Of a DNA stretch of 34,237 nt, positions 1-34,237 are shown in pieces. Made by a program: the position numbers and the translations under genes. The notes under the pieces are model-generated. The model was given only the letters and a program-made list of their open reading frames with translations, was not told the DNA's origin and did not search any database. Within the stretch, counting starts at the first letter, position 1; each line of letters starts with the position of its first letter. Source of the stretch: Erysipelotrichaceae bacterium (lineage in GTDB: Bacteria > Bacillota_I > Bacilli_A > Erysipelotrichales > Erysipelotrichaceae); contig JAAWON010000015.1 of NCBI GenBank assembly GCA_022799495.1, positions 1 through 34,237 on the forward strand, in the 5' to 3' direction.

Positions 1-191
1 TTCATGAGATTATGAGTGATATCAAGCGATATTGTGATGAGGAACAACGGATGATGATGCAGGAGGAGTTAGAAAAGGAGACGCAGTTACGTAAACAAGC
101 AGAAAAAGAATTAAACAAGTTTCAACTTATGGTAGAAAAGATGCGTAGTGGTATGTCCTATGAAGATGCTTTGACTTTGAGTGAAGCATGA
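1..191 (+). CDS. 3' end of a coiled-coil protein, possibly Rpn/PD-(D/E)XK transposase-like
   Basis: The gene enters from outside the window, so only about 62 C-terminal residues are visible, ending at TGA 189-191. The part seen is rich in Glu, Lys and Gln and should form a helix or coiled coil. It ends in a short tail of the type GMSYEDALTLSEA. Tails like this (G-[ML]-S-x-E-x-A-x-x-L) close many Rpn-family recombination-promoting nucleases, also annotated as PD-(D/E)XK transposases, but that likeness rests on a few residues and the catalytic part is outside the window. The reading frame is clear; the product is a guess. Confidence 0.45.
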   Translation, partial: HEIMSDIKRYCDEEQRMMMQEELEKETQLRKQAEKELNKFQLMVEKMRSGMSYEDALTLSEA

Positions 192-448
192 AATGCCTAA
201 ATCATCCGTGTTACATATTGATTTAAGTAACATCTTAGCAGTAGTATTTAATTCCTATTATCCATTTTTAGCTATGGGCTGTATGCATTTGGCTTTCCGA
301 ATGCATCACAGTCCTTCTTTCTGGTGTAAGGAAAAAAGGACGCACAAACAAACTCCGCCACAATCGGATATCATTGCCCAAGCAAGCATACTCCTCTACC
401 TAACCCATAAAAAATAAACAGAAATGAGGAAATTTCTGAAATAAGCAC
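192..448. other. Intergenic stretch without a convincing gene
   Basis: A 78-codon open frame on the + strand here has no ribosome site and no recognisable domain, and I do not call it. The only structure is a hairpin at 283-306 with arms ATGCATTTGG and CCGAATGCAT (one G-T pair, CTTT loop). No T-run follows, so it is not a standard terminator. Confidence 0.4.
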
Positions 449-476
449 TTGCACCTTAAAAAAAATCTGCTATAAT
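449..476 (+). promoter_or_regulatory. Sigma-A promoter of the DUF1934-argS-rpoE operon
   Basis: The -35 is TTGCAC (449-454) and the -10 is TATAAT (471-476), 16 bp apart, with a TGC just before the -10 (extended -10). The DUF1934 gene starts 21 bp downstream. Confidence 0.8.
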
Positions 477-497
477 TCCCATGGTAAAGGTGATAGG

Positions 498-896
498 ATG
501 CAAAAACTGATCACATTAAAACGCTTTCATCGCTATGAACACACTCGTGATATCATCTACCGCGGTGAATGCGAATATCATAAACAGAATGATTGTATAA
601 TCCTTCGTTATTGGGAAAACAATAAGGAAGCGAAAACGCATTGTGAGATCATTGCCGCAGCCGATCATATGGAAATTCGGCGTGAAGGAGAAACAGCGAG
701 TACGCTGTATTTTGAAGTGAACAAGCAAAGCAAGGGTGTTTTAACTACTCCTTATGGCAACATAGAAATCGGTATCTATACATATCGCTATATTCGCCGG
801 GAGAATGTAATTACCTTGGAATATGATCTTATGGAAAATGATCGGCCGTTCAGCGGCTATCAGATGCTTTGGAACATTAAGGAGGGAAGCAAATGA
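498..896 (+). CDS. DUF1934 family protein (YwiB-like beta-barrel)
   Basis: A 132-residue protein with no signal peptide or membrane span, so cytoplasmic. The core pattern of DUF1934/YwiB is visible near residues 78-95: a Gly followed by a TPYG turn, then alternating strands ending in a sequence of the type ITLEYDLMEND. Family members are small calycin-like barrels of unknown biochemical role and often lie directly before argS and rpoE in Bacillota, as here. The ATG at 498 has AAAGGTGA five bases upstream. The stop overlaps the argS start (ATGA), which implies translational coupling. It is first in an operon with argS and rpoE. Confidence 0.8.
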   Translation: MQKLITLKRFHRYEHTRDIIYRGECEYHKQNDCIILRYWENNKEAKTHCEIIAAADHMEIRREGETASTLYFEVNKQSKGVLTTPYGNIEIGIYTYRYIRRENVITLEYDLMENDRPFSGYQMLWNIKEGSK

Positions 897-2533
897 GTGA
901 GTTGGAACAGCTGTTAAAACAAGTGCTTGCGGATGCTTATGAAAAAGCATTTCATGAATCAATAGATCTAAATGAAATTGTGATTGAAATACCAAAGGAT
1001 CAAAGTCATGGAGATTATGCGAGTAATTTGGCAATGCGCTTTGCGAAAGTGCTGAAACAAAATCCTCGTCAAATTGCCGAGGCATTGGTTGCGCATATGG
1101 ATCAAACCGCCATCGAGCATTGTGAAATCGCAGGACCGGGATTTGTCAATTTTACAATGAAAAAAGATGTCATGGCAAATGTCATTGATACGGTGTTGCG
1201 ACAGAATGAACAATACGGACATAATGAAAGCGGGGCACACCGGAAAGTCAATTTGGAATATGTATCGGCGAATCCAACCGGTGATCTGCATTTAGGGCAT
1301 GCGCGTGGAGCGGCATGGGGTGATAGTGTGGCACGTTTAATGAAGGCAAGCGGTTATGAGGTGTGCCGTGAATACTATGTGAATGATGCGGGAAATCAAA
1401 TCCATAATCTGGCGCTTTCTTTAATGGCTCGCTATGCACAGGAATTAGGGGAAGACCGTGAACTGCCCGAGGATGGTTATTATGGCAAGGATGTAATTGC
1501 GATTGCTAAACAACTGGTGGCAGAGCACAAGGATCATTATCTACACACAAGTGAGGAAGAGGCTTATCAATTCTTTCGTCAGGCGGGTATGCAGGCAGAG
1601 TTAGCGAAACTGAAACAGGATTTGGCTAGTTTTCGGGTTGCGTTTGATGTATGGTCCTCAGAACAGGAACTGCATGATTCCGGTAAGGTAGAAGAAGCCC
1701 TGCATGCTTTGCGCAACAGTGGAAAAACCTATGAAAAAGATGGAGCGATTTGGTTTCGCGCTACGGATTATGGGGATGATAAGGATCGTGTATTAAAGAA
1801 AAGTGATGGCAGTTACACATATTTGATGCCGGACATCGCATACCATATAACGAAGTTTGAGCGCGGCTTTGATACTCTTATCAATTTCTGGGGTGCCGAT
1901 CACCATGGATATATTCCACGAATGAAGGCTGCGATGGCTGCTTTGGGTCAGGATAGCGATCAACTAAAGGTAGACATCATTCAGATGGTGCGGCTGGTGG
2001 AAAACGGGGAAGAGGTAAAAATGAGCAAGCGAACCGGTAATGCGGTAACGGTGCGCGAACTATGTGAGGAAGTCGGCGTTGATGCGGTGCGCTATTTCTT
2101 TGTGCAACGCGCGTTGGATACACATTTGGATTTTGACCTTGGTTTGGCTCGCCGCCAAAGCAATGACAATCCTGTATATTATGCTCAATATGCACATGCG
2201 CGCATCTGTTCGATCCTAAAACAGGCCGGGGAATGGAAACGCTGTGAAAGTTATGAATTGTTAACACACGAAAAGGAAATCGCACTGTTAAAATACATCA
2301 ATGAGTTCCCGGCAGTGGTAATGGATGGCGCGGCAACACGAGCACCGCATAAGCTTTGTAACTACATTCAAAAACTGGCGGCTCATTTCCACAGTTTCTA
2401 CAACGCCTGCAAGGTTATAGACAAGCAGAATGAGGCATTGAGCGCACAGCGCCTTGCCTTATTACAGGCGACGAAGATCACATTGAAAAATGCCTTGTAC
2501 TTAATTGGTGTAGAGGCAAAAACGAATATGTAG
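893..2533 (+). CDS. argS: Arginyl-tRNA synthetase
   Basis: Class I aminoacyl-tRNA synthetase that charges tRNA-Arg in the cytoplasm. In 546 residues it shows an N-terminal tRNA-binding domain with the SHGDYASNLA pattern (residues 38-47), the HIGH-type signature HLGHARG (133-139), a Rossmann core with WGADHHGYIPR (333-343), and the second signature KMSKR (376-380). The C-terminal part is the helical anticodon-binding DALR domain. Length fits the family (about 550). Its ATG overlaps the previous stop by four bases, and GGAGG in the end of the DUF1934 gene serves as ribosome site. rpoE follows after 12 bases. Confidence 0.97.
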   Translation: MSELEQLLKQVLADAYEKAFHESIDLNEIVIEIPKDQSHGDYASNLAMRFAKVLKQNPRQIAEALVAHMDQTAIEHCEIAGPGFVNFTMKKDVMANVIDTVLRQNEQYGHNESGAHRKVNLEYVSANPTGDLHLGHARGAAWGDSVARLMKASGYEVCREYYVNDAGNQIHNLALSLMARYAQELGEDRELPEDGYYGKDVIAIAKQLVAEHKDHYLHTSEEEAYQFFRQAGMQAELAKLKQDLASFRVAFDVWSSEQELHDSGKVEEALHALRNSGKTYEKDGAIWFRATDYGDDKDRVLKKSDGSYTYLMPDIAYHITKFERGFDTLINFWGADHHGYIPRMKAAMAALGQDSDQLKVDIIQMVRLVENGEEVKMSKRTGNAVTVRELCEEVGVDAVRYFFVQRALDTHLDFDLGLARRQSNDNPVYYAQYAHARICSILKQAGEWKRCESYELLTHEKEIALLKYINEFPAVVMDGAATRAPHKLCNYIQKLAAHFHSFYNACKVIDKQNEALSAQRLALLQATKITLKNALYLIGVEAKTNM

Positions 2534-2545
2534 GAGGAGTGTAAC

Positions 2546-2878
2546 ATGAGTACAAAATCAATGGTCAATGTGGCCTATGAGTTGATGTTAAAGAAAAGAA
2601 AACCGGTGACCTTTCTAAAATTATGGGAGGATGTCGCAACGATGATGGGCTTCAATAAGCAACAGGAAGAGGATAATATTGCTCAGTTTTACAGTGATAT
2701 TTCTTTAGATGAGCGCTTTGTATCCGTCGGTGATAATAAATGGGATTTGCGTTCTCGTCATACTTACCATGAGGTATTTGTGGATACTGATGATCTGTTA
2801 ATTGAGGAGAATGATGAGGATGGCGAATTTGAGGAAGAGGAGCCAATAAAGGAAAGCGTAATTGATGATTATAATTAG
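2546..2878 (+). CDS. rpoE: RNA polymerase delta subunit
   Basis: Delta binds core RNA polymerase in Gram-positive bacteria and speeds recycling and promoter discrimination. The 110-residue protein has the N-terminal HARE-HTH domain (about residues 5-75, with FLKLWEDV and DNKWDLRSRH) followed by a short acidic tail of Glu and Asp from about residue 82. The tail is much shorter than in Bacillus subtilis, whose delta is about 173 residues. It has a strong AGGAGG site (from 2532) and follows argS by 12 bases, so it should share the promoter at 449. A terminator follows directly. Confidence 0.93.
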   Translation: MSTKSMVNVAYELMLKKRKPVTFLKLWEDVATMMGFNKQQEEDNIAQFYSDISLDERFVSVGDNKWDLRSRHTYHEVFVDTDDLLIEENDEDGEFEEEEPIKESVIDDYN

Positions 2879-2879
2879 A

Positions 2880-2901
2880 GGCGTCAACGGACGCTTTTTT
2901 T
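2880..2901 (+). terminator. Intrinsic terminator of the rpoE operon
   Basis: Stem GCGTC / GACGC with an AACG loop, followed by seven T. It begins two bases after the rpoE stop codon. Confidence 0.8.
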
Positions 2902-3096
2902 CTGCATGATGTGGTGAAGGGCGATAGATCCGCAAACGCAAGGAAGAGTGGTGCCGGGAGTGCAGGTGGTAATCCATCTTTAGGATGTATCAATCATAGA
3001 AAGAAAGAAGGATTCAGGGGTAAGCGTATCCTTTGCATAAGCATGGGACTTCACAAGATGTTCGTTTCGAAAACATGAGAAATATCGGCACAGGTA

Positions 3097-3125
3097 TCGT
3101 CAATAACGCCTAACTGTGGTACAAT
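3097..3125 (+). promoter_or_regulatory. Promoter of secA-prfB
   Basis: TACAAT (3120-3125) is preceded by TGG (extended -10) and, 17 bp upstream, by TCGTCA (4 of 6 to the -35 consensus). In the 195 bases between the rpoE terminator and this promoter I see no gene or clear structure. Confidence 0.6.
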
Positions 3126-3179
3126 AAGAAAAGCAGTGCAATTCAAAAAAATCAAACGAAGGATCGGAGGTTTTACCAT

Positions 3180-5534
3180 ATGGCAAATTTTATTGAACGC
3201 TTATTTAACGGCGAAAAGAAGATTTTAGCGAATCTGGCGCGCATCGCAGATGCGGTGGATGGCTTAAGTTCAGCGATGAAGGCTTTGAGCGATGAAGAAC
3301 TGAAAGCCAAGACAGATGAATTGAAACAACGCTATCAAAACGGAGAGACACTGGAGGATTTACAAGTAGAAGCGTTTGCGGTTGCTCGTGAGGCGGCCGG
3401 GCGTGTCATTCATGAATATCCTTTTAAAGTACAGATTATGGGTGCCGCAGCGATGCATCAAGGTGACATTGCCGAGATGAAAACAGGTGAAGGTAAGACC
3501 TTGACAGCGGTGATGTGTGTATATTTAAACGCTTTGGCCGGCAAAGGCATTCATGTAATCACGGTGAATGAATATTTGGCCGGACGTGATGCCGAGTGGA
3601 TGGGTGAAATCTATCGCTTTTTGGGCTTGAGTGTCGGAGTGAACTTGCGTTCGTTGAATCCAAGACAGAAGCGTGAAGCATATCAATGTGATATTACCTA
3701 TACGACAAACTCCGAGTTGGGTTTTGACTATCTGCGTGATAATATGGTAACTGATGTCAAGGATCGAGTACAGCGCGGTTTACATATGGCAATTGTCGAT
3801 GAGGTCGATTCTATTTTGGTCGATGAATCACGAACTCCACTGATTATTTCAGGTGGTCGCAAACAAACCGCCAATCTCTATTTACAGGCCGACCAATTCG
3901 TCAAACGCCTACATGGGGATGAATATGAAATTGATGAAAAAACAAGGCAAATTCAATTAACGGAAAAAGGTGTCAGCGTAGCGGAACGCAAATTCAAGAT
4001 TAAAAATCTATATGATATTGAACATACCCAGTTGGTACATCACATCCAGCAAGCCTTGAAAGCCAATTATATCATGATGAAAGATGTCGAATATGTCGTA
4101 CAGGAGGATGAAATTGTCATCGTTGATCAGTTCACCGGACGTACGATGCCGGGACGTGCCTATTCCGATGGCCTGCATCAAGCGATTGAGGCCAAGGAAG
4201 GGGTCAAGATCAAAGAAGAAACAAGCACTTTGGCAACGATTACCTATCAGAATTTTTTCCGTTTGTATGGCAAACTGGCCGGTATGACCGGTACGGCAAA
4301 AACCGAAGAGGAAGAATTTTTAGAGATTTACAATATGCGCGTGATTGAGATTCCTACCAATCGTCCGGTTGCGCGAATTGATTATCCCGATGCGATTTGG
4401 GGGACACGCTCACTGAAATTCAATGCGCTGTGTGATGAGGTAGAGAGTTTGTATCAGCGTGGACAACCGGTGCTGGTAGGTACCATTGCGGTTGAAACCA
4501 GCGAATTGATCTCTGATATGCTTACGAAACGGCATATCCCACATGAGGTATTGAATGCTAAAAACCATGCACGTGAGGCAGAGATCGTTGCGAAAGCAGG
4601 ACAGTTAAAAGCAGTGACGATTGCGACCAATATGGCAGGACGTGGTACTGATATCAAACTAAGTGAAGAATCACGAGCACTTGGCGGCTTGGCCGTACTG
4701 GGTTCAGAGCGCCATGAATCAAGGCGTATTGATAATCAGTTGCGTGGACGTAGCGGGCGTCAAGGAGATCCGGGATATTCTCGTTTCTATGTATCCTTGC
4801 AGGATAACTTGATGATTCGCTTTGGTGGCGAGCGCCTACAAGGATTATTTGCGACGATCGGCGATCAACAGGTAGAATCAAAAATGGTAACGAAATCTAT
4901 TTCACAGGCACAAAAACGCGTGGAAGGCTATAACTTTGATGTCCGCAAACAACTGTTGGATTACGATGATGTTTTGCGTAAACAGCGTGAGATCATGTAT
5001 GAACAGCGCAATTATGTGCTAGAAAACGATGATGTGCACAGTATTGTGAAGGATATGTGTGATCGTGTGGTCCGCTCTATCGTAGAGGCAAACTGTGAAG
5101 TAGCGCATCATGAGGATCAGGTGGACACAAACGGTGTGATTTCCGGCCTTGAATTACTGGGATTGGAAGAACACGCAATTCAAAGCGATCAGTTAAAGGG
5201 AATGGATAAGGAACAATGCATCACTTATTGTGCAGATCAAATCTTTGCGATCTATGAGGCAAAGATTGAACCGATTAAGGAACAATTCTTACCCTTTGAG
5301 AAAAATATCGTCTTGCGTAATATTGATCGCAACTGGATTGAGCATATTGATATGATGGATAAACTGCGCGGAGGCATTCATTTGCGTTCCTATGCGCAAA
5401 ATAATCCTTTACAGGCCTATGTTTCCGAGGGCTATGAGATGTTTGAGGAAATGATGCAGCGGATCGCCCGTGAGGTGGTATTCTTTGCCTTAAAGGTACA
5501 GATTCAACGAAAAGAAGAAGGAGAAGATGCCTAA
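3180..5534 (+). CDS. secA: Protein translocase ATPase SecA, short form without zinc tail
   Basis: SecA is the ATPase that pushes unfolded preproteins through SecYEG. In 784 residues the helicase-like motor is complete: Walker A KTGEGKT (101-107), the TTNSELGFDYLRDNM block (176-189), and DEVDS (207-211). Later come MTGTA, TNMAGRGTDI and the RGRSGRQGDPG arginine-finger block. The helical scaffold follows, with the IDRNWIEHIDMMDKLRGGIHLR region near the end. The protein stops at ..RKEEGEDA with no CxCxxxxxxxxCH/CC zinc motif, so the C-terminal linker and SEC-C tail are missing. The ribosome site is GGAGG at 3166-3170. The stop TAA overlaps the prfB ATG (TAATG), indicating coupling. Confidence 0.97.
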   Translation: MANFIERLFNGEKKILANLARIADAVDGLSSAMKALSDEELKAKTDELKQRYQNGETLEDLQVEAFAVAREAAGRVIHEYPFKVQIMGAAAMHQGDIAEMKTGEGKTLTAVMCVYLNALAGKGIHVITVNEYLAGRDAEWMGEIYRFLGLSVGVNLRSLNPRQKREAYQCDITYTTNSELGFDYLRDNMVTDVKDRVQRGLHMAIVDEVDSILVDESRTPLIISGGRKQTANLYLQADQFVKRLHGDEYEIDEKTRQIQLTEKGVSVAERKFKIKNLYDIEHTQLVHHIQQALKANYIMMKDVEYVVQEDEIVIVDQFTGRTMPGRAYSDGLHQAIEAKEGVKIKEETSTLATITYQNFFRLYGKLAGMTGTAKTEEEEFLEIYNMRVIEIPTNRPVARIDYPDAIWGTRSLKFNALCDEVESLYQRGQPVLVGTIAVETSELISDMLTKRHIPHEVLNAKNHAREAEIVAKAGQLKAVTIATNMAGRGTDIKLSEESRALGGLAVLGSERHESRRIDNQLRGRSGRQGDPGYSRFYVSLQDNLMIRFGGERLQGLFATIGDQQVESKMVTKSISQAQKRVEGYNFDVRKQLLDYDDVLRKQREIMYEQRNYVLENDDVHSIVKDMCDRVVRSIVEANCEVAHHEDQVDTNGVISGLELLGLEEHAIQSDQLKGMDKEQCITYCADQIFAIYEAKIEPIKEQFLPFEKNIVLRNIDRNWIEHIDMMDKLRGGIHLRSYAQNNPLQAYVSEGYEMFEEMMQRIAREVVFFALKVQIQRKEEGEDA

Positions 5535-6635
5535 TGGAACTTTATGAAATAAAACAAGGATTGGACACTCACTCAGAGAAGCTAACTTCTTTGGGTGAGT
5601 CACTTTGACTTAGCTGCGAAACGCTATAAGATTGAGGAATTAACGCAATTAAGTATGGAGGAAAGTTTTTGGCAGGATGCGAATCATGCGCAGTCGATCA
5701 TCCGCCAATTGAATGCGATGAAGGAGATTGTGGAAACATTTGATCGCCTGCATCAAGAACTGGATTCCTTGAAAGAAAGTTATGAGTTGTTAAAAGAAGA
5801 AGATGATGGGGAGTTGTTTCCGCTGGTGGAAATGGATTATCTTGCCTTTGATGAGCAGATTGCGGATTTTGAAATCAAAGTGCTGCTTTCACATGAATAC
5901 GATCAATCCAATGCGATTTTGGAAATCCATCCGGGAGCAGGGGGAACTGAATCCTGTGATTGGGCAGAAATGCTATATCGGATGTATACGCGTTGGGCCA
6001 ATAAAAAAGGCTATAAGGTCAGCGTGATGGATTATCAACCGGGTGATGAAGCAGGGATCAAATCGGTAACTTTCTTGGTGGAGGGAGATAAGGCTTATGG
6101 CTATTTAAAGGCAGAAAAAGGTGTGCACCGCTTAGTGCGTATTTCTCCTTTTGATGCCGGAGCAAGACGCCATACTTCCTTTGCCTCATTGGATGTCATG
6201 CCGCAGTTTCGTGATGAAATTGCGATTGAAATTAAAAGCGAGGATTTAATCGTTGAGACCAAGCGTGCCAGTGGAGCCGGTGGACAGCACATCAATAAGA
6301 CGGATTCTGCGGTACGGATGGTACATAAACCAACCGGTCTTGTCGCAACTTGTCAAAGCGGTCGTTCCCAACATGAAAACCGCGAGGAGGCATTGCGTAT
6401 TTTGAAATCACGCATCTATCAGCGTATGATTGAGGAACAAGAGGCTAAACTGGCGGAAATCAAAGGAGAACAGAAATTGATTGAATGGGGTTCACAGATT
6501 CGCTCTTATGTATTTCATCCTTATTCCTTGGTTAAGGATGTGCGCAGCGGTTATGAGACGAGTCAGATTCAAACCGTTATGGACGGTGATTTGGATGCGT
6601 TTATCTATGCCTATTTGAAAATGCAGATATCGTAA
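5534..6635 (+). CDS. prfB: Peptide chain release factor 2, made by programmed +1 frameshift
   Basis: RF2 releases finished proteins at UGA and UAA. Translation starts at ATG 5534 and reads 24 codons to an in-frame TGA at 5606-5608. A +1 slip on CTT joins it to the long frame that begins GAC (5607) and runs to 6635, giving about 366 residues. In the joined numbering the codon-recognition SPF tripeptide is near 204-206 and the catalytic GGQ at 249-251, matching E. coli RF2. The frame after the slip opens with a GTG at 5595, so an annotation starting there would miss the true N-terminus. The start overlaps the secA stop. A terminator follows the gene. Confidence 0.96.
5593..5609 (+). promoter_or_regulatory. 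prfB +1 frameshift signal
   Basis: An internal Shine-Dalgarno-like GGGTGAG (5593-5599) lies one codon upstream of the slip site CTT TGA C (5603-5609). This is the classic autoregulatory arrangement: when RF2 is scarce, slow UGA reading favours the shift that makes more RF2. Confidence 0.95.
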
Positions 6636-6651
6636 ACAAAGCATACAAAAG

Positions 6652-6675
6652 CCGATGGGTATTCGTCGGTTTTTT
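6652..6675 (+). terminator. Intrinsic terminator after prfB
   Basis: Stem CCGATGG paired to TTCGTCGG with G-T pairs, followed by six T. Confidence 0.7.
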
Positions 6676-6694
6676 CTTATCAATTTATGGGTTT

Positions 6695-6764
6695 CCACCA
6701 TCTAGTGTGGAGTGAGAAAAATAACCACCAAATAGTGTGGATACACTCCACCAACTGGTGTGGA
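6695..6764. repeat. Three imperfect palindromic repeats CCACCAnnTRGTGTGGA
   Basis: Copies lie at 6695-6711, 6725-6741 and 6748-6764, with start-to-start distances of 30 and 23 bp. Each 17-mer pairs a left CCACCA with a right TRGTGTGGA, so each is itself an imperfect dyad. A GTGGA / TCCAC pair also links copies two and three. No gene lies between the prfB terminator and the next gene's promoter. Clustered operator sites, or the repeat-bearing end of a lost insertion sequence, both fit. Confidence 0.75.
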
Positions 6765-6765
6765 G

Positions 6766-6794
6766 AAACAGAAGCCAAAATGACCTCTGTTTTT
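6766..6794 (+). terminator. Possible intrinsic terminator after the repeat cluster
   Basis: AAACAGA (6766-6772) pairs with TCTGTTT (6786-6792), with a 13-base loop and five T at 6790-6794. It is weaker than the other terminators in the window, because the T-run takes part in the stem. Confidence 0.4.
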
Positions 6795-6903
6795 AAATGT
6801 TTATTTGAGTAAGAAACCAGTTTCATTCACAGCATACATGATTACATCTGTTCGCTGTATTTATGTAACAGCAGATCCTTTGCATCCGTTTTTTTCTACC
6901 ATG

Positions 6904-6932
6904 TAGACAAATATTCAAAGTGTCTCTATAAT
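6904..6932 (+). promoter_or_regulatory. Sigma-A promoter of the lipoprotein gene
   Basis: TAGACA (6904-6909), a 17-bp spacer and a perfect TATAAT (6927-6932). GGAGG follows at 6941-6945, nine bases before the ATG. Confidence 0.85.
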
Positions 6933-6953
6933 AGTATAGAGGAGGATGAAATC

Positions 6954-7412
6954 ATGAAAAAACTAATGATCATTTTTATATTATTATGTGTCGCTACTGC
7001 TTGTGGAAACAACACACAGCCAAAAGAAACAGATCCTGCGCAAGATCAACTGAGTGATCAACCCGATGAAACTGAGGATCAAGAAGAAATAAATGCGCCG
7101 CATGGAGTTCCACCGGTAATATACTACCATGGTAAGCATTATTCAAATATGGGAGGATTAGATGAACTTCCTGAACAATTTATTGATTCAGGGGACAAAA
7201 TCCTCGGCATAGAAAGTGATGATAATACTCTCCCCAATCAGGAATGCTATGGCTCAGGATTTGTGGGCATTGATACGATTGGCAATACCATATACATTGA
7301 TCCCAATCATCAGGATTTCATTATGATTAAAGGACAGTCACGTTATGGATTATTCGTTTATAATCCTTCAGTAGATAAGAATTACTTGGATATAGTTTTG
7401 CATAACAAATAA
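6954..7412 (+). CDS. Small secreted lipoprotein of unknown function
   Basis: A 152-residue protein with an N-terminal MKKL start, a short hydrophobic stretch and lipobox VATAC, so Cys17 should be lipidated and anchored to the outer face of the membrane. An acidic, Gln-rich linker (about 19-45) follows, typical of lipoprotein tethers. The globular part begins near residue 53 with a VIYYHGKHYSN-like strand and resembles small Clostridia lipoproteins with repeated short strands. I recognise no enzyme motif. It has its own strong promoter and ribosome site and appears monocistronic. The three palindromic repeats upstream might control it. Confidence 0.8.
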   Translation: MKKLMIIFILLCVATACGNNTQPKETDPAQDQLSDQPDETEDQEEINAPHGVPPVIYYHGKHYSNMGGLDELPEQFIDSGDKILGIESDDNTLPNQECYGSGFVGIDTIGNTIYIDPNHQDFIMIKGQSRYGLFVYNPSVDKNYLDIVLHNK

Positions 7413-7528
7413 AAACCTTAGTAAGTATATCTTTTGACTTTCTCCTTTCGGATCATATCATAAAAAGGTATACAGAAAAGACCATGTAATGTATGAGTTT
7501 CTCTGCCACAAATACGTTATATAAAATC

Positions 7529-7551
7529 GGTGAGAGTTTTCTCACCTTTTT
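7529..7551 (+). terminator. Strong intrinsic terminator, 117 bp after the lipoprotein gene
   Basis: Perfect 7-bp stem GGTGAGA / TCTCACC with a GTTT loop, then five T. It is well separated from the lipoprotein stop, leaving a 3' untranslated stretch of over 100 bases in which I see no open frame with a ribosome site. Between it and 7720 I see no gene. Confidence 0.75.
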
Positions 7552-7719
7552 CTTATGTGGGTGGTAGTTGTTTATAGGGGGGATGGATACGTATTCCCGT
7601 TGGTTTTTGGGAGTGTGTATTTACATTGCTTTATTGAACGATATCAGAGAGATAAAAGAAGCCTGTTATGCGTAAGAAAGAAAAAGCATGGTTTCCCTGT
7701 TTATGTTTTGCGGACTGCG

Positions 7720-7728
7720 TGGTATAAT
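7720..7728 (+). promoter_or_regulatory. Extended -10 promoter of the yitT-like gene
   Basis: TGGTATAAT gives a perfect -10 (7723-7728) with TG extension. The -35 at the right distance is poor (TTTATG, 7700-7705). Transcription would begin near 7735, which bears on the start codon of the next gene. Confidence 0.6.
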
Positions 7729-7780
7729 AAGCATGCTTGTGCAAAAAGGAAATGATGCAGGTAAGGAAAGCGGTGAGAAC

Positions 7781-8638
7781 TTGCGCAGGAAGGAATTACT
7801 TTATGATTTAATGTTGATCCTTGCGGGCAATGCCGTACTGGCGATTGGTGTCGGTGTATTTATTTTGCCGGCTAATATTCTATCCGGTGGAGTGGCCGGT
7901 ATCGCGGTAGCGTTAGAGCCTTTTTTGCATATCAGTCCCAATGTGATGATCAATTTCTTAACCGTTGGTCTGTTTTTGCTGGGTTCGCTGTTTCTAGGCA
8001 AGAAATTTGCTTTGCATACGGTATTAAGCACGATGTTTTATCCGCTGTTTCTCGGTGTGGTGACATACTTTACGCAGGAACAAAGTGTCAGTGAGAGTCC
8101 ATTGTTAAATTCGATATATGCCGGTGTATTTGTCGGCATCGGTGTGGGACTGGTGTTTCGCTCCGGAGCCTCCAGTGGAGGCATGGATATTCCACCTTTG
8201 ATTATTAACAAGTATACCGGGATTCCTTTACCGACATTGGTATTGATAACGGATGGCTTGACTGTGTGTTTGGGTATATTGGCTTATGATTTAGAGGCAG
8301 CTTTGATCGGGTTGGTATCGGTTTATGTTTCCAGTATGATGATTGATAAAGTCATTACCATCGGAGGTCATGATGCGAAAAATGTAATGATTATTTCTAA
8401 TCATTATGAAGCAATCACATCGTCGATTTACACGAATTTGAATCGCGGGGCAACGATTATCGAGGCAACCGGTGGCTATACGCAGACAAAGCGACCGATG
8501 ATTATGGTGGTGCTGTCAAAGAAACAACTTCCGGCATTAAAGCGTATGATTGCGCATATTGATCCGGAGGCATTTGTGGTAGTGAGTGAAACGACAGAAG
8601 TTCAGGGAGAGGGCTTCTCTTATCAGGAAGAAATGTAG
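7781..8638 (+). CDS. YitT family membrane protein (DUF161 plus DUF2179)
   Basis: About 285 residues with five or six hydrophobic spans in the first 190 (for example LMLILAGNAVLAIGVGVF and SLFLGKKFALHTV). The core ends in a GLVFRSGASSGGMDI motif typical of YitT proteins. A soluble C-terminal DUF2179 domain (GRGATIIEATGGYTQTKR-like turn, here NRGATIIEATGGYT) of ferredoxin-like fold follows. The transport role of the family is not established. The open frame extends upstream to ATG 7688, but a -10 element lies at 7723-7728, so I choose TTG 7781, which follows AAGGAAAG and GGTGAG and starts where family members usually do. The start is uncertain; the gene is not. Confidence 0.88.
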   Translation: MRRKELLYDLMLILAGNAVLAIGVGVFILPANILSGGVAGIAVALEPFLHISPNVMINFLTVGLFLLGSLFLGKKFALHTVLSTMFYPLFLGVVTYFTQEQSVSESPLLNSIYAGVFVGIGVGLVFRSGASSGGMDIPPLIINKYTGIPLPTLVLITDGLTVCLGILAYDLEAALIGLVSVYVSSMMIDKVITIGGHDAKNVMIISNHYEAITSSIYTNLNRGATIIEATGGYTQTKRPMIMVVLSKKQLPALKRMIAHIDPEAFVVVSETTEVQGEGFSYQEEM

Positions 8639-8657
8639 TAATAAAGAGGGACGAGGG

Positions 8658-9437
8658 ATGAGAATGGATGTAAAGAAATATACTTGGGAAAAGACCAAGG
8701 TAAATCGTGAGCATTTTTTGCGGAAGGTGCTTGCGCCGTATATGAGTGCGACAAAATTGGAGCGCGTGATTGAATCCGAAAGTGTCTGTGATGTGGTGGA
8801 TCAAAAGATGTTGCAAAGCATTGGCAATGAATGCATCATGCGGCGTTGTCTCTATGTTGGTGGGATGTCTTTGGGCACATCCATGTATGGCGGAGTGGGC
8901 GCATTTGTGCTGTATCCGCTGGATTTTGCGCAATTTGCCTATCATGCGGCGAAGTTATCACAGGAACTTTATTATTTGTATGAACGCAATACGAGTAAGC
9001 CAAAGCGTACTTCGCAACAGGTAGAGGTTTTGTTATATCTATTGGCAGGTGCGGATGCGGCGATTACCTTGAGCGGTGCTTCCTTGGCATCCTTGGGGCA
9101 GTTATTGTATCGAAAGGGTTGTCAAAAATTATCTATGCATCGTATGGCGGCTCTTCCCTTTATCGGGGGCGCGATTCACGGTTCAATGAGTGCCTATGCG
9201 ATGTATTCCTTGGCTGAGGAATACCGTAATATTCTTTTGGATCAGAAAGAAAGTGAAGGAGAAGTTAGTGCCCCGTATTCTATGCGTTTAAAGGATGCGC
9301 TGGATGTGGAATTTCGTGAGGCCGAGGTAAAACTCAAGCATTTCTGTAATCTGGAGAAACTGCGCGAATTGTACGCATTTTTGGAAAAAGGCTATATTGA
9401 TGAACAACAGTTTGAACAGTTGAAATTGAATTTATAG
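8658..9437 (+). CDS. Membrane-associated protein of unknown function, EcsC-like
   Basis: A 259-residue protein, 19 bases after the yitT-like stop and probably co-transcribed. Start ATG 8658 has AAAGAGGG seven bases upstream; ATG 8664 is also possible. An N-terminal charged helical part is followed by Gly- and Ala-rich hydrophobic helices: near 68-90 (GGMSLGTSMYGGVGAFVLYPLDF), near 125-145 (LLYLLAGADAAITLSGASL), and a third with LPFIGGAIHGSMSAYAMYSLAEEY. The last resembles the PVVGGVVGGAxN helix of EcsC-type proteins. The C-terminal 50 residues look coiled-coil and hydrophilic. I cannot assign a function. A terminator follows immediately. Confidence 0.7.
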   Translation: MRMDVKKYTWEKTKVNREHFLRKVLAPYMSATKLERVIESESVCDVVDQKMLQSIGNECIMRRCLYVGGMSLGTSMYGGVGAFVLYPLDFAQFAYHAAKLSQELYYLYERNTSKPKRTSQQVEVLLYLLAGADAAITLSGASLASLGQLLYRKGCQKLSMHRMAALPFIGGAIHGSMSAYAMYSLAEEYRNILLDQKESEGEVSAPYSMRLKDALDVEFREAEVKLKHFCNLEKLRELYAFLEKGYIDEQQFEQLKLNL

Positions 9438-9462
9438 ACAGAGCCGTGGGTTCTGTTTTTTT
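9438..9462 (+). terminator. Intrinsic terminator of the yitT-like operon
   Basis: Stem ACAGA / TCTGT with a GC-rich loop, then seven T. It begins on the base after the stop codon. Confidence 0.65.
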
Positions 9463-9709
9463 ATGATAGGGGGATATAGTGGAGGGATATGGATTGGCAA
9501 AGGTAGGATAAAAGGGCTTGGTTTGGGGTGTGCATGGGCATGATAGTTTCTTATTGAATTGCGCTTGCTAGCTTGATTTATCTGTTTCACTCTAGGTTCA
9601 ACGATTGTTTGTGTTTTTTTTTTTGTTTCATGTTTATTTAGAGTATAAAAATTCACGTATTTTAGGGATATTCGCGAATAATTGGAAGATTTTGTTCATG
9701 TTGGCAGTA
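9463..9709. other. Intergenic stretch, G-rich then T-rich, no gene seen
   Basis: The first 85 bases are unusually rich in G runs on the + strand and poor in C. A T-rich stretch with a run of ten T (9614-9623) follows. Open frames here have no ribosome site or domain. The only functional element I support is the promoter at its end. Confidence 0.4.
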
Positions 9710-9738
9710 TTTACAAGGAAAAACAATAATGATATAAT
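9710..9738 (+). promoter_or_regulatory. Sigma-A promoter of the sigma-factor gene
   Basis: TTTACA (9710-9715), 17-bp spacer, TATAAT (9733-9738). It sits 24 bp before the start codon, so the sigma gene appears to be read by housekeeping RNA polymerase rather than solely by itself. Confidence 0.85.
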
Positions 9739-9762
9739 CGCAAAGAGCGATAAAGAAAAGAG

Positions 9763-10854
9763 ATGGTTCGCATGCAGGCACATGAAATAGAATTGGTCAA
9801 GCGGGTTCAGGCTCATGATGAATCAGCGTTTGATGAATTGTATCACGCTTATTACCAGCGTGCTTTTGCGCTTGCATATCGGCTGACCAAGGATGATGCG
9901 GATGCGCAAGATATTGTGCAGGAATCCTTTTTGCAGGTGCACCGCTCGATTCATAATTTACAAAATCCAAAGCATTTCTATGCATGGCTTCATCGCATCA
10001 TTCATTCAAAATGTGTCAATATGTTTTATGATAATCGCAATGAACATGCAATGGATCCGGAAAAACTAGCAAAGGTGAAAGAATATGAGGAGAAACGGCG
10101 GTATATGTTGCCGCAAGAGGAAAGCAGTTTTGGCAGTGAGCGGGATGTGCTGATTCATTTGATGGCGCAAATGGATGATAAGTATCGTGAGGTATTGGAA
10201 CTTGCTTATTTTGAACAAATGAAACTCAAGGAGATTGCGGGTTATTTGGACTTACCTTTGGGAACGGTAAAAACGAGGGCGCGACGGGCAAAGGAAGAAT
10301 TAAAATTGAAGATTACCCAGTTTGAGGCACAGGAACAGCGTCATATATCGTTCAATGTGGATGTGCTTTTCCCCACGTTGTCCCTGTTCTCCTTATCGCA
10401 GCTTGGCACTTTAGTAAAACAGCGCAGTACGGATTTTTTAATCGGACAGGGAGTGAATGCAGTTTGTGCTGTATCATTTGCCCTACTTGCGGTTTCCGGA
10501 GGTGCCATGGTATGGATGGATCAAGAATCAGCGCAAAACATGGAGGCACCGCGTCAAGAAGCCGGATTTTATCAGGATGATTTTAGTGAAGAAGTCAGGT
10601 TGCCCAATCATGCCTTTGGCAGTTATATGTATGAAGATATTGCGGTGACTTCTTCTCAGCGTGCGTATTATGTTTGTATCAACTGGGCATTGGATTATGC
10701 ACAGATGAGTGGAAAGAGTAAATATGAGATTGTCGCAATCCATGAGATCTATCAAGCATTAAAACAAACCAATGATCGTTATTATCAAATGATACAGGAA
10801 AGAGGTTGGGAAAGGGATTTCCTGAAGTTGTATGATTCAATAAAGCATGAATAA
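9763..10854 (+). CDS. ECF-like sigma factor with a C-terminal membrane span and outside domain
   Basis: Residues 12-95 match sigma-70 region 2 (AFDELYHAYYQRAFALAYRL, then DAQDIVQESFLQVH with the -10-binding helix). Residues 128-185 match region 4, with the helix-turn-helix LKEIAGYLDLPLGTVKTRARRAKEEL. ECF sigmas end there at about 190 residues. This one continues with a linker, a single membrane span (about 229-252) and about 110 further residues that should lie outside the cell. The tail has no clear domain match by eye. Such fusions put sensor and sigma in one chain, so release by proteolysis or local action near the membrane is likely (inference). The start at ATG 9763 has a weak AAAAGAG site; ATG 9772 is possible. 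The terminator overlaps the stop codon. Confidence 0.85.
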   Translation: MVRMQAHEIELVKRVQAHDESAFDELYHAYYQRAFALAYRLTKDDADAQDIVQESFLQVHRSIHNLQNPKHFYAWLHRIIHSKCVNMFYDNRNEHAMDPEKLAKVKEYEEKRRYMLPQEESSFGSERDVLIHLMAQMDDKYREVLELAYFEQMKLKEIAGYLDLPLGTVKTRARRAKEELKLKITQFEAQEQRHISFNVDVLFPTLSLFSLSQLGTLVKQRSTDFLIGQGVNAVCAVSFALLAVSGGAMVWMDQESAQNMEAPRQEAGFYQDDFSEEVRLPNHAFGSYMYEDIAVTSSQRAYYVCINWALDYAQMSGKSKYEIVAIHEIYQALKQTNDRYYQMIQERGWERDFLKLYDSIKHE

Positions 10855-10867
10855 ACATGCTTTTTTT
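10843..10867 (+). terminator. Terminator overlapping the sigma gene's stop codon
   Basis: Perfect 7-bp stem AAGCATG / CATGCTT with a 6-base loop that contains the TAA stop (10852-10854), then T's to 10867. The left arm is coding sequence. Confidence 0.8.
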
Positions 10868-10989
10868 ATACGTCTTTATTTCCATAAATTAACAGATTGC
10901 TTTTTTATTTACTATTTATTATAAAAAATATATAATATATGTTGTTTTAAAATAAAAAAATAAATAATTTTTATTTTTTTGAATTAATG

Positions 10990-11016
10990 TGAAACTTTTT
11001 AAAACTACTTTCTGTC
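10990..11016 (+). promoter_or_regulatory. Possible ECF-type promoter of the surface-protein gene
   Basis: TGAAAC (10990-10995) is followed after 17 bp by TGTC (11013-11016), a spacing and -35 core like those used by ECF sigmas. No good sigma-A promoter is visible in the 260 bp before the surface gene. It lies in a very AT-rich stretch (10900-11000). Confidence 0.35.
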
Positions 11017-11051
11017 CCTTATGTGCATTAGCATCTGATGTGAGTAGTTTT
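11001..11051. repeat. Inverted repeat upstream of the surface-protein gene
   Basis: AAAACTACT (11001-11009) and its exact complement AGTAGTTTT (11043-11051) are 33 bases apart. A further A-T pair extends each arm outward to 10 bp. It could be a leader-RNA stem or a pair of regulator half-sites. Confidence 0.6.
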
Positions 11052-11128
11052 ACACAGTGGATCGCTTTATTAACTAAAACCTCATCATGGTTATGATACG
11101 TATGGATACAAAAGAAAGGGATGATATT

Positions 11129-13297
11129 ATGTTTAAGAAAGTAATGGCCTGTGTTGTATTGTTGGTAATCACTGCACTTTCTATGCGAACACTTTTATAT
11201 AATGAACAGGTGGATGCCGCGGATGGGGATAAATACTATGGGCCGGGCGATGTGTTTGCGGAGACGGGTGTGGATTCTTTTCGCATGGGTGGAATGGATT
11301 GGTACATTGCTTATGCAGATCAAACAAGTGGAAAAGGTATAATATTAGGATTACCGGCAATGAAATCATTAGCAAATATCGATACGTTTTTTTCAAGATA
11401 TGACATTGCATATAAAGATAGTATTGCTAAAGGTACGGGTATTGATAAAATGGGAGAAAAAATCTACGCAATGAATCAGGACGCATTAGGCAGTTTAAAA
11501 CTATTGACAATTGATCAATACAACCTGATTACAAACAATGAGAGTGATTTTACGGCTTTCAATTTTAATGGTTATTGGACAATTGCTGAATTTTGGATGG
11601 AAGGTTACTACGAGGGGGATACAAAACCAATTTTTTATGTTTACGATACGAATTCAGTTTTTGTAGCGGGAGGCACAAAAACATTGTATCCGGGTTATAC
11701 ACATATTGCGTATAATGCAAATGTTAACAATCCGTTTAGTTATCTTGTCAGTGCGGCAGAAATCAATCTTCCTAAAAAATTCCCTGAACCGATTGAGGCG
11801 ATTCAAGCGGACAAAGTTTCAATCGTTAAAAAGTATCCGGATCATACGGTGGATACCATCAATATCACAACGGAAAAAGGTGACGGTCCCTTTCATTTCT
11901 ACATTTATGATACAGATGTAAACGGAGTAGGAAACAGTTCACAGGCAAGTGCCTACTTTCGCTTAGATCATGTGGATACGATGAATGGAACGGCACAAGT
12001 AAATCAAATCAATGCATTGCCTTACGGCGATTATTACTTCAAAGTAAAAGTGGTAGACGAAAGCACCGCAAATAATCTATATAGCGATCCAACAGATATA
12101 ACAAAAGATCCTAATCGTGTAAAAGAAACTGACGTGATACATGTTCAAATTAAAAAAGGTGTTCAAGATCCGCTGCAAGTGTATGGCTCAGCGAGTGATC
12201 GTGATCAAGGAGTGAATGATCAAACTTCATTCAGTTTAGAAAAGACAGAAGCCAGTATTACGCTGTTTCCTAAAGGCGGTTCAAGTTTAATTGCGGATAG
12301 TGAGATTACGTATACGATTGAAAATGATCCCAATCATATCTTGGGAAATACGCCGGGCAAAGGGGCGAGTGCTACATTTACATTGTCGCATACAGTTGGA
12401 AGTGCCACGGTTAAGATCACAAAACCCGGTGGCACCAATTACGATGATGTTAGCACCACTGTAACAATCACAGTTACTTCGATTGCCGATACACCCAGCA
12501 TCACGGCCACCACAGGAGGCAGTGCATATGGATCAGGAGACAAAGTGAATCAAGATGTGATTGTGACATTTAACAAAGGGCCAAACGGAAGTTCTGTCAC
12601 AAATGCTTTGAAACTGAAAACCTTAAGCGGCAATTTAAATCCGCCGACGGACTGGTATAAAACAAGTGGAACGTTATCCTCAATCACACCGGGGGATACG
12701 AAAACAACTCCGGCTAGTAACCAGCATCGCTATATTTGTTACTGGTTATATTATGATGGCTATTTAGAGGATGGGGTAGAATTTCGTGTAGATACATGGA
12801 GAGATGCGCCCAAACTGCAAAATTACAGTGCAACGGCCCAAAATCAAATTACAAACAACAGTAAAGTGTTGTTAGCGGTGCCCAGTGATCAAAGCGGATG
12901 GAACCGATATACGGCAACGATCAGCGATGCATCAGGTACAAAGGTATACAATGAAGAACCGTTGACGATCGGTACCTATACGATTGATGTACAGGATGAA
13001 TATGGGAACACTGCGCAATATCAGTTTGACGTTGTACCGGCATCTGCCAACGCTCCACAACTGCCCAATAATGGCAGCGGGTATTATAAGATTGACGGTA
13101 CCAAGGGGAAAGACAACTGGTATGTGAGCGATGTAAAAATCACACCAACCGGAAAAGATGGCTATGATGAAATCAGTTCTGATGGAGTGACATTCCAAAC
13201 AAATCTGATGTACCAAAATGACGGCAGCCATACCGTGGATTTCTATTGCGAAATTCTACCACCGGAGTGGTTGCGAAAGCGATTCGGATTCAATTGA
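11129..13297 (+). CDS. Large Ig-like surface protein, N-terminal part (frameshifted gene)
   Basis: ATG 11129 is preferred because AAAGAAAGGG lies eight bases upstream. An ATG 42 bases earlier has no ribosome site. The product starts with a signal peptide (MFKKVMACVVLLVITALSM.., cut probably near AADG), then a folded region of about 250 residues. A series of beta-rich bacterial Ig/cadherin-like modules follows, such as the segment with TVTITVTSIADTPSITAT and one with TIGTYTIDVQDEYGNTAQYQF. The frame ends at 13297 after a short nonsense tail, while the protein clearly continues in the -1 frame from about 13246. Intact, it would be about 1,270 residues with a C-terminal anchor. Likely exported by Sec and displayed on the cell surface; ligand unknown. 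Confidence 0.8.
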   Translation: MFKKVMACVVLLVITALSMRTLLYNEQVDAADGDKYYGPGDVFAETGVDSFRMGGMDWYIAYADQTSGKGIILGLPAMKSLANIDTFFSRYDIAYKDSIAKGTGIDKMGEKIYAMNQDALGSLKLLTIDQYNLITNNESDFTAFNFNGYWTIAEFWMEGYYEGDTKPIFYVYDTNSVFVAGGTKTLYPGYTHIAYNANVNNPFSYLVSAAEINLPKKFPEPIEAIQADKVSIVKKYPDHTVDTINITTEKGDGPFHFYIYDTDVNGVGNSSQASAYFRLDHVDTMNGTAQVNQINALPYGDYYFKVKVVDESTANNLYSDPTDITKDPNRVKETDVIHVQIKKGVQDPLQVYGSASDRDQGVNDQTSFSLEKTEASITLFPKGGSSLIADSEITYTIENDPNHILGNTPGKGASATFTLSHTVGSATVKITKPGGTNYDDVSTTVTITVTSIADTPSITATTGGSAYGSGDKVNQDVIVTFNKGPNGSSVTNALKLKTLSGNLNPPTDWYKTSGTLSSITPGDTKTTPASNQHRYICYWLYYDGYLEDGVEFRVDTWRDAPKLQNYSATAQNQITNNSKVLLAVPSDQSGWNRYTATISDASGTKVYNEEPLTIGTYTIDVQDEYGNTAQYQFDVVPASANAPQLPNNGSGYYKIDGTKGKDNWYVSDVKITPTGKDGYDEISSDGVTFQTNLMYQNDGSHTVDFYCEILPPEWLRKRFGFN

Positions 13298-14946
13298 AAA
13301 TTGATCAAACCGCACCTGATGTGCCGGTGTTGAGTATGCAGGTAATCAATAAGAATGCATTCGCCCGTTTTATTAACGCACTGAGTTTCGGTAATTGGAT
13401 GAATCAGGGCGCGAAAGTGACCATGACAAGCAGAGATGCGACCAGTGGCTTGGATCATTTTGAATATATCGAGACAAGCAATGGCACTACGGTGAATAAA
13501 ACAAGCAGTACCGGTATTGTGACCTATCAAAAAGATAGCGAAATCACATTACAGGCAAAAGCATGTGATAAAGCAGGCAACTGTAGTGTCATGAGTGCGA
13601 GTGAAGATCTGATGATTGATTTAAAAGCACCGTCAATCAATGGCGTAAAAGATCAAAGCACCTATAAATATTACTATCTGCCTCGTTTTGTAAGCATCAC
13701 GGATACCGGCAGTGGCTTATCCTATGCGGAATACAAAAAGGATGGAGTATTGGCCGGTAATATACAGGAAAATGTGAATGAAAAAATAAATGGCATTGGC
13801 CAATATGAAATCTATGCGATTGATCATGCGGGCAATGAAGTACGCATACAATTCCAGATTATTCCGTTACCGGATATTGATGATATAGATGGCAGTGATG
13901 AATCCAAAGATATTATTGATCAGGTACAAGAGGAATTAGATGATATTAAAGATAAGATTGATCAGACAGAAAAAGATGAATATGAGCAATGGATTGAGGA
14001 TGCATTGGAGAAATGGGAATCAAGCCGTAAAAAGGTAGTGGAAACAGATGATAAGAGTGCCAAAGTAGAGGGACAAGGTGACACAAGTTTCGATCCCAAG
14101 GTAGAACTCATTGTCGATGAAATCAGTGAAAATGATGTGCCGCGCTTGCCGAAGAAAGCACTTGCAGTCTATGATGTCTATTTACAAAAAGGCAATGTGA
14201 AAGTACAGCCGGATGGCAGCATCAAAGTGTATTTGCCTTATAGCGGACAAGAGGATCCAATTGTATATGAGATTGATGGTAATCAGGTGAAAGAACTCCA
14301 TGTGACACGAGAGGGGAACTTTGTGACCTTTGTGAGCGACTCACTGGTGAAATATGCGATATCCAATACCGCGCAGAAGGACAATGAGGATTTCAATGAT
14401 AAGACTTGTAAACTGGAGGGAAAAGAAATCAATGTGGATACCGATGGCGATGGACTACCTGATTTGAACTTGGATATTGACCATGATTGCATTGCCGATC
14501 TGAATATTGACACTGATTTTGATCGCATTCCCAATATCAACATTGACACCAAAGGAGATGGCAAAGCGGATATTAACATTGATAAGAATGGTGATGGCAA
14601 GGCAGATCTCAATATTGCGATTGTGGATCGTTGGGTACCCAATAAGGACTGCAAATACAATGACTTCGCCTACGATACCGCCGAGGGTTTTATCCCGATT
14701 CTGAATGTGGATGATGATGGTGATGGTGAGCCTGATCGCAACATTGATGATAATGGCGATGGCATTCCTGATCGCAATATTGATCCGGATTGGTTTGATC
14801 GTTATGGCAAACCTAATTCCAATACAAATATCGGTGGAGCATTTACCGGTGATACGACGAAATGGGTGATCTGGTGGATTCTCTTAGTTGTGACAGGTGC
14901 GACAATGGGATATAGCCAGTATCAAAAAAGGAAGCATAGATCATAA
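13246..14946 (+). CDS. Large Ig-like surface protein, C-terminal part (frameshifted gene)
   Basis: This continues the previous protein; the TTG at 13246 is not a natural start and no ribosome site precedes it. In order it has two Ig-like modules (for example TAPDVPVLSM.. and QAKACDKAGNCSVMSASEDLMIDLKAPSI) and an acidic coiled-coil linker (DIDDIDGSDESKDIIDQVQ.., about 13870-14040). A compact domain follows, then 12-residue Asp/Asn loops of the DxDGDGxxDxN type, and at the end a TGDTT motif before a membrane span (WVIWWILLVVTGATMGYS) and basic tail KRKHR. The last part resembles LPxTG-type anchors, but the usual LP is absent (GAFTGD), so sortase use is uncertain. A strong terminator follows. 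Confidence 0.8.
   Translation: MRNSTTGVVAKAIRIQLKIDQTAPDVPVLSMQVINKNAFARFINALSFGNWMNQGAKVTMTSRDATSGLDHFEYIETSNGTTVNKTSSTGIVTYQKDSEITLQAKACDKAGNCSVMSASEDLMIDLKAPSINGVKDQSTYKYYYLPRFVSITDTGSGLSYAEYKKDGVLAGNIQENVNEKINGIGQYEIYAIDHAGNEVRIQFQIIPLPDIDDIDGSDESKDIIDQVQEELDDIKDKIDQTEKDEYEQWIEDALEKWESSRKKVVETDDKSAKVEGQGDTSFDPKVELIVDEISENDVPRLPKKALAVYDVYLQKGNVKVQPDGSIKVYLPYSGQEDPIVYEIDGNQVKELHVTREGNFVTFVSDSLVKYAISNTAQKDNEDFNDKTCKLEGKEINVDTDGDGLPDLNLDIDHDCIADLNIDTDFDRIPNINIDTKGDGKADINIDKNGDGKADLNIAIVDRWVPNKDCKYNDFAYDTAEGFIPILNVDDDGDGEPDRNIDDNGDGIPDRNIDPDWFDRYGKPNSNTNIGGAFTGDTTKWVIWWILLVVTGATMGYSQYQKRKHRS
14431..14787 (+). repeat. 36-bp coding repeats, calcium-loop-like (DxDGDGxxDxN)
   Basis: Five units start at 14431, 14467, 14503, 14539 and 14575. 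Two more start at 14704 and 14740, with a partial unit at 14776. Each encodes 12 residues with Asp at spaced positions and a final Asn-Ile or Asn-Leu, like thrombospondin type 3 or dockerin calcium loops. Some units have lost the central DGD (DHDC, DFDR), showing divergence after duplication. Confidence 0.8.
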
Positions 14947-14959
14947 CAATTTTAGCAAG

Positions 14960-14989
14960 CAGGCAGATGAAATACGCTGCCTGTTTTTT
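14960..14989 (+). terminator. Intrinsic terminator of the surface-protein gene
   Basis: Perfect 7-bp stem CAGGCAG / CTGCCTG with a 10-base loop and six T. Confidence 0.88.
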
Positions 14990-15026
14990 CATGTTTTCGT
15001 ATTTATGGGTATTCACAATCTTTTGA

Positions 15027-15055
15027 TTGACATAAAGTGATGACTTGGTTAAACT
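15027..15055 (+). promoter_or_regulatory. Promoter of the histidine-phosphatase pseudogene
   Basis: Perfect TTGACA (15027-15032), 17-bp spacer, TAAACT (4 of 6). GAGGTGA follows at 15064-15070. Confidence 0.6.
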
Positions 15056-15074
15056 TTCTTTATGAGGTGATACA

Positions 15075-15608
15075 ATGAAACTCTATGTGACAAGGCATGG
15101 ATAGACCGATTGGAATGAACAAGGGCGTATCCAAGGGAAAATAGATATTCCCTTAAATGAACAGGGCAGAGCACAGGCACGCAAAACGCGCGATCTTTTG
15201 GCACACACTCCTTTTGATGTGATCATCACCTCACCATTACAGCGAGCAGTAGAAACTGCCACAATCATAAATGAGGCGCATGGTGTGAAACAATACGAAG
15301 ATGAGCGATTGTCTGAGCGTGGTTTTGGCACATGGGAGGGGGCATCCATATCAGAAGTTGACTTTACTTGTTTTTGGGATGCTCGCTATGAAGATCACTT
15401 TCCTGCTTGTGAGCGGACTACGCTTTTTTATCAGCGCGTGCATGCATTTATCAATGAACTTCGCCAAAGTGAGCGAAAGCATGTTTTGATCGTTGCGCAT
15501 GGGGGTGTATCGCTGCCTTTCTACACCTATTTTCATCCATGTCCTACCGATGGTGATATGCGCAAATATATGTTAAATAACTGTGAAGTGGCTTCCTATG
15601 AGTTATGA
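15075..15608 (+). pseudogene. Histidine phosphatase (phosphoglycerate-mutase-like), broken by an in-frame TAG
   Basis: From ATG 15075, with GAGGTGA upstream, the frame reads MKLYVTRHG, then TAG at 15102-15104, then TDWNEQGRIQG and on without another stop to 15608. The family motif is RHG[EQ]T, so the stop replaces exactly the conserved acidic or amide residue beside the catalytic His. Everything after it is well preserved: SPLQRAVETATII, a central LSERGFGTWEG, and the second catalytic His in VAHGGV. Total length would be 177 residues, normal for cobC/GpmB-like phosphatases. TAG ends other genes in this window (argS, rpoE), so readthrough is not expected. One base change (CAG or GAG to TAG) explains it; a sequencing error is possible. 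Confidence 0.88.
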
Positions 15609-15637
15609 TAGGTATCTTTGTAAAATCCACTTTCACA

Positions 15638-15666
15638 TTGCGCAGAAGTGGAAAACATGATAGAAT
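15638..15666 (+). promoter_or_regulatory. Promoter of darA
   Basis: TTGCGC (15638-15643), 17-bp spacer, TAGAAT (15661-15666) with TGA before it. An inverted repeat CCACTT / AAGTGG (about 15627-15651) brackets the -35 and could be an operator. Confidence 0.6.
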
Positions 15667-15699
15667 AGGATTAAGAAAAGCATAGAAAGGAGCAGTATC

Positions 15700-16023
15700 A
15701 TGAAGTTAATATTAGCGATTATGTCGAATGATGACAGCCCGGCAGTATCCAGTGCTTTAACAAAAGAGAATTATCAGGTGACACGTTTGGCAACGACAGG
15801 CGGATTTCTCAGAGCCGGCAATACAACCTTGATTGTCGGTACAGATGATGACAAAGTGGACAAGGCAATTGAGGTCATCAGCGAATATTCCCGCAGAAGG
15901 ACTGAGGTGGTGCCAAGCACGGCATCTTATGACATCGGAAGATATGCATCCTTCCCGGTTGAAGTTCAGGTAGGCGGAGCGACTATCTTCATTATGGATG
16001 TAGAACAGTTTATTAAGTTATAA
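15700..16023 (+). CDS. darA: Cyclic-di-AMP receptor DarA (YaaQ/PstA, PII-like)
   Basis: A 107-residue cytoplasmic protein with the family hallmarks: N-terminal MKLILAIMSNDD, the binding-loop motif LATTGGFLRAGNTTLIVGTDDDKVD (about 31-55), and the C-terminal SFPVEVQVGGATIFIMDVEQF. DarA forms PII-like trimers that bind c-di-AMP at subunit interfaces. Its downstream target in Bacillota is not settled. The ribosome site is AAAGGAG before ATG 15700. Monocistronic, with its own promoter and a strong terminator. Confidence 0.95.
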   Translation: MKLILAIMSNDDSPAVSSALTKENYQVTRLATTGGFLRAGNTTLIVGTDDDKVDKAIEVISEYSRRRTEVVPSTASYDIGRYASFPVEVQVGGATIFIMDVEQFIKL

Positions 16024-16056
16024 TACAAAGATTGATAAAGGAATTATGATGAAAAT

Positions 16057-16096
16057 AATACCCTCTGAATGGTGCATCCTAAAAGAGGGTATTTTT
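16057..16096 (+). terminator. Intrinsic terminator of darA
   Basis: Perfect 10-bp stem AATACCCTCT / AGAGGGTATT with a 17-base loop, then T's to 16096. The left-arm side is A-rich. Confidence 0.8.
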
Positions 16097-16142
16097 AATA
16101 GGTGTCATATACGCTTGGAATGACAAAAGGAATAAGATCACA

Positions 16143-16171
16143 TGTTCAAATAGAGGAAAATGTTTTATAAT
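16143..16171 (+). promoter_or_regulatory. Promoter of the LytTR gene
   Basis: Perfect TATAAT (16166-16171) with a weak -35 TGTTCA 17 bp upstream. Because an upstream in-frame ATG (16170) lies inside this -10, the gene more likely starts at 16212. Confidence 0.5.
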
Positions 16172-16211
16172 GAAACTGGTATCAATCAATGAACAAAGAA
16201 AGGAGGATATT

Positions 16212-16901
16212 ATGATTAGAATAGCCATTCTGGAAAAGGAACAATGGGTAAAGGATATCCTCTATGAGTGTGTGCGCTTATTTGCGGAAACAGAATGCTC
16301 GTTTGTTTGTTATACCAAAATATCACAGTTAATCAAAGGGGATGCAAATTATCGTTTTGATATGATCATTCTGCATGGGATGTTTGATACACCACGCGTT
16401 CTATCGGCACTTATGCCAAAGGGGGGAGGGCGTATCGTTTTGTTCAGTAAGGAAAGCAGTGAATTTGGCTCTGAGCGCAAGGGCATATTTGAAATGGATC
16501 GCCGTCATATTCGCATGGAAATGAAGCGAATTGCCCCACAACTGATCACTTATTTTCGCAATCGCCAAGTATATCATTTGCGCTCTCGACGCTTATCTAT
16601 TCCCTTGATCATTAACGATATCTATTATATTGAAAAGCAGGATAAGAACGTGATTTATCATACGGCACGTGGTTTGTTTCATGAGCGTAAGGGTTTGAAA
16701 GAACTGGAAGAATTACTGAATGCTCATAACTTTTGGCGCATTCATTCCCGCTATTTAATCAATTCTTCGCATATCAGTGCTTATCAAAAGGATGCGCTAA
16801 TCTTACATGGAGAGATACGCTTGCCGATTGCCCGTGCCCGTCGCGCGCAAATTCAAGCGTGGATTCAACATTCACAGGAAAGCGTAATGCGCTCCATTTA
16901 A
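16212..16901 (+). CDS. LytTR-family transcription regulator with degenerate receiver
   Basis: A 229-residue cytoplasmic protein. The N-terminal 115 residues have a receiver-like alternation (IRIAILEKEQWVKDILYEC, then FDMIILHGMFD), but the strand that should carry the phospho-accepting Asp reads IILHG, so phosphorylation is unlikely. The C-terminal 100 residues are a LytTR DNA-binding domain, with INDIYYIEKQDKNVIYHTARG, then FWRIHSRYLINSSHISAYQKD and LPIARARRAQI. LytTR proteins often control surface and virulence genes. The ribosome site AGGAGG (16201-16206) supports ATG 16212. No sensor kinase is adjacent. Confidence 0.88.
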   Translation: MIRIAILEKEQWVKDILYECVRLFAETECSFVCYTKISQLIKGDANYRFDMIILHGMFDTPRVLSALMPKGGGRIVLFSKESSEFGSERKGIFEMDRRHIRMEMKRIAPQLITYFRNRQVYHLRSRRLSIPLIINDIYYIEKQDKNVIYHTARGLFHERKGLKELEELLNAHNFWRIHSRYLINSSHISAYQKDALILHGEIRLPIARARRAQIQAWIQHSQESVMRSI

Positions 16902-16953
16902 TACGACAAAGTACTGGTAAAAAAACGTATGTATGTAACCTTTTATTCCAAAC

Positions 16954-16981
16954 AGGCTGTATAAAATCTACCAGCCTTTTT
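16954..16981 (+). terminator. Intrinsic terminator of the LytTR gene
   Basis: Stem AGGCTG / CAGCCT with a 12-base loop, then five T. Confidence 0.8.
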
Positions 16982-17099
16982 ATATGATGTGTTATTTGAA
17001 GCAATGGAAAAACGATGAAATGATTAAGCTATAAATATAAGGAAAAGGTGGAAATGGATCGAGACCATTATTTTTTACTTTTAGCGGACTGAATGGGAG

Positions 17100-17135
17100 A
17101 AATTCCTCATATACTGTGTATGAACGGAGGAATTT
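17100..17135 (+). promoter_or_regulatory. Perfect inverted repeat covering the ribosome site of the hydrolase gene
   Basis: AAATTCCTC (17100-17108) and its exact complement GAGGAATTT (17127-17135) flank 18 bases. The right arm contains the GGAGG ribosome site, and the start codon follows at 17137. A TATACT -10-like element (17110-17115) lies in the loop. As RNA it would hide the ribosome site; as DNA it could be an operator. Confidence 0.65.
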
Positions 17136-17136
17136 T

Positions 17137-17853
17137 ATGAAGTTTGAGGTTATGACAAGTACCGGTGCGGTGCGTGTTCATTATACATTGGCAGGTGAAG
17201 GTGACTTGTTGATCCTGTTACATGGATGGGGACAGAATGTAGCGATGATGCAATTTATTGCCGATCATTTTGCGCGTCGTTTTCAAGTCTTAAATCTGGA
17301 TTTGCCCGGTTTTGGCCAGAGTGATCCACCCCCTTGCGCATGGAGTGTTCATGAATACGCGCAGTTTCTTTATGTGTTCAAAGAACAGTTACACCTAGGG
17401 GATCCGATATTGATTGCTCATTCCTTTGGAGCGCGGATTGCGCTTTCCTATGCACATCGCTATCCGCTTCAAAAAATGGTCTTGACCGGTGCGGCAGGAA
17501 TCCGCAAGCCAAGAACATTGGGGTACTATATGAGGGTCGCTGCTTATAAGGTGATGAAACGCATGGGTTATCAGGTGAATATGGGCAGTGAGGATTTCCA
17601 ACATGCGGATAAGGTGATGCGAGGTGTTCTGGTGCGCAGTGTCAATGAGGATATGCGGCCACTATTGCCTAAGATAAAAACAGAGACGTTGTTGGTTTGG
17701 GGAGAACTAGATGAGGCAACACCACTTTGGATGGGAGAGACCATGGAACAAGTTATGCCAAATGCGACACTTGTGGTAATGGCAGGCGATGATCACTTTG
17801 CGTATTTTCATCAACCGCATCGCTTTTTAGCGATTTTGGAGTATTTCTTATGA
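17137..17853 (+). CDS. Alpha/beta hydrolase
   Basis: A 238-residue serine hydrolase of the alpha/beta fold with no signal peptide. It shows the oxyanion HGWGQN (29-34), DLPGFGQSD (55-63), the nucleophile elbow AHSFGA (Ser96), the acid strand TLLVWGELDEATP, and a C-terminal GDDHF with the catalytic His. The substrate cannot be told. ATG 17137 has CGGAGG upstream; an earlier ATG (17116) lacks a site. Its stop overlaps the start of murF (ATGA), so the two are translated together, which hints at a cell-envelope role. Confidence 0.9.
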   Translation: MKFEVMTSTGAVRVHYTLAGEGDLLILLHGWGQNVAMMQFIADHFARRFQVLNLDLPGFGQSDPPPCAWSVHEYAQFLYVFKEQLHLGDPILIAHSFGARIALSYAHRYPLQKMVLTGAAGIRKPRTLGYYMRVAAYKVMKRMGYQVNMGSEDFQHADKVMRGVLVRSVNEDMRPLLPKIKTETLLVWGELDEATPLWMGETMEQVMPNATLVVMAGDDHFAYFHQPHRFLAILEYFL

Positions 17854-19430
17854 GCCGCCTGTTGTTCATCGCATCGGTAATTTGTTTTGCCTTTGTGCCA
17901 TTGAAGGAATCCTTGCATATCCTCCAACAAAACCGTTATCAAAACGCTCGTTATCGGACTTGGCTTTGGGATATGATAAGACAGCGCAAACAGGAATTAG
18001 GGAAAAGTATATTGTTTCTGATGCCTTTTGCTGTATTATGTACCTTGCGTGATGAAGCCTTAGCGTATCGTTTATTGATTCTACTGCTTTGGCTGTATGC
18101 CTATATTATTTATCGCTTGGATCAGCGACACACTTATATCAAACCATTGGTCTATACCCATCGCGTAAAGCGCATGCTGAGCGTTCATATTCTACTGTTT
18201 GGGCTATGGGTATGGTTATTGAGTTGCTTATTGTCGTGGCGCTTACTTGTTTTCTGTATGCCATTTGTATTTTATCTTCCATGGGTTCATTTGATTATCG
18301 CTGCGATGCTTTGTGAACCATTGGAGCGAACGATTAAGCGTTGGTATGTAGAGGATGCGAAGGATCGACTGGCAAAACGCTCTGATTTGATGCGTGTTGC
18401 GATTACTGGCAGTTATGGTAAAACCAGCGTAAAGCACATCTTGCATGGCTTGCTGAGTGAACAATACTACACCTACATGAGCCCACATTCCTTTAATAAC
18501 TTGATGGGCTTAACTCTTTCGATTCGTACACAATTAAAGGCGCTTCATCAGATTTTTATCGCAGAAATGGGGGCAGATCATGTTGGTGAAATTCGCCAAC
18601 TGGCGCATTTGATTCAACCACGTTTTGCGATCATCACCGCGGTTGGTCCCCAGCATCTCGCTACCTTTGGCTCACTGGAACGTATTGCGGCGGAAAAGAT
18701 GTCATTGGTGGAACAACTGCCAAAGGATGGTACTGCGGTATTGAACTATGATAATGAAATTATCCGCAATTATCCGCTGCGTAATTCGTGTCATATTTTG
18801 ACCTATGGCATTCATTATACACAAGTGGATGTTCGGGCAAGTCAAATCCAGTATAGTTCACAAGGAACATCCTTTTGGGTGGAGGTAAAAGATGGGGAGC
18901 GTTTTGCACTCACAACACGTCTTTTGGGGGAACACAATGTGCTGAATCTATTGGCAGCGATTACTGCCGCTATAGCACTGGGAGTACCAATCAAAAAGAT
19001 TCAAGGCGCGGTGTCACGTCTTCCTTATATAGAACATCGCTTAGAAGTACACAATATGGGGAACTTTCATTTATTGGATGATGCATACAACTCCAATCCG
19101 CTCGGCGCATCCTATGCCCTTCAGGTATTGGCCGCAATGGAGGGCAAGCACTTTTTACTGACCCCGGGTTTCTTGGATTTGGGCAGAGAAAGTAAGCAGG
19201 CACATATTGCCTATGCGAAAGAAATGATGAAATGTGCGGATGAAATTTTGTTAATTGGTAAAACACAAACACGGGATATCGCTGATACTTTACGTCAAGA
19301 GGGCTACCCTGATGCGCAAATCCATGTTTGTGATTCCACAAGAGAAGCATTTGTCTTATTGCGTCAAATGGCCCAAAAAGGAGACTGGGCACTCATTGAA
19401 AATGATTTGCCGGATGCATTCAATTATTGA
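17850..19430 (+). CDS. murF: MurF-type ligase (UDP-MurNAc-tripeptide:D-Ala-D-Ala ligase) with membrane N-terminus
   Basis: Adds D-Ala-D-Ala to UDP-MurNAc-tripeptide. ATP loop TGSYGKTSVKH (186-196), SFNNLMGLTLSI, the Mg-binding EMGADHVGEI, and LDDAYNSNPLGASYAL all match MurF. Of 526 residues, about the first 165 are a membrane region with four or five hydrophobic spans (for example LLILLLWLYAYIIYRL, HILLFGLWVWLLSCLL). This stands where ordinary MurF has a small substrate-binding domain. So the enzyme is probably tethered to the inner face of the membrane near the lipid I and II steps (inference). Overlaps the hydrolase stop by four bases and lies upstream of ddl, its substrate supplier. Confidence 0.9.
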   Translation: MSRLLFIASVICFAFVPLKESLHILQQNRYQNARYRTWLWDMIRQRKQELGKSILFLMPFAVLCTLRDEALAYRLLILLLWLYAYIIYRLDQRHTYIKPLVYTHRVKRMLSVHILLFGLWVWLLSCLLSWRLLVFCMPFVFYLPWVHLIIAAMLCEPLERTIKRWYVEDAKDRLAKRSDLMRVAITGSYGKTSVKHILHGLLSEQYYTYMSPHSFNNLMGLTLSIRTQLKALHQIFIAEMGADHVGEIRQLAHLIQPRFAIITAVGPQHLATFGSLERIAAEKMSLVEQLPKDGTAVLNYDNEIIRNYPLRNSCHILTYGIHYTQVDVRASQIQYSSQGTSFWVEVKDGERFALTTRLLGEHNVLNLLAAITAAIALGVPIKKIQGAVSRLPYIEHRLEVHNMGNFHLLDDAYNSNPLGASYALQVLAAMEGKHFLLTPGFLDLGRESKQAHIAYAKEMMKCADEILLIGKTQTRDIADTLRQEGYPDAQIHVCDSTREAFVLLRQMAQKGDWALIENDLPDAFNY

Positions 19431-19600
19431 TATATGTTCCTCTATTAAGATTTAAGTCTATATGATAGGGGATAAAGAAGGGTTATCCGTAAGAAGAAAG
19501 CACAATATAGGCATAAAAAGTAGTGATAGAAAGAAGGCACAACGCATAAACGCCCAGCACTGTTTCAAGGATTTTGGGGATCACCATCCATTCACCCTAT

Positions 19601-19629
19601 TTGAAAACATCATTCTTATGTTCTGTTAT
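19601..19629 (+). promoter_or_regulatory. Weak promoter candidate before ddl
   Basis: TTGAAA (19601-19606), 17 bp, TGTTAT (4 of 6). The 248-base gap between murF and ddl has no terminator that I can see, so ddl may also be read from the murF transcript. Confidence 0.35.
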
Positions 19630-19678
19630 GAACCGATCCGAGACAAACGCATAGAATGGTGGGAAGGCAGGTGCAGAT

Positions 19679-20830
19679 ATGAAATTACAACTTGGGGTAA
19701 TGTTTGGCGGTGCTTCTGTCGAACATGAAATCAGTATCCTATCAGCCATTCAAGCAATGGATCATCTTGATAGCAGCCGCTATGATATTCTTCCTATTTA
19801 TATTGCGAAGGATCATCAAATGTATCACAGTGAGCAATTGCGCAATGTGGAAAATTTCAAGGATTTGGATCGTTTGTTAAAAGGGCTATCGCCAATCAGT
19901 TTGTGTCCAAAAGGTAATCGTGTGGTAATTCAGGAAAAAGCACGTTGGTTCCATAAGGAAAAAACGATAGATTTGGTATTGCCGATTATGCATGGAACTT
20001 ATGGAGAGGATGGAACAGTACAAGGCTATTTGCGTATGCTTGGTTTGCCTTTTTGCGGTAGTGAGTTGTTAGGGGCTTGTATCGGACAGGATAAAATAGT
20101 GATGAAGCAATTGTTGCGCTCACAAGGGATTCCGGTGGTGGACTGGGCTGTGGCAGAGGAATCCACTTTTGATGATAAACAGTTTGATTCCATCATTGCA
20201 CAACTCTCATTGCCACTGATTGTGAAGCCGGCGGCATTGGGTTCCAGCGTCGGTATTCATGTGGCAAAAAACAAGGAGGAATTACAGGAGGCATTGAAGG
20301 ATGCATTCCAGTATGATCGTCGTGTTATCATTGAACAGGCACTTACGAATATGAAGGAATATAATTGTGCAGTATTGGGAGATGAGGAAGGCGCAAGCAC
20401 AAGTTGTATAGAGGAAGTATTAAAACAGGATGAAATATTATCCTATCATGATAAATATGAGGGGAATGGAAAAAGCAAGGGAATGGTGTCGGCAAGTAGA
20501 ATCATTCCGGCAGCGTTAAGTGAAGCGATGCGTGAAGAAATCGAACAATTGGCGTTGCGTAGTTTTGCGTGTTTACAGGCAAGCGGTGTAGTTAGAATTG
20601 ATTTTTTGTATGATGCAGGTAATGATAAACTATATGTAAATGAAATCAATACGATTCCCGGATCACTATCGTTTTATCTTTTTAGCGACCAACAAATATC
20701 ATTTTCACAGTTATTGGATCGTTTGATTGCGCTGGCTTTGAGGCGGCAACGGCGTCATGCTCGCATGATTTTCTCCTATCAAACAAATGTATTGGCATCC
20801 TTTCAGGGTGGTACTAAATTGATGAAGTAA
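19679..20830 (+). CDS. ddl: D-alanine--D-alanine ligase
   Basis: ATP-grasp enzyme joining two D-Ala, the dipeptide MurF then adds. In 383 residues: the N-terminal GGASVEHEISILSA (10-23, with the substrate Glu), IMHGTYGEDGTVQGYLRMLGLPFCGS, the ATP-binding LIVKPAALGSSVGI, VVRIDFLYDAG, and the Mg-binding VNEINTIPGSLS. The omega-loop region shows KYEGNGKSKGM with a Tyr, as in Tyr-type ligases that make D-Ala-D-Ala rather than D-Ala-D-Lac. The final 40 residues are an extra basic tail. AGGTG ribosome site at about 19668-19672. Confidence 0.95.
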   Translation: MKLQLGVMFGGASVEHEISILSAIQAMDHLDSSRYDILPIYIAKDHQMYHSEQLRNVENFKDLDRLLKGLSPISLCPKGNRVVIQEKARWFHKEKTIDLVLPIMHGTYGEDGTVQGYLRMLGLPFCGSELLGACIGQDKIVMKQLLRSQGIPVVDWAVAEESTFDDKQFDSIIAQLSLPLIVKPAALGSSVGIHVAKNKEELQEALKDAFQYDRRVIIEQALTNMKEYNCAVLGDEEGASTSCIEEVLKQDEILSYHDKYEGNGKSKGMVSASRIIPAALSEAMREEIEQLALRSFACLQASGVVRIDFLYDAGNDKLYVNEINTIPGSLSFYLFSDQQISFSQLLDRLIALALRRQRRHARMIFSYQTNVLASFQGGTKLMK

Positions 20831-21087
20831 TATTACCCGGGAAATGATTGGTGCGTATATTTGATAGTAAGGGCTTGTGGAATGTAGGTGTCAGGGAGTT
20901 TTGTAGGCAAAGGGAATAGGATGAGTGGTGGTGAGGAAGCGAGCGAAGAATCGGGGAAGGACATGAGTGAAATGCAGGGATTGGTGAATCATAGTGTAAT
21001 GCTTAATTGAATGGATGATAGGGGAGATACTTGAGGTTTGAGCAGTTCCTGAGTGAGTCGTGAACATAAATTGAATGAGAATTGAGT
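20831..21087. other. Intergenic stretch after ddl, no gene seen
   Basis: About 250 bases rich in G and A on the + strand (many GGTG and GAATG words), with no ribosome site in front of any open frame and no terminator hairpin that I can find for ddl. It may be decayed sequence. Confidence 0.4.
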
Positions 21088-21116
21088 GTGTCATGAAGTT
21101 TGAATCATGCTATAAT
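21088..21116 (+). promoter_or_regulatory. Promoter of the Tad-like cluster leader
   Basis: GTGTCA (21088-21093, 4 of 6), 17-bp spacer, TGC + TATAAT (21111-21116). The transcript should begin near 21123, directly before a terminator. Confidence 0.75.
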
Positions 21117-21141
21117 GGTAGTGTCAGAAAATGGGCGAAAG

Positions 21142-21166
21142 GCAATCCAAGCGGGTTGCTTTTTTT
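21142..21166 (+). terminator. Leader terminator or attenuator of the Tad-like cluster
   Basis: GCAATCC / GGGTTGC (7 pairs, one G-T), AAGC loop, then seven T. It ends only about 45 bases after the expected transcription start. It therefore either makes a tiny RNA or limits read-through into the cluster. Confidence 0.75.
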
Positions 21167-21184
21167 GGAAAGGCGGTGATTTCC

Positions 21185-21232
21185 ATGCATGAAATTCGAG
21201 CAGATCCACAGATAGGATTTACAACCAATTAG
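21185..21232 (+). CDS. Possible 15-residue leader peptide
   Basis: ATG 21185 to TAG 21232 encodes MHEIRADPQIGFTTN. It follows GGCGGTGA, which sits in the loop of a GGAAA / TTTCC hairpin (21167-21184) directly after the leader terminator. No run of one amino acid is present, so classic amino-acid attenuation is not indicated. Its reality is uncertain. Confidence 0.25.
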   Translation: MHEIRADPQIGFTTN

Positions 21233-21278
21233 AAATAGGGTATGCTTATAGCAAAGGGAATACTAGGAGGGTGAGCGT

Positions 21279-21395
21279 ATGAATCGAGTTTGGCAACTGC
21301 ACAAGCGATGGATACAGTTTACGAAACGATGGAGTATCGTAGTAGTAATTTTTGTATGTACTCTGCTTGTTTTTTCTTTTGTGCTTTCATTGTAA
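21279..21395 (+). CDS. Small single-span membrane peptide, 38 residues
   Basis: ATG 21279 has a strong AGGAGG (21265-21270) eight bases upstream. The peptide has a basic, Trp-rich N-terminal half (MNRVWQLHKRWIQFTKRW) followed by one hydrophobic span (SIVVVIFVCTLLVFSFVLSL) to the end. It lies 43 bases before the next gene of the Tad-like cluster. It may be a small assembly part of that system. Its make-up also resembles toxic membrane peptides of type I toxin-antitoxin systems, but no antisense promoter is evident. Function unknown. Confidence 0.6.
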   Translation: MNRVWQLHKRWIQFTKRWSIVVVIFVCTLLVFSFVLSL

Positions 21396-21438
21396 TGTAA
21401 GCAAGGTGTTTTATATTTCGTTGGAGAGGAGTGCAGAT

Positions 21439-22296
21439 ATGGATTGGTTGATGAAGCATAAAGGATGGGTATGCGCGGGAGGTGCAATTTTGTTGTGTGT
21501 GCTGGTTGGGATTGGTCTATGGTTTGGCAATCGCGAACGAGTTACCTTGCCCAATGATAGTATCGTTGTGGATGTAAATACGGAAATAGATCGAGACTTA
21601 TCTACATATCTTCATGGCATGCGCCGGCCTGAGTTGGCAAGTGCGGATTGGGATGCGCTGAATATGGAACAGGTTGGTATTTATGAAGTGGCAATTCTTT
21701 ATAAGGATCAATCCTATGTTTTACATGTGGATGTTCGTGATCGAGAGAAACCAACGCTAGAAATTGACCGGAAGGAGTTTTCTTTTCCTTTGCATGAATC
21801 ATTGGAAGCGATCAATGTTGAACTGAACAGCCATATTTCCATCAAGGATAATTATGATATGGAGTTTGCGCCCATAAGCATTGTGAAAGAAATGCCCACA
21901 GAGCCTCAAACAATCTCTTACCCTTTCAGCGTGAAAGACAGTTCGGGGAATGAAAGTGATGTGGTCGAGGTTACGATCACGTATAGAGTGGAAGAACCTC
22001 CTGTATCCAATAGGAATGACAATACACCACCATCGCCGCCTTCAAGCGAAGTTCCCACTGAGTCTCCATCTTCCAGCGTGCCAAGTGATCAGCCATCCAA
22101 TCCTCCCGCTCAAAATGTGGAAGAATTTAAACCTGTCGCTCCGGCAGGGGCGATCGAAGGATATTTTGGATCTCGTGATGAAGCAGTCGAATGGATGGAG
22201 GTTACTTCTGATCCAAATTCAGAATGGTATTGTGCGGTTGGCTTTATGCGTAGACTTCCTGATGGAAGATGGTGGGCCTATATTAAAAAGCCATAG
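21439..22296 (+). CDS. Membrane-anchored protein with Ig-like (DUF5011/HYR-type) domains
   Basis: ATG 21439 (GAGGAG upstream) gives 285 residues. A short inside part is followed by a span (GGAILLCVLVGIGLWFG, about 14-30). Two beta domains come next: one ends near VGIYEVAILYKDQSYVLHVDV, and the second has the YPFSVKDSSGNESDVVEVTITY pattern of bacterial Ig/HYR folds. A Pro- and Ser-rich linker (about 195-235) leads to a compact 45-residue end with one Cys. It should sit on the outer membrane face. It heads the Tad-like cluster and is followed by another Ig-bearing protein 17 bases on. Possibly an assembly partner or minor surface component (inference). Confidence 0.75.
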   Translation: MDWLMKHKGWVCAGGAILLCVLVGIGLWFGNRERVTLPNDSIVVDVNTEIDRDLSTYLHGMRRPELASADWDALNMEQVGIYEVAILYKDQSYVLHVDVRDREKPTLEIDRKEFSFPLHESLEAINVELNSHISIKDNYDMEFAPISIVKEMPTEPQTISYPFSVKDSSGNESDVVEVTITYRVEEPPVSNRNDNTPPSPPSSEVPTESPSSSVPSDQPSNPPAQNVEEFKPVAPAGAIEGYFGSRDEAVEWMEVTSDPNSEWYCAVGFMRRLPDGRWWAYIKKP

Positions 22297-22313
22297 GAAA
22301 GTGAGGTTACAGA

Positions 22314-24095
22314 TTGACAAGATGTAAATTTCATAAGATACGGAAATATTTCTGTATCTTTTTTGTTGGATTAAGTACGGTGGCCGTTACAACGTGGAGT
22401 GTCAAAGCATCTTCTCCACCTACATTTATGGAACAGAGCGATGGCGGCCATGTGACAAGTGTAGGCTCTCATATAGAGTTTATTTATCAGGCAATTTTAC
22501 AAAGTTATGACACCAAACGTGAAACGGCAGTATATAAAATCGGTCAGTATTTTACGGTCAGTGGCAATTATGCGGATATATACAGTGATCGTGTCTATTT
22601 AAGTAATCGCTTGGCCGCAAGACGTTATATTGGTGAATTTTCAAAATATAATGGCAGACGCAATCCCGGAGTATATGAGCGCGGTGTGTGGTATGAGGCG
22701 ACTCTTGTCAGCGGGACTAATTGGCTTATTATGGAAGGGCAGGGAGGCGATGTTGGAACAGGTGATGCGGTAATAAAACTTGTAGTCCCTCGTTTTGGCC
22801 ATGATCCAATGGTTCATGGTGTGGATGGCATATGGATACAAGGTGAGATTTCATCCGGATTACGCACATGGCAGTCACTCTATACAGATGGTGCGAAGGG
22901 AAGTACAGAAGGAAATAAGTTGGCAACAACAACCGGCTTTTTTTATAGCGATGAAGATGAACAGGTTGAACGCGTTGCGTCTTATGCCAATGTGCCTCTC
23001 AGCCAAAACGCCACCATTGCGGAAATTGCGCGGCAATCGAATAACGATACATGGGAAAGTGTCCACTGGACAACAATGGATCAAGTCGGCAATTATCGAA
23101 TTAAATGCTGCACAAAAGATCAAGCGGGAAATGTGGCCTGTGGCTATCGCAATGTGACGGTAAAGCCGAAGCACTATCGGGTTAGTTTTTTAGATTGGGA
23201 TGACACTGTGTTAAAAAGCGATCTTGTAAAGTTGAATAGTTGTGCGCTTCCGCCCGCAAATCCCAGTCGAACGGGCTATCAGTTCAGTGGTTGGGATGCG
23301 AATTATTGTGCGGTTGCGCAAGATCTGATCATTCATGCGCAATACATCCCCAATTCATATACAATTCGTTATGATGGCAATGGAGCGGATCATGGACTAA
23401 TGAGCGACAGTGTACATGTTTATGATGTGGCTAAGTCACTTGAACCAAATGGTTATAGTCGTGATGGTTGGCGATTTATCGCATGGAATCAAGCACCGGA
23501 TGGCAGCGGAACTGTCTATCAAGACAGGCAATCCATTAAAAATCTCACCAATAAAAACAATGATCTCATCACCTTATATGCCATATGGGATCAAGCTCCG
23601 AATCTCATAGCGCAGGAACGGTGGTTTTTTGAAGATGAAGCGATTGATGATGATCGATTGTTAGAGTATGTACAGGCAACAGATAGAGAGGATGGTGATA
23701 TTACAAATCAGGTTATCATCAGTGAGAATACGATACGAGCCCATGTGATTGGAGATTATACGGTTACTTATACTGTACGTGATCGTGTGAATCAAAGCAC
23801 ATCAGCGACAGTTCCGGTACATATTGTGAAGCGAGCGCATCATCTGGAAGGGAGGAGTGCATATCTTCGTTTTATTGATGCATCTTATTTGAATACGTTA
23901 AAAGCCAATAGTATTTGGCGAAATGATGCGCATCATTCTCTCCTTTATCAAACTCTGTTTTCGCCAGTTCCCAAAGAGGTTTGGGTGCTCGATGAACAGG
24001 CCATTGCGCAAATAAAGGAATTTAATCAAACACATGATTATTCTAAGGAGAGCGATGAAGCATTTTTCGATCAATTTGCACATCTGCGCCAATAA
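22314..24095 (+). CDS. Secreted surface protein with InlB-type B-repeats and an Ig-like domain
   Basis: The start is TTG 22314, with GTGAGG about eight bases upstream; no ATG serves. The 593-residue product begins with a signal peptide (RKYFCIFFVGLSTVAVTTWSV, cut near KASS). An N-terminal domain of about 230 residues follows. Then comes a beta module with QVGNYRIKCCTKDQAGNVA. Two B-repeats of the InlB/Listeria-Bacteroides type follow (YRVSFLDWDDTVLKSD.. and TIRYDGNGADHGLMSD..WRFIAWNQAPDGSGTVY). The next module is a DUF5011-like Ig domain (ATDREDGDITNQVIIS, then GDYTVTYTVRDRVNQS). The 85-residue end has no anchor motif or span, so it is free, or held by the Tad-like machine. Cys pairs suggest disulfides. 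Confidence 0.82.
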   Translation: MTRCKFHKIRKYFCIFFVGLSTVAVTTWSVKASSPPTFMEQSDGGHVTSVGSHIEFIYQAILQSYDTKRETAVYKIGQYFTVSGNYADIYSDRVYLSNRLAARRYIGEFSKYNGRRNPGVYERGVWYEATLVSGTNWLIMEGQGGDVGTGDAVIKLVVPRFGHDPMVHGVDGIWIQGEISSGLRTWQSLYTDGAKGSTEGNKLATTTGFFYSDEDEQVERVASYANVPLSQNATIAEIARQSNNDTWESVHWTTMDQVGNYRIKCCTKDQAGNVACGYRNVTVKPKHYRVSFLDWDDTVLKSDLVKLNSCALPPANPSRTGYQFSGWDANYCAVAQDLIIHAQYIPNSYTIRYDGNGADHGLMSDSVHVYDVAKSLEPNGYSRDGWRFIAWNQAPDGSGTVYQDRQSIKNLTNKNNDLITLYAIWDQAPNLIAQERWFFEDEAIDDDRLLEYVQATDREDGDITNQVIISENTIRAHVIGDYTVTYTVRDRVNQSTSATVPVHIVKRAHHLEGRSAYLRFIDASYLNTLKANSIWRNDAHHSLLYQTLFSPVPKEVWVLDEQAIAQIKEFNQTHDYSKESDEAFFDQFAHLRQ

Positions 24096-24258
24096 ACAAA
24101 AAAGCAAAACGAAGGAAAAAAGTAAAACGATAGAAAAAAGCAAAACGAAAGAAAAAACCAAGCGGGAGACATGGAAGGAGAATAAGAAAACTACCCGTCA
24201 TAAAAAAGGAAATGATAAGGCCAAAAGTAGGACAAAAGGAGAAATTCGTTTGAGGTAA
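24055..24258 (+). CDS. Small, strongly basic Lys/Thr-rich protein overlapping the surface gene
   Basis: An ATG at 24055 with AAGGAG four bases upstream opens a 67-residue frame that overlaps the end of the surface gene by 41 bases in another phase. The product has 25 Lys or Arg against 7 acidic residues. It contains three copies of an SKTKEK-like hexapeptide encoded by an 18-bp tandem repeat, and has no span or signal. Such A-rich sequence can stay open by chance, so the ribosome site and position in the operon are the main support. It might bind nucleic acid or acidic polymers, or be a degraded tail of the upstream protein. Confidence 0.45.
   Translation: MKHFSINLHICANKQKSKTKEKSKTIEKSKTKEKTKRETWKENKKTTRHKKGNDKAKSRTKGEIRLR
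24101..24154 (+). repeat. 18-bp tandem repeat, three copies
   Basis: Units at 24101-24118, 24119-24136 and 24137-24154, of the form AAAGYAAAACGAWRGAAA. It is a multiple of three and keeps the reading frame of the basic small ORF. Confidence 0.85.
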
Positions 24259-24291
24259 ATAAGAGGAAGGATAAGAAGAAAGGAGAAGCGG

Positions 24292-24693
24292 ATGAAATCA
24301 TTGATTCAGTTTGCGGCTTTGTTTTTCATGTTTACCTGTACGCTTATGATGACTACGGACATGATGAATACTACTGCACGCAAAGAAGAATTAGAAGACG
24401 CATTGTCACTCAGTATGCGCAATACCCTGAAAGCATCTCAAATTGCTTGTATGTATGATATGGAGGAACAGGATATGCGCAGCGAACTGATTCGCAATTT
24501 AGCGGATAATATCAATGGCGATGGAACATTTACCGTTGTGATCCACGAAGCAAGTGAACAAGGATTGTTGGATGTCAGTGTGAGGGAACAATTTTTGCAT
24601 AACAATGCACAAAGCACGAGTGGGCAATTACGGCGAACTTTATTGGCAGAACGTTATGTAGATGATAATGAAAACGAGGATGAAGCGTGGTGA
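24292..24693 (+). CDS. Small membrane protein, possible pseudopilin of the Tad-like system
   Basis: A 133-residue protein with AAAGGAG upstream. An N-terminal hydrophobic segment (SLIQFAALFFMFTCTLMMTT, about 3-22) starts right after two residues, as in pseudopilins and TadE-type proteins. A long helix with DALSLSMRNTLKASQIA and a soluble mixed domain follow, ending in an acidic tail. It lies just before the ATPase gene with the 55-residue pilin-like gene between. I see no prepilin cleavage site. Assignment rests on architecture and place. Confidence 0.65.
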   Translation: MKSLIQFAALFFMFTCTLMMTTDMMNTTARKEELEDALSLSMRNTLKASQIACMYDMEEQDMRSELIRNLADNINGDGTFTVVIHEASEQGLLDVSVREQFLHNNAQSTSGQLRRTLLAERYVDDNENEDEAW

Positions 24694-24759
24694 TTGCTTG
24701 GGAAACAGGGTATATAGAATCAAAGTCTTAATGTTTTGAAATATGTAATCATAAAAACT

Positions 24760-24800
24760 GCGGTTATGCTTCCGCTGAAAAAGCAAGTGGGCAACCCCCA
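24760..24800 (+). ncRNA. Possible H-type pseudoknot in the leader of the 55-residue gene
   Basis: Stem 1 GCGG / CCGC (24760-24763 with 24772-24775) has an 8-base loop whose TGCTT (24767-24771) pairs exactly with AAGCA (24781-24785), leaving a 5-base TGAAA linker. A second hairpin TGGG / CCCA follows, then the ribosome site AAAAGGAG (about 24801-24808). It matches no riboswitch class I know. Confidence 0.35.
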
Positions 24801-24815
24801 AAAAGGAGTTATCGT

Positions 24816-24983
24816 ATGGAATTAGCACCTAAAACTGCTGTACAGATTTTCTTTGTGATTCTTGTGGCTGTGGTATTCATTGCCTTTGGCAAAAGCTATT
24901 CAGAGGAAACCGCCCTTAATACAACCAAGGCAAGCAATGAATTATGGGGAGATGTGATCGGCAACGACACTGAAGTGGATTAA
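24816..24983 (+). CDS. 55-residue single-span protein, pilin-like
   Basis: ATG 24816 with AAAAGGAG upstream, stop at 24981-24983. The product has a short MELAPKTAVQ head, one hydrophobic span (IFFVILVAVVFIAFG) and a polar tail of about 28 residues. Size and layout resemble Flp-type pilins, but the Gly/Glu prepilin signature is not present. It lies five bases before the ATPase gene. It could be the major filament subunit or an accessory membrane part. Confidence 0.65.
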   Translation: MELAPKTAVQIFFVILVAVVFIAFGKSYSEETALNTTKASNELWGDVIGNDTEVD

Positions 24984-24988
24984 GCCAC

Positions 24989-25975
24989 ATGTTTGATTTT
25001 GCGCTTTTGCAGCCTTATGTAGAGGATCCTAAAATCACTGATATTGATACGAATGCAAACTGTGTTTTTGTGACACATCAGGATAAGGGCAGATATAAGG
25101 TGTTGAACCTACCGGATGGTTATTTGGAACAAATGCTGAACCGTATCTGCAATTATCCCCAAATTGATCAGGAATTCAATTACCATAAACCAATTATGGA
25201 TGGCACGATGGATGGTTTGCGCATTCATGCGGTTCATCACTCCATTATGTATCCATTTTGCTGGCTGTCCATTCGTAAAAATCCAACAGCACTCCAGATC
25301 CATGAAGCGGATTATCCTCATATGTTTCGATTATTGCGCCTTGCGAATACATTGAAATGGTCTTATGTATTTGGTGGGGAGCGTGGGAGTGGAAAGACTC
25401 AATGGACCCGTGCAGCCTTATCTCTTTTACCCGCATCTACCTCAATCGCTATCATAGCGGAGAATGATGAAATGCATATGCAGGAATTATTTCCAGAGCG
25501 TCTCATTTCTCAGTATATTGTCAATGATGTCATAAATTACACACAGTGTGCCGCATCCATCTTGCGGGATAATTCCGATTATGTGGTGTTTCAAGAAGTG
25601 CGTGATCATGCGATTGATGATCTGTTTTTAATTTTATCTAGTTGTTCGCGGGTATTAACAACTCTGCATGTGAAAAGTGCCATGCTTATGCCACAGCGAA
25701 TGTTGCAACTCTCTCGCCAGAAAAACGATGCACATCTGCTTACAACCATCCATGATTATGTGCAGCTTTGCATTGTTCCAATGGCACAGGAAATCAAGGG
25801 AAAGGTAAAACGATGGATCAGTGAGATCGCCATGTTTTGGAATGATGAAGATGGCATGGCGCGAAAGCAGTTAATTTATGAATGCAATGGTCAGCGTGAA
25901 TGTTTTTATCCATTGCCATTGTATTATCAAAATCTATTGAAAAAACATGATTTATCATTTGAATGGGGTGATTAG
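24989..25975 (+). CDS. CpaF/TadA-like secretion ATPase, short divergent form
   Basis: Member of the VirB11/CpaF family of hexameric ATPases that power Tad pili and type II/IV secretion. In 328 residues: an N-terminal domain with DPKITDIDTNANCVFVTH, the Walker A GGERGSGKT (129-137), the Asp-box strand IAENDEMHMQ (157-166), Walker B as VVFQEVRD (Glu203 for the catalytic Glu), and the His box TTLHVKS (His227). Canonical motifs (VGEVRGxEA, STIHANS) are recognisable but altered, and the long N-terminal region of CpaF (usually 400-500 residues overall) is reduced. The start overlaps no ribosome site, so it is probably coupled to the preceding small gene. Cytoplasmic, docking on the TadB/TadC pair. 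Confidence 0.88.
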   Translation: MFDFALLQPYVEDPKITDIDTNANCVFVTHQDKGRYKVLNLPDGYLEQMLNRICNYPQIDQEFNYHKPIMDGTMDGLRIHAVHHSIMYPFCWLSIRKNPTALQIHEADYPHMFRLLRLANTLKWSYVFGGERGSGKTQWTRAALSLLPASTSIAIIAENDEMHMQELFPERLISQYIVNDVINYTQCAASILRDNSDYVVFQEVRDHAIDDLFLILSSCSRVLTTLHVKSAMLMPQRMLQLSRQKNDAHLLTTIHDYVQLCIVPMAQEIKGKVKRWISEIAMFWNDEDGMARKQLIYECNGQRECFYPLPLYYQNLLKKHDLSFEWGD

Positions 25976-26755
25976 ATGAATGCAATCGCATTAAAAAAAC
26001 GACATTTGAGTATCCATACATATGGATATGATTACACGAAGCAGGATTTCATAATAACGGTATCACTGTTTTGTACATTGACGGCCGTAATTTGTTTTTT
26101 ACATAAACTGAATGTACTGTATACGCTTATTGTTTTGGCAACACTTGTATGTTTGTTACCTTTGCTGATTTCTGGATTTTTTCTTTATAAAAAGGAGAAA
26201 GCACGATTTGAAGCTTATTGCCGTTATTTTGAGTATATGAAGATCTATTTCAAGACTTATAAGAAAATAAAGATTGCTTTGGAACATGCAAAGGAGTTAT
26301 TTCCTGATAGGTCTTTGATGTATGCCTGTATATCAAAAGCGATTCATGAAATCAGTGAAAGTGGAGATTATGCAAAAGCTTTGGCCTATATCGAGAAAGA
26401 GTTTCATAATTCTTACTTACGGCGGCTTCATCAGTTGTTCATCACCGGGGAGCAGCATGGCAGTGATACGGTGTATGAGAACTTGGATTTAATCAATTAT
26501 GAGGCATGGAAGGAGGATATGCGTCTTCATCAAAACCGCAAGCGTGTCTTTCGTTATATGTTATATGGTATGACTTTGTTTGCGTTGGCACTTTCCTATT
26601 ATGGAGTTGCTATGTTTGCGGATAGTGCAGCGATGATTTATCATGATTCCAAGTATCAACTCTATACTTTTTTAGATGTAGAAGGAATCCTTTTGTTGTT
26701 TATGCTTATTTACACTTCGTTTGTAAATAAAAAATGGATAAGGAGTGATGATTGA
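25976..26755 (+). CDS. TadB-like inner-membrane platform protein (T2SSF type)
   Basis: A 259-residue protein whose ATG follows the ATPase stop directly; GGGGTGA upstream serves as ribosome site. Two spans near the N-terminus (about 27-42 and 48-71), a cytoplasmic helical domain with AYCRYFEYMKIYFKTYKKIKIALEHAK, and two C-terminal spans (about 193-212 and 233-249) match the layout of TadB/T2SSF platform proteins. The sequence between is of the F-domain kind (repeated Ala, Leu and charged helices, LRRLHQLFITGEQHG). With TadC it would form the membrane base moved by the ATPase. Confidence 0.75.
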   Translation: MNAIALKKRHLSIHTYGYDYTKQDFIITVSLFCTLTAVICFLHKLNVLYTLIVLATLVCLLPLLISGFFLYKKEKARFEAYCRYFEYMKIYFKTYKKIKIALEHAKELFPDRSLMYACISKAIHEISESGDYAKALAYIEKEFHNSYLRRLHQLFITGEQHGSDTVYENLDLINYEAWKEDMRLHQNRKRVFRYMLYGMTLFALALSYYGVAMFADSAAMIYHDSKYQLYTFLDVEGILLLFMLIYTSFVNKKWIRSDD

Positions 26756-27438
26756 TGCGCCTTTTAAGACTGTTGTTTTATGAGAATATGGATAAGTTCG
26801 CTTATTTCTTGCATGAGGAGGAACAGGCTAAATATTGGAAATTGAAACTGATTTGTGCCTGTATTCCCTTATGTGGCTTGGGGGTAATGGTTGTGCGAGG
26901 GAGTTTTCATCAGGTGGTTTGGCTGCCGTTTTTCATGTATGCCGGATATAAGGTGCCCTATTTCATGCTCAGTATGCGACACACACAAAACTGTAACGAA
27001 GTGGTTGCGGCAATTCCGTTGTGGGTCAATCAACTATATGCACTCATTGAAAAAAATACCATTCATAATGCGATAGTAAATTCACTGGATGAACACACAC
27101 CCGCTGCGATAGGTCAAGATTTGACTTACTTGATTGAACAGATCACGCTTCATCCTGATAATAAGGATGCCTATATTGGGTTTTTAGCTCGTTATCAGAT
27201 TGAAGGATTTATGGATATCATGTTAAAGCTCTATGAGTTTCGTTCCTTATCAAAGGAAAAACTAAAATATGAGATGCGCCATTTAAATGAGTCATTGGGT
27301 AAAATAGAGGCAATGAAACGGCAAAACAGATTTCGCAATGAAGTGTTTTTCGGCGATACATGTACATGCTTTATCCTTTTTATCCCTTGTGTTTATCTGA
27401 CGCTTATTTCATTGATGCCTTCTTTATTTACGGTATGA
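26755..27438 (+). CDS. TadC-like inner-membrane platform protein (T2SSF type)
   Basis: ATG 26755 overlaps the TadB-like stop (TGATG); AGGAG lies nine bases upstream. A TTG three bases earlier is less likely. The 227-residue protein has two hydrophobic spans in the first 70 residues (LICACIPLCGLGVMVV, WLPFFMYAGYKVPYFML). A helical cytoplasmic part contains AAIPLWVNQLYALIEKN, of the kind seen in T2SSF domains, and the C-terminal span is TCFILFIPCVYLTLISLM. Shorter than usual TadC (about 300). Forms a pair with the previous gene. Confidence 0.72.
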   Translation: MRLLRLLFYENMDKFAYFLHEEEQAKYWKLKLICACIPLCGLGVMVVRGSFHQVVWLPFFMYAGYKVPYFMLSMRHTQNCNEVVAAIPLWVNQLYALIEKNTIHNAIVNSLDEHTPAAIGQDLTYLIEQITLHPDNKDAYIGFLARYQIEGFMDIMLKLYEFRSLSKEKLKYEMRHLNESLGKIEAMKRQNRFRNEVFFGDTCTCFILFIPCVYLTLISLMPSLFTV

Positions 27439-27441
27439 TGT

Positions 27442-27567
27442 ATGCATAAATTATTAGAACAAAGCAGTGAATTGATATTGACGCTGCTGCTCGTTACCCC
27501 TTTAATGCTTACCTTTTATTTATTTGTGACAAGAATGCATGAGATCGGAGGAGGATTATGGAATTAA
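27442..27567 (+). CDS. 41-residue single-span membrane protein
   Basis: ATG 27442, three bases after the TadC-like stop, runs to TAA 27565-27567. One hydrophobic span (LILTLLLVTPLMLTFYLFV). No clear ribosome site, so expression would depend on coupling to tadC. Its 3' end overlaps the start of the next small gene by ten bases. Confidence 0.45.
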   Translation: MHKLLEQSSELILTLLLVTPLMLTFYLFVTRMHEIGGGLWN

Positions 27568-27686
27568 GTGTAGAAGAAGCAATGGATTTGATTTTGGAAA
27601 TCATTGGATGTGGTATTGTAGTGACGCTGTTGGCGCTGTGGCTTCATCATTCGCAGTTTATCACTATTATGGAAAGGATGATATGA
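27558..27686 (+). CDS. 42-residue single-span membrane protein
   Basis: ATG 27558 with a strong GGAGGAGG (27547-27554), stop TGA 27684-27686. The head MELSVEEAMDL is followed by one span (ILEIIGCGIVVTLLALWL) and a short tail. It lies in the cluster of small pilin-like genes after the platform proteins. Its stop is overlapped by the start of the next gene, which opens with the same MELSV. Confidence 0.6.
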   Translation: MELSVEEAMDLILEIIGCGIVVTLLALWLHHSQFITIMERMI

Positions 27687-28084
27687 TGGAATTAAGTGTA
27701 AAAGTTTCGGCAGGTTTATTGCTTGCTTTGAGCGCAGCTATGAGTGCGAGTGCGCAGTTTGTTGTATGGAATGACATGACGGGTGATTCTCTTCATGATG
27801 CGACCGATTTTTATCAAGAAGAACGCATAGAGGTGAATCCTAACTTAAAGGAAATCACCTTCCCTCAGATAGCAGCTGAAAATCAGCGATTGGCATTGCA
27901 TGAGGAGTATGATGCATTGAGTTGGGCAAGCGCAGTCGATGAACAAGATGGTGATATTAGTGCGAATATATCAGTTTACGGTTATGTGAATACTGCCCAA
28001 AAGGGGACCTATGATTTACGTTATGTTGTTCGCAATTCTTATGGCTTAAAAGACTCCAAACAGATACGAGTCATTGTAGATTAG
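27686..28084 (+). CDS. Small exported protein with a DUF5011/Ig-like domain
   Basis: ATG 27686 (GGAAAGG eight bases upstream; ATG 27683 is also in frame) gives 132 residues. A hydrophobic N-terminal segment (VSAGLLLALSAAMSASAQF) is either a signal peptide, cut near SAQ, or a pilin-like anchor. A linker of about 50 residues is followed by a single bacterial Ig-like domain with ASAVDEQDGDISANISVYG and GTYDLRYVVRNSYGLKDSKQIRVIV, the DUF5011 pattern. It would be a pilin-sized subunit carrying an Ig fold, which is unusual. Overlaps the stop of the preceding gene. Confidence 0.72.
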   Translation: MELSVKVSAGLLLALSAAMSASAQFVVWNDMTGDSLHDATDFYQEERIEVNPNLKEITFPQIAAENQRLALHEEYDALSWASAVDEQDGDISANISVYGYVNTAQKGTYDLRYVVRNSYGLKDSKQIRVIVD

Positions 28085-28098
28085 CTAGGTAACACTTT

Positions 28099-28419
28099 AT
28101 GAAAATCAGTATTAGCGCTGCGGTTTCTTTTGTGTTTATCACTTTCTGTACTGTGCTGTTTATCTACTTGATGAATTTTGCTTTGATGATACAAAAGGTA
28201 AATGCGGCTCATTACGCAACCGTTCATGAAATCGAAAATAGTGATTTCTCTCCCTATGTAATTGATCAAAGGCTTGCGAATGCTCCTTATGCGACAGAAA
28301 TTACGGAGAAAACCATAAAAGAGGATCTGCGCATTTATGAAGTAAAAACGCGTGCACAACTGCAAATCCCGATATTGGGATATCAAAGGGAATATGTGAA
28401 GGAAAGCATTGCTCGCTGA
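28099..28419 (+). CDS. Small TadE/pseudopilin-like membrane protein
   Basis: A 106-residue protein, 14 bases after the previous gene, with a weak TAGGT site. A short basic head (MKISISAA), one long hydrophobic segment (VSFVFITFCTVLFIYLMNFALMI), then a soluble domain of about 75 residues. TadE-type minor pilins have this form. It is the last gene of the cluster. I see no good terminator between it and the next gene, which has its own promoter. Confidence 0.6.
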   Translation: MKISISAAVSFVFITFCTVLFIYLMNFALMIQKVNAAHYATVHEIENSDFSPYVIDQRLANAPYATEITEKTIKEDLRIYEVKTRAQLQIPILGYQREYVKESIAR

Positions 28420-28580
28420 CGATAAAATAGAATGTTCAGGAAAAAGGGCGCAAAGACTCAAAAATAGATAAAAAAGGCATTACCGGTTAAATAGAGTTCA
28501 TTCTCTTGATGAAAAAACAGGAATTAAGGCAGAATGCGGCGGCTCTTGTGATAAAAAATAACCGTTCTTATCAACAAAAA

Positions 28581-28609
28581 TTGTAAATGAAGAAGAAACG
28601 TGCTATAGT
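28581..28609 (+). promoter_or_regulatory. Promoter of the SDR gene
   Basis: TTGTAA (28581-28586), 17-bp spacer, TGC + TATAGT (28604-28609). AAGGAGG follows at 28622-28628. Confidence 0.75.
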
Positions 28610-28635
28610 GAAACTATCAATAAGGAGGATTTTGT

Positions 28636-29394
28636 ATGAATCAGTACCCATCTTTACAAGGCAAGGTAGTTGTTATCAGCGGCGGAACACGCGGCATTGG
28701 TTTGGCTTGCGTGCAAGGTTTTTTAGCAAATGGCGCTAAGGTCGCATTTTTGGGTTCAAGACAAGAAACAGTTGATTCGGCACTTAAGCAGTTCAACATG
28801 GAACAGCGCAAGGATTCGATTCTTGGCTTTTGTCCCAATTTACAAAGCGAGACAGAAATTAAGGAAATGTTGGATCAGATAGTGGATACATGGGGTAGCG
28901 TGGATATTTTAATCAATAATGCAGGCGTATCCGATGCGAAGTCGATCTATGAATATGATGATTTGCATTTTTCAGAAGTTATGAAGATTAATGTAGATGC
29001 AGCATTTCGTTTAACTCGTCTATGTGCTCCAATGATGAAAGAAAAAGGAAAAGGAGCAATCATTAATACAAGTTCTATGGTATCCATCTATGCTCAACGC
29101 TCGGGCAGTGCTTACCCTACCAGTAAATTTGCGGTGAATGGGATGACAAAAGCATTGGCAAGAGAATTAGGCAAGGATGGTATTCGAGTGAACGCAGTTG
29201 CTCCAGGCATTATTGAAACAGATATGGTAAAGGCGTTAGATGCAAAAATGATTCAGGCAATGGCGGCTAATATACCTTTACAGCGTTTAGGAAAAGCAGA
29301 GGACATTGCGGATGCGGTCTTATTTCTAGCCAGTGATGCGGCTGCCTATATTACAGGAGCGATCCTTTCAGTTGATGGAGGATTTGTCGGCTGA
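28636..29394 (+). CDS. Short-chain dehydrogenase/reductase (FabG-like)
   Basis: A 252-residue NAD(P)-dependent oxidoreductase. Cofactor motif GGTRGIG (16-22), NNAG (94-97), catalytic Ser146 in NTSSMVS, Tyr160 and Lys164 in YPTSK, and the C-terminal ASDAAAYITGAILSVDGGF. The SRQE sequence after the second strand (Ser41, Arg42) leans to NADP. FabG of the fatty-acid pathway, a sugar-alcohol or a hydroxysteroid dehydrogenase would all look alike here. No fab gene is adjacent, so a dedicated fatty-acid role is doubtful. Own promoter and strong ribosome site; convergent with mscL. Confidence 0.93.
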   Translation: MNQYPSLQGKVVVISGGTRGIGLACVQGFLANGAKVAFLGSRQETVDSALKQFNMEQRKDSILGFCPNLQSETEIKEMLDQIVDTWGSVDILINNAGVSDAKSIYEYDDLHFSEVMKINVDAAFRLTRLCAPMMKEKGKGAIINTSSMVSIYAQRSGSAYPTSKFAVNGMTKALARELGKDGIRVNAVAPGIIETDMVKALDAKMIQAMAANIPLQRLGKAEDIADAVLFLASDAAAYITGAILSVDGGFVG

Positions 29395-29412
29395 TAAACA
29401 ATTTGTATCAAA

Positions 29413-29446
29413 CAAAAACATGAATGCGCTTTGCAATCATGTTTTG
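29413..29446. terminator. Bidirectional terminator between the SDR gene and mscL
   Basis: AAAACATGA (29415-29423) and TCATGTTTT (29437-29445) form a stem that continues inward with TGC / GCA after one mismatch. A's on the left and T's on the right let it work for both converging genes. Confidence 0.65.
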
Positions 29447-29468
29447 TGTATGATGATCAGAAATGATG

Positions 29469-29927
29469 TTACTTATCATCAAGGACAGAGGTGCAATGCG
29501 GGCAACGTGATGCATCCGCCGCGATTTGTGATTTACAATATGGGCAGCACTTTGTATCAGGTGCTTGTTCAGAAATCTCTTGTTTGAATGGCTCAGATAA
29601 TTTATTGATGGTTTTTACCATGAAAAAGATGACAATTGCCATAATCAAGAAATTTAGAATTGCGGTGATAAAAGAACCGTAATTTAAAGTCGCGGCACCA
29701 CTTTCTTGTGCTTGCGCCAAGGTTTCATAGTTATTCCCATCCAATGCGATAAACCAGTCGGTGAAGTTGATACCACCGGTAATTAGTGTTACAATCGGCA
29801 TGATGATGTCATTGACGAGTGAATTGACAATCTTCTGGAAGGCACCGCCAATGATGACACCAACAGCGAGTTCCATCACATTACCGCGCATCACAAAGAT
29901 CTTAAACTCATGTATAAATTTTTTCAT
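29469..29927 (-). CDS. mscL: Large-conductance mechanosensitive channel with C-terminal zinc ribbon
   Basis: The only minus-strand gene. A 152-residue MscL that opens under membrane tension and protects against hypo-osmotic shock. The N-terminal helix and first span are typical (FKIFVMRGNVMELAVGVIIGGAFQKIVNSLVNDIIMP, about 8-44), the second span is about 86-105 (FITAILNFLIMAIVIFF). In place of the usual short amphipathic end it has a CPYCKS.. and CPHCTS pair (Cys 128/131 and 142/145), a rubredoxin-like zinc ribbon on the inside of the cell. AGGAGG lies upstream on its strand. Pentameric. Confidence 0.95.
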   Translation of the reverse strand: MKKFIHEFKIFVMRGNVMELAVGVIIGGAFQKIVNSLVNDIIMPIVTLITGGINFTDWFIALDGNNYETLAQAQESGAATLNYGSFITAILNFLIMAIVIFFMVKTINKLSEPFKQEISEQAPDTKCCPYCKSQIAADASRCPHCTSVLDDK

Positions 29928-29957
29928 ATGAACCTCCTGATCTGTGTTCTATTTCTT

Positions 29958-29966
29958 ATTTTAACA
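29958..29966 (-). promoter_or_regulatory. Extended -10 element of mscL
   Basis: On the minus strand TGTTAAAAT gives a -10 TAAAAT with TG extension, about 30 bp before the mscL start. The -35 is poor. Confidence 0.4.
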
Positions 29967-30088
29967 TGATTTTATGGGGAAGCATAGTGGTATCTTCATC
30001 TCGCTCATCACTTAGGCAAGCGATACGATCAGATGCGCTTGGGATGCGTGGCTCACCACCTATATCCAGAATAAAAAAACATTATGTA

Positions 30089-30119
30089 TTGACTTAGAGT
30101 ATACTTCATGTTTTATAAT
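30089..30119 (+). promoter_or_regulatory. Promoter of the DUF362 gene
   Basis: TTGACT (30089-30094) and TATAAT (30114-30119) are 19 bp apart, long but usable. A CAAGCG / CGCTTG hairpin (30017-30041) lies upstream between this promoter and mscL, without a T-run. Confidence 0.55.
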
Positions 30120-30146
30120 ACAACCAAGAACAAGGAGGACACATGT

Positions 30147-31013
30147 ATGGCAAAAGCAAAAGTGTATATGAGTAAGGCAATTACACCGGAAGCAGTGATT
30201 CGCTTATATGAGGCATTGAATGTAAAACTGGAAGGTAAAGTCGCAGTAAAACTGCATTCTGGAGAAGTAGGCAATCAAAACTTCATCCGTCCTGATTTCT
30301 TGAAGCCGGCTATCGATCATGTGCAGGGAACCATTGTGGAATGTAATACTGCATATGAAGGGAAGCGTAACACAACCGAGGCGCATTGGGAAACAATGAA
30401 ACTGCATGGTTGGAGTGAGATTGCAAATGTGGATATTATGGATGAGACAGATGAAATAGCATTACCGGTTGAAGGTGGTTTTCATTTGAAGGAAAACTTT
30501 GTCGGTGAGCATTTAAAACGCTATGATTCCATGTTGGTATTGTCTCATTTTAAGGGGCATCCAATGGGCGGTTTTGGCGGTGCGCTGAAGAATATTTCCA
30601 TTGGAATTGCATCTGCACACGGTAAAGCTCATATTCATGGCGCGGGAGTTGCGGAGCATATTTGGTCCGCTGATCATGACAGTTTCTTGGAATCAATGGC
30701 AGATGCAGCACAAAGTATTGTGAACTTCTTCGCTGATCGTATTGTCTATATTAACATTATGAAAAATATGTCTGTGGACTGTGATTGCTGTGCAGTAGCG
30801 GAAGATCCGAAAATTGGTGATATTGGCATTTTAGCTTCTACGGATCCGGTTTCTTTAGATCAGGCATGTGTTGATTTGGTATATGCGAGTGAAGATCCGG
30901 GTAAAGCGCATTTATTAGAACGCATTGAATCACGCAATGGTGTGCATACCATTGAGGCTGCGGCGAAGTTAAACCTTGGCACCCGTGAATATGAATTGAT
31001 TGTTTTGGAATAA
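30147..31013 (+). CDS. DUF362 family protein
   Basis: A 288-residue cytoplasmic protein with the DUF362 signatures: VAVKLHSGEVGNQNFIRPDFLKPAID near the N-terminus, SHFKGHPMGGFGGALKNISIGIASAHGKAHIHG in the middle, and ASTDPVSLDQACVDLVYAS near the end. Some DUF362 proteins carry a ferredoxin domain; here none is visible, only a CDCC group (about residue 212). The biochemical role is not established. ATG 30147 is chosen because AAGGAGG ends eight bases upstream. The upstream in-frame ATG overlaps the promoter. Monocistronic, strong terminator. Confidence 0.88.
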   Translation: MAKAKVYMSKAITPEAVIRLYEALNVKLEGKVAVKLHSGEVGNQNFIRPDFLKPAIDHVQGTIVECNTAYEGKRNTTEAHWETMKLHGWSEIANVDIMDETDEIALPVEGGFHLKENFVGEHLKRYDSMLVLSHFKGHPMGGFGGALKNISIGIASAHGKAHIHGAGVAEHIWSADHDSFLESMADAAQSIVNFFADRIVYINIMKNMSVDCDCCAVAEDPKIGDIGILASTDPVSLDQACVDLVYASEDPGKAHLLERIESRNGVHTIEAAAKLNLGTREYELIVLE

Positions 31014-31057
31014 AGATAGATTGATTTTTATAAGTACAAACTTGAAATAATTTTAAC

Positions 31058-31094
31058 CGTGTATTTCCTGATATTGGGAATACACGTTTTTTTT
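31058..31094 (+). terminator. Strong intrinsic terminator of the DUF362 gene
   Basis: CGTGTATTTCC pairs with GGGAATACACG (11 bp, one G-T), 7-base loop, then eight T. Confidence 0.9.
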
Positions 31095-31297
31095 ATACAA
31101 AGATTAGGATCAGTGGAAAAGATAAGTGAAGCGTAAAAAAGCATTCAATGAGAATGAATTGCATGGGTCGCAATTAAGTAGAATAAGATATGAATCATGG
31201 TCTTTGTAACAGATAGTATTTAAGATAATAGGAGATAATTTATGAAGTAAAAATGTTTTAATTTCTCGTGTTTTATTGTATATTATAGAAAGAATAA

Positions 31298-32776
31298 ATG
31301 AAGAAAAGAATGGATTCGTGTGCAAAAGCGGGAAATGGAGTTGTGGGCATGCTTAGAGGAAGTCGTATGATATTAGCGATGCTTTTATTATTTTTGACAG
31401 GTGCTAGCATTTTGCTGTTGTATCATTTACCCTATTTTAATGATCAAGTAACTTCTTTGTCAATGATCCCGCCTTACCATATGTATGGAATGGTGATAAA
31501 GAGTGATCATCATTCTATTATTTTACAAGATTGTGAACTCATGCTGCATCATTTTTATATTAGGCAACCAAATACTGAAATTCAGATTGGTGATGTTGTC
31601 TCATTTCAATATGTGAATTATGAAGCGGATGATGAAATATATCCTGAGTGTGAATATGAAGTGGTAAATTATGATATTGTACATCCATTTGAAGATGCGT
31701 ATCAGATTCCGCCAGATTGGCGGGACCATGGTATATTTAGCAATTCTTATACCAATGCCTATCAAAAATTAAAAACAATGTCTTTAGCAGAAAAAATAGG
31801 TCAATTGTTGCTGGTACGATATCCTGATACAAATCAAGCAGAGATTTTATCAGACTATCATTTAGGTGGCTATTTATTTTTTGCCAAGGATTTTACCAAT
31901 AAAAATGCGGCCGAGGTACAAGCGATGATTGCTTCTGTTCAAGCGGAATCGGATATTCCGTTGCTCATTGCAGTAGATGAAGAAGGTGGCAGTGTGGTTC
32001 GGATTAGTAGTAATCTTTTATTAAGATCAGAGCGTTTTCAAAGCCCCAGTGAGCTTTTTCAAATAGGTGGATTTGAACAAATAATGTTTGATGCTGTTGA
32101 AAAAAACAGGTTGCTGGCAAACTTAGGTATCAATTTAAATCTAGCTCCTGTTGTGGATGTTGCAGCGGAAGAAACAGATTATATGTATGAGCGAACCTTG
32201 AAACAAGACAGTGATTTGACTGCGCAGTATGCGGAGTTAGTGATTAAAGCCAGCAAGGGAAGTGGCGTCTCATACACATTGAAACACTTCCCGGGTTATG
32301 GCAGTAATGCAGATACACACATTGGCAGTTCAATGGATCATCGTAGTTTTGCATCCATTAAAGAGAAGGATTTACCCCCATTTGAAGCGGGTATCCAATC
32401 AGGTGCGGAATCAGTATTAGTATCTCACAATGTGGTTACCAGCATGGATGATGAAAATCCTGCCAGTCTATCACCGCTCATACATGATTATTTGCGTAAG
32501 CAACTTTCCTTTACAGGGGTAATTATAACCGATGATATTGCAATGGGAGCATTAGGGGATGTGAAGGACATTTCAATCAAGGCTGTGTTAGCGGGAAATG
32601 ATCTGATCATCACTACGGATTATGAAGATAGTTTTCAATCAATCTATGCTGCTGTAAAACAAGGAGTAATTGATGAAGGAATGATTGATAAAGCTGTTTT
32701 TCGTATCCTTGCTTGGAAATATGAAAAGGGTTTACTGTCAAAAACGAGTGAATTAGAGAATGTGCTTAGTAAATAA
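31298..32776 (+). CDS. Membrane-anchored glycoside hydrolase family 3 (NagZ-like)
   Basis: 492 residues: a short inside tail, one span (about 24-43), an extra small beta domain (about 58-130, HMYGMVIKSDHHSIILQDCE..), then a GH3 catalytic domain. Catalytic features: IAVDEEGGSVVRI (224-236), KHFPGYG (329-335) with the Asp339/His341 pair used as acid/base in NagZ-type enzymes, and the nucleophile loop ITDDIAMGAL (410-419). It should face outward and cleave beta-GlcNAc links in peptidoglycan fragments or host glycans. ATG 31298 has only a weak AGAAAG site and a TATTAT element lies just before it; ATG 31349 is a possible alternative start. No lipobox. Confidence 0.9.
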   Translation: MKKRMDSCAKAGNGVVGMLRGSRMILAMLLLFLTGASILLLYHLPYFNDQVTSLSMIPPYHMYGMVIKSDHHSIILQDCELMLHHFYIRQPNTEIQIGDVVSFQYVNYEADDEIYPECEYEVVNYDIVHPFEDAYQIPPDWRDHGIFSNSYTNAYQKLKTMSLAEKIGQLLLVRYPDTNQAEILSDYHLGGYLFFAKDFTNKNAAEVQAMIASVQAESDIPLLIAVDEEGGSVVRISSNLLLRSERFQSPSELFQIGGFEQIMFDAVEKNRLLANLGINLNLAPVVDVAAEETDYMYERTLKQDSDLTAQYAELVIKASKGSGVSYTLKHFPGYGSNADTHIGSSMDHRSFASIKEKDLPPFEAGIQSGAESVLVSHNVVTSMDDENPASLSPLIHDYLRKQLSFTGVIITDDIAMGALGDVKDISIKAVLAGNDLIITTDYEDSFQSIYAAVKQGVIDEGMIDKAVFRILAWKYEKGLLSKTSELENVLSK

Positions 32777-32811
32777 AGTGAATTATTATAATTGTTTTTT
32801 ATCATATTCTG

Positions 32812-32840
32812 AACTTGACTGAGAGGAGTCAAGTTTTTTT
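32812..32840 (+). terminator. Intrinsic terminator of the GH3 gene
   Basis: Perfect 9-bp stem AACTTGACT / AGTCAAGTT with a 6-base loop and seven T. Confidence 0.9.
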
Positions 32841-32870
32841 CAATTACCTGTACTATGGCTGAAATAAAAA

Positions 32871-32899
32871 ATTTACAAAATTTGTAAATATGCTATAAT
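32871..32899 (+). promoter_or_regulatory. Promoter with palindromic operator before the HTH/TPR regulator
   Basis: TTTACA (32872-32877), 16 bp, TGC + TATAAT (32894-32899). The palindrome ATTTACAAAATTTGTAAAT (32871-32889; 9-bp arms around one base) covers the -35 and most of the spacer, where a repressor would block polymerase. Confidence 0.8.
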
Positions 32900-32940
32900 T
32901 AAAATAGTCAAGGAACGAGATACATAGGCAGGAAGGATCA

Positions 32941-34194
32941 ATGAATATGGAATTAACAAAAAAGCAAATGAAGATGTATGGCTTATCTATTAGAACAAAT
33001 CGCTCTTATAATCTTGAAACAGCGCAAGCGCGAAAATGGACACAGAATCTATTCTGTGAAAGTATTTGTTCGGTGAATACATTGATTAATATTGAAAAAG
33101 GCGGAGCAGGACGTTTCGAGGATACTTATGCTGAATTAGCGAAGAAATTAAATCTGCGTCTCATGTACAATCCAAACATGAATAAAAGGGTTTATTATTA
33201 TACGAAATATATGTATGAAGGCGTCGAATATTATGACTTAGCTAAATTGGAAAAATATAGTGAGAAATGTTTGACGATGCTAGAACCCTATAGGGATTGT
33301 CTGTGGTATGGGGATCTCTATCGTGCTGTGCAGGCACTGGTAGAGCATTATTTGAGACAACAGTTAGTTTCAAAGGACAAGCGTATATTGTTATCAAAGA
33401 TGATTGGAGAATTTTCTAAGCGATGGGATGATCTATTGAAGTCAATTATATTTTGTTCTGCGTTTCATGATCTAGGCAGTGAAGAATATAAAATGTGGTT
33501 TAATGAATTTAAATTGGCGAATAACCGTGCGGCTTGTAATAAGGTGAATACGGTGATGTTTTATGTGGCGAATGAATATACAAAGAGACTACAAAACTTA
33601 TATAAAGTATTGGAAATGGAATGGGAAGAGAATAAAAACTACATCAGGCTAATTGATATGTATAGTTCAACGGTAGTATTTAATAGTTTTTATGATATAA
33701 CAGAGATTGATGAAGTAAAAACCAAAGTTGAGGAAATATTGGCAAAAGGATGCGTACCTGATTATAAAGAGGCAGAGTGCAATTATAATATGGGAATGGC
33801 ATATTATCGTTTGAGACAATATGATAAATCGCTGGAAGTTATGAGAAGAACGGCTAAAATAAGGCCTGCCTTCATATTTATTGCTCATATGCAGCGTAAA
33901 TTAGGTATACCCGTTAAAATTGAAACTTATAGTGATGATGAATTAAAGCGCTTTACAGGCGATATAAAGGGAATATACAGGTATTATGATGAAATTGGAA
34001 AAATATCAGCTGTAAGATCGGAAAATTTCCTCATGAAAAATATTCTGCCGATATTGAATCCAACTGAAAAAATAATCGTAGAGATAGTAAGAGAAGAATT
34101 AGAAATGTTAATAGATGAGACTAAGCATTATAAAGATTTATTGATTTTTAATAAAAAAGTTAAACAATTAGGATCTCGTGGTGATGAATCATGA
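32941..34194 (+). CDS. HTH plus helical-repeat regulator, RRNPP-like
   Basis: 417 residues. The N-terminal 70 residues look like a Cro/C1-type helix-turn-helix (YGLSIRTNRSYNLETAQARKWTQ.., then ESICSVNTLINIEKGG, and YAELAKKLNL). The rest is all-helical with Tyr- and Leu-rich helices; one pair (ECNYNMGMAYYRLRQYDKSLEVMRRTAKIRP, about 280-310) is a clear TPR. This is the layout of RRNPP peptide-sensing regulators (Rgg, PlcR, Rap). No obvious signal-peptide gene lies within the 40 bases left in the window. GGAAGGA ribosome site. The palindrome at its promoter suggests self-control. The stop codon lies inside the terminator stem. Confidence 0.75.
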   Translation: MNMELTKKQMKMYGLSIRTNRSYNLETAQARKWTQNLFCESICSVNTLINIEKGGAGRFEDTYAELAKKLNLRLMYNPNMNKRVYYYTKYMYEGVEYYDLAKLEKYSEKCLTMLEPYRDCLWYGDLYRAVQALVEHYLRQQLVSKDKRILLSKMIGEFSKRWDDLLKSIIFCSAFHDLGSEEYKMWFNEFKLANNRAACNKVNTVMFYVANEYTKRLQNLYKVLEMEWEENKNYIRLIDMYSSTVVFNSFYDITEIDEVKTKVEEILAKGCVPDYKEAECNYNMGMAYYRLRQYDKSLEVMRRTAKIRPAFIFIAHMQRKLGIPVKIETYSDDELKRFTGDIKGIYRYYDEIGKISAVRSENFLMKNILPILNPTEKIIVEIVREELEMLIDETKHYKDLLIFNKKVKQLGSRGDES

Positions 34195-34203
34195 GATTTT
34201 TTT
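34173..34203 (+). terminator. Terminator overlapping the stop codon of the regulator gene
   Basis: ATCTCGTG (34173-34180) pairs with CATGAGAT (34190-34197), one G-T pair, 9-base loop, then T's to 34203. The TGA stop (34192-34194) lies in the right arm. Confidence 0.8.
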
Positions 34204-34237
34204 ATGATTCAGGCCTCTATTTTTGGTAATTTATTTT

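Follow-up and report, generated by a model that had tools for sequence, protein, structure and literature searches.

Sigma factors are the proteins that direct RNA polymerase to genes, and the gene at positions 9763 to 10854 encodes one that appears to be fixed in the membrane with a domain of its own outside, so that the locus raises the question of which gene such a protein would serve and how a membrane-held regulator would come to act on it. The gene lies in a 34,237-nucleotide stretch of Erysipelotrichaceae DNA, which in its entirety is referred to here as the window. The reading that we favor, with a probability of roughly 0.6, is that the product is an anchored ECF sigma factor which, once released by proteolysis, would transcribe the neighboring surface gene from a private promoter. 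The features on which the argument draws are the following.

9710 to 9738, forward strand: sigmaA-like promoter of the sigma gene, TTTACA-17-TATAAT (direct sequence and family scoring)
9763 to 10854, forward strand: predicted membrane-anchored ECF sigma factor, 363 amino acids (open reading frame, Pfam, NCBIfam, and hydropathy)
9838 to 10038, forward strand: sigma region 2, residues 26 to 92 (PF04542, Sigma70_r2, 57.5 bits; cut-off, 24)
10147 to 10308, forward strand: sigma region 4, residues 129 to 182 (PF08281, Sigma70_r4_2, matched at 129 to 180, 52.7 bits; cut-off, 25.7)
10309 to 10446, forward strand: helix following region 4 and juxtamembrane linker, residues 183 to 228 (conserved KxxIxxYExxExxxLxF)
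10447 to 10518, forward strand: predicted single membrane span, residues about 229 to 252 (hydropathy and charge asymmetry)
10615 to 10851, forward strand: predicted outside domain, residues 285 to 363 (AlphaFold2; signature AYY...W...YY...GW)
10990 to 11017, forward strand: candidate private ECF promoter, TGAAAC-N16-CTGTCC (block common to locus L119)
11087 to 13297, forward strand: surface protein, first part, probably starting at 11129 (MFKKVMAC...) and including the signal sequence and the variable head
13246 to 14946, forward strand: surface protein, second part, in another frame, with stalk and C-terminal GGAFTGD-TM-KR tail (OmpL47-type domain)

Architecture and spread of the sigma family

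The window protein has regions 2 and 4 and no region 3, as expected of an ECF sigma factor; it scores 91.5 bits against the sigma70-ECF model TIGR02937 (cut-off, 42.9), and NCBIfam gives it no specific family beyond this superfamily model. The closest solved structures are SigW (5wuq) and other ECF sigma factors, with the match limited to the first 180 positions. Its most hydrophobic 19-mer begins at residue 234 (mean Kyte-Doolittle value, 1.97) and is flanked by a net charge of +1 on the N side and -3 on the C side, with 111 residues after it; this hydrophobicity modestly exceeds that of shuffled tails, 4% of which reach the same value. Across the family, the hydrophobic stretch occupies one common position in all 76 members (start at about residue 219 to 250), with a segment of at least 1.6 on the Kyte-Doolittle scale at that position in 71 of the 76 relatives, and the N-terminal side is the more positive in 70 (mean charge of +2.2 before the span and -1.6 after it). 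Because asymmetry of this kind is the signature of a span with its N terminus inside and its C terminus outside, this is the topology predicted for the family, and we regard the predicted span as convincing at the family level rather than from the window protein alone. The architecture and the topology signature are in this sense properties of the sequences themselves.

Modeled with AlphaFold2 as a separate segment, the last 87 residues (277 to 363) form a beta hairpin followed by five helices with a mean pLDDT of 84.8; in the full-length model, the linker and the membrane segment are poorly predicted (mean pLDDT, 57.9). A Foldseek comparison of the outside domain with the PDB returned no match at an E value of 0.001, and VIA-align against the same database gave Z scores of at most 4.4 and no convincing relative, a result that does not imply a novel fold. 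A Pfam search of the window protein found no SnoaL, FecR-like, or carbohydrate-binding domain, the zinc anti-sigma motif HxxxCxxC (ZAS) between region 4 and the span was found in none of the 76 family members, and no C..C pair was found outside region 2. The neighbors of the sigma gene encode a YitT-type membrane protein, a 283-amino-acid protein in which no known domain was recognized, and the surface protein; no anti-sigma gene adjoins it.

The genome to which the window belongs (1.8 Mb, 87% complete) carries 16 full-length sigma paralogues, every one of them with a C-terminal extension. Six other species of the genus have 15 to 29 each, these counts being model matches at the threshold used: in a set of 41 genomes drawn from the genus, family, and order, the matches number 15 to 29 in each of the seven genomes of this genus and the remainder have 0 to 9 weak matches, and the best match per out-of-genus genome, where it was read, is an ordinary ECF sigma factor without the extension, with one exception (G034). 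The outside-domain profile has matches in 3 of 296 genomes of the class, all three from this genus, and in none of the other 293. No relatives were found in viral contigs, and there is therefore no sign of a phage origin. The pairs of sigma and surface genes are scattered over many unrelated chromosomal sites, beside the genes of EF-Tu, ATP synthase, and others.

The first-pass annotation, made from the window alone, had described complete regions 2 and 4, one span at about residues 229 to 252, and 110 further residues, with no anti-sigma gene adjacent. Pfam, hydropathy, and charge agree with that description family-wide, the absence of a neighboring anti-sigma gene was borne out, and the topology and structure checks that it proposed gave a predicted span at the same position throughout the family and a confidently folded C-terminal domain. 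It had presented the locus as one instance; the instance is real, but it is one of 16 in its genome.

A 17th anchored sigma factor is encoded in the same genome on contig C16 (L037, 2523 to 4259, reverse strand). It has the same linker and a large outside part, in which an Ig-like stretch is accompanied by weak NlpC/P60 similarity below the cut-off (21.4 versus 23 bits), and no surface gene follows it. Judged by its predicted layout, the tethered ECF sigma factor, with other outside domains, extends beyond this genus: a MAG of the Defluviitaleaceae encodes one of 454 residues followed by a gene for a secreted protein (L142, 2085 to 3449), another of 448 residues adjoins a surface protein gene (L214), and L045 and L213 contain tethered ECF sigma factors with large extensions.

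Surface genes and the promoters that precede them

A surface gene follows the sigma gene on the same strand at 16 of 16 loci in the window's own genome, and, over six genomes, a gene for a large secreted protein with a hydrophobic, signal-like start is paired with the sigma gene, again on the same strand, at all 75 loci with enough sequence. The surface proteins of the own genome start in the manner of MWKK..., and complete ones end with GGAxTGD followed by a membrane span and then a charged tail; GGANTGD or GGALTGD before the last span is common to complete surface proteins (for example, in L183, L188, L032, and L036), and with two sortases encoded in the own genome, this tail could be a sorting signal of a non-standard kind. 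Most complete proteins are about 1,650 to 1,840 residues long, with MBG, cadherin-like, RCC1-like, and OmpL47-like domains being recognized among them, and many sigma loci carry two or three tandem surface genes; several of the genomes are fragmented MAGs whose contigs often end inside surface genes, so that surface-gene counts and intactness are approximate. In the window, the surface gene is broken by a one-base frameshift near 13,245 (within 13230 to 13300), for which assembly error and decay cannot be told apart.

The sigma genes and their partners are preceded by different kinds of promoter. A sigmaA-like promoter (score of at least 10) is present upstream of 60 of the 76 family sigma genes, compared with 10.1 in shuffled sequences, whereas the gaps between sigma and surface genes show no excess of it (5 of 75 versus 6.9 in shuffles). 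GAAC or GAAAC, in keeping with the AAC-containing -35 element of ECF target promoters, occurs in 71 of these 75 gaps (43.2 in shuffles), and the fuller pattern GA(A)AC-N12-18-GTC occurs in 31 (1.9 in shuffles). Many ECF sigma factors feed back on their own expression; those of this family appear not to do so, because the fuller pattern was found upstream of none of the 76 sigma genes.

The gaps combine a TGAAC or GAAAC -35 element with a -10 element that varies by sigma clade, as in GAAACCGATTTG...TCCGTCWGATTGAT (L025, L076, L077, L094, and L095), GAACGAAAGAGA...GGAGCATGC (L032, L078, L087, L090, and L092), and GAACTTTTAAA...GGCTCTAATG (the L023 group); some gaps, such as those of L097, L100, L101, L120, and L127, have no plain GAAC or GAAAC match. 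A gap block with at least 25 of 35 bases in common is found in 95% of the sigma pairs that are 50 to 65% identical, compared with 8% of the pairs that are less than 35% identical, and both blocks contain GAAC or GAAAC in 82% and 16% of these pairs, respectively, while the flanks on the same diagonal outside the shared block drop to 41% identity. The shared block is, in our reading, a phylogenetic footprint left by promoters that track their sigma factors. The window promoter block matches that of its nearest relative, L119 (sigma factor 57% identical), at 25 of 35 bases, with GAAACTTTTT and TTTCTGTCC common to the two; in L120 and L123, relatives from the window clade, the best gap block shared with the window falls outside the promoter. 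A search of the own genome for a second copy of the window promoter, with a 27-base pattern of 19 fixed bases, found none at three or fewer mismatches. An inverted repeat overlaps the window promoter, but in AT-rich DNA it could have arisen by chance, and no weight was placed on it.

The pairing of each sigma factor with its neighboring surface gene through the promoter is, in our judgment, well supported as far as sequence comparison can speak to it. The proposal of the first-pass annotation that the next gene is the target gains corresponding support from the 75 of 75 pairings, the ECF-type promoter in the gap, and the clade-tracking -10 element, and the occurrence of the same pair in other genomes, which it had recommended looking for, extends to all 75 loci. 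Its description of that gene as a large surface protein holds, except that the frameshift splits it into two open reading frames; the Ig label found no support, for no Ig domain in the window surface gene reaches the Pfam cut-off.

Proposed mode of action and competing explanations

Transcription from a sigmaA-type promoter would provide constant, low-level synthesis of a sigma factor kept inactive at the membrane, and because the promoter is of this type, inactive sigma factor would always be present. A presumed outside event would then free the cytoplasmic sigma domain, most likely in two steps, in which the outer domain is processed and the chain is afterwards cut within the membrane; the freed domain would bind RNA polymerase and open the adjacent surface-gene promoter, the -10 element of which may be read only by sigma factors of its own clade. 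Each unit of sigma and surface gene would in this way constitute an independent expression slot, with 15 to 29 such units per species of the genus.

The release step is modeled on IutY of Pseudomonas putida (ECF243), a sigma/anti-sigma fusion from which intramembrane proteolysis releases the sigma factor that drives surface receptor genes (PMC5411451, PMC8999054) and in which truncation of the outside part renders the sigma factor constitutive through RseP (PMC5411451). The window family resembles IutY in combining a cytoplasmic ECF sigma factor, one span, and an outside domain in a single chain. In IutY, however, the outside part serves as an anti-sigma domain, which a TonB receptor of the outer membrane reads, whereas the window family is Gram-positive and has an 80-residue domain of no recognized fold, many paralogues, and no receptor; of the ECF243 features, the window protein has no FecR-like Pfam domain and its neighbors are unrelated to a TonB receptor. 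By analogy with release in ECF243, which involves Prc and RseP, release may be effected by a site-2 protease. Genes resembling those for site-2 proteases are present, but they were also found in all 14 control genomes, and their presence is therefore uninformative.

Cleavage would be dispensable if the tethered sigma factor acted uncut, recruiting RNA polymerase while anchored and so coupling transcription of the giant exported protein to the membrane. Such a protein would be in keeping with the shortness of the linker from region 4 to the span (about 45 residues), with the lack of any conspicuous conserved cleavage site, and with the poor conservation of the juxtamembrane and span residues (15 to 16% pairwise identity). 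An anchored sigma factor would, however, need to follow or leave the elongating polymerase. The characterized fusion IutY, moreover, requires intramembrane cleavage for activity (PMC5411451), and we consider action in the uncut state unlikely. Even less probable is the view that the sigma factors are not dedicated to their neighbors, the pairs being mobile cassettes with regulons elsewhere; this would accommodate the many unrelated chromosomal places at which pairs occur, and the regulon search covered one site and one pattern, but the position of the ECF-type block within the gap and its agreement with the sigma clade, together with the single copy of the window promoter pattern at up to three mismatches, argue for a dedicated partner.

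Two further explanations concern the nature of the protein. If the hydrophobic stretch were not a span, the C-terminal domain could be a cytoplasmic regulatory extension of the ECF41/CorE type, which the moderate excess of the window protein over its shuffled tails would permit. The occurrence of the stretch at one position in 76 of 76 members and of charge asymmetry in 70 of 76, the failure of Pfam to detect in the window protein the SnoaL-like C-terminal domain of ECF41, and the lack of a C..C pair outside region 2 combine to make this very improbable. The family could instead belong to a described fused sigma/anti-sigma group and work identically, either ECF243 or ECF52/ECF48/ECF53, the latter including SCO4117 of Streptomyces coelicolor and comprising C-terminal fusions with one or two spans and predicted proteolytic activation (PMC8999054). 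The window family also has a C-terminal span, and the order of sigma factor, span, and outside domain agrees (PMC8999054), but neither the zinc-finger anti-sigma part of ECF48/52/53, the ZAS motif of which is missing in all 76 members, nor the carbohydrate-binding domain of SCO4117 was found, there is no FecR-like domain, and the outside-domain profile is confined to one genus in the class sample; we give this explanation hardly any weight.

For the preferred reading, an anchored ECF sigma factor released to transcribe its neighbor, two other systems offer comparisons. SigI/RsgI of cellulolytic clostridia comprises 16 paralogous sigma factors in P. cellulosolvens, with their own promoter signatures and large secreted proteins (PMC6056542), and the window family is alike in its many paralogous sigma factors per genome, distinct promoters, and large secreted proteins. 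SigI, however, is not an ECF sigma factor, its anti-sigma factor is separate, and SigI genes are under SigI-type promoters, unlike the sigma genes of the window family with their sigmaA-type promoters. In another gut bacterium, Bacteroides thetaiotaomicron, Dma3/ECF21 has an N-terminal sigma domain fused to an envelope-spanning regulator (PMC13088901), but Dma proteins have a beta-barrel that reaches the outer membrane and are found in the Bacteroidota only. In the open-licence papers searched, no description of the anchored-sigma family was found: fused sigma/anti-sigma proteins are already known, and none of these papers was found to describe an expansion within a genus that combines private promoters with swapped heads and inverting terminators.

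Head exchange and probable inversion elements at the surface genes

In eight pairs of orthologues drawn from few, closely related species, the sigma factors are 91 to 98% identical and the downstream DNA is 88 to 99% identical, whereas the first 280 residues of the surface proteins are only 20 to 30% identical. Longer alignments of six orthologue pairs place the onset of divergence near or shortly after the surface-gene start in four and in the leader in two; similarity returns 1.15 to 1.9 kb further on in the four pairs that could be read far enough, at 80 to 90% through the stalk, and in two of these it runs on into the flanking genes. Conversely, near-identical heads (91 to 97% over 450 to 479 residues) lie behind sigma factors that are just 31 to 35% identical, as in L076 and L077 with L111, L102 with L116, and L104 with L107. 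Because heads are exchanged behind fixed sigma factors and the reverse also occurs, each sigma locus can be viewed as a slot with a replaceable head, and replacement would be accounted for most simply by homologous recombination between the conserved signal and stalk regions. What remains in the 579-bp gap at L028 (9777 to 10357), the C terminus of a former surface gene together with a degenerate inversion element, is a recombination scar between the sigma and the surface gene.

We considered whether a sigma factor senses the head carried by its own surface protein and judged this unlikely, since heads swap behind near-identical sigma factors and the outside domain is thus unlikely to be tuned to the head. 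The suggestion that sensing and transcription control are united in one chain therefore fits the predicted topology but probably not as sensing of the surface head.

Gaps between tandem surface genes contain a second type of element, an 88-bp core between the 16-bp sites GTCTAnnnnnGTAGAC and GTCTACnnnnnTAGAC, which are 104 bp apart. In L188, two such elements (7468 to 7587 and 12847 to 12966) have identical sites and cores in opposite orientations, with the terminator on opposite strands; further examples occur in L190, L192, L193, L196, L197, L199, L032, L036, and L248 to L263, and none was found inside the window. The pattern GTAGAC-N86-90-GTCTAC occurs 1 to 26 times per genome of the genus, 68 times in total versus 8 for the reversed control. 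The core has the 14-bp stem and T run of an intrinsic terminator. This points toward the next gene in 15 elements and away from it in 9, with 2 ambiguous, and the elements are probably invertible terminators. Tyrosine recombinases are present, and two are candidates for the invertase: one gene (G003, contig C13, 58956 to 59465) lies within about 0.7 kb of an element (C13, 60082 to 60180), and a recombinase fragment lies between two elements in L251 (310 to 501). The elements recall the cwpV switch of Clostridioides difficile, an inversion element placed ahead of the gene for a large surface protein, where its OFF orientation forms an intrinsic terminator (PMC2784873); both have inverted sites around a core that would terminate in one orientation only, before surface genes. 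A single switch is described for cwpV, compared with up to 26 pattern hits per genome here, and the present elements also differ in position, since they separate tandem surface genes and lie downstream of the putative sigma-driven promoter. In L253 and L257, an inversion element precedes surface genes with no sigma gene nearby.

We would give even odds to the broader proposition that these components form a genus-wide display system in which 15 to 29 anchored sigma factors serve as insulated slots, with recombining heads and with further genes gated by invertible terminators. If so, the giant surface proteins of the cell would be displayed in a manner at once regulated, shuffled, and phase-variable, and a small gut genome would run more than 12 ECF sigma factors in parallel, each assigned a promoter and a payload of its own, in a Gram-positive bacterium and without separate anti-sigma factors. 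Such a set would be a natural panel of related sigma/promoter pairs for specificity studies and orthogonal switches, and the choice of giant surface proteins displayed by gut Erysipelotrichaceae would become testable, with heads, slots, and terminator switches separately traceable.

Two other genes of the window deserve brief mention. A histidine-phosphatase-like gene (15086 to 15608) begins MKLYVTRHG and then has a TAG codon, an in-frame stop right behind the RHG motif, and its listed open reading frame begins later, at 15198. A release factor 2-like gene (5535 to 6635) carries, near 5605, the well-known CTT TGA C site of programmed frameshifting and is otherwise ordinary.
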